Shown here one piece after another: positions 1 to 44,123 of a DNA stretch of 44,123 nucleotides (the stretch's first letter is position 1; every line of letters starts with the position of its first letter). A model generated the notes under the pieces. It saw nothing but the letters and a program-made list of their open reading frames with translations. It was not told the origin of the DNA and made no database searches. Origin of the DNA: Lachnospiraceae bacterium. Lineage in GTDB: Bacteria > Bacillota > Clostridia > Lachnospirales > Lachnospiraceae. The stretch lies in contig JAFTWC010000063.1 in the NCBI GenBank assembly GCA_017465475.1, positions 1 through 44,123 of the forward strand, in the 5' to 3' direction. A program made the position numbers and the translations under genes.

Positions 1-819
1 AAAGAATATACCAAGAAGATTGCAGAGGAAATGCACGTTAAGGGTCTTATGAACATGCAGTACGCAATCGAGAACGGCAAGGTTTACGTGCTTGAGGCAA
101 ATCCGCGTGCATCCCGTACCGTTCCGCTTGTTTCCAAGGTTTGTAACATCCGCATGGTACCGATTGCAACCGATATTATTACTTCTGAGTTGACCGGTCG
201 TCCGTCTCCGGTAGCTGACCTTAAGGAACAGGATATTCCGTACTACGGTGTAAAGGAAGCTGTCTTCCCGTTCAACATGTTCCCGGAGGTTGACCCGATT
301 CTCGGACCGGAAATGCGTTCCACCGGTGAAGTATTAGGACTTGCTCCTTCCTACGGTGAAGCCTTCTACAAGGCGCAGGAAGCTACCCAGTCCAAGCTCC
401 CGCTTAGCGGCACGGTACTTATCTCCGTGAACCGCAAGGATAAGGAAGACATCATCGAAGTTGCACAGATGTTCTCCAACAATGGCTTTAAGATTCTTGC
501 TACCGGCAATACCCACAAGGTAATTACCGATGCTGGCATCGAAGCAGAGCTTGTGAAGAAGCTTTCCGAGGGTCGTCCGAACATCCTTGACATGATTACC
601 AACGGTGATATTGATTTAATCATCAACTCCCCGGCAGGCAAGGACAGCGTAAACGACGACAGCTACCTGCGTAAGGCAGCCATCAAGGGCAAGATTCCGT
701 ACATGACCACCGCAGCAGCAGCAAGAGCTACCGCAAAGGGTATTCAGTCCGTACGTAAGCACGGCAACCGTGAGATTAAGTCCTTGCAGCAGTTGCACAG
801 CGAAATCAAGGATAAGTAA
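1..819 (+). CDS. carB: Carbamoyl-phosphate synthase large subunit, C-terminal part (5' truncated)
   Basis: The reading frame is open from the first base of the window, so the gene starts outside it; about 272 C-terminal residues are present. The first part carries the end of the second ATP-grasp domain, including the typical VLEANPRASRTVPLVSKV stretch. From about residue 135 on (GTVLISVNRKDKED) it carries the MGS-like allosteric domain, with the LATGNTHK and INSPAGK motifs. The family makes carbamoyl phosphate from glutamine-derived ammonia, bicarbonate and two ATP for pyrimidine and arginine synthesis, and the C-terminal domain binds effectors such as UMP or ornithine. It is the last gene of its transcript, since an intrinsic terminator follows 13 bases after the stop. 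It shares arginine metabolism with the downstream argS region, but nothing here shows co-regulation. Confidence 0.96.
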   Translation, partial: KEYTKKIAEEMHVKGLMNMQYAIENGKVYVLEANPRASRTVPLVSKVCNIRMVPIATDIITSELTGRPSPVADLKEQDIPYYGVKEAVFPFNMFPEVDPILGPEMRSTGEVLGLAPSYGEAFYKAQEATQSKLPLSGTVLISVNRKDKEDIIEVAQMFSNNGFKILATGNTHKVITDAGIEAELVKKLSEGRPNILDMITNGDIDLIINSPAGKDSVNDDSYLRKAAIKGKIPYMTTAAAARATAKGIQSVRKHGNREIKSLQQLHSEIKDK

Positions 820-831
820 AATAAGACTTTC

Positions 832-869
832 AAAGGCCATCGCACTAAAACAGTGGGGTGGCCTTTTTT
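832..869 (+). terminator. Intrinsic terminator of carB
   Basis: The stem AAGGCCA/TGGCCTT is followed by a T6 run. It begins 13 bases after the carB stop. The next sequence, immediately after the T-tract, is the dispersed repeat at 870. Confidence 0.85.
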
Positions 870-1008
870 GCGTGCAGGCAAAGTGAGTATGCGAGCAAAC
901 TGCGAGAACTTGTTCTCAGGCAGTTGCGCAGTCATACGAGCGCGCCCACGACCGAGCGACACAAGTCGCGAGGTGTGTGGGTATTGCGCGGAGCGCCAGG
1001 CCTGCACG
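870..1008 (+). repeat. Dispersed structured intergenic repeat, copy 1
   Basis: The element is bounded by inverted termini CGTGCAGGC (871-879) and GCCTGCACG (1000-1008). It holds an internal hairpin around 905-935 (GAGAACTTGTTCTC and flanks) and a conserved core CGCGCCCACGACCGAGCG at 941-958. A second copy lies on the minus strand at 2614-2744; it shares the leading GCGTGCAGGC, the AAGTGAG that follows, the 18-base core and the trailing GCGAGGTG-like segment, while the hairpin loops differ. No coding potential is evident. It could be a MITE-like element or a structured RNA; the conserved core with variable loops is compatible with either. Confidence 0.7.
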
Positions 1009-1448
1009 GAGAGTATTAATAAGTTTTTATAGGACTCTTATGCGAGAACTCCGGGTTTACTCTCCGAAGCGATGGCCGATTAAATCCCGTTATCTACTCT
1101 TTCTTGTCGGATTTTCACTTCTCGGTCATGAGTCGTAGTGAAATACAGCTTGTTTTTCTCAAAACATGTTTTTGGGCGCTTCTTGACCCAAACTCTCTCG
1201 GTTTATCCAAGCAAAAGTTCTTATTCTCATTCACAGAAAAGCGTTTTTTCTCAGTTGCACTTTTTCTCCTATTTTTGAGATACACTTTTCTGTTTTTGTG
1301 GGTCAAAATCCCCCTAAGAAACTTTTCTGAGAAAAAGTCCTTATTTATCAGTATCACGCTATCCTATTTTGTCCTTATTCACTTGTTTTTCTTTCTCAGA
1401 CTAGCCTGAAATAGAACATTTGACCCAACGTCTTTGCTTCTTTCAGCT
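1009..1448. other. Intergenic region without a recognisable gene
   Basis: This is a T-rich stretch on the plus strand between copy 1 of the repeat and the 3' end of trpS. It contains weak internal repetition: GACCCAA or its complement near 1186, 1303 and 1423, and several TTTTTCTCAG-like segments. Open frames of 80-101 codons exist on both strands, but they lack ribosome sites, have low-complexity Phe/Leu/Lys composition and match no family I know. I do not call a gene here. Confidence 0.4.
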
Positions 1449-2513
1449 TTATAATCCAAAATCACTCATTGTATCAAAATAGTTTATCTTCATGGCACGC
1501 TTTACTTCATCCAAGGTTTCTGCTACCAGCTCCCGTGCCGTTTCACTTCCTTTTTTCAATATCTCATATACTGCGGCAATGTCTTTTTCATACTCTTTCC
1601 GCCTTACCCGTATCGGTTCCAATTCTGCCTGTATAATGGAGTTCAGAAATTTTTTGATTTTGACGTCACCCAAACCGCCTCTTGTATAATGTTCTTTCAG
1701 CTCCTCCAGGTTATGGTATTCCGGTAAGTATTCTTTAAAGTGTTCTGTACGACAAAACGCATCCAGATAGGTAAAGACCGCATTTCCCTCTACATGTCCC
1801 GGATCGGATACCTGAATATGCAACGGATCGGTATACATACTCATGATCTTTTGACGGATGTCTTCCGGTTCATCTTCCAAATTAATGCAATTCCCCAAGG
1901 ACTTACTCATTTTCGCTTTCCCGTCGGTTCCCGGAAGTCGCATACAAATACTGTTCTCCGGCAATAATGCTTCCGGCTCCACCAATACTTCACTATAAAT
2001 CGAATTGAACTTCCGCACAATCTCACGGGTCTGTTCAATCATCGGCAACTGGTCCTCTCCCACCGGCACCGTCGTAGCTTTAAATGCGGTGATATCCGCC
2101 GCCTGACTGATTGGGTAACATAAAAATCCGGTGGGTATGCTTTCCTCAAAGTTTCTCAGTTGTACTTCCGCTTTTACGGTAGGATTCCGATGCAACCTGG
2201 CTACACTTACCAGATTCATATAATAAAATGTAAATTCCGTAAGCTCCGGAATCTGCGACTGAATAAACAAGGTGGATACCGCCGGATTAAGTCCTACCGC
2301 CAAATAGTCCAATGCCACTTCAACAATGTTTCTCCGAATTTTTTCCGGATTATCAAAGTTATCGGTCAACGCCTGTGCATCCGCAATCATAATCAGCACC
2401 TTTTCAAATTCCCCGGAATTCTGCAACTCCACCCGTCGCTTTAACGAACCCACATAATGTCCCAAATGTAATCTCCCGGTGGGTCTGTCACCTGTTAAAA
2501 TAATTTTGCTCAT
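1449..2513 (-). CDS. trpS: Tryptophanyl-tRNA synthetase
   Basis: The 354-residue class Ic aminoacyl-tRNA synthetase charges tRNA-Trp with tryptophan in the cytoplasm using ATP. The HIGH-type motif HLGH is at residues 17-20 after GDRPTGRL, and the KMSKS loop is at 201-205. Length is slightly above the common 330-340 residues. The ATG is preceded by AAGGAGG at suitable spacing. Upstream in its direction of transcription is a leader with a Trp-type T-box (2745-2972), so expression is predicted to rise when uncharged tRNA-Trp accumulates. Between the T-box terminator and the start codon lie about 230 bases that contain copy 2 of the dispersed repeat. No downstream gene is co-transcribed, as the next gene (carB) is convergent. 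Confidence 0.97.
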   Translation of the reverse strand: MSKIILTGDRPTGRLHLGHYVGSLKRRVELQNSGEFEKVLIMIADAQALTDNFDNPEKIRRNIVEVALDYLAVGLNPAVSTLFIQSQIPELTEFTFYYMNLVSVARLHRNPTVKAEVQLRNFEESIPTGFLCYPISQAADITAFKATTVPVGEDQLPMIEQTREIVRKFNSIYSEVLVEPEALLPENSICMRLPGTDGKAKMSKSLGNCINLEDEPEDIRQKIMSMYTDPLHIQVSDPGHVEGNAVFTYLDAFCRTEHFKEYLPEYHNLEELKEHYTRGGLGDVKIKKFLNSIIQAELEPIRVRRKEYEKDIAAVYEILKKGSETARELVAETLDEVKRAMKINYFDTMSDFGL

Positions 2514-2613
2514 AAATAAGCCTCCTTCTGCTGTGTATTTATTTTATGATTTACATAAAACAAAACCGGCTTTTAAGGGAAGCATGTAATACGATGGAAA
2601 ACATAATCTCTCA

Positions 2614-2744
2614 CATGCAGGCGGTGCTTCGCACCTCCCCCGCACCTCGTGGCATAGCCGCTCGGTCGTGGGCGCGTTCGCATACTCAGAGAGTTTTGAA
2701 AATAAGTTTTCAAACTCTCTTCTATGCTCACTTAGCCTGCACGC
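2614..2744 (-). repeat. Dispersed structured intergenic repeat, copy 2
   Basis: Read on the minus strand it starts GCGTGCAGGC directly after the T-tract of the T-box terminator and ends with GCCTGCATG. The core CGCGCCCACGACCGAGCG (2659-2676) is identical to that of copy 1. An internal hairpin GAGAGTTTGAAAA/TTTTCAAAACTCTC takes the place of the copy 1 hairpin, and the GGTGCGAAGCACC hairpin lies near the far end. The copy is inside the trpS leader, on the sense strand, and would be transcribed only when the T-box reads through. Confidence 0.7.
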
Positions 2745-2784
2745 AAAAAATGAAAAGACTTCTGCCCCAAAAGGACAGAAGTCT
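2745..2784 (-). terminator. T-box-controlled terminator of the trpS leader
   Basis: On the minus strand the stem AGACTTCTGTCC/GGGCAGAAGTCT is followed by TTTCATTTTTT. It lies just 3' of the T-box sequence, as expected for the competing terminator of a transcriptional T-box. Confidence 0.85.
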
Positions 2785-2972
2785 AAAATTCTGTGTGCCA
2801 CCTAATGAGCTCCGTACCAACATACGGTTCCTGTGTTACGGTCAGGATTATCCGTCAACGCCTACTCGCGGTAAAAGCTTTCGGGTTGCCCTCATAAGTC
2901 CATTCATTATAATTTGAATTATCGCCTTCTCACCATCGGCAACTCTCTTTGAATTCGCTATTATAATTACTC
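2785..2972 (-). promoter_or_regulatory. Trp-specific T-box leader of trpS
   Basis: On the minus strand the leader shows the stem I landmark AGAGAGTTGCC with a GGTGAGAAGGC distal segment. The 3' side of the specifier loop reads GAATGGACTTATGAGGGC; the in-line codon TGG (complement of 2900-2902) specifies tryptophan. The T-box sequence reads TTAGGTGGCAC, with the TGGC bulge at 2797-2800 that would pair with the 3' GCCA end of tRNA-Trp, whose discriminator is G. Uncharged tRNA-Trp is therefore predicted to stabilise the antiterminator and allow trpS transcription. Stem boundaries are approximate because no folding was run. Confidence 0.88.
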
Positions 2973-3008
2973 CTCTTAATCAACGGTTTGTATTATGAAA
3001 TTTTCATA

Positions 3009-3037
3009 AGTGTATCATAAAGCAAATTAAAAATCAA
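3009..3037 (-). promoter_or_regulatory. Candidate promoter of the trpS leader
   Basis: Minus-strand TTGATT (3032-3037), 17-base spacer and TACACT (3009-3014) lie about 35 bases before the first T-box landmarks. The hexamers are imperfect, but the position fits. Confidence 0.5.
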
Positions 3038-3208
3038 GTTCTTTCGCCTAAATGAACACCAAAAATTTTCAGAACCTATTTTCTGAACCTCGCACTTCAT
3101 ATTTACAATCCCCTTCATTCTATTCCTTTCCCAATTTGCCGGACACTGTCTGGCGAATAAAAACAACCGTCCGTTGCAAAATCCACCCTTAGCTATACTT
3201 CGCGGTTC

Positions 3209-3237
3209 TTGAATCATTCCCTTTTTCCCTTTATAAT
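3209..3237 (+). promoter_or_regulatory. Promoter of the XRE gene at 3286
   Basis: TTGAAT (3209-3214), a 17-base spacer and TATAAT (3232-3237) lie about 50 bases upstream of the start codon. This is a near-consensus sigma-A promoter, divergent from the trpS leader promoter. Confidence 0.7.
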
Positions 3238-3285
3238 AAAGCCAGGATAAGCGCTTACCGATCAAAAAGAAAGGTGGTTTTTCTT

Positions 3286-4359
3286 ATGGAGATTATGATA
3301 AAAGATAAATTACGTACATTACGTCAACAAAAAAATATTACGCAGGAGACTCTTGCTACTCATCTGGGCATTACTCCGCAATCGGTGGGCAAATGGGAAC
3401 GGGGGGAGGGCTTCCCGGATATTACACTACTTCCAAAGCTTGCATTGTATTTTGATGTGACCGTGGATGAGTTGCTTTGTGTGGACCGGGCAAGAATCGA
3501 CGAAACCATTGAAGGGTATATCGCAGAAAGTAAAGTCTACAAACATACCGGCGAGAATGCCAAAAACCTTGCCCTCTGGGAAAAGGCATATGCAGAGTTC
3601 CCAAACGACTGTCGTGTGATGTTGCAGCTGATGTATGCCATCAACCGGGATGGCGAATATCCGTGCCCGCCTGAAAAGGCTGAGCGCATCATTACCCTCG
3701 GCGAAGCAATTTTACAAAAGTCCACCGACACAAAGCAACGGGAAGACGTCATTCAAGTTTTATGCTACACCTGCAAAGGTCTTGATAAAGAAAAAGCTTT
3801 GCACTATGCGGATATGGGCGGAAGCTTTTATGTGACAAGGGAAGACCTTCGCTCCCATGTTCTTGAAGGGGAAGAAGGAGTAAAACAATGTCAGGAATAT
3901 CTTATGTCCCTGATTCATTCTGCCGCCATGACAGCCACACAAATGACTACAAAAGGAAACTTTTCCCGCAAGGAAACCATCGATGCCCATCAATTTTCCA
4001 TTGATATTTTGAAATGCCTGTTTTCGGACGGAAATGTGGGCTTTTATGCAAACTATATTTCTCAGCATTATCGTTGCATTGCTCTTTTGTATGCGGAGCT
4101 TGGCGACGCCGCACACACACTGGAAGCATTAAAGGAAAACTGCTACTATTCCGTTACGGAAGCAACCCTAGGGGACATGAACTACACCGCTCCGATGATA
4201 AACCGTGTGCAACACAAACATGCAGACACCTCAAAAAACTATACCGGAAATTGCTGCAACATAAGTCTGAAAACATTGGAAGCGAAACGATTCGACTTTG
4301 TGCGGGATACGGAAGATTTTCAAAAGATGATGACCGAATTGAGACGATATGCAGAATAG
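3286..4359 (+). CDS. XRE-family regulator with helical sensor-like C-terminal region
   Basis: The product is 357 residues. Residues 5-60 form an XRE/Cro helix-turn-helix (LRTLRQQKNITQETLATHLG, TPQSVGKWERGEGFPDITLLPKLALYFDVTVDELL). The remaining ~290 residues look like a helical repeat region (LWEKAYAEFPNDCRVMLQL is TPR-like) that could bind a ligand or partner. ATG at 3286 is chosen over an upstream in-frame GTG because AAAGGTGG at 3270-3277 is correctly spaced for it. The protein is monocistronic, with its own promoter and a terminator at 4391. It resembles the XRE-TPR protein at 8531 in layout (both end with a YSAP- or YTAP-like segment, then a short acidic/basic tail). The regulated genes are unknown. 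Confidence 0.85.
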   Translation: MEIMIKDKLRTLRQQKNITQETLATHLGITPQSVGKWERGEGFPDITLLPKLALYFDVTVDELLCVDRARIDETIEGYIAESKVYKHTGENAKNLALWEKAYAEFPNDCRVMLQLMYAINRDGEYPCPPEKAERIITLGEAILQKSTDTKQREDVIQVLCYTCKGLDKEKALHYADMGGSFYVTREDLRSHVLEGEEGVKQCQEYLMSLIHSAAMTATQMTTKGNFSRKETIDAHQFSIDILKCLFSDGNVGFYANYISQHYRCIALLYAELGDAAHTLEALKENCYYSVTEATLGDMNYTAPMINRVQHKHADTSKNYTGNCCNISLKTLEAKRFDFVRDTEDFQKMMTELRRYAE

Positions 4360-4390
4360 CTCTTCATACAATCACACATTGGACAACATA

Positions 4391-4431
4391 AAAAACAGGA
4401 GATCCCACCAAAAGGGTATCTCCTGCTTTTT
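4391..4431. terminator. Bidirectional intrinsic terminator
   Basis: The stem CAGGAGAT-CCC/GGGTATCTCCTG is flanked by A-rich and T-rich runs, so it can serve both the XRE gene from the left and the convergent DUF4177 gene from the right. Confidence 0.8.
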
Positions 4432-4460
4432 CTCTCTGCTTACCTATAAACAATCGTAAC

Positions 4461-4643
4461 CTACGCTTCCTCCTTATAGAACACTACGGAACAGATTTCC
4501 CCTGCTCCTACCACCCGGTAGGAATGCAGTTTCCATCCTTCTGCGGAATATTTATCCAACAGTTCCTGTAAAACTGCCACGAACCGCTTTCCGCTAATAA
4601 ACCCGCAGGCAAAAAAGTCCGTACAATACTTCACATTTCCCAT
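4461..4643 (-). CDS. DUF4177-like small protein
   Basis: This 60-residue protein has the compact pattern seen in the DUF4177 family: an N-terminal strand (VKYCTDFFACG), then the helix LQELLDKYSAEGWKLHSY, then a final strand ICSVVFYKEE. No function is established for the family. A good ribosome site (AAGGAG, 10 bases before the ATG) supports translation. It stands alone between the divergent side of the nucleoside phosphorylase operon end and a shared bidirectional terminator. Cysteines at positions 7, 13 and 50 are not arranged as an obvious metal site. Confidence 0.7.
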   Translation of the reverse strand: MGNVKYCTDFFACGFISGKRFVAVLQELLDKYSAEGWKLHSYRVVGAGEICSVVFYKEEA

Positions 4644-4782
4644 AGCAAAAGTCTCCTTTTCCGAATCAAGAATATAGAAGTTCGTTCACAAGCTCCCACG
4701 CAAGTACGGTCGATTGCGACTACTACCCAGTTTATTCCTAGTTTTCCTTCTTTATGAGACTTTTATTCCCTACGCTACGATT

Positions 4783-5550
4783 CTACAGTTCCCCAATCAC
4801 ATCCAGACAAATATATAACGCCTTCTCAATGGATTCCTCGCCCCAACTTCTCTCGTCATAGTTTTCTGTATTTACCAGCGTATCCGCTGTATACAAAATC
4901 TGTCCGAACTGTGCACCGCGAAACTGTGCACATGCCGCCAGTGCAGAACACTCCATTTCTACCACAGCACAGCCCTCTTCTCTTCGATACTCTACCAAAG
5001 CCGCTGTTTCTCTGTAAAAACCGTCCGTAGTCCAGGTAACGCACTCCGTATAAGGCAACCCAAGCTTTTTCATGGCTTCTTCGATAGATGTCAACACCTT
5101 GGGATCTATTTCCACATATCTTGACGGTGGCAAATAGTGATAAGAAGCTCCTTCATCACGCAAAGCTTTCGTCGGAACCAGAAACATATTTTCCGGCAAA
5201 TCCACCAATGCTCCGCAACAGCCTGTCGCCAAAACTTTTTTCGCCCCGTATCCGATTAACCAGTCCAGTATCTGCGCCGCTGCCGCAGCCCCCACCGGAG
5301 CCTGACATATTGCAATTTGCTCTCCTTTATATTCTGTTATATACACCGGGTAAAGCTTTGTTTCCGATACAAAATGCGCAACCTCTACTAAATTATTCTT
5401 CTTGGCATAATTATCCGTCGCCTCGCCCAAAAACGCATAAATTAATTTCTCCGGAAGTCTAATCCCAAGCTCCTGATGAGTCGGCATAATCACCGAAATT
5501 TCACTGTCATCATACTCCAAAATCGGTATTTCATGTTTATGTAATGCCAT
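4783..5550 (-). CDS. Uridine phosphorylase-like nucleoside phosphorylase
   Basis: The 255-residue protein belongs to the PNP/UDP phosphorylase superfamily. Visible landmarks are the phosphate/ribose-site region ICQAPVGAAAAAQILDWL, the glycine-rich core VLATGCCGAL, and the ribose-binding VVEMECSALAACAQFRG near residue 198. The family splits nucleosides with phosphate into a base and ribose-1-phosphate; uridine is the best guess from overall layout, but substrate cannot be read with certainty. It is the fourth and last gene of an apparent operon (MerR-methyltransferase, second phosphorylase-like protein, GNAT, this gene), separated from the GNAT gene by 69 bases. The spacing leaves room for an internal promoter, but I do not see a strong one. 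Confidence 0.85.
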   Translation of the reverse strand: MALHKHEIPILEYDDSEISVIMPTHQELGIRLPEKLIYAFLGEATDNYAKKNNLVEVAHFVSETKLYPVYITEYKGEQIAICQAPVGAAAAAQILDWLIGYGAKKVLATGCCGALVDLPENMFLVPTKALRDEGASYHYLPPSRYVEIDPKVLTSIEEAMKKLGLPYTECVTWTTDGFYRETAALVEYRREEGCAVVEMECSALAACAQFRGAQFGQILYTADTLVNTENYDERSWGEESIEKALYICLDVIGEL

Positions 5551-5619
5551 CGCATCCCACCTCCGTTTTGCACAAAATCTCCTATTGTATCTCCCTCGAA
5601 TCCTGCTACACGCTTTCCG

Positions 5620-6171
5620 TTACTCCCGATCCGATTTCAACAGTCCGTACACAGCTACATCTTTAATTCCCTGATTGTTCCGTCCGGCACCACGCATGGT
5701 TCCCTCGTATTTCATACCTGCCTTTTGCATGACTCTCCCGGACTTCGGATTATTCACATCATGGCGGGCAAACACACGGTTCATCCCTACCTCGTCAAAC
5801 AAATAATCCATAACCGCACACAGGGCTTCCGGCATAATCCCTCTGCCCCACCAGGCTTTTCCCATACAGTAACCGATTTCTATCGCCTCAATTTTCTCAA
5901 TCACTTCCACACCGGAGATATTTCCCACAACATCTCCCGTCTCCTTTAACTCAATGACCCAGTTATAATAATTCGGATTCTCATAACGGACAATCCAGTC
6001 CGTCACTAGGGACTTCGTCACCTCTACACTGCTATGGGTCGGCCAAGTCAAAAATTTTGACACCTCCGGGTCCGACGCCCAGTTCCGGTACATCAGCTCT
6101 GCATCGCTTTCTGTGTAGCGTCGTAAAATCAAACGGTCGGTTTCCAGTCTTTTTGTTCCCTTATGTTCCAT
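5620..6171 (-). CDS. GNAT N-acetyltransferase, RimJ/RimL type
   Basis: The 183-residue protein starts with the typical RimJ/RimL opening LETDRLILRRYTESDAELMY. It carries the acetyl-CoA pyrophosphate loop region IGYCMGKAWWGRGIMPEALCAVMDYLF and the C-terminal VNNPKSGRVMQKAGMKYEG. Such enzymes acetylate N-terminal or side-chain amines of proteins, or small molecules including aminoglycosides; the substrate here is unknown. The gene begins 9 bases after the stop of the phosphorylase-like gene at 6181, so the two are almost certainly co-transcribed. Confidence 0.88.
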   Translation of the reverse strand: MEHKGTKRLETDRLILRRYTESDAELMYRNWASDPEVSKFLTWPTHSSVEVTKSLVTDWIVRYENPNYYNWVIELKETGDVVGNISGVEVIEKIEAIEIGYCMGKAWWGRGIMPEALCAVMDYLFDEVGMNRVFARHDVNNPKSGRVMQKAGMKYEGTMRGAGRNNQGIKDVAVYGLLKSDRE

Positions 6172-6180
6172 TTTCTCCTC

Positions 6181-6975
6181 CTATTTCCTCTCCGCCAACG
6201 TCAATATCATGTCCGGAAGCACTGTTTTTCTTCCGTAATCATACCGCTCCTCTTCCTCCACGGTGCGACCAACCAAAGCCGTACCGGTAGCGGAATTGTC
6301 CGATACCACCAAAAGCGCCACACTCGGCACTTCCAGTAAATCCGCCATCAGATAAAAAGATGCCGTTTCCATTTCAATCAAATCCGTATCAAACTCTCTT
6401 ATTTCATCCAAGTGGTAATATTCCAAAGCAATAGAATCCGTACAGAATACAGAAGCTTTCTTAATGTCATAGCCCTTTTCCCGACCGATTCCGATGACTT
6501 CATCAATAAAGGACATCTCCGGTTCCACCCGTTCAAAGGGCACGAAATCCCGTATGGATTCCTTCAGATATGTATTGGTATATCCGCCGGATATGGAATA
6601 GGACGGCGTACAAACATCTCCCAAACCGAACGCTTCCTTTAACGCCCCTACTGCGCCGATAAAAATCATCTTCTTAAACTTCAGTTCTCCGCATATAGCC
6701 ACATGGTCAATCAGGTTTCCCGCACAGGATGCGATTTTCACCCAAGCAATCTTTATATCATCCTTTTCCACCAGATAACCCGCTATATACGCACCTTCCT
6801 TTAAGGTCGTCACCTTACAAAAACGCTCCATTTTCAGTTTGTATGGGGAAAAGCTTGGTGCCACCACCAACGCATCGTACTCCACATCATCCCGTAAACC
6901 AAAGGCCTGCATTGCCATATGTTCCGAGTTATATTGATGGAACTTATCTATAATTCGTTTCATTTTTTCTTTCAT
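6181..6975 (-). CDS. Nucleoside phosphorylase-like protein
   Basis: The 264-residue protein has the PNP/UDP superfamily core: KMIFIGAVGALKEAFGLGD in the middle and the ribose-pocket segment DTDLIEMETASFYLMADLL near residue 205, where the Glu and Met contact ribose in characterised members. Sequence is clearly different from the second phosphorylase in the same operon, so this is not a recent duplication. It starts 15 bases after the MerR-methyltransferase stop. Substrate is not predictable; a nucleoside, a methylthioadenosine-like compound or a nucleoside antibiotic would all fit the fold. Confidence 0.78.
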   Translation of the reverse strand: MKEKMKRIIDKFHQYNSEHMAMQAFGLRDDVEYDALVVAPSFSPYKLKMERFCKVTTLKEGAYIAGYLVEKDDIKIAWVKIASCAGNLIDHVAICGELKFKKMIFIGAVGALKEAFGLGDVCTPSYSISGGYTNTYLKESIRDFVPFERVEPEMSFIDEVIGIGREKGYDIKKASVFCTDSIALEYYHLDEIREFDTDLIEMETASFYLMADLLEVPSVALLVVSDNSATGTALVGRTVEEEERYDYGRKTVLPDMILTLAERK

Positions 6976-6990
6976 AGATATCCCTCCGCT

Positions 6991-8184
6991 TTACTTATAG
7001 CAATGTTTAAAATCCGTACTCTTCGGTATCAAAAAGTCTCCCTTTCCCTGAATTTCCGAAACAAAATACGCCTTTAACTCTGCTTCCTGTTCCGTTAGAT
7101 ACTTCTTTTCCTCAGGGTATCGTTCCAGCAAGTACGTAAACAACTCATTAGCATCCGTGTAACGCATCACACTTCCAAGCGTAACGTTCTCCACCTTGGA
7201 AAAATACAGAAAAAGCATCGTTTGGAACTCCTCCCGCTTTTTCCGCGCCTTTGCCTCCCTTTCTATAAGAAAATCCGTCCTTAACCGTAACCTCGTGAAG
7301 ATTTCCTGCCAAAAGGCGTGCTCTCTGCTTACGCCTGCACCGTTTACAGAACACATCCCATTTGTCGTCAGCACCCCTGCCACCCGTTTCAAAAAAGCTT
7401 CTCCGTCTTTCATAAAGTCCAACAGATAATGGGCAATCACAAGGTCATAGCCTTCTCGTTGTCCGATTTTCCGTTCTATCTCCTCCCATGTGGCATCCGT
7501 CTCTACATCCTCAAAATACAAATTCACCTTCGTCCCAACCGCCAAATTTTCCTTATTTTGCTCTACATAGCCCGCAAAGTCATCCGCCCAGCTTCCGTGC
7601 AAATCGTACCCGTCTACGGTAACACCTGCCGGAATCCTGCTCCAACTATTGCGCCATAACTTGCCGTAACCGCAACCAAGGTCCAGCACTTTCGCATTCT
7701 TCTGCAGATGCAAGGATTTATAAATCGTCACATACCAATCTTCCCCCGCGGTATGCAACAAGGCCTGATAATGATTGACATCCGCCCCTTGATCCATCTG
7801 CATGGTTTTTACAGTCTCCGCCACCGAATCCCAATCCGGTTCCGCTTGCCTAAGCAACACACTGTTTACACTGGCAATGGCTTTCTCGATTTCATACTTT
7901 TTGGTTTCCAATATCTTTAACTGCCGTGTCAGTACCTCCGTAATGTCCACGTCCTTCTCTGCTTCCAGATTATCGTGAATCTCCTCCAGCGAAAACCCGA
8001 TTTGCTTCAGTGCAATAATTTTCTCCAGTACCGCCAGCGCTGACCTATCATAAAGCCGGTAATTTCCTTCGGAATACCCACTGGGTTTTAACAATCCTTT
8101 TTCGTCATACAAACGAACCGTTTTCTGGGAAATGCCGGTTTTCTTTGCAATTTCTCCCGATGTCATTCTTTTTTCCATACACAT
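6991..8184 (-). CDS. MerR-family regulator fused to a SAM-dependent methyltransferase
   Basis: The 397-residue protein has an N-terminal MerR winged helix (MTSGEIAKKTGISQKTVRLYDEKGLL, residues 7-32) followed by a coiled-coil helix (about 75-110). It then has a class I methyltransferase domain with motif I VLDLGCGYG at 166-174 and further motifs YDLVIAHYLLDFMKD and VLTTNGM. MerR proteins usually bind a small effector in the C-terminal part; here that part is an enzyme. Two in-frame ATGs (8184 and 8178) lie behind GGAAGG (8189-8194), and either could be used. It heads an operon with two nucleoside-phosphorylase-like proteins and a GNAT. The promoter directly upstream has the 19-base spacer and dyad typical of MerR control, so autoregulation is likely. 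Confidence 0.88.
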   Translation of the reverse strand: MCMEKRMTSGEIAKKTGISQKTVRLYDEKGLLKPSGYSEGNYRLYDRSALAVLEKIIALKQIGFSLEEIHDNLEAEKDVDITEVLTRQLKILETKKYEIEKAIASVNSVLLRQAEPDWDSVAETVKTMQMDQGADVNHYQALLHTAGEDWYVTIYKSLHLQKNAKVLDLGCGYGKLWRNSWSRIPAGVTVDGYDLHGSWADDFAGYVEQNKENLAVGTKVNLYFEDVETDATWEEIERKIGQREGYDLVIAHYLLDFMKDGEAFLKRVAGVLTTNGMCSVNGAGVSREHAFWQEIFTRLRLRTDFLIEREAKARKKREEFQTMLFLYFSKVENVTLGSVMRYTDANELFTYLLERYPEEKKYLTEQEAELKAYFVSEIQGKGDFLIPKSTDFKHCYK

Positions 8185-8218
8185 CTGACCTTCCGTTTCG
8201 AAACAAGTGAATGCCTAC

Positions 8219-8249
8219 AGTATAAAGGGTCCCCTAAGGGGAGAGTCAA
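8219..8249 (-). promoter_or_regulatory. MerR-type promoter with 19-base spacer and dyad operator
   Basis: On the minus strand TTGACT (8244-8249) and TATACT (8219-8224) are separated by 19 bases. The spacer carries the dyad CTCCCCTTAGGGGA flanked by GA and CC. MerR activators are known to untwist exactly such over-long spacers. The gene it drives encodes a MerR protein. Confidence 0.8.
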
Positions 8250-8340
8250 GAAGTTTTCGTAACATATTCTATCTAAGTATATTTTTCCGTATTTTATCCA
8301 GTCTACCATATTCCAAAATTATTTTCAACGCCAATTCCAC
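8250..8340. other. Intergenic AT-rich segment
   Basis: The segment lies between the MerR-type promoter and the phased repeats. It is AT-rich, and no open frame, hairpin or promoter stands out. Confidence 0.3.
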
Positions 8341-8440
8341 AAACGGCAGATTCACTCCATAAACAGTCTGTTACCCCTTAAACGGTCGTTTAACTCCATG
8401 AACGGTCATTTTCCTTCACAAATAATCAAGTACCCCTTTA
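8341..8440 (+). repeat. Array of degenerate ~20 bp direct repeats upstream of an XRE gene
   Basis: Units start near 8341, 8361, 8380, 8400 and more weakly 8420. They read AAACGGCAGATTCACTCCAT, AAACAGTCTGTTACCCCTTA, AACGGTCGTTTAACTCCATG and AACGGTCATTTTCCTTCACA. The shared pattern is AAACgGTC, a T-rich middle and an ACTCC/ACCCC end, at a 19-20 base period, close to two helical turns. The array ends about 25 bases before the likely -35 of the XRE gene at 8531, so an operator array is a reasonable reading. Confidence 0.55.
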
Positions 8441-8462
8441 CTTCTCAACAAGGAATTGATAA

Positions 8463-8490
8463 TTGTTTTCCGCAAATCTTATGCTATACT
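8463..8490 (+). promoter_or_regulatory. Candidate promoter of the XRE gene at 8531
   Basis: TTGTTT (8463-8468), a 16-base spacer and an extended -10 TGCTATACT (TATACT 8485-8490) lie about 40 bases before the start codon. GGAGGA precedes the ATG. Confidence 0.55.
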
Positions 8491-8530
8491 AAAGTCACAC
8501 CGGTGAAAAAACAAACGGAGGACACTTTTT

Positions 8531-9688
8531 ATGGAAATAACCATTGGAAAAAATATCAAAGACTTACGAAAGAGAGACAACAGAACTCAGGAAGACTTGG
8601 CAAAAGCTCTCGGAGTGACCTGCCAGGCCATTTCCCGTTGGGAAGCAGGCGGCGGGTATCCTGACATGGAGCTGGTACCCGCCATTGCCAATTATTTTCA
8701 CGTCAGCATTGATGAATTGTTCGGCTATCACGGAGACCGGGAGGCTCAGATTCAGGCCATTGCAGACAAGGCCGGTGCGGCTCTTCGTGCCTTGGGCGGT
8801 TTCTTAGGAGAAGGCAGCGGAGATTTGACCGATACTGTAGAAATGTTACGGGCAGCCTTAGAGGAATTCCCCAACGAACCGGAGCTTCTGATCAAACAGG
8901 CGGAGTGCCTTTTCTATCTTGGTTGGCAGAAACACGGTCTGAACCCTGTGAAAAAAGAAGGCTCCCCATACCAATACGATGACACCGAGCGTAACAAGGA
9001 AAATGTCTACTGGCAGGAATCCTTACAGGTATATGACCGATTGCTTCATCTCAATGCAGAAACCAAATACAGGGAAGCAGCTCACCATAACATGTTATTC
9101 ATGTATAAATACAGAGGCGAATACGAAAAAGCAAAAGCCCTCGCAAACGAACAGCCTTGTCTCTTCTCCTGTAAAGAGGTGTTGCTCCCTTATGCCACAA
9201 CAGGGGAAGAAGAAGCAAAATACAGCGGAGAACTCATTCTCATACTTCTTTCCCAGTTATACGGCATAATGTCCCGTTCCGTACTTACCAATTCCGACAT
9301 TTCTTCCTCGGAATACGGAAGAGAGGTTCTGCTTACACTCATCCATTTGATTGAAACCGTATTCCCGGACGGCAGATGCGGACGGATGCATTGGGACTTA
9401 CGTTATTTGTATCTTCTTCTGGCAATGCAGGAATCCCGTCACGGTGATTATACGAAAGCTCTTTCCTACTTTGAAAAGGGCTTTGATCATCACAAGGAAT
9501 ACTGCCGTATTTCAACAAGCCAAAATGACTACAACTACTCTGCCCCGCTGGTGGCAAAGGTCTCCTTGGCAGCAGGTCAATTTCAGGAAAATCCGGAAAA
9601 CTTCTGGGCCATTACCATGCCGCAGTTTTCGGATGAGTTTAAAGAAGAACTGAAGAAAAATGAAAAATACAAGGAATGTTTCCAATAA
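8531..9688 (+). CDS. XRE-family regulator with TPR-like C-terminal domain
   Basis: The 385-residue protein starts with an XRE helix-turn-helix (IKDLRKRDNRTQEDLAKALG, TCQAISRWEAGGGYPDMELVPAIANYFHVSIDELFG). This is followed by about 300 helical residues with TPR-like units such as LRAALEEFPNEPELLIKQAECLFYLG and RHGDYTKALSYFEKGFDHH. This layout is that of XRE sensors whose superhelical domain binds a peptide or protein. ATG follows GGAGGA. It stands alone, with a terminator 18 bases after the stop, and is divergent from the MerR operon. The phased repeats between them are candidate binding sites for this protein or for a neighbour. Confidence 0.87.
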   Translation: MEITIGKNIKDLRKRDNRTQEDLAKALGVTCQAISRWEAGGGYPDMELVPAIANYFHVSIDELFGYHGDREAQIQAIADKAGAALRALGGFLGEGSGDLTDTVEMLRAALEEFPNEPELLIKQAECLFYLGWQKHGLNPVKKEGSPYQYDDTERNKENVYWQESLQVYDRLLHLNAETKYREAAHHNMLFMYKYRGEYEKAKALANEQPCLFSCKEVLLPYATTGEEEAKYSGELILILLSQLYGIMSRSVLTNSDISSSEYGREVLLTLIHLIETVFPDGRCGRMHWDLRYLYLLLAMQESRHGDYTKALSYFEKGFDHHKEYCRISTSQNDYNYSAPLVAKVSLAAGQFQENPENFWAITMPQFSDEFKEELKKNEKYKECFQ

Positions 9689-9705
9689 TCACTGACTGAA
9701 TAGAA

Positions 9706-9754
9706 AGCTGCGAATGAGACCACCTTTCCCTGTTGGCCCATTCGCAGCTATTTT
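9706..9754 (+). terminator. Intrinsic terminator after the XRE gene
   Basis: An 11-base stem AGCTGCGAATG/CATTCGCAGCT with a 22-base loop is followed by ATTTTC. The convergent DJ-1 gene ends just beyond. Confidence 0.75.
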
Positions 9755-9775
9755 CGGAGTTTTTTACTTCCACTG

Positions 9776-10348
9776 TTACCCTCTCATTTTCCCAAAATGC
9801 GCTTTCCGCATCTCTTCACTTTCAAATACACCAAGATATTCACACACTGCTTCCGCAAAGTCCACAAAGGCATGTCCTCGGGCAGTAATCACATTTCGGT
9901 CAACCACAACTCGTTCATCCCGATAGCCCTCTCTCGGAAACGGGTCTTCAACCCCAAGGGAGCGAATTGTTTCTTCCGTACAGGAAGTCGTATAGGTATA
10001 TTCATTTAGCACACCTGTCCGCCCAAGAAACTGCGGTGCAAAACAGATTGCTGCCACAAGCTTATTCCCGAATACCAACCTCTGTATCACCGAGCATATC
10101 TCATTTTGATTGTTATTGATCGGTCCGCCCGGTATAATCAAGCCGTCATAACCGCTCAAATCACCGATTTCATCAATTTTCTTATCCGGTATACAGTGTA
10201 ATCCGGATTGTGCCGTAACAACGCCGGAATCGTCCGCTATCGCGGTAATTTCATATCCGCCGATATTCTTTAGAAAATGCAGCAGCACACTAATTTCAAA
10301 GTCTGCCATGTTGTTATAGATGTAGCAAAGTATCTTTTTTGTCTTCAT
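9776..10348 (-). CDS. DJ-1/PfpI-family protein
   Basis: The 190-residue protein has the Rossmann-like DJ-1 fold: an opening strand KILCYIYNNMADFEISVLLHFL, the YDGLIIPGG segment, and the nucleophile elbow VAAICFAPQFL with the reactive Cys at about residue 101. The closing part, ITARGHAFVDFAEAV, resembles the region holding the family's supporting His/Glu. Family members include glyoxalases, chaperone-like deglycases, amidases and uncharacterised proteins; activity cannot be assigned. An ATG after GGAGG supports the start. It is separated from the upstream fusion gene by 101 bases with no clear terminator, so read-through is possible. Confidence 0.85.
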   Translation of the reverse strand: MKTKKILCYIYNNMADFEISVLLHFLKNIGGYEITAIADDSGVVTAQSGLHCIPDKKIDEIGDLSGYDGLIIPGGPINNNQNEICSVIQRLVFGNKLVAAICFAPQFLGRTGVLNEYTYTTSCTEETIRSLGVEDPFPREGYRDERVVVDRNVITARGHAFVDFAEAVCEYLGVFESEEMRKAHFGKMRG

Positions 10349-10449
10349 TCAGCCTCCTGTTTATACTCATTTCCCGTCACATCCCTGCAATGCCGGTCCC
10401 GTCACGTTTTCTCTTTACAACACCATCAGCAACGTTCCCGCTTGTCTTC

Positions 10450-11763
10450 TTACTTTTCTCCCAAAAACTTTTCAAGCAACGCCGTTACCGTCTCTTCCAC
10501 ACATTCGCACGGATACTTCAAAAACTCCTCCCGTGTCGTTGTTCCCGTTAGTACACCGGCAAACTTCATCCCTGCCGCTTCCGCTGCTTTGGCATCTACG
10601 TGACTATCTCCCACATAAAGCACATCCTCTTTCTTTACACCCAGTTGCTTTATTGCAAGAAGCAGTCCTTCCGGGTCCGGCTTCACTTTAGCCACATCTC
10701 CTACACCGATTACCACATCCAGTAAATCCTCTGCATCAAACTTCTTCATAATATTCCGAACGCGATACCCGAACTTCGTGGTTACAATACCGATACGATA
10801 CCCCTTCTCTCTGAGGGTCACAAGCAGTTCCTTTACGCCCGGGTACAGCGTAGCACTGTCTACCATCACCTCGTCCGCCTTCTCCTTAAACAGAGTAAAG
10901 AAACGATCAGCTCTCGATTCATCCATATTTCCGGTCAATGCTTTATAGGTTTCGGAGAGCGACAGTCCGATAGTCTTCTTAATCTCCTCGTAAGACCTTT
11001 CTTCCTCTCCCATCTGCGCCAGGGCATATTGTGCGCTAAGCACAATTCCGTTTGTGGTATCTCCGAGGGTATAATCGAAATCAAAAATAACCGTATTCAA
11101 CCCGTTTTGCTTATACATTCGTCCATTTTCAAAGGAATAATACGGCCGTTCTCCGATAACTTCCACCTCACCATCATTCACAAATAGAGTAACCTCTTCC
11201 GGCAAAGCCAGCACCTTCCGATGCTTTGAGATGCCGAGCAAATATTCCTTGCTGCGCTCGTCCTCTTCCTTTTCCCTGCTGGTAAAATGACAGAGCAAAG
11301 AAATTCCCTTTAACACATCCATTCCGGCAGTATCCGTCAAGCCTACGTCGTTCGGGTCATCTAAAACACAGGATTCCAAATCTTCTCCGAAAATAATGGC
11401 TCCTGCACTTCCTCCGAAGGCTACACCGCCCTGTTCCAGATAAGTACGCAATTTATCAAAGGCTCCGCATTCCTTTAAGTCCTTCAACAGCTTGTAGGTA
11501 TTTCCGCCGCCGATAAATACGACACTGTAATCGGAGAAATTCTTCTTAGCAAGCTCCGCACCACTCCGTACCATTTCAATGCAAGGAATCTGCACTTCTT
11601 TTAACTCCCCGGTAATCCATTCATAGCAACTGTCATACATTTCCGCCTCCATAGCCAATGGAATATATAAGCAAGGCTTCGTGTGGTCAATTACTTCGTT
11701 TAATCTCCTATTTGCCTCTATGGTCTGTTCTCCGGCTCCGCCACCGCATAAGAATACTTTCAT
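10450..11763 (-). CDS. Peptidase S51 (dipeptidase E-like) fused to a HAD phosphatase
   Basis: The 437-residue protein has two complete-looking domains. Residues 1-215 match dipeptidase E of family S51: MKVFLCGGG at the start, VFIGGGNTYKLL near 82-93, the nucleophile Ser119 in GGSAGAIIFG, and a candidate catalytic His159 in LLCHFTSR. Residues 222-437 match a Cof/phosphoglycolate-type HAD phosphatase: the nucleophile Asp pair in VIFDFDYTLGDT, IGIVTTKFG, and the final acidic motif DVLYVGDSHVDAKAA. ATG at 11763 is preferred over the longer upstream reading because GGAGGT lies 9 bases before it. Single stop-free frame and good linker continuity argue for a genuine fusion. The substrate pair is unknown. 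Confidence 0.88.
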   Translation of the reverse strand: MKVFLCGGGAGEQTIEANRRLNEVIDHTKPCLYIPLAMEAEMYDSCYEWITGELKEVQIPCIEMVRSGAELAKKNFSDYSVVFIGGGNTYKLLKDLKECGAFDKLRTYLEQGGVAFGGSAGAIIFGEDLESCVLDDPNDVGLTDTAGMDVLKGISLLCHFTSREKEEDERSKEYLLGISKHRKVLALPEEVTLFVNDGEVEVIGERPYYSFENGRMYKQNGLNTVIFDFDYTLGDTTNGIVLSAQYALAQMGEEERSYEEIKKTIGLSLSETYKALTGNMDESRADRFFTLFKEKADEVMVDSATLYPGVKELLVTLREKGYRIGIVTTKFGYRVRNIMKKFDAEDLLDVVIGVGDVAKVKPDPEGLLLAIKQLGVKKEDVLYVGDSHVDAKAAEAAGMKFAGVLTGTTTREEFLKYPCECVEETVTALLEKFLGEK

Positions 11764-11832
11764 AGCCACTTTACCTCCGACCGTTCTTCTTTCTTCTCTC
11801 ATTTTATCAATCTCACTTACCCTTGTCAAACA

Positions 11833-12125
11833 AAAAGGCTGTCGCGCATAACCCGCAATAATTTGTGGCGGTGGAATATTCCCAAGAAAACCTCAGCCAT
11901 ACATCAATCGATTTTTGCTTTCCCGAAGGGGCGCGCTCTTAGCGCAGTCGAAATCACCTCTTAGCGGTTCTAAGTCTCGAGGCCTCACCCGAGAGACGTT
12001 TAGAACCGGTTAGAGGAAGTTTGAGGTCGCGTTGCGCTTTGCACAAAATCGATTGATGTATGGCTGAGGTTTGATTTCGCGATATCCTCACCGCCACAAA
12101 AAAGGCCGTCTTGCGACAGCCTTTT
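11833..12125. repeat. Long palindromic intergenic element
   Basis: Outer arms AAAAGGCTGTCGCGCA and TTGCGACAGCCTTTT enclose a 233-base unit (11865-12097) that begins GTGGCGGTGG and ends CTCACCGCCAC. Inside, a 27-base perfect arm containing CCTCAGCCATACATCAATCG pairs with its complement near 12044-12070. The centre has a further strong hairpin, CCTCTTAG-CGGTTCTAA-GTCTCGAGG against CCGAGAGAC-TTTAGAACCG-GTTAGAGG (about 11966-12017), and a smaller GCGC-rich stem. There is no coding frame. The nested stems favour a structured RNA or a MITE-like element with terminal inverted repeats. Confidence 0.75.
12098..12122 (-). terminator. Intrinsic terminator of the symporter gene
   Basis: On the minus strand the stem AGGCTGT/ACGGCCT with loop CGCAAG is followed by T6, 12 bases after the symporter stop. 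The palindromic element begins right after the T-run. The same GGCTGTCGC arm could alternatively pair with GCGACAGCC at the far end of the element. Confidence 0.7.
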
Positions 12126-12134
12126 CACTCTTAT

Positions 12135-13664
12135 TTATTCTTCCCCGTTATTCACTGCTTCTTCCATTTCCTTCTGAACTTCTGCGTCATAAGAAAGCAC
12201 CGGTGTTACGTCTTTGCCCTTAATCTTACGATCCACATAATTACGTACAATCTTAATCAGTACCGGAGAAAGAACTACCACACCGATTAAGTTCGGAATC
12301 ATCATCATACCGTTAAAGGTATCGGAAATATCCCATGCAATGGAGGAGCTCATGAGCGCACCACTGACTACCAAAAGTACGAAAAATACCTTATATACCT
12401 TCACTGCCTTCAGTCCGAATAAGTACTCTACCGCCTTACTGCCGTAATGAGACCAGCCAAGTACGGTAGTAAATGCAAACAATAACATTGCGATTGCAAT
12501 GAACCACTCTCCCGGCATTCCGAATACATTTCCGAAAGCCTTCGCAACCAAGGTCGCATCGTCAGTGCCCGCTACCGCAAGACCGGTTTCCAAATCAATG
12601 GCACCGGAAGAAAGCACCACAACAGCGGTCATGGTACATACGACCATGGTATCTGCGAACACTTCGAAGATACCCCACATACCCTGCTTTACCGGTTCCT
12701 TTACATTGGAGTTGGAATGTACCATAACGGAAGAACCGAGGCCTGCTTCGTTAGAGAATGCTCCACGCTTACAGCCCTGTACAATTACAGTTTTAATTGC
12801 CACGCCGGCAACCGCACCGCCGACTGCCTTGATACCGAAAGCAAACTTAAAGATGGAACCGATAATCGCACCGATATCACCGATATGTACAAAAAGAATT
12901 ACCAAACATCCTACCACATACGCTATCGCCATAAACGGAACCACACGCTCTGCTACCGCTGCAATGCGCTGCAAACCGCCAATGATAATCAGGGCAGCAA
13001 CTACCATAAGTACAAGACCAATAATCAGTGCAATCAAAGAAGCATCGCCCACTACCGTCGGAGCCTCAACATTCTTAAAGAATGCGGATTCTACATTAAT
13101 AACGATTTTATTAATCTGACCCATGTTACCGATACCGAAGGATGCCAAAATCGCACAGATTGCAAATATAATTGCAAGCACCTTACCCACAATCTTGCAT
13201 CCTTTCATTTTTCCCAAACCGTCCTGCAGATAGTACATCGGACCGCCGGACCACTCGCCCTGCTTATTTCTGCGGCGATAATAAATACCAAGTACATTTT
13301 CAGAAAAGTTGGTCATCATACCTAAAAATGCCATAATCCACATCCAAAATACCGCTCCCGGACCACCGATCACGATGGCTGCTGCCACACCGGCAATATT
13401 ACCGGTACCGATGGTGGCTGCCAGTGCTGTACAAAGTGCTTGGAACTGGGATACAGAACCCTTTTCCTTCTTCTGTGCGTCCTTCTTAAATACGCTTACA
13501 ATGGTCTTCGTCCACCAGTGCTTTAAATGACTGATTTGGAATACCTTGGTTACAATCGTTGTGAGAAGACCTGCACCGATTAATAAAATCAGTCCCACCT
13601 GTACCCACACGAAATCGTTGACCTTACCGTTGATTTCGGTAAGAAGCTCCATAAAGCCTTTCAT
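12135..13664 (-). CDS. Sodium:alanine/glycine symporter (AGCS family)
   Basis: The 509-residue membrane protein has about 10-11 hydrophobic segments and the AGCS signatures: the N-terminal FQALCTALAATIGTGNIAGVAAAIVIGGPGAVFWMW region, GGPMYYLQDGLG, and the central GCKRGAFSNEAGLGSSVMVHS. The family imports alanine or glycine with sodium. The leader carries a glycine riboswitch whose 3' end touches the ribosome site GGAGG, so glycine is the likeliest substrate in this cell. It is a single-gene transcript ended by a terminator. C-terminal tail is acidic (EEAVNNGEE). Confidence 0.94.
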   Translation of the reverse strand: MKGFMELLTEINGKVNDFVWVQVGLILLIGAGLLTTIVTKVFQISHLKHWWTKTIVSVFKKDAQKKEKGSVSQFQALCTALAATIGTGNIAGVAAAIVIGGPGAVFWMWIMAFLGMMTNFSENVLGIYYRRRNKQGEWSGGPMYYLQDGLGKMKGCKIVGKVLAIIFAICAILASFGIGNMGQINKIVINVESAFFKNVEAPTVVGDASLIALIIGLVLMVVAALIIIGGLQRIAAVAERVVPFMAIAYVVGCLVILFVHIGDIGAIIGSIFKFAFGIKAVGGAVAGVAIKTVIVQGCKRGAFSNEAGLGSSVMVHSNSNVKEPVKQGMWGIFEVFADTMVVCTMTAVVVLSSGAIDLETGLAVAGTDDATLVAKAFGNVFGMPGEWFIAIAMLLFAFTTVLGWSHYGSKAVEYLFGLKAVKVYKVFFVLLVVSGALMSSSIAWDISDTFNGMMMIPNLIGVVVLSPVLIKIVRNYVDRKIKGKDVTPVLSYDAEVQKEMEEAVNNGEE

Positions 13665-13675
13665 AAAAAATCCTC

Positions 13676-13765
13676 CTGTCCTTTTGCCTGAGAGATCGGT
13701 GCCCCTTCTTACGTCACCTTACACCTTCGGCGTTCATTTGTAATGAATCTCTCCAAGAATGTGTG
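13676..13765 (-). promoter_or_regulatory. Glycine riboswitch (single aptamer)
   Basis: The minus strand shows the conserved glycine aptamer segments in order: CTTGGAGAGA, GAACGCCGAAGG, GGGGCACCGA and TCTCTCAGGCAAAAGGACAG. Only one aptamer is present. A small hairpin GTGTGT-AAAA-ACACAC lies directly 5' (13761-13775), where singlet glycine riboswitches are known to have a 'ghost' partner. The aptamer runs into the GGAGG ribosome site, 7 bases before the symporter ATG. There is no terminator between aptamer and start, so control of translation initiation is the likely output. The direction (on or off) is not visible. Confidence 0.9.
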
Positions 13766-13781
13766 TTTTACACACAGTAAG

Positions 13782-13810
13782 ATGATATAAAACAAGTCAA
13801 CTTTTGTCAA
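13782..13810 (-). promoter_or_regulatory. Promoter of the riboswitch-symporter transcript
   Basis: Minus-strand TTGACA (13805-13810), a 17-base spacer and TATCAT (13782-13787) lie just upstream of the aptamer. Confidence 0.8.
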
Positions 13811-13867
13811 GATTTCTTAAGCATAATATCACCTATTTTAGTACTTATGTTCCCGGACTTTTCCCCG

Positions 13868-13914
13868 AAAAAAAAGCGAGTATGCTCTCTGCAACGGCAG
13901 ATTACATTACTCGC
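13868..13914 (-). terminator. Intrinsic terminator of the 143-residue protein gene
   Basis: On the minus strand GCGAGTA pairs with TACTCGC and an inner TCTGC-CGTT-GCAGA hairpin, followed by T8. It starts about 45 bases after the stop. Confidence 0.85.
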
Positions 13915-13959
13915 CCAAAGGCAGTCGGATACTTCCGGCATACCCGTATCATTTTCTTT

Positions 13960-14391
13960 TTACAAATACTCCTTCAACTTTCGCATGAAATCCTCTTCTT
14001 CTTTGATCAGATTCTCTGCCAGTTTCTTACTCTCCGGTGATGCGTTTTCAAACTCATGGGCCTTCTCTGCAATGGTCTGAATTCCCATATTGCAACCGTT
14101 CATCATAATCTTGGCAATCTCCGTATCACTGCGCTTTACCATCATCTTCATTTCGGTGGTCAGCCAGGACATGGCAGAGGCCATCATGCCCGGGTCCTTC
14201 TCGTACTCGCCGTTTTCTTCTAACATCCTTGCGCTTTCCGCCTCCAACTCCTCATGACGCTCCGTACTTTCCCGGATTAGCGTAGCCAAACCTTCGGAGG
14301 TAATATAATCCTGAATCTGCTGCATGCTGTTAATGGCCATCTTACAACCGGAGTTACATTCCTGCAATAACTTTCTGGTATCTTCCTGCAT
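13960..14391 (-). CDS. Uncharacterised 143-residue helical protein
   Basis: I do not recognise this gene. The product is almost entirely helical, with charged heptad-like stretches (LIRESTERHEELEAESARMLEE, LAENLIKEEEDFMRKLKEYL). Two short internally similar segments, ECNSGCKMAINSMQQI near residue 11 and MNGCNMGIQTIAEKA near 98, suggest a duplicated helix-pair fold such as a four-helix bundle. There is no signal peptide or membrane segment. The ribosome site AAGAAGG lies within the right arm of a 16-base perfect inverted repeat (14394-14448) that spans its leader, which may limit translation from read-through transcripts of the permease gene upstream. It has its own strong terminator downstream. 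Confidence 0.75.
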   Translation of the reverse strand: MQEDTRKLLQECNSGCKMAINSMQQIQDYITSEGLATLIRESTERHEELEAESARMLEENGEYEKDPGMMASAMSWLTTEMKMMVKRSDTEIAKIMMNGCNMGIQTIAEKAHEFENASPESKKLAENLIKEEEDFMRKLKEYL

Positions 14392-14393
14392 AA

Positions 14394-14448
14394 AAAGTAC
14401 CTTCTTTCCATTTTATTATATCCCTATTATTTGGAAAGAAGGTACTTT
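14394..14448 (-). promoter_or_regulatory. Perfect 16-base inverted repeat covering a ribosome site
   Basis: AAAGTACCTTCTTTCC (14394-14409) is exactly complementary to 14433-14448, with a 23-base AT-rich loop. On the minus strand the hairpin is followed by TT and the ATG of the 143-residue protein, so the stem hides that gene's ribosome site and also resembles a terminator for the permease gene. The loop contains TATAAT (minus strand, 14415-14420), a possible -10 without a good -35. Confidence 0.7.
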
Positions 14449-14474
14449 CTATACGCATATTCTTTGATTTATTT

Positions 14475-15374
14475 CTACTTCATTGCTACCGATAATACAA
14501 TTCCCGCGATAATCACTCCGGCGCAAAACAGCTTGTAGCCGATGTTTTTCTCTTTAAAAATGAATTTTCCTGCCAATATCGTTACAATGCATCCTGCCTG
14601 TTTCAAAAGCGTCATAATCGTCACCTTACTGTCCGGTGACTGATTTGCAATAAACAATGCCTTGTCTCCGATGACAAAAATCAAACTTAAAATCCAAATC
14701 CAGTAGTTCTTTAACGCACTGACCAGACGTATCTTTGTCTTTGTAACAATAATGTACAGCAGATAATACAGGACGAGAAACAACATGTACCAAAACTGCA
14801 ACTGGGTACTGCTGATTTTTAGCATCAGTACCTTATCCATGGTGCCGGACACTCCGTTTAACAAACAGGATAAAAGTGCAAAGCATACAATCTTAAATTC
14901 TACACGTTCCGCCGGTTCTTTGGTTAACACTTCCCCGCCTGCAAGTGCTTTCTTCTTCGTCCGCTTTTCCCCTGTTTGATACCGGTACAACAAAAGTCCC
15001 GCACATACCAAAACCAGTCCTATCGTCTGCCAGAAGGTCATGCCCTCCCGTAAAAAAATCACCCCCATCAGGGTAGAAAAAATCACCCGGGACAAATCTA
15101 ACAATCCATACAGGCTGATGGGCATCTTCTTGATTGCCTTAAAACTGAAAATCCATGCTACAAAGATTACAAAGGACTTCAGTGCAATCAACACCATGGT
15201 AGATGCATCCACTCCGCCTGCCTTCGTAACTCCCGGCACAACCATCAGAAAAGAAAGAAGGGTGTAAACAAACAGCACCTCCAATACCGTATTCTTTTCC
15301 ATGGATTTTTTCTTTATGATTTCCCGTGTTCCTTTAATCACACCGTAAAGGAGCACCAACCAGACCCAAAGCAT
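14475..15374 (-). CDS. EamA/DMT-superfamily permease
   Basis: The 299-residue integral membrane protein has about ten hydrophobic segments in two repeated halves, each ending with the EamA-type pattern (VIFLREGMTFWQTIGLVLVCAGLLL in the first half, KFIFKEKNIGYKLFCAGVIIAGIVL in the second). DMT permeases export metabolites, amino acids or nucleotide sugars; the substrate is not predictable. The two halves are joined by a basic-to-acidic loop (EKRTKKKALAGGEVLTKEP). ATG follows AGGAGAGA. A terminator hairpin lies directly before the ribosome site, separating it from the small membrane protein upstream. Confidence 0.87.
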   Translation of the reverse strand: MLWVWLVLLYGVIKGTREIIKKKSMEKNTVLEVLFVYTLLSFLMVVPGVTKAGGVDASTMVLIALKSFVIFVAWIFSFKAIKKMPISLYGLLDLSRVIFSTLMGVIFLREGMTFWQTIGLVLVCAGLLLYRYQTGEKRTKKKALAGGEVLTKEPAERVEFKIVCFALLSCLLNGVSGTMDKVLMLKISSTQLQFWYMLFLVLYYLLYIIVTKTKIRLVSALKNYWIWILSLIFVIGDKALFIANQSPDSKVTIMTLLKQAGCIVTILAGKFIFKEKNIGYKLFCAGVIIAGIVLSVAMK

Positions 15375-15387
15375 AGCATTCTCTCCT

Positions 15388-15429
15388 AAAATAAATTCCG
15401 AGGATAAAGGCAGCCTTTATCCTCGGAAT
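15388..15429 (-). terminator. Intrinsic terminator between the small membrane protein and the permease
   Basis: A perfect stem, ATTCCGAGGATAAAGG against its complement with a CA-type dinucleotide loop, is followed on the minus strand by TTATTTT. It ends within 10 bases of the ribosome site of the permease, so no room is left for a conventional promoter between terminator and gene. Confidence 0.75.
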
Positions 15430-15454
15430 GTTATATCATAATCAATTTGAAATG

Positions 15455-15739
15455 TCAATCAGCGTTTTTTCTCTTTTTAAACACCTTACACACCTTCCAC
15501 GTCAGGCCTCCGAACAACCCCACAAAAGCGGCTCCCAACAAAATCCCCAGTGCCACACTCTTGCTGGCCAATATTGCAATAACAAAAATGAAACCCAAAC
15601 CAATCAATAGGGCAAACAGAAAGACTGCCAGTAAAATTCGTAACGGCATGGGCACCTTTTTGGAATCCAAGCCATCCACAGCACCTTCTACCAGTCCTCC
15701 CGCAATAATCTCAATAATCAACTCAAGCAAAAACTCCAT
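15455..15739 (-). CDS. Small membrane protein
   Basis: The 94-residue protein begins with a hydrophobic/amphipathic helix (MEFLLELIIEIIAGGLVEGAVDGL). It then has two strongly hydrophobic segments, LRILLAVFLFALLIGLGFIFVIAILA and VALGILLGAAFVGLFGGLTWKV, and a basic tail (CKVFKKRKN). This suggests a two-pass inner membrane protein with a positive C-terminus inside. No family is recognised. The ATG has GGAGGGAG at good spacing. It is followed by a terminator and lies downstream of the hydrolase gene, 75 bases away. Confidence 0.75.
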   Translation of the reverse strand: MEFLLELIIEIIAGGLVEGAVDGLDSKKVPMPLRILLAVFLFALLIGLGFIFVIAILASKSVALGILLGAAFVGLFGGLTWKVCKVFKKRKNAD

Positions 15740-15814
15740 ATAACTCCCTCCGCCTTCTTCATACTGTTTGTTGTATTACATCCTACCACAAAGTTTTGAC
15801 TTGCTTAGTTCCCT

Positions 15815-16318
15815 CTACTTCACTTCAATCTGACACATCTTCATGGTCACAAGTGCCGCCTCATGGCTTTCCGGGGTCACTCCCGCGCAACAACTACTGT
15901 CTACGGAGATAGCAGCCTCCGGAAACTGCGCTTTTAATATCAATGCATTTGATACCACGCAAATATCCGTACAAAGGCCGATTAACTCAACACATTCAAA
16001 GGAAAACCTTTCCTTCCAGTCGGGGTATCCGAAATTGGGCTTATCTACCACAACAGCTCCCGGCACCGTAAGTCCTTCTGCAATCTCCCATCCCTTTGTC
16101 CCCTTCACACAATGGACAACGGGAAGCTTTTTGCCTTCCGGTGTATTTAAGTAATCCTCTCCATGGGTATCTCTTGTAAAAATTATTTCATCCCCGCGCT
16201 CAACGGCCTTTGCTATTTTTTCTTTTACCTTCGGCACAATCGCCTGTGCTTCCGCCGTACCAAGGGCTCCATCAATGAAATCATTCTGCATATCAATGAC
16301 AAGTAACGTGGTTTTCAT
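15815..16318 (-). CDS. Isochorismatase/nicotinamidase-like cysteine hydrolase
   Basis: The 167-residue protein has the family landmarks: the general-base Asp9 in LLVIDMQNDF, a metal-site-like pair TRDTH near residue 50, Lys93 in VVDKPNFG, and the nucleophile Cys120 in LIGLCTDICVVSNAL. The layout is that of the nicotinamidase branch, which cleaves nicotinamide to nicotinate for NAD salvage, but substrate certainty is limited. Start at 16318 is chosen because AAGGAG lies 8 bases ahead; an upstream in-frame start would reach into the chemoreceptor gene. It follows that gene by 10 bases and is probably co-transcribed with it, an unusual pairing. Confidence 0.88.
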   Translation of the reverse strand: MKTTLLVIDMQNDFIDGALGTAEAQAIVPKVKEKIAKAVERGDEIIFTRDTHGEDYLNTPEGKKLPVVHCVKGTKGWEIAEGLTVPGAVVVDKPNFGYPDWKERFSFECVELIGLCTDICVVSNALILKAQFPEAAISVDSSCCAGVTPESHEAALVTMKMCQIEVK

Positions 16319-16328
16319 ATTCCGCTCC

Positions 16329-17822
16329 TTACTCTGCCTGCAACTTATCCGCATTCTGCTTCAGCAACTCCATAATCTGCGCAACGTTTGCAATGCTTTG
16401 CAGGTTTGTGTTACAGCTAAGCAATGTATCATTGGCTTCTTCCATTACCTTTTGGGTAACCGCCTCAACATTCACAATTCCCTCGGACACCTGTGCATTT
16501 GCGGTAGTAACCACATCTACAGTATCCTTTAACTGCGATACCTGCTCAAAAATACTCTGGGTACTGTTGTGAATCTGTTCAAAATTATCCGCAGTATCAT
16601 CCACGTACTGATTCTGTAAACGGCTACTCTCTAACAAGCGTTCCATAGCCTCCGTAACCGCACCGATGGAGCTTACAATACTTACGATTAATGCATTAAT
16701 CTCTCCCGTTGCCGCATTGGTTTGGGAAGAAAGATTAGAAATTTCGGAAGCCACCACAGAAAATCCTTTTCCTGCCTCACCGGCTCTTGCTGCCTCAATG
16801 CTGGCATTAAGTGCCAACAATCCGGTCTGGTTTGCCACATTACTGATTAATCCCATAATACTCTGCATCTTATCCGCATTTATCTTTAACTCTTCCATTT
16901 TTTCCGCCACCAGTGCACCGGATTCTCCCGATACCTGTACCTGACGGAGAAGTTCTTTCATCACTTCGTTTCCTTTGTTCAGATTCTCTTCCGCATTTTG
17001 TACTTCGGACACAATGGAACCAACCACGCTGTCTACCTGTTCTACGTTGGCACTGATGGTCTCCGTATTCTGCTTCTGGATTTGAATGGCAGCCACTCCG
17101 TCCTTTGCACCGGCGGTCAGCACCTCCATGGCGCGTTCCGTATCTCCGATTGCTACTTTCAATCCTTCCGCCTCTTCTACGGATGCTTTGATATTCTCCG
17201 TCATGGCAGTTGCCACTTCCAAGGTCGTTTGTAAAATTCCTTCCGCCTGGGTCCGTTCTACTTTCGCACGGTCAATGTTGGCTTGATTGATCTTATTAAT
17301 CTTTTTCAACGCAAGTGCCGTAAACAACCCGGTCAACACCAAACATGCCAACGCAATCTCTGTTTCGGTTACCTCCGTTCCTGTAAACGTTCCTTGCATA
17401 ACCTTCTTAATTACTACTCCGATGTTAACCGCAATTGCAAAACCGCCGAGCCCCGACAACAACTTTGTATCCATGTAGGTCATCAAAATAACATAGGCCA
17501 CAATTACATAACAAAATGCCAGATTTGTGGTGGTTGTAAACATGATATAGCCGTACAAAAGAGCAAATCCAGCAGCTAAAATGTATCGTACCGCAACTGC
17601 ATCCCTTTTACGAGAAAACACACACGCCGAAATCACACACGGCAACAGGCATAGCATTGCGATAATCAAATAGCTTCCGATTTCTCGTGCCCCTTTTACA
17701 AGCTCTATGGCATATGCCACAGCCAAAACAATGTTCATAACAAATATACCCGTAATGACTGTCTCATTCATGCTCTTGACCGCATTACTCTTTACTGATA
17801 AATCCAATGGTTCTCTCTTCAT
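16329..17822 (-). CDS. Methyl-accepting chemotaxis protein
   Basis: The 497-residue protein has an N-terminal membrane region of about six hydrophobic segments (residues 22-170) without a sizeable extracellular domain. A long coiled-coil signalling domain follows, with the conserved hairpin tip ISNVANQTGLLALNASIEAARAGEAGKGFSVVASEIS near residue 330. There is no HAMP domain evident. It should sense via its membrane part, or via membrane energy state, and control CheA. Its ATG has an AGAGAGGA site. A good divergent promoter lies 75-100 bases upstream. It is followed after 10 bases by the isochorismatase-like gene. Confidence 0.92.
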   Translation of the reverse strand: MKREPLDLSVKSNAVKSMNETVITGIFVMNIVLAVAYAIELVKGAREIGSYLIIAMLCLLPCVISACVFSRKRDAVAVRYILAAGFALLYGYIMFTTTTNLAFCYVIVAYVILMTYMDTKLLSGLGGFAIAVNIGVVIKKVMQGTFTGTEVTETEIALACLVLTGLFTALALKKINKINQANIDRAKVERTQAEGILQTTLEVATAMTENIKASVEEAEGLKVAIGDTERAMEVLTAGAKDGVAAIQIQKQNTETISANVEQVDSVVGSIVSEVQNAEENLNKGNEVMKELLRQVQVSGESGALVAEKMEELKINADKMQSIMGLISNVANQTGLLALNASIEAARAGEAGKGFSVVASEISNLSSQTNAATGEINALIVSIVSSIGAVTEAMERLLESSRLQNQYVDDTADNFEQIHNSTQSIFEQVSQLKDTVDVVTTANAQVSEGIVNVEAVTQKVMEEANDTLLSCNTNLQSIANVAQIMELLKQNADKLQAE

Positions 17823-17896
17823 AGGCAGTCCTCTCTTTCTTTTCAGAACACTTCTATTAGTCTGACTTGTCTGATTTCATATATGTCTTACATATA

Positions 17897-17925
17897 ATTT
17901 TACAATATTCTGAAACATCCGTCAA
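17897..17925 (-). promoter_or_regulatory. Promoter of the chemoreceptor operon
   Basis: Minus-strand TTGACG (17920-17925), 17-base spacer and TAAAAT (17897-17902). A short palindrome, ATATGT/ACATAT, lies just downstream. Confidence 0.65.
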
Positions 17926-17945
17926 ATATTTTTTATATAAATATG

Positions 17946-17975
17946 TTTACAATTTAGTATCTTTCTTGGTATAAT
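17946..17975 (+). promoter_or_regulatory. Promoter of the DUF2500 gene
   Basis: TTTACA (17946-17951), an 18-base spacer and TATAAT (17970-17975), 41 bases upstream of the start codon. Confidence 0.65.
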
Positions 17976-18015
17976 TACACTGTTTTACAAAAATATATTT
18001 TAGGGGGATTTACTT

Positions 18016-18432
18016 ATGATGAGCAATTCTTTTTTCGACCATTCCTTCGGGGGTGGATTTGACTTTGGATTTACCGTAGTGCCGATTTTGGTCACCGTCA
18101 TGTTTATCGTTATTCTCGGAGTATTTATCGTTGTTTTTGCAAAAGGCATCAGCCAGTGGAACAGAAATAATCATTCTCCGCGCTTGACCGTAGACGCTAC
18201 GGTAGTATCAAAGCGTACCGACGTCACTCATCATAGCGGAAGCCATAACCACACCACCGGCATGCACACAAGCGGTCACACCAGTACCAATTATTATGTT
18301 ACCTTTCAGGTAGAAAGCGGAGACCGCATGGAGTTCCATGTAAGTGGCGAAGAATCCGGATTGCTTGTGGAAGGGGATTACGGTGACTTAACATTCCAGG
18401 GAACAAGATATCTCGGTTTTGTAAGAAAGTAA
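18016..18432 (+). CDS. DUF2500-like membrane-anchored protein
   Basis: The 138-residue protein has one membrane segment (about residues 20-46, VVPILVTVMFIVILGVFIVVFAKG). A soluble domain follows with the DUF2500 pattern: LTVDATVVSKRTDVTHHS, NYYVTFQVESGDRMEFHVSGEESGLLVEGDYGDLTFQGTRYLGF. A His/Ser/Thr-rich linker (HHSGSHNHTTGMHTSGHTS) lies between strands. The family has no established function; the domain probably faces outside or inside as a small beta structure. Two adjacent ATGs follow GGGGG, and the first is taken. It is monocistronic, with a strong terminator shared with the convergent GH51 gene. Confidence 0.82.
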   Translation: MMSNSFFDHSFGGGFDFGFTVVPILVTVMFIVILGVFIVVFAKGISQWNRNNHSPRLTVDATVVSKRTDVTHHSGSHNHTTGMHTSGHTSTNYYVTFQVESGDRMEFHVSGEESGLLVEGDYGDLTFQGTRYLGFVRK

Positions 18433-18497
18433 ACGATTGTTTTCCGAAACATTTCTGCAATACATATCAAAATCCCATTGCGGTACAAAGAAAATAT

Positions 18498-18540
18498 AAA
18501 ACGACAGTGGTATCTCTTCTCAGATATCACTGTCGTTTTC
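18498..18540. terminator. Bidirectional intrinsic terminator
   Basis: An 18-base stem, AAAACGACAGTGGTATCT against AGATATCACTGTCGTTTT, serves the DUF2500 gene and the convergent GH51 gene. Confidence 0.85.
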
Positions 18541-18565
18541 TTACTTTCTTACTAAGTCTCTGCTC

Positions 18566-20053
18566 TTACTTTACCTTCAAACGAATCATATTGTAGGAGT
18601 GCGGCTCAAGCTCTACGGAATCTGCTTTTGCATTACCGTCGCGGGCAACAACCTCTTCCTGATTGTCTACGGAATTGGTCGCCTTCATATCGTCATGGTT
18701 CACAATCTTGTGCTCCAGAACGCTTTCTACGGTAAATCCTTCCAGACCAAGGTCTAAGGTCACACTTTCCTTCATGTTTCTGTTTACTACGAATACCGTC
18801 ACTTCGCCGGCATCCTCGTTATATACTGCAGAGCAGTCTACGTACGGGATGGCATCCCACTTACCTGCCGCATACTTCTCACACTCGCAAGCTGCCTTAA
18901 GGGCGGTACCGCGACCATAACGGCATGCGTACATATACGGATAGAAAATGGTCTGCAACCACATCTTACCGCCGGTTACGGTCATCACCGGAGCAATCAC
19001 ATTGACAAGCTGCGCAAGACAACCAATCTTTACACGGTCGGAATGGTTAATCAAAGAGTTCACCAAACTACCTACAACAAGAGCATCCTCCATGTTGTAA
19101 ATATCCTCAAGCTGAGGCGGAGCAATACTCCAACGCGGAATCTGCTTGTCTGCCTCATTGGAATGGAACCATACATTCCACTCATCAAAGGAAAGATGAA
19201 TATCCTTATCGCTGCCCTTTTCAGCCTTCACCTTATCACAAATTCCTGCCACAGTCTCAATGAAGTGGTCCATATCAAGGGAGCTTCCCAAATACTCTTC
19301 CGTGTTATTCTCACGGTTTCCGTAATAGCTATGTAAGGAAATGTAATCAATGTGCTCGTAACACTCGCGAAGTACGGTCTCCTCCCACTCACCGAAGGTC
19401 GGCATACCGCTGCTGGAACTACCGCAGGCAACAAGCTCAATGGACGGATCGGTCCACTTCATAATCTTTGCTGCTTCACAAGCCTTTCTTGCGTATTCCT
19501 TTGCCTCTAAGTGACAAATCTGCCACGGACCGTCCATCTCGTTACCGAGACACCAGGTACGAATGCCAAACGGCTCCTCGAAACCGTTCTTACGACGCAT
19601 ATCCGCAAAATAAGTATCGGTTACGGCGTTACAGTACTCTACGAGATTTCCTGCTTCCTCTGCACCTCTGGTACCAAGGTTAACCGCCATCATAATCTCA
19701 CTGCCGGCACGCTTTGCCCACTCCTGGAACTCGTCGATACCAACTTCGTTGGTCTCAATGGTACCCCAAGCGAGCTCCAAACGACGCGGACGCTTTGCTC
19801 TGTCACCGGTACCGTCTTCCCAACGATAACCGGAAACGAAATTACCACCCGGATAACGAACAAGCGGAACCTTCATCCCCTTGATTACTTCCATCACATC
19901 CCCACGGAATCCCATGTCATCCGCAGTTTCATGACCCGGCTCGTAAATACCGCCGTATACCGCACGTCCCAAATGCTCGATAAAAGAACCGTACAGTCTG
20001 TCATCAATCTTACTAACAATCTTGTCCTTACTTAAACTAAGCTTTGCCTTCAT
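18566..20053 (-). CDS. Alpha-L-arabinofuranosidase, family GH51
   Basis: The 495-residue retaining glycosidase removes terminal arabinofuranose from arabinan and arabinoxylan fragments. The acid/base Glu172 lies in WCLGNEMDGPW and the nucleophile Glu291 in HLSFDEWNVWF, at the ends of barrel strands 4 and 7 as in GH51. The PLVRYPGGNFVSGYRWEDG motif lies near residue 63. A C-terminal beta domain follows from about 380. No signal peptide is seen, so it acts inside the cell on imported oligosaccharides. The start at 20053 is set by AAGGAG 8 bases before the ATG. A divergent AraC-family gene is the likely regulator. Confidence 0.96.
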   Translation of the reverse strand: MKAKLSLSKDKIVSKIDDRLYGSFIEHLGRAVYGGIYEPGHETADDMGFRGDVMEVIKGMKVPLVRYPGGNFVSGYRWEDGTGDRAKRPRRLELAWGTIETNEVGIDEFQEWAKRAGSEIMMAVNLGTRGAEEAGNLVEYCNAVTDTYFADMRRKNGFEEPFGIRTWCLGNEMDGPWQICHLEAKEYARKACEAAKIMKWTDPSIELVACGSSSSGMPTFGEWEETVLRECYEHIDYISLHSYYGNRENNTEEYLGSSLDMDHFIETVAGICDKVKAEKGSDKDIHLSFDEWNVWFHSNEADKQIPRWSIAPPQLEDIYNMEDALVVGSLVNSLINHSDRVKIGCLAQLVNVIAPVMTVTGGKMWLQTIFYPYMYACRYGRGTALKAACECEKYAAGKWDAIPYVDCSAVYNEDAGEVTVFVVNRNMKESVTLDLGLEGFTVESVLEHKIVNHDDMKATNSVDNQEEVVARDGNAKADSVELEPHSYNMIRLKVK

Positions 20054-20144
20054 AAGAAACTCCTTTCGTTGTCTATCATTTACCGTTTCACGGCATATTT
20101 TCATAAATTTATTGTATCATATTTTCCTTTTCCGTACATACCCA

Positions 20145-20172
20145 ATATTGCAAAAAAACTAACATATTGTGC
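20145..20172. promoter_or_regulatory. Direct repeats, candidate AraC-type operator
   Basis: ATATTG followed by CAA occurs at 20145-20153, and ATATTGTGCAA at 20164-20174. The starts are 19 bases apart, in the divergent region between the GH51 and AraC-family genes. AraC-type proteins often bind direct repeats with such spacing. The remaining divergent region (20054-20330) shows no other clear signal. Confidence 0.35.
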
Positions 20173-20330
20173 AATCTTTCTTTTTGTGTTATTCTGAAGA
20201 AAAGCGATTGTATTTTCAACAAATGCCGTATTCATCCCATGTTTACCTCTTTTTACCGGCATCCGCCTTTAAAAAGGGCATATTAACAAAACGCATATGT
20301 GTATTTTATGATTCACAGAAAGGAATTCTT

Positions 20331-21101
20331 ATGTACATAGAAAAAATGGGCTACCACCACACCCACGATGCTTCCTTCCATATTGACCGGCCCTTCGGCT
20401 CCGGAAACTGGCTTTTGCTTCTTGTATTTACCCCGTCCCGCCTTGTCCTTAACGGTGCAGAGCGTACCACCTCAGAACCTTACTTCATTTTGTACAATAA
20501 CGGCACTCCGCAGCATTACGGTGCCACCGACACCGACTATACCGATGACTGGGTTCATCTGATTTTTAACGAACGGGATTTGGCTCACTTAAAGGAACTG
20601 GGAATTCCCTTTGATACCCCTGTATTTATCAAAAACATGGAACAGCTTTCCAAACTTTTGGAATCCATGTCCTATGAATTCCATTCCCCTCACCCTTTAA
20701 AGCAGGAGAATTTGACATTGTATCTCCGCTTATTTTTTAACTACCTGAGCGAGGAATTTGAAGCAGTCAAACATCGGGACCCTCATTTTCTTTTATTTAA
20801 CCGTATCCGAAGCCAGATGTACAACGAGCCTTATCTGTACCATTCTCCGGACGAACTGGCAAAGGAAGCGGGCCTTAGCCGTTCCTCCTTCCAGCACATT
20901 TACCGTAAGCTCTACGGCACTGGGGTCATTGCGGACCTGATTCGTGCCCGCACGGAATACGCTTGTTATCTTCTATCCTCCACCACCCTGCCGGTGTATC
21001 AGATAGCGGACACCTGCGGCTATCACAGTGAAATCCATTTTATGCGGCAGTTTAAGGAGCAGACAGGAAAGACCCCGACAGAGTATCGGAAAAGTATGTA
21101 A
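20331..21101 (+). CDS. AraC-family transcriptional regulator
   Basis: The 256-residue protein has an N-terminal cupin-like ligand domain (residues 1-140; FILYNNGTPQHYGA) and a C-terminal pair of helix-turn-helix motifs (about 165-256; SPDELAKEAGLSRSSFQHIYRKLYG and LPVYQIADTCGYHSEIHFMRQFKEQTGKTPTEYRK). The start at 20331 follows AAAGGAA; longer upstream reading frames have no ribosome site. It is divergent from the GH51 arabinofuranosidase gene and is likely to activate it in response to an arabinose-containing sugar, an inference from context only. The argS promoter begins 9 bases after its stop. Confidence 0.9.
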   Translation: MYIEKMGYHHTHDASFHIDRPFGSGNWLLLLVFTPSRLVLNGAERTTSEPYFILYNNGTPQHYGATDTDYTDDWVHLIFNERDLAHLKELGIPFDTPVFIKNMEQLSKLLESMSYEFHSPHPLKQENLTLYLRLFFNYLSEEFEAVKHRDPHFLLFNRIRSQMYNEPYLYHSPDELAKEAGLSRSSFQHIYRKLYGTGVIADLIRARTEYACYLLSSTTLPVYQIADTCGYHSEIHFMRQFKEQTGKTPTEYRKSM

Positions 21102-21110
21102 AAAAAGTAC

Positions 21111-21139
21111 TTGCATTCTTTTTCATTCCGTGTTATGAT
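21111..21139 (+). promoter_or_regulatory. Promoter of the argS leader
   Basis: TTGCAT (21111-21116), a 17-base spacer and TATGAT (21134-21139). Transcription would start near 21146, 25 bases before the leader peptide ATG. Confidence 0.75.
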
Positions 21140-21170
21140 ACACCTAAAATTTTCCGAAAGGACAACTGCT

Positions 21171-21227
21171 ATGAATATTTTCTTACAGAACAGCTTAAGA
21201 CGCAGACAGAGACGTATGCTCTTGTAG
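21171..21227 (+). CDS. Arg-rich leader peptide of argS
   Basis: An 18-codon frame reads MNIFLQNSLRRRQRRMLL, then TAG. AAAGGA (21157-21162) lies 8 bases ahead of the ATG. Five of codons 10-15 specify arginine (AGA CGC AGA CAG AGA CGT), placed just before a set of competing hairpins and an intrinsic terminator, and upstream of arginyl-tRNA synthetase. This is the hallmark arrangement of ribosome-mediated attenuation: scarcity of Arg-tRNA would stall the ribosome on these codons. The codons use both AGR and CGN boxes, so the stall would report several arginine tRNAs. Confidence 0.82.
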   Translation: MNIFLQNSLRRRQRRMLL

Positions 21228-21304
21228 CCTTGTGAATTATCGCACGGTTGCAAGAGAGTACGTCTTGTTGCCGTGCGGTGCTGTGATAACATTCATAGAT
21301 ACAT

Positions 21305-21349
21305 AGAACCGCAACGGATTTCGCAGATGCGAGCCTTGCGGTTCTTTTT
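21305..21349 (+). terminator. Intrinsic terminator inside the argS leader
   Basis: The stem AGAACCGCAA/TTGCGGTTCT with a 21-base loop is followed by T5. It lies 80 bases before the argS ATG, so it must be overcome for argS expression. Confidence 0.85.
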
Positions 21350-21428
21350 GTTTGTGAAGTCCGGTCATGCCATCTGCGATTCCGCGTTGCTTTTGCCCCT
21401 TTCAAATATCAAACTTAGGAGGTTTCTT

Positions 21429-23171
21429 ATGAAAACAACACTTTGTAACCACATCGCAACCGCACTCCCGGACAGTTCCGCAGACATCATTGCCGACCTC
21501 TTGGCAGTACCGCCGGAAGAATCCATGGGGGACTTCGCCCTGCCTTGCTTTTCCTTTGCCAAAGCCTTGCGAAAAAGTCCGGCACTGATTGCAGAAGATA
21601 TCAAGTCTGCTCTTTTGCCGGATTTAACCACACTGGGTGTCGACCGTATTGAAACCGTAGGCGGATACTGCAACTTCTTTTTTGACCGTACCGCTTACGC
21701 AAAAGACTGTCTTTCCAATATGCAGACCGATACTCTAGGAGTTGACCGACCGGGCGCCGGCAAAACCATATGTATGGACTACTCTTCTCCCAACATTGCC
21801 AAAAACTTTCATGTAGGGCATTTGCGCACTACTGTCATCGGTAATTCTCTGTACAAAATTTTTGATAAACTGGGTTGGAATGTGGTTCGTATTAATCACT
21901 TGGGCGACTGGGGTACCCAGTTCGGAAAACTCATTGTTGCATACAAGCTTTGGAGCAGCAAAGAACAGGTAGAAGAAAAGGGAATCGAAGAACTGCTTCG
22001 GATTTATGTAAAATTTAATGCGGAAGAAAAGGTGCATCCGGAGCTTACAGAAGACGCTCGGGCTTGGTTTGTAAAAATGGAGCAAAACGACCCGGAGGCA
22101 CTTTCCTTCTGGAATTGGTTCAAGGACATCAGTATGATTGAATTTGAGCGGGTCTATGACCTGCTTCACATATCCTTTGACTCCTACACCGGTGAGAGCT
22201 TTTTCCGTGAAAAAGTCCCGACACTGGTAAAGGAACTCATCGAAAAAAACCTCCTTACGGAAAGCCAAGGAGCCAAAATCATCGACCTGTCCGCCTATGA
22301 TATGCCGCCGTGCCTTATCCTAAAAAACGACGGTGGCTCCATCTATCACTCCCGGGACATTGCAGCAGTTCTGTACCGGAAAGAGACCTATAACTTTGAC
22401 AAATGTCTCTATGTTACAGGTCTCGAACAAAGCTTACACTTTAAACAAGTCTTTCAAGCAGTAAAGCTAATGGGGTATGACTGGACGGATTCCTTAGTAC
22501 ACATCCCGTACGGCTTGGTAAGTCTCGGCGGCTTGAAGCTTTCCACCCGCGGCGGACATATCATCTACGCAGAGGACATCCTAAAGGAAGCCATTTCCCG
22601 TGCTCTTTCCGCCATTGAAGAGAAAAATCCGAACCTGCAAGACAAAGAATCCGTGGCACGGATGGTAGGCGTGGGTGCCGTTATTTTCCACGACCTCTTT
22701 AATCAGCGTATCAAAAACGTAGAATTCTCCTGGGATGAGGTCTTAAGCTTTGACGGCACCACCGGTCCTTATGTCCAGTACACCTGCGCCCGCGCAAAAA
22801 GCGTATTGCGAAAAGGCAACTTCTACTCCGATATCGCCGGTATTGTCGATACCGCCGCTGCCACAGCAGAAGACACACTTGCAGGAATTGATTGTTCCGT
22901 TTTCACCGACGATACCAGCTATACCTTAATCAAGACACTGTCCGGTTACAACGATGCGGTACAGGCCGCTGCCGAACGCTACGAGCCCTCCGTGATCGCA
23001 CGGTATCTTATCTCCGTCGCCGCCGCTTTCAATAAGTTTTACCATGAGTGTTCTATTCTGCACGCAGAAGACCACGAGAAAAAGGCTCGTCTTGTTCTGA
23101 CGGATTTGGTACAAAAGGTGCTGACGGACGGATGCGGACTTTTGGGGATGGAGTGTCCGGAGGAGATGTAG
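21429..23171 (+). CDS. argS: Arginyl-tRNA synthetase
   Basis: The 580-residue class I synthetase charges tRNA-Arg in the cytoplasm. The N-terminal tRNA-binding domain (residues 1-105) is followed by the catalytic core. That core carries the HIGH motif HVGH at 128-131 within SSPNIAKNFHVGHLRTT, the NHLGDWGTQFGK segment, and a degenerate KMSKS loop LSTRGGH. The C-terminal helical anticodon-binding domain (from ~460) ends with RLVLTDLVQKVLTDGCGLLGMECPEEM. Start at 21429 follows TTAGGAGG; the frame extends upstream into the leader but without a ribosome site. Expression is predicted to be controlled by the Arg leader peptide and terminator upstream rather than by a T-box, which is absent. Confidence 0.97.
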   Translation: MKTTLCNHIATALPDSSADIIADLLAVPPEESMGDFALPCFSFAKALRKSPALIAEDIKSALLPDLTTLGVDRIETVGGYCNFFFDRTAYAKDCLSNMQTDTLGVDRPGAGKTICMDYSSPNIAKNFHVGHLRTTVIGNSLYKIFDKLGWNVVRINHLGDWGTQFGKLIVAYKLWSSKEQVEEKGIEELLRIYVKFNAEEKVHPELTEDARAWFVKMEQNDPEALSFWNWFKDISMIEFERVYDLLHISFDSYTGESFFREKVPTLVKELIEKNLLTESQGAKIIDLSAYDMPPCLILKNDGGSIYHSRDIAAVLYRKETYNFDKCLYVTGLEQSLHFKQVFQAVKLMGYDWTDSLVHIPYGLVSLGGLKLSTRGGHIIYAEDILKEAISRALSAIEEKNPNLQDKESVARMVGVGAVIFHDLFNQRIKNVEFSWDEVLSFDGTTGPYVQYTCARAKSVLRKGNFYSDIAGIVDTAAATAEDTLAGIDCSVFTDDTSYTLIKTLSGYNDAVQAAAERYEPSVIARYLISVAAAFNKFYHECSILHAEDHEKKARLVLTDLVQKVLTDGCGLLGMECPEEM

Positions 23172-23208
23172 GATATAGTGATTACCCTTTCCTCAAAACT
23201 CCAATAAA

Positions 23209-23256
23209 TAAGCAACGAGTAAGTCTTTTATTCGTTAAGACTTACTCGTTACTTTT
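23209..23256. terminator. Bidirectional intrinsic terminator
   Basis: The stem AACGAGTAAGTCTT/AAGACTTACTCGTT with T-runs on both sides lies between argS and the convergent AbiE genes. Confidence 0.85.
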
Positions 23257-23274
23257 TCAAATTTATAACCTGCA

Positions 23275-24084
23275 TTACTCAAGTTCTTTCTCATCAAAAA
23301 ACGCACATATTCCTTCTACTGCTTCTTCTATAGGAATCTCCAACCAATTTTTATCTGATTTCTTTACATTCTCTATATACCGTTTATTATCAAATATGAA
23401 TCTTAAACGATTTCTAATGTCAAAAATATCATTTTCCCTCATACCGGAATCTTCATATATGTATACTGCAAGACACTTCTTCAATTCACTAACCGACACC
23501 AAATCCTTCAAATACGTAATGTCAAATACATCTTTAAATCTCGTAGAAAAGAAACCGAACTTTAATAGCGAACGTAACTTTTCTGCAAGCATCTGCTCCA
23601 TTGAATTAACCAACAGACTGGCCCCATCCTCTTGAATACATACATCAAAGCAGTACTCTTCTTGTTCAATCCGGAGTTGCTTATGCACACCTAAATCAAT
23701 TTTACTTTTTACCACATTTCCGAACAAATCCCGGATTATTACATCAACACGTTTCCCATGATACTCTTGTTGGTTGAGTTCTTCAAACGCACCGACGGAT
23801 TGTATCGTAATTCCGTCTACACAATTCATTTTTTGTATAAACCTCTTTATGAATTCATCTTCTAAAGAATACCGAATAAAGTCAATATCTATATCCTGCG
23901 TAGCTCGTCTGATATTACCGGTAACACTACGCATTACAACACCACCCTTTATCGTAACATTACGACTTAAGGAACTGTTTGCGATTGCCATCAAAATAAT
24001 ATCCTGACAGACACGTGCTTCCGCATTTTTTCTGGAATATCCTTCTCCTACAAATCTCTCTACCCAATCCCTAATGTTATACAC
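23275..24084 (-). CDS. AbiEii-type nucleotidyltransferase toxin
   Basis: The 269-residue protein has the nucleotidyltransferase signature of AbiEii/AbiGii toxins: GGVVMR near residue 47 and the metal-binding TQDIDIDF near 62, followed by a helical C-terminal half with MLAEKLRSLLKFG. The family transfers nucleotides to tRNA or other acceptors and provides phage defence or plasmid maintenance with AbiEi. Start codon is GTG, and its first base is shared with the stop codon TAG of the upstream antitoxin gene; GGAGGTG lies within the end of that gene. This points to translational coupling, which keeps the toxin from being made without the antitoxin. Confidence 0.9.
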   Translation of the reverse strand: MYNIRDWVERFVGEGYSRKNAEARVCQDIILMAIANSSLSRNVTIKGGVVMRSVTGNIRRATQDIDIDFIRYSLEDEFIKRFIQKMNCVDGITIQSVGAFEELNQQEYHGKRVDVIIRDLFGNVVKSKIDLGVHKQLRIEQEEYCFDVCIQEDGASLLVNSMEQMLAEKLRSLLKFGFFSTRFKDVFDITYLKDLVSVSELKKCLAVYIYEDSGMRENDIFDIRNRLRFIFDNKRYIENVKKSDKNWLEIPIEEAVEGICAFFDEKELE

Positions 24085-24626
24085 TAGAACACCTCCGACT
24101 CCAAACGTTCCATAATCTTGTTACTCTTCGGAAAAGCCGCTGCCATCTCCTGCACTTCCTGAATATCCAACTCGTTTACCAGCTTTCTGTATCGTCCGAT
24201 AATCTCTTTGTAATAATCATAAGGCAGTTTTGACTTATTTCGTACAACTTCAATCAGCATACGCTCCTTACTGTAAATCTTAATCTCATAGCCAATCTGC
24301 TTCTCCCTTACAACTCCCAGTTCTACCACTTCCTTTGGCAAGAAACACTGCTTTACACGTTCATCCTTCATCTTAGAAGCATCCCGATCCGTTGCCAAAT
24401 GGGAATAATCCGGAATTGTATCTGTCAGACCATAATGATAAAATGCACTATCCATCGTTAAAATGGCGTCCGGATATTTTTTCGCAAGAATTTCTTCCTC
24501 TGTTGCGTATTGCCTGTCCGAATATATCCCTTTTTCTAATTGAAAAAACTCACCTTTCTCAATTACTTTACGCATTTGATAATCTGACCCATATTTCTCT
24601 ATACACTCTTGATAAGTATATAACAT
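24084..24626 (-). CDS. AbiEi-type antitoxin
   Basis: The 180-residue protein has an N-terminal winged helix (YQECIEKYGSDYQMRKVIEKGEFFQLEKGIYS) and the AbiEi core (YPDAILTMDSAFYHYGLTDTIPD, followed by an endonuclease-like/DUF region with the basic EIKIYSKERMLIEVVRNKSKLPYDYYKEIIGRY). AbiEi proteins repress their own promoter by binding inverted repeats and neutralise AbiEii. The gene overlaps the toxin start by one base. An intact promoter lies 60 bases upstream. Confidence 0.88.
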   Translation of the reverse strand: MLYTYQECIEKYGSDYQMRKVIEKGEFFQLEKGIYSDRQYATEEEILAKKYPDAILTMDSAFYHYGLTDTIPDYSHLATDRDASKMKDERVKQCFLPKEVVELGVVREKQIGYEIKIYSKERMLIEVVRNKSKLPYDYYKEIIGRYRKLVNELDIQEVQEMAAAFPKSNKIMERLESEVF

Positions 24627-24687
24627 CCTCTCACCTCCATTTTTAATATTCTTCCGCTTTTTACTCTTTTTGCGGATGTTTGCTTTA

Positions 24688-24715
24688 ATTATATCATAAG
24701 ATTACTGTTTGTCAA
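24688..24715 (-). promoter_or_regulatory. Promoter of the AbiE operon
   Basis: Minus-strand TTGACA (24710-24715), 16-base spacer and extended -10 TGATATAAT (TATAAT 24688-24693). An imperfect palindrome, CCATAATATTGG (24728-24739 region), lies just upstream and could be an AbiEi site. Confidence 0.75.
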
Positions 24716-24818
24716 CTATTTTACCAATATTATGGACCATAACATTCTTATATACACAAGAGGTCGTATCCGCAGCCCACGCCACAGATACGACCCTTTC
24801 CTTTACTTCCCTACACTT

Positions 24819-25748
24819 TTATTCCTGCTTCCCCAGCTTTTCCTTACACCGTTTCGCCTGCTCTCTCGGCCAATTTGCGCTTACATCAGAACCCTTTTCA
24901 ATCATCATATCCACCAGTCTCATCCATGCCTCATATGCCTTGTCATATTCCCCCAGTTTCTCTCTGCAAAACGCAATGGAAACTAAAGACTCCAACCATC
25001 TCGATTGCAGTTCCATGTGCTTTTCCCAGTATAGAAATGCCTCGTCATACTTTTCCAGTTCCTCACATACATCCCCTGCTAAACCGTAAAAGCGAGGATC
25101 TTCCGGATATTTTGCAATGGCATCCTTCACCACCTTGTAACATTCCTCATACTGCTTTGCCCAATAATAAGCACATACTAAGGAAACCAGTTCTCCCACG
25201 TTTTCCGGTTCATCCTTTACAGCCTGCAACTGCTCCTCAACACACTTCCGGCCCTCTCCTAACTCAGCACGGAAAGAAATCATACAACCTTTCATAAGAT
25301 AATAAAACTCTGTATCATTCTCCTTACTCAATTCCATTGACCTTCTGTAATATTCCATGGTCTTATTCTTACAAATCTGGCTCATTCTCATATGCAACCA
25401 TCCGTACCCGCGATAATCCTCCGCCGTCAGAATGCCTTCTTTTTCCATTCGTTCAAATTCCAGATACGCCGTCATAAAATCTTCATGCTTATAGGTATCC
25501 TCATACACCGCCAGCAACCGGTCTGCCAAATTGGAATATCCCTGCGGACTTTCCTTAAACAAATCATCCACCAGCACGCCGTATATTCTTGCAATCTCGG
25601 GCAATAACATAATATCCGGAGAAGTCACATTTGTTTCCCAACGGGACACCGCCTGGGCACTTACCCCCAGCTTTTCCGCCACCTGTTCCTGAGTCAATTT
25701 CTTCTCCAGTCTCAGCTTTCTGAGATTCTTTGAAAAATTTTCGTTCAT
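24819..25748 (-). CDS. XRE-TPR regulator, tandem paralogue A
   Basis: The 309-residue protein has the N-terminal XRE helix-turn-helix (LRKLRLEKKLTQEQVAEKLG, SAQAVSRWETNVTSPDIMLLPEIARIYGVLVDDLFKE). About 230 residues of TPR-like helix pairs follow, such as YWAKQYEECYKVVKDAIAKYPED and LEKYDEAFLYWEKHMELQ. The same architecture recurs in the three paralogues B, C and D, with the DNA-binding region nearly unchanged. Start follows GGAGGAGAG. A leader cassette shared with the others precedes it. A weak hairpin (GGTCGTATC/GATACGACC, 24765-24798) follows the gene. TPR-bearing XRE proteins often bind peptides or partner proteins; no peptide gene is visible here. Confidence 0.87.
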   Translation of the reverse strand: MNENFSKNLRKLRLEKKLTQEQVAEKLGVSAQAVSRWETNVTSPDIMLLPEIARIYGVLVDDLFKESPQGYSNLADRLLAVYEDTYKHEDFMTAYLEFERMEKEGILTAEDYRGYGWLHMRMSQICKNKTMEYYRRSMELSKENDTEFYYLMKGCMISFRAELGEGRKCVEEQLQAVKDEPENVGELVSLVCAYYWAKQYEECYKVVKDAIAKYPEDPRFYGLAGDVCEELEKYDEAFLYWEKHMELQSRWLESLVSIAFCREKLGEYDKAYEAWMRLVDMMIEKGSDVSANWPREQAKRCKEKLGKQE

Positions 25749-25890
25749 CCTATACTCTCCTCCATCCGCAAATTCGGTGTAAAAACGCTCTCACCGGTTT
25801 TTCCGATACTCATATGATACAGTAAAATATCCGAAAAATCCATATCACAAATTAAGCGAGGACTCACAGTTTCCATGAGTCCTCGCTTAA
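25749..25890 (-). promoter_or_regulatory. Intergenic cassette preceding paralogue A
   Basis: In transcription order: the terminator stem AAGCGAGGACTCA/TGAGTCCTCGCTT of gene B (25854-25888), a TGGATTTTTC box, a -10-like TATCAT (25814-25819), then CCGGTGAGAGCG, CGAATTTGCGG and the ribosome site. The same cassette precedes gene B nearly base for base, and diverged versions precede C, D and the tlyA-like gene. Confidence 0.65.
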
Positions 25891-25931
25891 CAAACTAATT
25901 CAAGCCTTAGTGCGTTTCAACACTCTTTGAA

Positions 25932-26867
25932 TCACTCTTGCTCCTTCTTTTCCATCTTGGCTTTACATCCTTCCGCTCTTCTAAGCGGCCACTGCGCCGT
26001 CACATCATACCCGTCTTCAATTGCGATTTCCGCAAGTTTCATAAATGATTCATAAGCCCTTTTATAGTCTCCCAGTTCCTCACTGCAATCTGCGATAGCA
26101 TACAAACCTGACAAATCCGATTTCTCAAATTCCAAATACTTTTCCCAACACGCAAAGGCTTCCTCGTACTTTTTCAGTTCCCTGCAAACATCTCCTGCAA
26201 TATTGTAAAAGTCCGGTTCCTCCGGAAATTTCGCAATGGCTTCCTGTAGCACCCGATAGCATTCCTCATACTGCTTCGCACCATAATAAGCAGTCACCAA
26301 ACCGACCCATTCCCTTGCATTTTCCGGTTCCTCCCTTACTGCCTGTAACTGCTCCTCTATACACTGCTGTCCTTCATTTAAATGGTCACTCCGGAGTGCA
26401 ATCTTCCAAATCTTATCGGAGTAATATTTTTCCTTATCATCTTTACATAATTCCATTGCTTTATCACAATATTCCATCATTTTCTTCCTGCAAAGCTGTA
26501 GCATTCTCATGTGTAACCAACAGTATCCGCGATAATCCCCTTCATCCATGCTCCCTTCCTTTATCATTCGTTCATACTCCGTAACCGCTGCCATGAAATC
26601 CTCGTACTTATAGTTCACTTCAAATGCCGATGTCAGCCGTTCTGCCAAATTATCGTACCCTCGCAGACTTTCCTTAAACAAATCATCCACCAGCACACCG
26701 TACATTCTTGCAATCTCCGGCAACATCATCACATCCGGGAATGTCGCTCCTGTTTCCCAACGTGAAACCGACTGGGCACTTACACCCAGTTTTTCCGCCA
26801 CCTGCTCCTGGGTCAGCTTCTTTTCCAATCTCAGCTTTCTGAGATTCTTTGAAAAATTGTCGTTCAT
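25932..26867 (-). CDS. XRE-TPR regulator, tandem paralogue B
   Basis: The 311-residue protein is the closest relative of paralogue A: the helix-turn-helix differs by only a few residues (SAQSVSRWETGATFPDVMMLPEIARMYGVLVDDLFKES), and the TPR units follow the same order (YYGAKQYEECYRVLQEAIAKFPEEPDFYNIAGDVCREL). The upstream cassettes of A and B are nearly identical over ~110 bases, which suggests a recent duplication of gene plus promoter. The C-terminal third is more diverged, as expected for a ligand or partner region. The start has GGAGGAGAG. Terminator lies in the next cassette. Confidence 0.87.
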   Translation of the reverse strand: MNDNFSKNLRKLRLEKKLTQEQVAEKLGVSAQSVSRWETGATFPDVMMLPEIARMYGVLVDDLFKESLRGYDNLAERLTSAFEVNYKYEDFMAAVTEYERMIKEGSMDEGDYRGYCWLHMRMLQLCRKKMMEYCDKAMELCKDDKEKYYSDKIWKIALRSDHLNEGQQCIEEQLQAVREEPENAREWVGLVTAYYGAKQYEECYRVLQEAIAKFPEEPDFYNIAGDVCRELKKYEEAFACWEKYLEFEKSDLSGLYAIADCSEELGDYKRAYESFMKLAEIAIEDGYDVTAQWPLRRAEGCKAKMEKKEQE

Positions 26868-27001
26868 CCTATACTCTCCTCCATCCGCAAATTCGGTGCA
26901 AAAACGCTCTCACCGGTATTTCCGATACTCATATGATACAAGAAAATATCCGAAAAATCCATATCGCAATTTAAGTGAGAACTCTTAAAAAGTGAGAGTT
27001 C
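26868..27001 (-). promoter_or_regulatory. Intergenic cassette preceding paralogue B
   Basis: It contains the terminator stem GAACTCT/AGAGTTC of the tlyA-like gene (26979-27001), the TGGATTTTTC box, a -10-like TATCAT (26933-26938) and the same CGAATTTGCGG segment as in the cassette of A. The two cassettes differ at only a handful of positions outside the terminator. Confidence 0.65.
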
Positions 27002-27008
27002 TTCAACG

Positions 27009-27848
27009 TTATTTTTTAAACTTATGTAATTGAAAGGATGCTTCTATCGCATGATTAATTTCCTCTTCATAACACGAATTGATCGTTTCATAGTTCGTGC
27101 AATTCCAGCACACACCGATTAAGTATTCCAGTGTCCCGCTGTTTCCTGTTACGGGGCTATGAGTGAGCCCAATGATATCCACATCATTCTCCAAATAAAA
27201 GAGACAAATATCCTGTAAAATTTCTTGTAACAGTTCCTTCTGATTGATGTTACCGCTTCTGCGAATTTCCGAAGATTCCACTTCGAACAACGGCTTTACC
27301 AGGCATATCATTAAGCCTTTCTCTTTCAATATCTCCCTGCAGATGGGCAACGCCTTTTTTAATGATAAATAAGATAAATCCAGAGATATCATCTCCGGCT
27401 TCGGGTTAAGCACCGTTAAGCTTTTATCCGATAGATTTGTCCTTTCCATATTCACCACATGGGTATCGTTTAGCAACTTCCCTGCCAATTGCCCGTAACC
27501 TACATCCACCGCATAGACCAGTTTTGCGCCCCTCTGGACCCAACAATCAGTAAATCCGCCGGTGGATGCACCGCAATCCAGCACCACCTTCTCCCGGCAA
27601 TCAATATGGAAGGCTTCCAGTGCCGCTTCTAATTTAAAGCCTCCCTTGTTCACATATTGTCGTTTATAATAGCCTTTGATGCACACCTCCGCGTCATCCG
27701 GAATCTTCTCATGAAGACTCCAAACCGGCTGGTTATTTATCAACACATTTTTCATCATAATCCAGGTTTCCGCTTCCTTTGCGTCCTTAAAAAATCCGTC
27801 CGCTAACAGCTTTTCCAAAACCGTACATTTCTTCTTTTTATCCCCCAT
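27009..27848 (-). CDS. TlyA-family rRNA methyltransferase / hemolysin-like protein
   Basis: The 279-residue protein has an N-terminal S4 RNA-binding domain (LEKLLADGFFKDAKEAETWIMMKNVLINNQPV) and the YVNKGGFKLEAALEAF linker, where the family usually has SRGG. An FtsJ-like methyltransferase domain follows, with the SAM motif VVLDCGASTGGFTDCW, AVDVGYGQL, and a catalytic Lys in LVKPLFEV. TlyA proteins 2'-O-methylate cytidines in 16S and 23S rRNA, which affects capreomycin sensitivity; they are otherwise annotated as hemolysins. Deviations from the usual TlyA sequence suggest a divergent paralogue, and the normal chromosomal partners (dxs, nadK, recN) are absent. It sits inside the XRE-TPR array and interrupts its gene order. 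Confidence 0.87.
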   Translation of the reverse strand: MGDKKKKCTVLEKLLADGFFKDAKEAETWIMMKNVLINNQPVWSLHEKIPDDAEVCIKGYYKRQYVNKGGFKLEAALEAFHIDCREKVVLDCGASTGGFTDCWVQRGAKLVYAVDVGYGQLAGKLLNDTHVVNMERTNLSDKSLTVLNPKPEMISLDLSYLSLKKALPICREILKEKGLMICLVKPLFEVESSEIRRSGNINQKELLQEILQDICLFYLENDVDIIGLTHSPVTGNSGTLEYLIGVCWNCTNYETINSCYEEEINHAIEASFQLHKFKK

Positions 27849-27904
27849 TTTTCCCTCTGCCTTTCTCTTCTTTGTCCGTATAATGCCTAAAAAAGGGTAT
27901 AAAA

Positions 27905-27940
27905 AATAAGCCTATGATGCCATCTGATGCAACATAGGCT
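27905..27940 (-). terminator. Hairpin upstream of the tlyA-like gene
   Basis: On the minus strand AGCCTATG pairs with CATAGGCT and is followed by TATTTTTTATA. It has terminator form but lies 57 bases before the tlyA-like ATG, so it could attenuate that gene or end read-through from paralogue C. Confidence 0.55.
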
Positions 27941-27949
27941 CATATCTCT

Positions 27950-28029
27950 TAAAAAGACCTTTTGGTCTTATCATACAGGAAAGCATCCGAAAAATCCATG
28001 TCATAACCTGAGTGAAGTACTCTCAGTTT
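27950..28029 (-). promoter_or_regulatory. Array cassette without its own XRE gene
   Basis: It contains the degraded terminator GGACTCT/AGAGTAC of paralogue C, the TGGATTTTTC box, and a -10-like TATGAT (27970-27975), as in the cassettes of C and D. The transcript would immediately meet a hairpin AAGACC-AAAA-GGTCTT with T5, then the hairpin at 27905. No XRE gene follows; the tlyA-like gene does. Confidence 0.6.
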
Positions 28030-28962
28030 TTAAGAGTCCTTTCCCATCTTCGCCTTGCATTCCTCCGCCTTTCTCATCGGGAACTTTACATCGATTTCTT
28101 CCTTCCACTCATCCAATATACCCACAATCCGCATCCATACCTCATAGGCCTTATCATACTCGCCCAATCTCTCACGGCAAAACGCAATTCCGTATAAGCA
28201 ATCCAACTTCGTCGGGTCTAATTCATGACGCTTTTCCCAGTACCAATATGCCTCCTCATACCTCCCTAAGCCCTCGCACGCATCACCGGCATGACCATAA
28301 TGATCCGAATCCTCCGGGAATTTTGCAATGGCTTCCTTTGCTACCCGATAGCATTCCTCATACTGCTTTGTCTCACAATAAGCCTCCTCCAGACAAGCCC
28401 ATTCTCTGGAATCCTCCGGATGCTCCTTTACTGCCTGTAACTGTTCCTCAATACACTGCGGCCCTTCTGCTGTAGAAGCACATCGAAACGCTAACTTCTC
28501 ATATTTTGTTCTGAAATATAGCTCCGGATCATTCTCCTTGCTCAGTTCCAGGGTTTTATCATAGTCTTCCAATATTTTTTTGGTAGATACGTAAATCATT
28601 CTTCCATACAGCCAAGTGCGTCCGCTATAGTCCCAAGCTTCCATGGTCCCTTCCTTTTCCATCCGTTCGTACTCTTGTACAGCCGCCGTAAAATCCTCGA
28701 ACCTCATGGTATCATAATACACCGCCACCAGACGGTCGGACAGCTTATCATATCCCTGCAAATCATCCTTAAACAAATCATCCACCAACACTCCGTACAA
28801 TCTGGATATTTCCGGCAACAACATAATAGCCGGAAAAGACGCAGCTGTTTCCCAACGGGATACCGACTGGGCACTCACACCCAGCTTTTCCGCCACCTGC
28901 TCTTGGGTCAGCTTCTTTTCCAGTCTCAGCTTTCTAAGATTCTTTGAAACATTTTCATTCAT
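28030..28962 (-). CDS. XRE-TPR regulator, tandem paralogue C
   Basis: The 310-residue protein carries the same XRE head (LRKLRLEKKLTQEQVAEKLG, SAQSVSRWETAASFPAIMLLPEISRLYGVLVDDLFKD), followed by TPR-like pairs (YCETKQYEECYRVAKEAIAKFPEDSDHYGHAGDACEGLGRYEEAYWYWEKRHELD). Its C-terminal end (VKFPMRKAEECKAKMGKDS) is shared with paralogue D. A start after GGAGAGTACAGG is well supported. Its leader contains an inverted repeat, GCAAATACG/CGTATTTGC, between promoter and ribosome site. Confidence 0.87.
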   Translation of the reverse strand: MNENVSKNLRKLRLEKKLTQEQVAEKLGVSAQSVSRWETAASFPAIMLLPEISRLYGVLVDDLFKDDLQGYDKLSDRLVAVYYDTMRFEDFTAAVQEYERMEKEGTMEAWDYSGRTWLYGRMIYVSTKKILEDYDKTLELSKENDPELYFRTKYEKLAFRCASTAEGPQCIEEQLQAVKEHPEDSREWACLEEAYCETKQYEECYRVAKEAIAKFPEDSDHYGHAGDACEGLGRYEEAYWYWEKRHELDPTKLDCLYGIAFCRERLGEYDKAYEVWMRIVGILDEWKEEIDVKFPMRKAEECKAKMGKDS

Positions 28963-29140
28963 CCTGTACTCTCCTTTTTATCCATCTGCAAATACGACAC
29001 GTGTCACCGTATTTGCATTTCATTACAACATCAAGAAGACTTCTTGACCTTATCATACAGGAAAACATTCAAAAAATCCATATCGCAATGCAAGTGAAAA
29101 TTCTCACTTTGCGAGAGTCCTCATCGTACATTACGTCCTT
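28963..29140 (-). promoter_or_regulatory. Intergenic cassette preceding paralogue C
   Basis: It holds the terminator region of D, the TGGATTTTTTG box, a -10-like TATGAT (29052-29057), a GAAGTCTTCTTG palindromic segment, and the inverted repeat GCAAATACG (28988-28996)/CGTATTTGC (29008-29016), a candidate operator for an autoregulating XRE protein. Confidence 0.6.
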
Positions 29141-29144
29141 ACTT

Positions 29145-30074
29145 TTACTTCCCCATCTTCGCCTTACATTCCTCCGCCTTTCGCATCGGGAATTTCATTG
29201 AGAGTTCATCATCGAATTCAATCAGTTTATCGAGCATACGCATCCACGCCTCATAGGCCTTCTCATACTCTCCCAATTCCTCGTAGCAACTCCCCATGGC
29301 AACTAAGGCTTCTAACATAACCGGATCTAATTCCAAATGCTTTTCCCAGTATACAAATGCTTCATCGTACTTTTTCAGTTCCTTGCACACATGCCCTGCA
29401 ATGCAATACATATACGGTTGGTCCTCCGGAAACTTTTCAATAGCATCTTTTACCACCCGATAACATTCCTCATACTGCTTTGCCCAGTAATAAGCAGTTA
29501 CCAGGCAAACCCATTCTCCTGCATTCTCCGGACTCTCCTTTATCGCCTGCAGCTGTTCGTCAATACACTGCTGACCCTCACCTAAATTGTCAACTCGATG
29601 AATCACCTTACTGGTTTTCATTTCATAATAATAATTTATATCAGTATCCTTACTTAATTCCATCGCCTTATCAAAGTCTTCCGATACTTTTCTTAAACAA
29701 AGTTCTGCCATAGTCCCGTATAACCAAGTACGACTACGATAATCCGCCGCCTCCATGCTGCCTTCCCGTTCCATCCGTTCCAGTTCTTTTGCCGCTGCCA
29801 TGAAATCATCGTTTTTATGGGTATCGCAATATACACCAACCAACCGGTTAGACAATTTCCCGTATTCCTGCAAGTCCGCCTTAAACAGATCATCCACCAG
29901 CACCTCATACAGCCTTGCAATTTCCGGTAACAATGTAATATCCGGGAAAGTCGCTCCTGTTTCCCAACGTGAAACAGCCTTGGCACTTACCCCCAGACGT
30001 TCCGCCACATATTCCTGAGTCAACCGCTTTCCCTGTCTCAGCTTTCTGAGATTCTTTGTAATTATTTTATTCAT
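29145..30074 (-). CDS. XRE-TPR regulator, tandem paralogue D
   Basis: This 309-residue protein is the most diverged of the four at the N-terminus (MNKIITKNLRKLRQGKRLTQ, EYVAERLGVSAKAVSRWETG), but has the same TPR order (YYWAKQYEECYRVVKDAIEKFPEDQPYMYCIAGHVCKELKKYDEAFVYWEKHLELD). It is first in transcription order and its leader holds the complete cassette with an inverted repeat, so it may be the ancestor or the head of the array. The gene ends 4 bases after the cassette that serves C. Confidence 0.87.
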   Translation of the reverse strand: MNKIITKNLRKLRQGKRLTQEYVAERLGVSAKAVSRWETGATFPDITLLPEIARLYEVLVDDLFKADLQEYGKLSNRLVGVYCDTHKNDDFMAAAKELERMEREGSMEAADYRSRTWLYGTMAELCLRKVSEDFDKAMELSKDTDINYYYEMKTSKVIHRVDNLGEGQQCIDEQLQAIKESPENAGEWVCLVTAYYWAKQYEECYRVVKDAIEKFPEDQPYMYCIAGHVCKELKKYDEAFVYWEKHLELDPVMLEALVAMGSCYEELGEYEKAYEAWMRMLDKLIEFDDELSMKFPMRKAEECKAKMGK

Positions 30075-30235
30075 TCTGTGCTCTCCTTTTCATCCTTCGC
30101 AAATCCGACGCGCGTTACCGAATTTGCTTTTACAACAGTAAGAAGACTTCTTGCCCTTATCATACAGGAAACGCCCCAAACAATCCACCTCTTAATTCAA
30201 GGGGAGGACTCCCAAAAAGTGAGAGTCCTCCGAAA
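30075..30235 (-). promoter_or_regulatory. Intergenic cassette preceding paralogue D
   Basis: It contains the terminator GGAGGACTCTC/GGGAGTCCTCC near 30200-30228 (end of the nucleoside hydrolase transcript), a -10-like TATGAT (30159-30164), the GAAGTCTTCTTA segment and the imperfect inverted repeat GCAAATCCG (30099-30107)/CGAATTTGC (30119-30127). Confidence 0.6.
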
Positions 30236-30290
30236 CAATCTAATATAATATCCGTCACCGCTTCCGCAAAGCATTCCGTTCCATCTTTCC

Positions 30291-31175
30291 TTATTCCCCG
30301 TAAAGAATCCGCAGCTTCGCAATCAAATCCTCCAGAATAAACCGGGAATCCACAGACGTATACACCTTGATTCTTCTTCCCGTACCGTCAAACCTCGCGG
30401 AAGTATCCTCGTTAAAAATCGGTGTCTCCCGGTACACATAGGTACCACAGTCCGGGTTCATGGCAATCCCCACCGCCGGGGAATCTCCGAGGCTCCAACT
30501 TTCGCCCTTGGTCCAGCCTGCCGCCTGGGAGTTGTTGTACTCTACCATCTGTTCAAACAAATGCTTTCCGATAGCCCCGCAGCCTGCGATTCTGTCCTGA
30601 ATCTCCGCCAGACTGATATGCATACTTGTATAAACATTGGACGGTACCAACCAAAGCTCTGCCTCGCTTTTCATCACAAGGTTAGCGGCCTCGATATCGT
30701 TTCCGGAATTAAACTCCCGAAACGGAATCTCGGTCAAATCTAAGTTATGTCCGCCAATCCAAATAATGGTCATGCGCTTTGCAATCTCCGGGTGCTTCTG
30801 TAATGCCGCTGCCACATTGGTAATGGCTCCGAGACAAAGCACGAAAAGCGGTCGTGCATCTTCTCTCATTGCTTCCGCCACGAGAAACTCGCCGGCTTCC
30901 GAGAGAGAATTGTCCACCGAAAGCGCACCGTCATTTCCACGAAATACCGGTACATCCAACTCCATACACTCCAAAATCTTTTGTATTTCCTGCAGACTTT
31001 TTTCCATTGTTCCCGCAGTCCCCAAAAACTGTTCCGCAAAAATCCCTTTCACTTCAAACTTCTTTGTCATAAGCGCGTGAGCAATGGCAAAAGGGTCGTC
31101 CGCCTCACAGGCCGCGTCCGTATCCACAATCACACGGATACGTTTTTCCTCCGGTACATCATATAAAAGTCCCAT
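30291..31175 (-). CDS. Inosine-uridine nucleoside hydrolase-like protein
   Basis: The 294-residue protein has the calcium-binding opening of the nucleoside hydrolase family, VIVDTDAACEADDPFAI, a variant of the usual DTDPGIDDA in which the Pro-Gly is lost but the acidic residues remain. Further landmarks are LFVLCLGAITNVAAAL near residue 113 and FREFNSGNDIEAANLVM near 154, where family members have an NxxxD-type ligand set. Catalysis would split the N-glycosidic bond of ribonucleosides with water. Substrate cannot be told; the variant metal loop makes even a nucleoside substrate uncertain. It is followed by a terminator and preceded by the MATE gene 43 bases away. Confidence 0.82.
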   Translation of the reverse strand: MGLLYDVPEEKRIRVIVDTDAACEADDPFAIAHALMTKKFEVKGIFAEQFLGTAGTMEKSLQEIQKILECMELDVPVFRGNDGALSVDNSLSEAGEFLVAEAMREDARPLFVLCLGAITNVAAALQKHPEIAKRMTIIWIGGHNLDLTEIPFREFNSGNDIEAANLVMKSEAELWLVPSNVYTSMHISLAEIQDRIAGCGAIGKHLFEQMVEYNNSQAAGWTKGESWSLGDSPAVGIAMNPDCGTYVYRETPIFNEDTSARFDGTGRRIKVYTSVDSRFILEDLIAKLRILYGE

Positions 31176-31218
31176 ACAAGTAACCTCCGTTTCCTCCTAA
31201 GTTATTCCATCCGCAAAC

Positions 31219-32613
31219 CTACGCTTCCCGCACCTTCCGGAACGGATTCCACCGTCCCTTTGCATAACAAATCAAAAACAGCACAAACAAGAGCAAATTG
31301 TGCGCAATCATGCACGCCCAGGCTGCCACCAGCCCCAAATCAAAGAAGCTCGTACAAATAAAGGTTCCTACGATGCGCACCAGCCACATGCCCACGATGT
31401 TGTACACAAAGGGCCGTTTCGTCTCGCCCACGCCCTGCATCATACCCTCCATAATAATGGAGAACCCGTAGAACGGTTCCGATACCGCCACCATCCGAAG
31501 CACCGTGGTTCCAAGGGCGATTACCTCTTCACTATCGGAGAAAATGCCAACCAATGCCGGTGCCGCAAAGAATAACGCTGCTCCGGAAAATATCATCAGG
31601 ATAATTTCAATCGGGAAGAACATCCGCGCCAATTCCTTCAGACGCTTTTCATCATCGGCACCGTAAGCGTTTCCCGCCAAGGTTGCCGCCGCTGTCTGCA
31701 TACCATAACCCGGAATGTAAAAGGCCGATTCCACTGTATTGGCTATGGTATGAGCCGCCGTGGATACATCGCCCAAAGCATTTATCATAGAAGCAAAGGC
31801 CACATAGCCTAGGGATGTACCGAACCGTTGCAGCATATTCGGCATTGCCACCCGCAAACACGGCTTTATAATCTTCATATCCGGCTTTAAGGACTGCCCC
31901 TTCGGTGATACTGACGGGTGTCGCCAAAGCACAATTGTAATCAAAATACCGCCTACCGTATAGGCAATGGCACTGGCCACCGCCGCACCGATGACGCCCA
32001 TATCCGCGCCCCACATGGTAAATTCAAAGGAAAACACCGTAAGCTCTCTGGTGGGATAAATCAGCAGGAAGTTTAATATCACATTAACCAGATTCACCAC
32101 CACACCGATTTTCATAGGAGATTTCGTATCTCCCGCTGCCCGGAGCACCGTACCGAAAATGGTACTGGCGGTCCGAAATAACATCGGCAAGTATAAAATC
32201 AGGAAATACTGCCCCGCCAAATCCCGGATACCTTCATCCACCTGCATCCATTTCGGAATTTGTCCGGATAACGCTACCGTTATCACTGTAACTGCAACAC
32301 CTACTACCAGCACGGAAAGCACCGCCTGAGACGCCGCCTTCTTTGCAGCCGACTGATCTCCGGCTCCCAGTGCCTTTGCGATAAACGCCAAAAAGCCCAC
32401 ACCTACCGCAGAGATGGTACTACCCACCAACCAGTTTACCGTGGTAGTAGCACCTACCGCCGCCGTAGCCTGAGTTCCCAGACTGCCTACCATGGCCGTG
32501 TCGATATATTGCACGGCAGTTTGCATAAGCTGTTCCAACATGGTGGGCCACGCCAATGCAAGGATGACTCCTGCCATTCCGAAATTCAGTCGTCGTTTTT
32601 TCTTGTCTTTCAT
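31219..32613 (-). CDS. MATE-family efflux transporter
   Basis: The 464-residue protein has about 12 membrane segments in two homologous halves. Family features include the opening ALAWPTMLEQLMQTAVQYIDTAMVG, YLPMLFRTASTIFGTVLRAAGDTKSPM in the first half and the matching ISEP-like FYGFSIIMEGMMQGVGETKRPF in the second. MATE pumps export cationic drugs or metabolites with a sodium or proton gradient. Starts with a basic tail (MKDKKKRRLNFG). The nucleoside hydrolase-like gene follows 43 bases after the stop, so the two may be one transcript. Confidence 0.93.
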   Translation of the reverse strand: MKDKKKRRLNFGMAGVILALAWPTMLEQLMQTAVQYIDTAMVGSLGTQATAAVGATTTVNWLVGSTISAVGVGFLAFIAKALGAGDQSAAKKAASQAVLSVLVVGVAVTVITVALSGQIPKWMQVDEGIRDLAGQYFLILYLPMLFRTASTIFGTVLRAAGDTKSPMKIGVVVNLVNVILNFLLIYPTRELTVFSFEFTMWGADMGVIGAAVASAIAYTVGGILITIVLWRHPSVSPKGQSLKPDMKIIKPCLRVAMPNMLQRFGTSLGYVAFASMINALGDVSTAAHTIANTVESAFYIPGYGMQTAAATLAGNAYGADDEKRLKELARMFFPIEIILMIFSGAALFFAAPALVGIFSDSEEVIALGTTVLRMVAVSEPFYGFSIIMEGMMQGVGETKRPFVYNIVGMWLVRIVGTFICTSFFDLGLVAAWACMIAHNLLLFVLFLICYAKGRWNPFRKVREA

Positions 32614-32739
32614 ATATTCTGACCTCGTACTATTGTACTATTCCTTTGCCGAAACAAAGCGCCCTCTCTTGGCTGTCTTCGCCAAGTACAGACGCTTGTT
32701 ATCTTCTCATTCATATCCCACCATTTTCTTTATTACGCC

Positions 32740-33897
32740 CTACTGCTCCGGCTTCTTCTTCGGCGGCCGCGGTCCCATAAACTGATAGAAATACGTTTTT
32801 AACATACCATTGTAAATCTTACGGTTCTTGTCCGCCTGACGACCAAAATACTTCTGGGCCTCCTCGTAAGAGGTAATCATATAGCAGGACCAGCTGTCCA
32901 GCCCCGCAAAGGCTTTTCCGAACTCCTGATACAGTGCCGGCAGAGCCTTTTTTTCTTCCAGACGTTCCCCATACGGCGGGTTCGTAATGACAAAGCCGTA
33001 CTTTTTCGCATGGCTTAACTGGCTCACCGGACGCTGCTGGAAATGGATGTAGTCCAGAACCCCTGCATCCTCTGCGTTCTGTCTCGCCGCCTTTATCATG
33101 TCGCCGTCAATGTCGTAGCCCTGAATTTGCATGGACACATCCCGCTTAATCAAATCCTCCGCTTCGTTAATGGCATCGTACCAAAGCTTCTTCGGTACAA
33201 GGTGGGTCCAATCCTCGGACAAAAACTCACGGTTCATACCCGGCGCAATATTGGCTCCGATCATGGCTGCCTCAATCGGAATGGTACCGCTGCCGCAGAA
33301 CGGGTCCACCAAAATCCGGTCCTCTCTCCACGGTGTCAATAAAATCAACGCCGCTGCCAAGGTCTCCGTAATCGGTGCCTTGGAACTAAGCTTACGATAC
33401 CCTCTCTTATGTAAGGATTCACCGGAAGTATCAAGCCCTACCGTTACCTCATCCTTCATAATAGACACACGAATCGGGAACGGTGCCCCGTCCTCCGGGA
33501 ACCATTCCTTCTTGTAGCTTTGCTTCATGCGCTCAACCATGGCTTTTTTCATAATACGCTGGATATCCGACGGACTGAACAGCTTACTCTTTACAGAATT
33601 TGCCTTTGTCACCCAGAACTTACCGTTCTCCGGAATGTAGCGTTCCCACGGTAATGCCTTGGTCTTTTCAAACAATTCCTCAAAGCTGGTTGCTTTAAAA
33701 CGCCCAACCACCAGAAGTACTCGTTCCGTAGTTCTCAGGAAAATATTTGCGCGGGGAATGGCGGTCACATCTCCCAGAAAGCTTACTTTACCATCCTCTA
33801 CTGCTTTTATCTCATACCCTAAATCCGTAATCTCTTTTTTCAAAACAGACTCCGTGCCAAAGTGACACGGAGTCAGAAACTCAAACAATTCTGCCAT
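32740..33897 (-). CDS. THUMP-domain class I RNA methyltransferase (RlmL/Trm14-like)
   Basis: The 385-residue protein has an N-terminal ferredoxin-like and THUMP region (ELFEFLTPCHFGTESVLKKEITDLGYE to about residue 150), then a UPF0020 methyltransferase domain. That domain holds the SAM motif DPFCGSGTIPIEAAMIGANIAPG and the base-flipping motif ITNPPYGERL. The family methylates guanosine N2 in 23S rRNA (RlmL at G2445) or tRNA. Start at 33897 is chosen because GAAAGGA precedes it; an upstream reading frame would add 21 residues without homology. C-terminus is basic (GPRPPKKKPEQ). Confidence 0.92.
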   Translation of the reverse strand: MAELFEFLTPCHFGTESVLKKEITDLGYEIKAVEDGKVSFLGDVTAIPRANIFLRTTERVLLVVGRFKATSFEELFEKTKALPWERYIPENGKFWVTKANSVKSKLFSPSDIQRIMKKAMVERMKQSYKKEWFPEDGAPFPIRVSIMKDEVTVGLDTSGESLHKRGYRKLSSKAPITETLAAALILLTPWREDRILVDPFCGSGTIPIEAAMIGANIAPGMNREFLSEDWTHLVPKKLWYDAINEAEDLIKRDVSMQIQGYDIDGDMIKAARQNAEDAGVLDYIHFQQRPVSQLSHAKKYGFVITNPPYGERLEEKKALPALYQEFGKAFAGLDSWSCYMITSYEEAQKYFGRQADKNRKIYNGMLKTYFYQFMGPRPPKKKPEQ

Positions 33898-33971
33898 TCC
33901 TTTGTCCTTTCTGACCTTATCAACATGATGCTTTTGTACCATCTTAACATATTCGGACAAAAAAAGAAACT

Positions 33972-34274
33972 TTATTTTTGAAAACGCCGGTATCCTTCAT
34001 AACCTCCCGCCAGACTATAGGCCGGATATCCGGCCTTTCGCATCCGCATGGTAGCTCTCATACTAAGATTCCCCCGGTCGCAACATAAAATAATGGTTCC
34101 CGTCTTTTGAAACGAGTCTAAAAAGCCTTGCTCCTCCGAATAAGGAATCGAGATTGCTCCCGGAATATGCCCCGCATTATAAATTTCTTTTTTTCTCACA
34201 TCCACAAGCACCACACTTTCACTTTTTTGTAGCCGTTTCAACTCTCCCAGTGTAATCACATAACGGTACATCAT
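33972..34274 (-). CDS. Rhodanese-domain protein
   Basis: The 100-residue single-domain rhodanese has the entry motif VVLVDVRKKEIYNAGHIPGAISIP and the active loop LCCDRGNLSMRA, with the likely catalytic Cys at about 69-70. The closing segment AGYPAYSLAGGYEGYR is typical. Such proteins move sulfane sulfur to acceptors. ATG-ATG start follows GGAGGAGG. It lies between the sigma/anti-sigma terminator and the methyltransferase gene, 74 bases upstream of the latter's start, without a clear link. Confidence 0.9.
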   Translation of the reverse strand: MMYRYVITLGELKRLQKSESVVLVDVRKKEIYNAGHIPGAISIPYSEEQGFLDSFQKTGTIILCCDRGNLSMRATMRMRKAGYPAYSLAGGYEGYRRFQK

Positions 34275-34382
34275 ACACGCCTCCTCCTTTCAGGTGGTAC
34301 GGGGAATTCTTCCCCTGCTATAATATATGAGAGAATACGGTTTTGGCTTACGGCTCCCCCCGTTTTCGCAACCCCATTCTAA

Positions 34383-34424
34383 AAAAGACGACACACATCT
34401 CGGTTCCGAGATGCATGCCGTCTC
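34383..34424 (-). terminator. Intrinsic terminator of the sigma/anti-sigma operon
   Basis: On the minus strand the stem GACGGCATGCATCTCGG/CCGAGATGTGTGTCGTC with an AA loop is followed by T6. It starts 16 bases after the anti-sigma stop. Confidence 0.88.
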
Positions 34425-34440
34425 TTCCTACACTTCTTTC

Positions 34441-35760
34441 TTATCTGATTTCAACTATAATCTCTTTGTCGGCTTTCCAATACCTTGTATATTGCGTTTC
34501 CAGCCATATCTCCTTGTGCGGATAATCCCCTAAACTATAATCAACCGTAACATACCCTAGTTCACCGTCTTTTAAATCCTCTTCGCGGGTGGTGGTACCA
34601 ATCGAAAAGCCGTACTCTTCTCCCGTTGCATCATAACACTGAAATCCGAATGCCGGACCGATTGCTTCTCCCCCTATATAAGACTCCTCAAACCACAACC
34701 TCAACCGGCCGCCGGCATCCTCTCCGACTTCCTTCAATGTTACATTTTCCGGAAGTTCCTCGCTTTCTCCGGTTTCTAAATCCACCCGGATCCGTTCCCT
34801 TCCCTTGTCCAACCATTGTGCTCCGGTTACTACCAGTCTCAGCTGCTTTGCATCATAGAAATACGGACTTTCCGCATAATATGAAACCATGGACTTAGAA
34901 TCCACCGCTCCCGTAGCCGAAATACCTACCGACGGTTTTGTGAACTGCATTCCGTCCCCTGTCTCAATATAAAACTTCAAACCGCGAAGCCATGCCGTAT
35001 TCTCTTTTGCATCTTCCACATTCACCCGCATATGGGTCGGATATACCTCAATATCCTTCACCGTAATCGTTTGGCCGTCCAATACCATGGTTTGATTGAC
35101 CGGATAAATCTTTCCCTCCGCAGTAAACGTCGGGTCAAACTCCAGCAAAAAGTCAAATTCCTCAATATATTCGCTTCCCTTTTCGTAACTCTCTTCAAAC
35201 ACCTTCATTTGAAAATGCAATACATCCGGTACGTTGATTTCCGAAAAATCAGCCGTAGCACACCGCAGTTCCTCATTCGAAAGACCATAGCTTCCGGAAC
35301 TCAGACTGTATCCCCATAACTCTTCTCCGTTTGCATCCAACAAACTGCAATGTGCATTCAGTTGTTCATATTGATCCGACTCAAACCGATAAAACACATT
35401 CACCTGCTTCTGATCCACAATCAAATATGCAATCTCCGCAGTAATGTCCCCTTGGGTCTGTTTTAAATTCATTTCCTGCACATACTCATTCTCCACCGCG
35501 GTACTCAACGACTTTGAAAATGTCACTGCCTTTGCCAGATCCTTTAACAAAGGAATCCTGGAACACGCTTCTGCCACCGGCGCACACAAATTCACCGACA
35601 GGACAAACAGTACAAATACGGTTACCAGCCCCATGACCGGTTGATATAAAAACAGCTTTCGTGCCTTTCTCCTGCTTCCTCTCTTAAGAGACTCCGTTAT
35701 CTCCGGCACATTTCCATCCAATTCCTTCATATAATCCGTAAATTCTTCATTCCTATTCAT
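34441..35760 (-). CDS. Anti-sigma factor-like membrane protein (DUF4179 type)
   Basis: The 439-residue protein has a short cytoplasmic N-terminus (residues 1-36, ending in SRRKARK), one membrane segment (37-60, LFLYQPVMGLVTVFVLFVLSVNLC) and a large extracytoplasmic region. This matches the layout of DUF4179-type anti-sigma proteins that hold an ECF sigma factor at the membrane. The extracytoplasmic part is beta-rich and acidic, and has no protease-cut motif that I can recognise. Its start overlaps the sigma gene by 8 bases, so the two are translationally coupled and almost surely functional partners. The stimulus is unknown. Confidence 0.82.
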   Translation of the reverse strand: MNRNEEFTDYMKELDGNVPEITESLKRGSRRKARKLFLYQPVMGLVTVFVLFVLSVNLCAPVAEACSRIPLLKDLAKAVTFSKSLSTAVENEYVQEMNLKQTQGDITAEIAYLIVDQKQVNVFYRFESDQYEQLNAHCSLLDANGEELWGYSLSSGSYGLSNEELRCATADFSEINVPDVLHFQMKVFEESYEKGSEYIEEFDFLLEFDPTFTAEGKIYPVNQTMVLDGQTITVKDIEVYPTHMRVNVEDAKENTAWLRGLKFYIETGDGMQFTKPSVGISATGAVDSKSMVSYYAESPYFYDAKQLRLVVTGAQWLDKGRERIRVDLETGESEELPENVTLKEVGEDAGGRLRLWFEESYIGGEAIGPAFGFQCYDATGEEYGFSIGTTTREEDLKDGELGYVTVDYSLGDYPHKEIWLETQYTRYWKADKEIIVEIR

Positions 35761-36226
35761 AACTTTCCTCCTCTCCCAGTTCCAGACGTAGCAGCTGTAA
35801 TGCTTTTCTCTGCCTGGTCGCCGCAGTTCCTTGCGGAATTTTCAGAAGCTCCGCCGTCTCAACTAACGTAAATCCGGAAAAATACCGCAATACAATCACA
35901 TCCTTTAACTCCTTCGGAAGTTTCTGTATGGCTTCCTTTAACGGCAAAGAATCAAACTCCTCCACCGCTGTTTCCGGAAGTTCCTCTATCGGGCAGGTGC
36001 GCTTTCTTCTGCGAAGCTCATTGTTACACTCGTTGATTAAAATCCTGGTCATCCATGTGGTAAAAAACTCCGGGTTCCGAAGCTTCTTATATCCGCACAA
36101 CCCTTTATAAATCGCTTCGTCCAGCGCATCCACCGCCTGCGCATGACTTCCCAGATACAACATGGCGGTTTTGTACAATTGTCCCCGTATGGCTTCCACA
36201 CGGTATGTAAACTCATCTTTCTTCAA
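35753..36226 (-). CDS. ECF-type RNA polymerase sigma factor
   Basis: The 157-residue protein has sigma region 2 (YKTAMLYLGSHAQAVDALDEAIYKGLCGYKKLRNPEFFTTWMTRILINECNNELR) and region 4 (KLPKELKDVIVLRYFSGFTLVETAELLKIPQGTAATRQRKALQLLR) with no region 3, as in the SigV/SigW-like ECF group. The frame begins with TTG at 36226, 9 bases after GGAGG; no in-frame ATG is near. The stop region overlaps the anti-sigma start by 8 bases. A CGTCTAA box at 36250-36256 (minus strand) could be the -10 of a self-recognised ECF promoter, but I cannot place a convincing -35. Confidence 0.9.
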   Translation of the reverse strand: MKKDEFTYRVEAIRGQLYKTAMLYLGSHAQAVDALDEAIYKGLCGYKKLRNPEFFTTWMTRILINECNNELRRRKRTCPIEELPETAVEEFDSLPLKEAIQKLPKELKDVIVLRYFSGFTLVETAELLKIPQGTAATRQRKALQLLRLELGEEESYE

Positions 36227-36256
36227 CTCCCTTTGCCTCCTTTCACCTATTAGACG

Positions 36257-36391
36257 TAGTAAGATAAGAAATTTATTTACAAATCCAAGAAAATTTCATT
36301 TTATTTTTCCATACCATTTTACCCGACATCCCAACTCTTGTCTATCCTTGAACTTACAAAATGAAACTCCGCTCTCATTCTCCCTCCCGGG
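36257..36391. other. Sigma operon upstream region
   Basis: AT-rich sequence between the sigma factor and the palindromic element. Apart from the possible ECF -10 at 36250, no hairpin, frame or strong promoter stands out. Confidence 0.3.
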
Positions 36392-36534
36392 AAGCTGTCG
36401 CACGAGCTATATTGAACTTCGGGCCTCCCGAGCTCTTGCTTCTAACATTTGTAGCAAAACAAAAGTCATCACATAATTTAATTGAAAACGTAAAATGCAA
36501 GAGCGAGGCTCCCGCATCTTCCTTGCGACAGCCC
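36392..36534. repeat. Imperfect palindromic intergenic element
   Basis: Outer arms GCTGTCGCA (36394-36402) and TGCGACAGC (36524-36532) enclose a second pair GCTCTTGC (36432-36439)/GCAAGAGC (36497-36504) and GC-rich flanks. The same 9-base arms bound the longer element at 11833-12125. It lies just after the stop of the Asn-rich protein and may also act as its terminator. Confidence 0.5.
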
Positions 36535-36549
36535 CGCCCCGGCTAAAAA

Positions 36550-36726
36550 CTAACGATTGCCTTCGTTCTTACTTGCGTTACGAGCGCAGTTACGGCAGTT
36601 CTGAGTGTTGTTGCTTACGCCACCGTTCTGTGCGTTGTTCTGAGTGTTGTTCATAGCACCATTCTGAGTATTGTTCTTGGTGTTGTTCTTTGCATTGTTC
36701 TGGGTATTCTCATTATTATAAGACAT
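36550..36726 (-). CDS. Asn-rich 58-residue protein with four-residue repeat
   Basis: The frame has ATG at 36724-36726 behind AGGAGG (7 bases) and a TAG stop. The product begins MSYNNENTQNNAKNNTKNNT and continues in four-residue units with Asn at each fourth position: NTQN, NAKN, NTKN, NTQN, GAMN, NTQN, NAQN. After GGVS come NTQN and a CRNCARNASKNEGNR end. There are about ten units, two cysteines as CRNC, no membrane segment and no known domain. Composition resembles small Gln/Asn-rich spore proteins such as gamma-SASP, but there is no sequence match I can claim. It could be a structural, spore-coat or secreted peptide. Conserved codon choices (AAC/AAT mix) suggest the repeat is maintained at protein level. 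Confidence 0.75.
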   Translation of the reverse strand: MSYNNENTQNNAKNNTKNNTQNGAMNNTQNNAQNGGVSNNTQNCRNCARNASKNEGNR

Positions 36727-36792
36727 ACTGCTACCTCCTGATAGACACTTGGTTTTCGGTTACAGGACATAGTATTTACAGTTGCAATCGAT

Positions 36793-37608
36793 TTATACAC
36801 GTTGTTTTTTTGTCACAAAAAGAGACGCAACCATACTGGCAACCAACACAAGCAAGATAAAGCAAATGGATTCTGCTGTAGAAACTGTCCGGTCAAACAT
36901 AGCTGCTACCAGTTTTATTCCGGTAAAAATTAATACCGTTGCAATCCCATATTTTACATAAATAAAACGATTTGACAGTTTCTCCAATCCGAAATACATT
37001 TGTCGTAATCCAAAAATCGCCAACAGATTGGACGTATACACAATCACCGGATTTGTTGTCACGGAAAACACCGCCGGTACCGAATCAATGGCAAAGATAA
37101 TGTCCGACAGTTCCACCACCACAAGTACCACAAATAACGGTGTTGCATAACGACATTTTTCTTTTAATACAAAAAAACAATTTCCGCAAAAATTCTCAGT
37201 TATGGGCACAAACTTTCGTACCAACTTCATTCCCCAGACAACGCCTTTGCTTTCTCCTTGCTCTTCTTTGGTAAAAAGCATCTTCACGCCGTTAAACATT
37301 AATACAACACCAAAAAAGTACAAAATCCAATTAAATCTGGACACTATTGCAGTGCCGCATAAAATAAAGAGTAACCTTAACCCTGCCGCCCCAATAATCC
37401 CGTAACGTAACACTCTGTGACGTAACTGTTCCGGCACACCAAATGCCGTAAAAATTGACAAGAACACAAACAGATTATCCACACTTAAACTTAGTTCTAT
37501 TAAATATCCGCCTAAAAAGTCCAATGCAATATCCTGTCCGGCAATGGGATATAAACCAATCGCCACCACCAACGCAATAATAATCCACATAATCTCTTGA
37601 CACTTCAT
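36793..37608 (-). CDS. TerC-family integral membrane protein
   Basis: The 271-residue protein has about nine hydrophobic segments and the two acidic TerC motifs, LSLSVDNLFVFLSIF near residue 40 and VELSDIIFAIDSVPAVFSVT near 165. The family includes TerC and Alx/MeeF-type proteins linked to metal export, especially manganese, and to tellurite resistance. A cysteine pair in ENFCGNCFFVLKEKC sits in the loop between the halves. ATG at 37608 has only a weak site (TATAGGAA); an in-frame ATG six codons later is possible. It is followed 66 bases later by the Asn-rich protein gene; the two may or may not be co-transcribed. Confidence 0.9.
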   Translation of the reverse strand: MKCQEIMWIIIALVVAIGLYPIAGQDIALDFLGGYLIELSLSVDNLFVFLSIFTAFGVPEQLRHRVLRYGIIGAAGLRLLFILCGTAIVSRFNWILYFFGVVLMFNGVKMLFTKEEQGESKGVVWGMKLVRKFVPITENFCGNCFFVLKEKCRYATPLFVVLVVVELSDIIFAIDSVPAVFSVTTNPVIVYTSNLLAIFGLRQMYFGLEKLSNRFIYVKYGIATVLIFTGIKLVAAMFDRTVSTAESICFILLVLVASMVASLFVTKKQRV

Positions 37609-37729
37609 TTCCTATACTTCTTCTCTTTACTATATGCGCCGTATCCCCAACACTTCCGTCTTTTCTTTATTTTGTTTTTTTATTTCTTTATACTTTTTTA
37701 ATTGCTTTTTATCGACAAATGCTATAAGA
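37609..37729. other. AT-rich upstream region of the TerC gene
   Basis: Homopolymer-rich sequence (several T5-T7 runs on the plus strand). No promoter clear enough to call for the TerC gene, and no frame or stable hairpin. Confidence 0.3.
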
Positions 37730-37833
37730 TAAGGGTGTGTTAAAGATTCCCCTAAGTCTTTAGCACGATATAACCCCTTATTAATATTTATACTCCCCTC
37801 ATGGAAAAGGCTGCCTCCCCGGCAGCCTTTTCA
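37730..37833 (+). ncRNA. Candidate small RNA or leader
   Basis: A 10-base stem, GTGTTAAAGA (37737-37746)/TCTTTAGCAC (37757-37766), is followed by a terminator-like hairpin AAAAGGCTGCC (37805-37815)/GGCAGCCTTTT (37821-37831). The pair lies between divergent TerC and ABC-F genes, where neither coding gene needs a terminator. A weak promoter (TTGCTT, then TATAAG at 37723-37728) precedes it. The ABC-F gene has its own promoter downstream, so a separate transcript is more likely than a leader. Either strand is possible. Confidence 0.4.
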
Positions 37834-37908
37834 CTTTCAACGTTCACACCCGGTTCTTTCCTTCAGTTCCGCTTCCGTCACATGTATTCGGATGGAAAAC
37901 TTTTTAGC

Positions 37909-37937
37909 TTGCAAATCCTGGACAAATCGGGTATAAT
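37909..37937 (+). promoter_or_regulatory. Promoter of the ABC-F gene
   Basis: TTGCAA (37909-37914), a 17-base spacer and TATAAT (37932-37937), about 70 bases before the start codon. Confidence 0.8.
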
Positions 37938-38008
37938 AGGAATGTTTTAGTGCTTATGCACTACCTCAATTGTGCCATTTCATTCGGCCTAGGAAAGGAT
38001 ATTTTATT

Positions 38009-39562
38009 ATGAGCATTTTATGTGTTTCGGATTTGAATCACGGTTTTGGTGACCGTACTTTACTAAAAGATGTTTCCTTTCGTTTGTTAAAAGGAGAACA
38101 TGTAGGCTTGATCGGTGCCAACGGAGAAGGCAAATCCACCTTCTTAAACATCATTACAGGAAAAATGATGCCGGACGAAGGAAAAGTAGAATGGGCAAAG
38201 GATGTCCGCGTAGGTTATTTAGACCAGCATTCAGTACTGCAACCGGGTATGACCATTCGCGATGTGTTAAAATCTGCTTTTGAATTTCTCTATGACGTAG
38301 AAGCCCGTATGACCGAGCTTTGCGCTGCCATGGGAGAAGCTTCCGATGAAGAATTACCGGGCATGATGGAAGAATTCGGTAACATTCAGGATGTACTGGA
38401 TGTACACGATTTCTATATTATTGATACAAAAATCGATGAAATTGCTCATGCGTTCGGTTTGGATGCCATGGGACTTGATACGGATGTTACCGCTCTTTCC
38501 GGCGGACAGCGTACCAAAGTATTGCTTGGAAAGCTTTTACTGGAAAAGCCGGATATTCTTTTGTTGGACGAGCCGACCAACTACTTGGATGTGGAACACA
38601 TCGAATGGCTGAAACGGTATTTGATTGATTATGAAAATGCTTTTATTTTGATTTCTCATGATATTCCGTTCTTAAACAGTGTAATTAACTTAGTATATCA
38701 TATGGAAAACGGCGAATTGACCCGCTATGTGGGCAACTACGACAAATTTGAAGAAGTCTATGCCGTGAAAAAAGCCCAGTTGGAAGCTGCTTACAAGCGT
38801 CAACAGCAGGAAATCAGTGAGCTTAAGGACTTCGTTGCCAGAAACAAGGCGCGCGTCGCCACCCGTAACATGGCAATGTCCCGTCAGAAAAAGCTGGACA
38901 AGATGGAAGTCATCGAGCTGGCAGCAGAACGTCCGAAGCCGGAGTTTCATTTTAAAGAAGCCAGGGCAGCCAGCCGTTATATCTTCCAAACGGAAGGATT
39001 GGTCATCGGTTATGACGAACCCCTTTCCCGCTCCATTACCATTTCCATGGAACGTGGAGAGAAATTGGTATTAAAGGGTGCCAACGGTATCGGAAAGACC
39101 ACTCTTTTAAAGAGTATCCTTGGACTGATTCCTCCGATTTCCGGCAAGGTTATTTTAGGTGACTATCTGTTCCCGGGATATTTCGAGCAGGAAATGACCG
39201 GTGCAAAGAACAACACCTGTATCGAGGAACTTTGGCAGAGTTTCCCGTCCTTTACCCAGTACGAAATTCGTTCTGCCCTGGCAAAGTGCGGTCTGACTAC
39301 CAAACACATTGAAAGTCAGGTACGTGTCCTTTCCGGTGGTGAACAGGCAAAGGTACGCCTCTGTAAGCTGATCAACAAAGAGACCAACGTTCTTCTTTTG
39401 GACGAGCCGACTAACCACTTGGATGTGGATGCCAAAGATGAGTTAAAGCGCGCTCTTACTGCTTACAAAGGAAGTGTTCTCCTTATTTGCCATGAGCCGG
39501 ACTTCTACGAAGACTTTGCTACCAGAGTTTTGGATTGTAGCATGTGGTCCACAAAAATGTAA
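38009..39562 (+). CDS. ABC-F family ATPase
   Basis: The 517-residue soluble protein has two ABC domains and no membrane segments. The first has Walker A GANGEGKST, signature LSGGQRTKVLLGKLL and Walker B ILLLDEPTNYLD. A helical linker follows (about 245-310: KAQLEAAYKRQQQEISELKDFVARNKARVATRNMAMSRQKKLDK). The second domain has GANGIGKTT, LSGGEQAKVRL and VLLLDEPTNHLD. ABC-F proteins act on the ribosome as translation factors or antibiotic-resistance factors. The layout is closer to housekeeping members of the YbiT/EttA type than to Vga/Msr-type resistance proteins, but this cannot be settled by eye. Start follows AGGAAAGGA. Confidence 0.93.
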   Translation: MSILCVSDLNHGFGDRTLLKDVSFRLLKGEHVGLIGANGEGKSTFLNIITGKMMPDEGKVEWAKDVRVGYLDQHSVLQPGMTIRDVLKSAFEFLYDVEARMTELCAAMGEASDEELPGMMEEFGNIQDVLDVHDFYIIDTKIDEIAHAFGLDAMGLDTDVTALSGGQRTKVLLGKLLLEKPDILLLDEPTNYLDVEHIEWLKRYLIDYENAFILISHDIPFLNSVINLVYHMENGELTRYVGNYDKFEEVYAVKKAQLEAAYKRQQQEISELKDFVARNKARVATRNMAMSRQKKLDKMEVIELAAERPKPEFHFKEARAASRYIFQTEGLVIGYDEPLSRSITISMERGEKLVLKGANGIGKTTLLKSILGLIPPISGKVILGDYLFPGYFEQEMTGAKNNTCIEELWQSFPSFTQYEIRSALAKCGLTTKHIESQVRVLSGGEQAKVRLCKLINKETNVLLLDEPTNHLDVDAKDELKRALTAYKGSVLLICHEPDFYEDFATRVLDCSMWSTKM

Positions 39563-39603
39563 TTTTTCGAATTATTTCTTCTATTTGTTTTTTCTACACA
39601 AAT

Positions 39604-39647
39604 AGAAAACAGCGGTCAGGTATCATCCCCCGACCGCTGTTTTCTTT
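39604..39647. terminator. Intrinsic terminator after the ABC-F gene
   Basis: A 14-base stem, AGAAAACAGCGGTC/GACCGCTGTTTTCT, followed by TTCC. It is usable from both sides and lies between convergent genes. Confidence 0.82.
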
Positions 39648-39714
39648 CCTAAAAGCGTTCCGTTTCGTTTCTTATCCTCACCAATAACCGCCCTATCCTA
39701 CGATTTTGCCACCA

Positions 39715-41094
39715 CTACCGTAAAACCATCCGAATCAATTTCATATAAAGCTTCCTATACGGCTGATAACGCATGGGCAAATCCATCCACGTTTTCTTAT
39801 CTACAATACTCTTTTTATGAGAAAATGTATCAAATCCCACTTTCCCGTGATAAGCACCCATGCCGCTTTCACCTACACCGCCAAATCCCATATTGCTGGT
39901 AGCCAAATGAATAATGGTGTCATTGATGCAACCACCTCCAAAGGTACACCGTGCCATCACTTTTTTTGTCACCTTCTTATCCTGCCCGAAGACATACAAC
40001 GCCAGTGGTTTTTGTCTTCCGTTTACAATGGAAATGGCTTCATCCACATTTTCTATTGTTACAATCGGCAGCACCGGTCCAAATATTTCCTCCTGCATGA
40101 TGGAATCATGAAATGTAACATCCCGAAGAACCGTCGGTTCGATTTTAAGTAATGATCCGTCCGAGTTCCCACCATGGGCCACCTTACTCTTTTCAATGAG
40201 ACCACAAACCCGGGCAAAATGCTTCTCATTAATCATTTTACCGTAGGTGGGATTCGTAATCGGTGTTTCCCCATACTGCTTTACAATTTCTTCTTTTAAT
40301 GCAACCACCAACTGCTCCTGCACGGATTTCTCGCACAAAATATAATCCGGAGCCACACAGGTCTGACCGCAATTTAAATACTTTCCGAACACAATCCGCT
40401 TTGCAGCAAGTTTCATATTCGCACTCTTATCCACAATACACGGACTCTTGCCACCTAGCTCCAACGTCACCGGTGTCAAATTCTTTGCAGCCTGTGCCAT
40501 TACTTCTTTTCCTACCGATTGGCTTCCGGTAAAGAAAATGTAATCAAATTTTTCCTGAAGTAAACAAGTATTTTCTGCCCTTCCTCCGGTAACAACCGCC
40601 ACATATTCCGACGAAAACACTTCCTCCAGAATCTCTTTCATCACTTCACTTGTAGCCGGTGAATACGCACTTGGTTTTACCACCACCGTATTCCCTGCCG
40701 CCAAAGCATCCACCAAAGGCTCCATGGTCAACAAAAACGGGTAATTCCACGGACTCATAATCAAGGTCACACCATAAGGCATCGGCTTTACAAAGCTTCT
40801 GGAGGCAAACTGCGCAATCGGTGTAACCACCCGCTTTTCTCTTGCATAACGTTTCAGATGCTTCTGCATATACGTAATCTCACTTAACGTCAGCCCAATT
40901 TCACAAAAAAATGCCTCGTCACGACTCTTTCCCAAATCCTTTTTGATAGCTGCTGCAATCTTCTCTTCTTTAGCCTGAATTGCTTTCTTCAAGTTATCTA
41001 ATGCTTTCTTCCGAAATCCCGCCGGTAACGTGGCTCCGGACAAGAAATATTCTCTTTGCTTCTCTACAATTTTATTAATTTCTTCTCGTTCCAT
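39715..41094 (-). CDS. Aldehyde dehydrogenase, class 3 type
   Basis: The 459-residue NAD(P)-dependent enzyme has SPWNYPFLLTMEPLVDALAAGNTVVVKPS (cofactor region), the general base Glu212 in TLELGGKSP and the catalytic Cys246 in NCGQTCVAPDY. Its length and hydrophobic/basic C-terminus (YRKLYMKLIRMVLR) fit the class 3/AldH group that oxidises medium-chain and fatty aldehydes, with the tail possibly touching the membrane. It lies 76 bases downstream of the Fe-type alcohol dehydrogenase on the same strand, consistent with a two-step alcohol-aldehyde-acid conversion. Confidence 0.94.
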   Translation of the reverse strand: MEREEINKIVEKQREYFLSGATLPAGFRKKALDNLKKAIQAKEEKIAAAIKKDLGKSRDEAFFCEIGLTLSEITYMQKHLKRYAREKRVVTPIAQFASRSFVKPMPYGVTLIMSPWNYPFLLTMEPLVDALAAGNTVVVKPSAYSPATSEVMKEILEEVFSSEYVAVVTGGRAENTCLLQEKFDYIFFTGSQSVGKEVMAQAAKNLTPVTLELGGKSPCIVDKSANMKLAAKRIVFGKYLNCGQTCVAPDYILCEKSVQEQLVVALKEEIVKQYGETPITNPTYGKMINEKHFARVCGLIEKSKVAHGGNSDGSLLKIEPTVLRDVTFHDSIMQEEIFGPVLPIVTIENVDEAISIVNGRQKPLALYVFGQDKKVTKKVMARCTFGGGCINDTIIHLATSNMGFGGVGESGMGAYHGKVGFDTFSHKKSIVDKKTWMDLPMRYQPYRKLYMKLIRMVLR

Positions 41095-41170
41095 ATAGTT
41101 TTCTGTGCCACTGTCCTATAGCACAATTACTCCTTCTTTCTATTCTCATGGATACTTTCATATGTCCCCA

Positions 41171-42376
41171 TTATTTTTCTTCCATTACATTAAAATAAAA
41201 CTTTTCCAGTGCCCTCGCATCCATCAACTTCGGTACCGGATATAACGGATTGCCTTCTTTTGCAGCCAACTTCGCCAGCTCAGGAATATCCGCCTTAACA
41301 ATTCCGGAAAGTTTCATCGGAATTCCCATCGTCGCATTTAGTGCACGAATCTTTCCGATAAACAACTTTGCAGCATCTTCCTCTTTCGCATCCTCTTTCA
41401 CCAAACCGGCAGCCACTGCCAACAGCTTCAACTTACGGTATACCGTTTTTCCGTAAGCCTCCAACACATACGGCAACAAAACCGCATTGGCAAGCCCATG
41501 AGGTGTATTGTACTTTCCTCCCAGAGAGTGTGCTACCGCATGACAATACCCCACATAAGACTTAGAAAACGCCTTTCCGGCTAAAAACGATGCGTATAGC
41601 ATGTTCTTTCTTGCTTCCATGTCATTTCCGTTTGTATATACTTTTTCAATATTTTCAAAAATCAATCTTGTGGCTTCTAATGAATATTTTCTCGTCTCTT
41701 TCGTGGTCGAACGTCCAATAAAAGCTTCCACTGCATGGGTCAACGCATCCATGCCGGTAGTGGCTGTGATAAAAGCCGGCAATCCCTTCGTCACTTCCGG
41801 CATAAGAGCTGCATACTTTGGAATTAACGGAAAATCATTGATTGGAAACTTATGTCTTGTCTCCCCGTCCGTAATCACCGCTGCAAGCGTTGTTTCACTC
41901 CCGGTCCCCGCGGTGGTCGGTACCGCAATAAAGAGCGGAAGCTTTTTATGAATCTTTAAAATACCCTTCATCTTCGGAATAGACTGTTTTGGCTTTACAA
42001 TCCGAGCTCCTACCGCTTTTGCACAGTCCATGGGAGACCCTCCGCCAAATCCGATAATTCCGTTACAAGTATTCTCAATATAAAGGGCTCTTGCCTCCTC
42101 CACATTAGCAATGGTCGGATTTGCTACCGTTTTATCGTAAATGATATAAGCAACATTTCCCGCTTCTAATGTTCTCTTCAGTTTGTCCAATAACCCCAAC
42201 TGATGCAAACTTTCATCCGTAACAATAAGAACTGACTTAATACCACGCTTCCTTAAAACCTGTACAATCTCTTCTTCTTTTGACAAAACTCTCGGATCTC
42301 GATACGGCAATATCGGAATCGCAACACGAAAACACATCTGAAAAATTCTGCAAAATATTTTTTCTGCTATATTCAT
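41171..42376 (-). CDS. Iron-containing alcohol dehydrogenase
   Basis: The 401-residue group III dehydrogenase has the nucleotide segment GIIGFGGGSPMDCAKAVGA, the PTTAGTGSETT motif, and the metal-ligand region with the GMDALTHAVEAF helix and CHAVAHSLGGKYNTPHGLANAV. Substrate is likely a short- or medium-chain alcohol. ATG at 42376 is preferred because GGAGAG lies directly upstream; a TTG further up overlaps that site. An amphipathic N-terminus (MNIAEKIFCRIFQMCFRVAI) is unusual. The aldehyde dehydrogenase gene follows, so the pair probably forms an operon. Confidence 0.93.
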   Translation of the reverse strand: MNIAEKIFCRIFQMCFRVAIPILPYRDPRVLSKEEEIVQVLRKRGIKSVLIVTDESLHQLGLLDKLKRTLEAGNVAYIIYDKTVANPTIANVEEARALYIENTCNGIIGFGGGSPMDCAKAVGARIVKPKQSIPKMKGILKIHKKLPLFIAVPTTAGTGSETTLAAVITDGETRHKFPINDFPLIPKYAALMPEVTKGLPAFITATTGMDALTHAVEAFIGRSTTKETRKYSLEATRLIFENIEKVYTNGNDMEARKNMLYASFLAGKAFSKSYVGYCHAVAHSLGGKYNTPHGLANAVLLPYVLEAYGKTVYRKLKLLAVAAGLVKEDAKEEDAAKLFIGKIRALNATMGIPMKLSGIVKADIPELAKLAAKEGNPLYPVPKLMDARALEKFYFNVMEEK

Positions 42377-42422
42377 ATTTCTCTCCAATCACTTCTTTAT
42401 CCTTGGTCAGACCTGAATTATT

Positions 42423-42490
42423 CGTTATCTTTATAAATCATCCCCCAAAAATCCCTTTATAAGGATAACGGATACCCAAAAGAAAGTCAA
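42423..42490 (-). promoter_or_regulatory. Promoter of the alcohol dehydrogenase operon with overlapping inverted repeat
   Basis: Minus-strand TTGACT (42485-42490), 17-base spacer and TATCCT (42462-42467). An inverted repeat, CGTTATCTTTATAAA (42423-42437) against TTTATAAGGATAACG (42456-42470) with one mismatch, covers the -10 and the start region, as a repressor operator would. Confidence 0.6.
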
Positions 42491-42519
42491 GAAAAAAGGA
42501 CTGTTCAAAATGATTTCAG

Positions 42520-42564
42520 AAGAAAAAAGAACTGTTTCCTGCCATTACACAAAAAAACAGTTCT
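42520..42564 (-). terminator. Intrinsic terminator of the DUF3793 transcript
   Basis: On the minus strand AGAACTGTTT pairs with AAACAGTTCT and is followed by T5. It lies about 155 bases after the DUF3793 stop; the sequence between (42565-42720) shows no gene. Confidence 0.65.
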
Positions 42565-42720
42565 ATACTCTGTTGCAGTAAACAATGTAACTTCGCCCCC
42601 TTCTCTGTTACACCTTCTTCCACTGCCTAGGCCATAGCCTCAGTCTTCCCGGTTCTACTCCAATAAACTACTGCCACTTTACTCATCTCTTTTCCAACTT
42701 TTCTTAAATAATTATATATA

Positions 42721-43272
42721 TCAACTTGCAACAGTAAGTCTTTCAATAGACTTTCCCTTTGCAAAATGAGCGCAATATACTTCCGTACACTTTTTGTATT
42801 TTGCAAAAGTTCTCTTTGCTGCCTCTACATTTCCATATACTTTCCAGCATCCGACTAATTTACAACGTTCCGCTTTATTCTCAATGAATCCCCAAACATC
42901 TTCCGGAGGGTATCCTAGAAACAAACCAATCTCATGCGGAAACTCTTCGCTTCCTCCCAATCGTCTCATAAGATGAACTACACACTCATTTGACATCTTC
43001 ACATTGTAGCCTAATTCCGTCAAAATCTTGTAAGCCGTATCATTTTGAAAATCCTGTACCAAATGAGACGGACGAAACACATAAATCAATGCCCTGCCTT
43101 CCCGAAAGCGCAGCGGAATAATACGCAATCCTTTTTTTACTAAGCGACGATTCATTCGCCGAATACTATCCTTCATTTCCTCATCAGTCTCAAAACAGCA
43201 AGAAAAAATATTTCCGGTTTTCATTCCGGCCAAAGTAGGCGAACAATGCCTTACCAACATCTCCTCAGACAT
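42721..43272 (-). CDS. DUF3793-family protein
   Basis: The 183-residue protein has the family pattern: an opening VRHCSPTLAGMKTGNIFSC, the central GRALIYVFRPSHLVQDFQN, RRLGGSEEFPHEIGLFLGYPPEDVWGFIENK, and the closing LVGCWKVYGNVEAAKRTFAKYKKCTEVYC. Function is not established; in Clostridia these genes are commonly met near iron-transport (Feo) and flavodoxin genes. A strong promoter (TTGACA-17-TATACT) precedes it, with paired GGTTAGC/GCTAACC inverted repeats between promoter and ribosome site that look like a metal-responsive operator. It is the only gene of its transcript. Confidence 0.88.
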   Translation of the reverse strand: MSEEMLVRHCSPTLAGMKTGNIFSCCFETDEEMKDSIRRMNRRLVKKGLRIIPLRFREGRALIYVFRPSHLVQDFQNDTAYKILTELGYNVKMSNECVVHLMRRLGGSEEFPHEIGLFLGYPPEDVWGFIENKAERCKLVGCWKVYGNVEAAKRTFAKYKKCTEVYCAHFAKGKSIERLTVAS

Positions 43273-43373
43273 AAAAACTCCTTTCCGGCTTTCCTCTATT
43301 CCTCAGCTATGTAATCAACATCTCAAAAACTATCTTCTTTTTTATCACAACCCATACAACACTCAATCAATAA

Positions 43374-43425
43374 GTTAGCATCCGCTAACTCCTGAGTATT
43401 ATTTTGGTTAGCTTTCGCTAACCAA
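43374..43425 (-). promoter_or_regulatory. Two GTTAGC/GCTAAC inverted repeats upstream of DUF3793
   Basis: GTTAGC-ATCC-GCTAAC lies at 43374-43389, and the longer TTGGTTAGC-TTTC-GCTAACCAA at 43404-43425. Both lie just downstream of the -10. The half-site TTAG(G)TTAGC recalls DtxR/IdeR-type metal-dependent repressor sites. They cannot be terminators, as no T-run follows. Confidence 0.6.
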
Positions 43426-43429
43426 ATAT

Positions 43430-43458
43430 AGTATACACATAACTATTCATTTTGTCAA
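43430..43458 (-). promoter_or_regulatory. Promoter of the DUF3793 gene
   Basis: Minus-strand TTGACA (43453-43458), a 17-base spacer and TATACT (43430-43435). Confidence 0.85.
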
Positions 43459-43460
43459 CA

Positions 43461-43489
43461 TCTTATTTTTACTCAATGTACGTGAGAAG
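43461..43489 (-). repeat. Detached copy of the tRNA-Arg 3' tail
   Basis: 29 bases match 43714-43743 with one T inserted or deleted. The duplicated part covers the last 12 bases of tRNA-Arg (the 3' acceptor arm and the end of the T arm), the discriminator base, and the following ATTGAG and A-rich tract on the minus strand. Confidence 0.8.
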
Positions 43490-43683
43490 GCCCACAACGT
43501 CCAGTGGGTGCACAAGGTCCGGGGGACCTTGGTTCTGCACGGACCGTAGTGAAACGAAGACCGTCTGTCCTGGGCGGACCGGAGCGAAGCGGAGAATTCG
43601 AACTCGTTCGAAGACGAACCGGCCCAAGACATCCACCGGATGTCTGTACTGGGCGGACCGAAGCGGAGCGAAGACCTTCGAAC
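43490..43683. repeat. GC-rich insert with internal repeats
   Basis: This segment lies between the two copies of the tRNA-Arg tail. It contains three units around GGACCG (43541, 43576 and 43655) of the form GGACCG-AGCGAAGCGGAG, and hairpins such as AAGGTCC/GGACCTT and GACATCC/GGATGTC. It is distinctly richer in G+C than its flanks. No ribosome site or known protein motif supports the short open frames. Confidence 0.6.
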
Positions 43684-43724
43684 AAAAAATAAGAGATAGG
43701 ATTTTATCCTATCTCTTATTTTTT
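43684..43724. terminator. Palindromic terminator after the tRNA cluster
   Basis: A 19-base perfect stem, AAAAAATAAGAGATAGGAT and its complement with a TTT-type loop, begins 7 bases after tRNA-Arg on the minus strand. The flanking A/T runs make it usable from both sides. Confidence 0.85.
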
Positions 43725-43730
43725 ACTCAA

Positions 43731-43804
43731 TGTACGTGAGAAGATTCGAACTCCCGACACCTTGGTCCGTAGCCAAGTGCTCTATCCAGCTGAGCTACAC
43801 GTAC
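43731..43804 (-). tRNA. tRNA-Arg (anticodon ACG)
   Basis: Minus-strand cloverleaf with acceptor GTACGTG/CACGTAC, anticodon arm CTTGG-CTACGGA-CCAAG (anticodon ACG) and T arm CGGGA-GTTCGAAT-CTTCT-like. Discriminator A; CCA is not encoded. It is the last tRNA of the cluster. Confidence 0.94.
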
Positions 43805-43839
43805 ACACAACATTAAGTTGTTTGCAGTAAAACTGCAAA

Positions 43840-43925
43840 TGCCGCAGACCGGAATCGAACCGGTACGGGAGATTAGTCCCGCAGGATTTTAAGTCCTGTG
43901 CGTCTGCCAGTTCCGCCACTGCGGC
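43840..43925 (-). tRNA. tRNA-Leu (anticodon TAA)
   Basis: Minus-strand class II tRNA with acceptor GCCGCAG/CTGCGGC, anticodon arm CAGGA-CTTAAAA-TCCTG (anticodon TAA), the long variable arm of tRNA-Leu and T arm CCGGTTCGATTCCGG. No CCA encoded. Confidence 0.95.
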
Positions 43926-43970
43926 ACAGTCTTACTAATGTAAGTACTTGATGAATCCCTAAGGATTCGA

Positions 43971-44043
43971 TGGGGCCTATAGGGCTCGAACCTATGACCC
44001 TCTGCTTGTAAGGCAGATGCTCTCCCAGCTTAGCAAAGACCCC
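43971..44043 (-). tRNA. tRNA-Val (anticodon TAC)
   Basis: Minus-strand cloverleaf with acceptor GGGGTCT/AGGCCCC (one G-T pair), anticodon arm TCTGC-CTTACAA-GCAGA (anticodon TAC) and T arm ATAGG-TTCGAGC-CCTAT. No CCA encoded. Confidence 0.93.
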
Positions 44044-44063
44044 CCAAAAATTATATAAAAACA

Positions 44064-44123
44064 CGACCCAGATGGGACTCGAACCCACGACCTCCGCCGT
44101 GACAGGGCGGCGCTCTAACCACC
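44064..44123 (-). tRNA. tRNA-Asp (anticodon GTC), 5' end outside the window
   Basis: The 3' 60 bases are present: D-arm end, anticodon arm CCGCC-CTGTCAC-GGCGG (anticodon GTC), T arm TGGG-TTCGAGTC-CCA and 3' acceptor CTGGGTC with discriminator G. The 5' acceptor strand lies beyond the window end. Confidence 0.92.

Follow-up and report, generated by a model that had tools for sequence, protein, structure and literature searches.

The window, that is, the whole stretch of 44,123 nucleotides of Lachnospiraceae DNA that was analysed, carries a leader region (21111-21349) between an araC-type gene (20169-21101; PF12833) and a gene for arginyl-tRNA synthetase (ArgRS), here called argS2. The leader combines a promoter, an 18-codon open reading frame (ORF), a set of alternative hairpins and a terminator, and its end is separated from the start of argS2 by about 80 nt. 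The coordinates of the single features are reported in Table 1. Elsewhere in the window, a glycine riboswitch aptamer (13666-13766, minus strand; 56.8 bits) immediately precedes a gene of the sodium:alanine symporter family (12135-13664), and a cluster of four tRNA genes occupies positions 43731-44123 (minus strand), the last gene being cut by the end of the window.

Table 1. Features of the argS2 leader and of the gene that follows it; positions refer to the window.
Feature	Position	Strand	Description
Promoter (putative)	21111-21139	+	TTGCAT (21111-21116), 17-nt spacer, TATGAT (21134-21139); read from the sequence
Probable ribosome-binding site of the leader ORF	21157-21162	+	AAAGGA; sequence
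Leader peptide ORF, MNIFLQNSLRRRQRRMLL	21171-21227	+	18 codons, stop TAG
First Arg block, proposed sensing stall site	21198-21206	+	AGA CGC AGA, codons 10-12; conservation, constrained folds
Second Arg block	21210-21215	+	AGA CGT, codons 14-15; A-site position where the predicted fold of the window flips to the terminating state
Segment 1	21210-21229	+	pairs with 21246-21265 (1:2); paired cells over 24 leaders: 96.4 and 99.1% for the two helices counted
Segment 2	21240-21265	+	partner of segment 1 through its 3' part, and of segment 3 through TCGCACGG and GCAAGA
Segment 3	21263-21285	+	pairs with segment 2 (terminating), segment 4 (antiterminator) or the peptide-coding region (untranslated)
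Segment 4	21302-21317	+	pairs with segment 3 in the antiterminator; also forms the terminator's left arm
Intrinsic terminator (4:5) with T run	21305-21349	+	terminator scan; 84.5% of cells paired in 24 aligned leaders
argS2 ribosome-binding site	21417-21422	+	AGGAGG; sequence
argS2, auxiliary arginyl-tRNA synthetase	21429-23171	+	580 aa; ATG at 21429; TIGR00456, 464 bits (cut-off 262)

A preliminary description of the locus had placed a promoter, a ribosome site and a terminator ahead of argS, and all of them are present in the sequence, although no promoter was returned at the leader by a simple sigma-70 consensus scan: the -35 hexamer fits TTGACA in just three of six positions, and a TG lies one base 5' of the -10 element. 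Purine-rich sites resembling AAAGGA, as judged by eye, were also seen 5' of other leader ORFs. As for the pairing segments, the limits given earlier for segments 2 (21241-21265) and 3 (21263-21285) were retained, whereas segment 1 was found to pair over 21210-21229, and segment 4 extends to 21317 rather than to 21314.

The 18-codon peptide with five Arg codons in six positions (codons 10 to 15), also reported in the preliminary description, was confirmed at 21171-21227. The chance of such an Arg density in a random 18-codon ORF is about 9e-6, a post hoc value calculated with an Arg frequency of 4.2%, as derived from 25 large ORFs of the window. Stronger evidence than this single-ORF value is provided by a control on gene sets, in which short ORFs were collected from the 420 nt upstream and the first 30 nt of each gene (a shorter region for locus L019). 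At least four Arg codons in six were found upstream of all 17 argS2 genes preceded by the leader, of none of 22 argS2-type genes lacking it (three of the 25 available being left out), and of three of 18 argS genes of the housekeeping type; when at least five were required, the corresponding figures were 13 of 17, 0 of 22 and 0 of 18. The Arg run is above background.

Other leaders were collected by a DNA search, by a covariance model (R1) built from 12 leader cores and by a pattern scan of named genome contigs, which combined yielded 26 distinct loci. The DNA search gave matches in 10 of 61 genomes, nine of them leaders, while the matches of the remaining genome (G047) fall inside argS. With R1, leaders were detected in 10 of 397 genomes of the family and, class-wide, in one of 391, that of the window itself; searches over more than 40 genomes were run with the stricter filters of Infernal, so that weaker leaders may escape. 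The pattern scan produced 18 loci, in contigs titled Lachnospiraceae (16), Acetatifactor sp. (1) and Clostridium sp. (1), 11 of which are the same places as loci found otherwise. An R1 match at G001:C154, corresponding to an unrelated hairpin with no ORF, and the minus-strand R1 matches, which are mirrors of the same hairpins, were left out of the counts. A phage origin of the leader was considered and rejected, as the pattern has 0 exact matches in viral_contigs. No family of Rfam 15 matched the leader, the best score being that of Thr_leader (16.1 bits, against a gathering cut-off of 55).

The gene following the 26 leaders is an intact argS2 in 17 cases, a methyltransferase gene in five (L022-L026), an argS2 remnant in two and something else in two. 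One of the remnants (L020) comprises about the last 30 codons. The other (L068) has lost its middle, with 34 codons left at the start (E to about 1e-5) and, probably, 10 at the end (a weak match, E about 0.3); a search for argS2 pieces at E 1e-3 found none in this locus, and only a more sensitive one recovered the ends. At L055 (G377:C1, 4861-7469), a diverged leader, MLSLTLSQLRRRDRRKHL, with its terminator, lies ahead of a BlaI/BlaR1-type gene pair (PF03965, PF05569), in a genome that also carries a leader-argS2 unit. At L003, the leader is followed by a transposase gene on the other strand, presumably ISL3-like. The latter locus (807-3119, G000:C26) is a second copy of the araC-leader arrangement in the assembly of the window itself, with the transposase in place of argS2; since the araC-type gene of this locus and that of G003 share 87% identity, the copy may come from a related strain, as a contamination, instead of a duplication.

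Twenty-four leaders were aligned (alignment A3), L003 and the truncated L072 being left out. The conservation of Arg codons envisaged in the preliminary description is borne out: the ORF is intact in 23 leaders, with lengths varying by whole codons (17-19), and these keep in frame six (five leaders), five (thirteen) or four (five) Arg codons, while three are found in the frameshifted L068. The first block reads Arg-Arg-Arg in 19 of the 24 and Glu-Arg-Arg in the five leaders of methyltransferase genes. The usual peptide motif is NSLRRR..RRxLL before argS2 and NSLERREE(E)RRLL before the methyltransferase; the leaders L053-L055 deviate from NSL. Over the 24 leaders, Arg is encoded by AGA (66), CGC (23), CGT (23) and AGG (6); the use of both the AGA/AGG and the CGN families would be in keeping with a sensor that monitors Arg charging as a whole.

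The mutually exclusive pairings that had been proposed together with the terminator are kept in the same 24 leaders: paired cells amount to 95.7% for 3:4 and 98.5% for 2:3, besides the values for 1:2 and for the terminator helix (84.5%) listed in Table 1. When the partner strand was slid by 1-3 columns, only 31-53% of the cells were paired, against the 95.7-99.1% observed for 1:2, 2:3 and 3:4. Compensatory changes, expected earlier, do occur but are few, as both sides changed at four pairs of 1:2 (alignment columns 46, 47, 48 and 52) and at one pair of 3:4 (column 110). Helices 1:2 and 3:4 were also compared with 500 letter shuffles: neither the observed pairing level (96.9%, against 95.7% in shuffles) nor the observed covariation score (0.168 against 0.143) was reached by any of them, while the number of pair types was matched by 72. 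For 2:3, the pairing level was matched by 101 of 500 shuffles and no pair changed on both sides. As the letters of the leader core hardly vary, the shuffle control is weaker and the covariation support for the helices is thin. A further fold, with segment 3 bound by the NSL-RR codons, is predicted for the leader when it is not translated; it is paired at 83.1% overall and at only 45.8 and 72.0% in its outer helices, and in it the letters CGCA of these codons (columns 31-34) are paired with segment 3 in 24 of 24 leaders.

The same conservation bears on the view that the leader is a relic or the product of chance, a decayed and functionless element upstream of argS2. Copies lacking an intact argS2 do exist, before the remnants of L020 and L068 and the transposase gene of L003, but the leader core stays near invariant while argS2 proteins drop to 60-61% identity, and helices and ORF are kept together. 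Random loss of Arg codons or pairings in genomes that keep argS, mentioned earlier as a sign against attenuation, is the opposite of what was seen: the sole frameshifted leader (L068) stands before a broken argS2, devoid of its middle. The relic view can hence scarcely be credited.

The effect of ribosome position was analyzed by constrained folding, assuming that the ribosome covers 18 nt on the 5' side and 12 nt on the 3' side of the first A-site base; pair probabilities were computed for transcripts ending just past segment 4. With the A site on the first codon of the first Arg block, 3:4 has a probability of at least 0.5 in 23 of 24 leaders, and in the lone exception (L018) a shifted pairing is predicted, with segment 4 still occupied. 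With the A site at the stop codon, 2:3 is obtained in all 24. These folds reproduce both arms of the switch as first proposed, namely that a stall on the Arg codons gives 1:2 and the 3:4 antiterminator, and a finished peptide 2:3 and the terminator. When the ribosome was walked codon by codon, 3:4 was at 0.5 or above in 19-24 of the 24 leaders from three codons before the Arg block to its codon +3, and the crossover from 3:4 to 2:3 fell at codons +4/+5, about the second Arg block. A ribosome placed 4-7 codons upstream also yields 3:4, in 11-13 of 20-24 leaders, so the predicted 3:4 pairing is not specific to a ribosome at the Arg block.

In the absence of a ribosome, 3:4 stays below 0.5 in 19 of 24 leaders and reaches 0.55-0.90 in five (those of the window, L017, L019, L024 and L051), for a transcript ending at segment 4; as the window is among these five, the outcome without translation is uncertain for its own group. 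In the full-length transcript of the window, the terminator is part of the minimum-energy fold in three of three states (no ribosome, ribosome at the first Arg codon, ribosome at the stop codon). Since the terminator wins thermodynamically, the switch would have to be kinetic, decided before segment 5 is made; known attenuators also decide antitermination before the last segment of the terminator is made.

Taken as a whole, the locus is best read as a ribosome-mediated transcription attenuator, in which the leader peptide would sense the charging of Arg-tRNA and induce a second, auxiliary ArgRS, a reading to which we give a probability of roughly 0.85. With plentiful Arg-tRNA, the ribosome would run to the stop codon and cover segment 1; 2:3 would then form, segment 4 would be left to the terminator, and argS2 would be off. 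If charged tRNA-Arg became scarce, by arginine shortage or by impairment of the housekeeping ArgRS, the ribosome would stall at the first Arg block; 1:2 would form, the freed segment 3 would take the left arm of the terminator (3:4), and the polymerase would enter argS2. Without translation, the peptide-coding region could pair with segment 3, favouring termination in most members. This chain is supported by comparative and folding evidence, all of it computational; stalling, termination and induction in cells, as well as the biological reason for a backup enzyme, are inferred. In the gut Lachnospiraceae concerned, the switch is probably turned on by ribosome stalling on Arg codons, in which case the spare ArgRS would be made only when charged arginine tRNA is low.

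The leader could also be a general sensor of translation rate, in which any slow ribosome antiterminates and the Arg codons are kept mainly for the letters that pair with segment 3. The invariable pairing of the CGCA codon letters in the untranslated fold agrees with this, as does the 3:4 favoured in about half of the leaders by a ribosome well upstream of the Arg block. However, ORF lengths change by whole codons and the reading frame of the Arg codons is preserved in 23 of 24 leaders, synonymous CGC/CGT changes are found in L052, L053 and L055, and no pairing was seen that demands Arg-Arg in the second block, all of which makes a rate sensor highly improbable.

The gene controlled by the putative attenuator is a second, auxiliary ArgRS gene, distinct in sequence from the housekeeping one. 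The genome of the window contains, at G000:C77, a housekeeping gene (argS1) without the leader, whose product is 31% identical to that of argS2 (TIGR00456, 430 bits). Of the 397 genomes of the family, 358 have argS1 (E up to 1e-120) and 33 have the argS2 type (E up to 1e-100); the two coexist in eight, which are exactly the eight argS2 genomes with the leader. The remaining 25 argS2 genomes, all leaderless by R1, have no argS1, the argS1 query finding just their argS2 at 26-33% identity. By adding three genus members and six named MAGs to the eight family-sample genomes, the regulated synthetase was found beside a leaderless housekeeping copy in 17 of 17 genomes, and R1 had no match in the 18 argS1 loci searched. 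The 17 leader-bound argS2 proteins form one clade, with support 100/100, so that the 17-to-0 association probably goes back to a single event, maintained through deep divergence, rather than to repeated independent events.

Outside the family, 24 genomes of other families of the order (within the sample of 61) include 19 with the argS2 type (E <1e-120), two with only the other type and three with no match. One of the 19 (G049) has both ArgRS types, and its argS2 locus has no R1 match. In a plausible history, argS1 took over the housekeeping role from argS2 in most Lachnospiraceae, and a single lineage retained or regained argS2 as an inducible spare. Remnants of argS2 were found in G016 (with an intact leader), G004 and G808, by which the gene looks dispensable. 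A more speculative extension, possible but on the whole doubtful, would make argS2 a conditionally expressed, inhibitor-insensitive backup: an agent present in guts or rumens would block the housekeeping ArgRS or tRNA charging, and the leader would sense the fall in Arg-tRNA whatever its cause, inducing argS2 and, in some species, a methyltransferase/acetyltransferase pair belonging to one regulon with it.

This pair is part of the second main context of the leader. In the METHYLTRANSFERASE branch, a variant leader precedes a gene for a SAM-methyltransferase of 260 aa (PF08242, PF13649) in five genomes (L022-L026); the matches of this protein among PDB sequences are generic methyltransferases. 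The methyltransferase is present in six of 10 sampled genus members, five of them with the leader in front. In the sixth (G009), the locus has the same flanks as in G001 and misses a block of 288 bp, comprising promoter, leader and terminator; the block (L026:6014-6301, compared with the reverse complement of L162) is present in one species and absent in the other between the methyltransferase gene and a gene that we take to be mnmA-like. Its clean absence between the same flanks makes the promoter-leader-terminator unit look like a discrete cassette. In four of the five loci, a GNAT-type acetyltransferase gene follows the methyltransferase, as identified by Pfam for L024 and by 78-86% identical neighbours in L022, L023 and L025. 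Some of the genes behind the leader thus show no evident connection with arginine, which counts against the Arg-sensing reading.

Macrolides are an example of drugs that arrest nascent chains at R-x-R motifs, which the RRR and RR of the leader peptide resemble; for this reason, a leader sensing a ribosome-targeting drug instead of Arg-tRNA charging was considered, with argS2 and the methyltransferase as a drug response. The largely conserved N-S-L and L-L flanks would fit such a leader, as would the second target, a methyltransferase gene mostly followed by an acetyltransferase gene. It is not favoured, and we hold it to be improbable, since the main target is ArgRS itself, a direct product link for an Arg-codon sensor, and Arg codons of both families are kept. 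Moreover, the methyltransferase scores 20 bits with the Erm model, far under its cut-off of 320.

For a sensor of Arg-tRNA charging, the working principle would be that of a leader-peptide attenuator of the his/trp kind. The preliminary description had stressed that the three-switch chain differs from the classical trp layout; it is indeed unlike trp, but resembles the leader of the enterobacterial his operon, where the position of a stalled ribosome selects the antiterminator from a series of alternative hairpins. The his leader serves another amino acid and other genes, and in the present case the peptide-coding region also pairs with segment 3; sequence kinship between the two was compared by the Rfam scan only. 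As an auxiliary synthetase under attenuation, the nearest precedent appears to be trpRS1 of Streptomyces coelicolor, an antibiotic-resistant TrpRS that Vecchione and Sello are said to have placed, in 2010, under ribosome-mediated transcriptional attenuation. Reportedly, trpRS1 is likewise a second, divergent synthetase beside the housekeeping one; the two systems differ in amino acid (Trp, here Arg), in lineage (Actinobacteria, here Lachnospiraceae), in the antibiotic resistance of trpRS1 and in the second gene type sharing the leader here. Salmonella speF reportedly has an arginine-sensing leader ORF with a different output.

In Bacillota, tRNA charging is better known to be read by T-boxes, which bind the tRNA directly, without a leader peptide. 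T-box control of the argS2 of the window was rejected, as RF00230 has no match in the window at gathering score, nor in 21050-21430 at E up to 5; among other argS loci, T-boxes were found in 0 of 20 and 0 of 20 in two source sets and in one of 20 in a third (L099, from another family of the order), so that the scanned argS loci of the Lachnospiraceae themselves gave no T-box. In PMC2494555, a T-box is assigned to one of the three argS genes of B. cereus ATCC 10987. Such a T-box senses tRNA charging and controls an argS gene, as proposed here, but without a leader peptide. According to PMC1262725, classical leader-peptide attenuators act on the synthetase genes trpS and leuS of Streptomyces and pheST of gamma-proteobacteria, which differ from the present locus in amino acid, lineage and fold; the same paper reports no conserved RNA structure upstream of the arginine operons of Actinobacteria, and T-boxes for arginine genes in other species. 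Within Bacillota, PMC13009471 describes a short ORF of S. aureus, rbfL, with two Arg codons, which senses arginine limitation, as proposed for the argS2 leader, and covers the rbf ribosome-binding site, thus acting on translation, with neither a terminator switch nor ArgRS. PMC9437257 is a review on antibiotic-insensitive second synthetase genes, in whose text ArgRS is absent and arginyl-tRNA synthetase occurs once, in a reference. A literature search on ArgRS attenuators, Lachnospiraceae included, found no attenuated argS, most subscription journals being outside its coverage.

If correct, the proposed attenuator would be arginine-specific and placed on an ArgRS gene in Bacillota, in contrast to T-boxes, and would be another example of leader-peptide control of an auxiliary synthetase. 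One would then ask which conditions in gut or rumen reduce the charging of Arg-tRNA so frequently that an inducible spare ArgRS is maintained. The RNA family, having no Rfam 15 match, could be used for finding the rest of the regulon, the methyltransferase gene being the first other candidate.

The surroundings of the two synthetase genes contain further elements. An AbiEi/AbiEii toxin-antitoxin pair (23275-24626, minus strand; PADLOC, 254 and 388 bits) adjoins the 3' end of argS2 in the window. Copies 96% identical lie near argS2 in G007 (L018), and a search of the 15 further argS2 loci, several with short flanking sequence, gave no match. Among related nucleotidyltransferase toxins, some act by preventing the charging of tRNA. 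Candidate TwoAYGGAY RNAs are located in the argS1 loci of G007 and G004 (L108:3693-3859 and L112:3803-3967, respectively).
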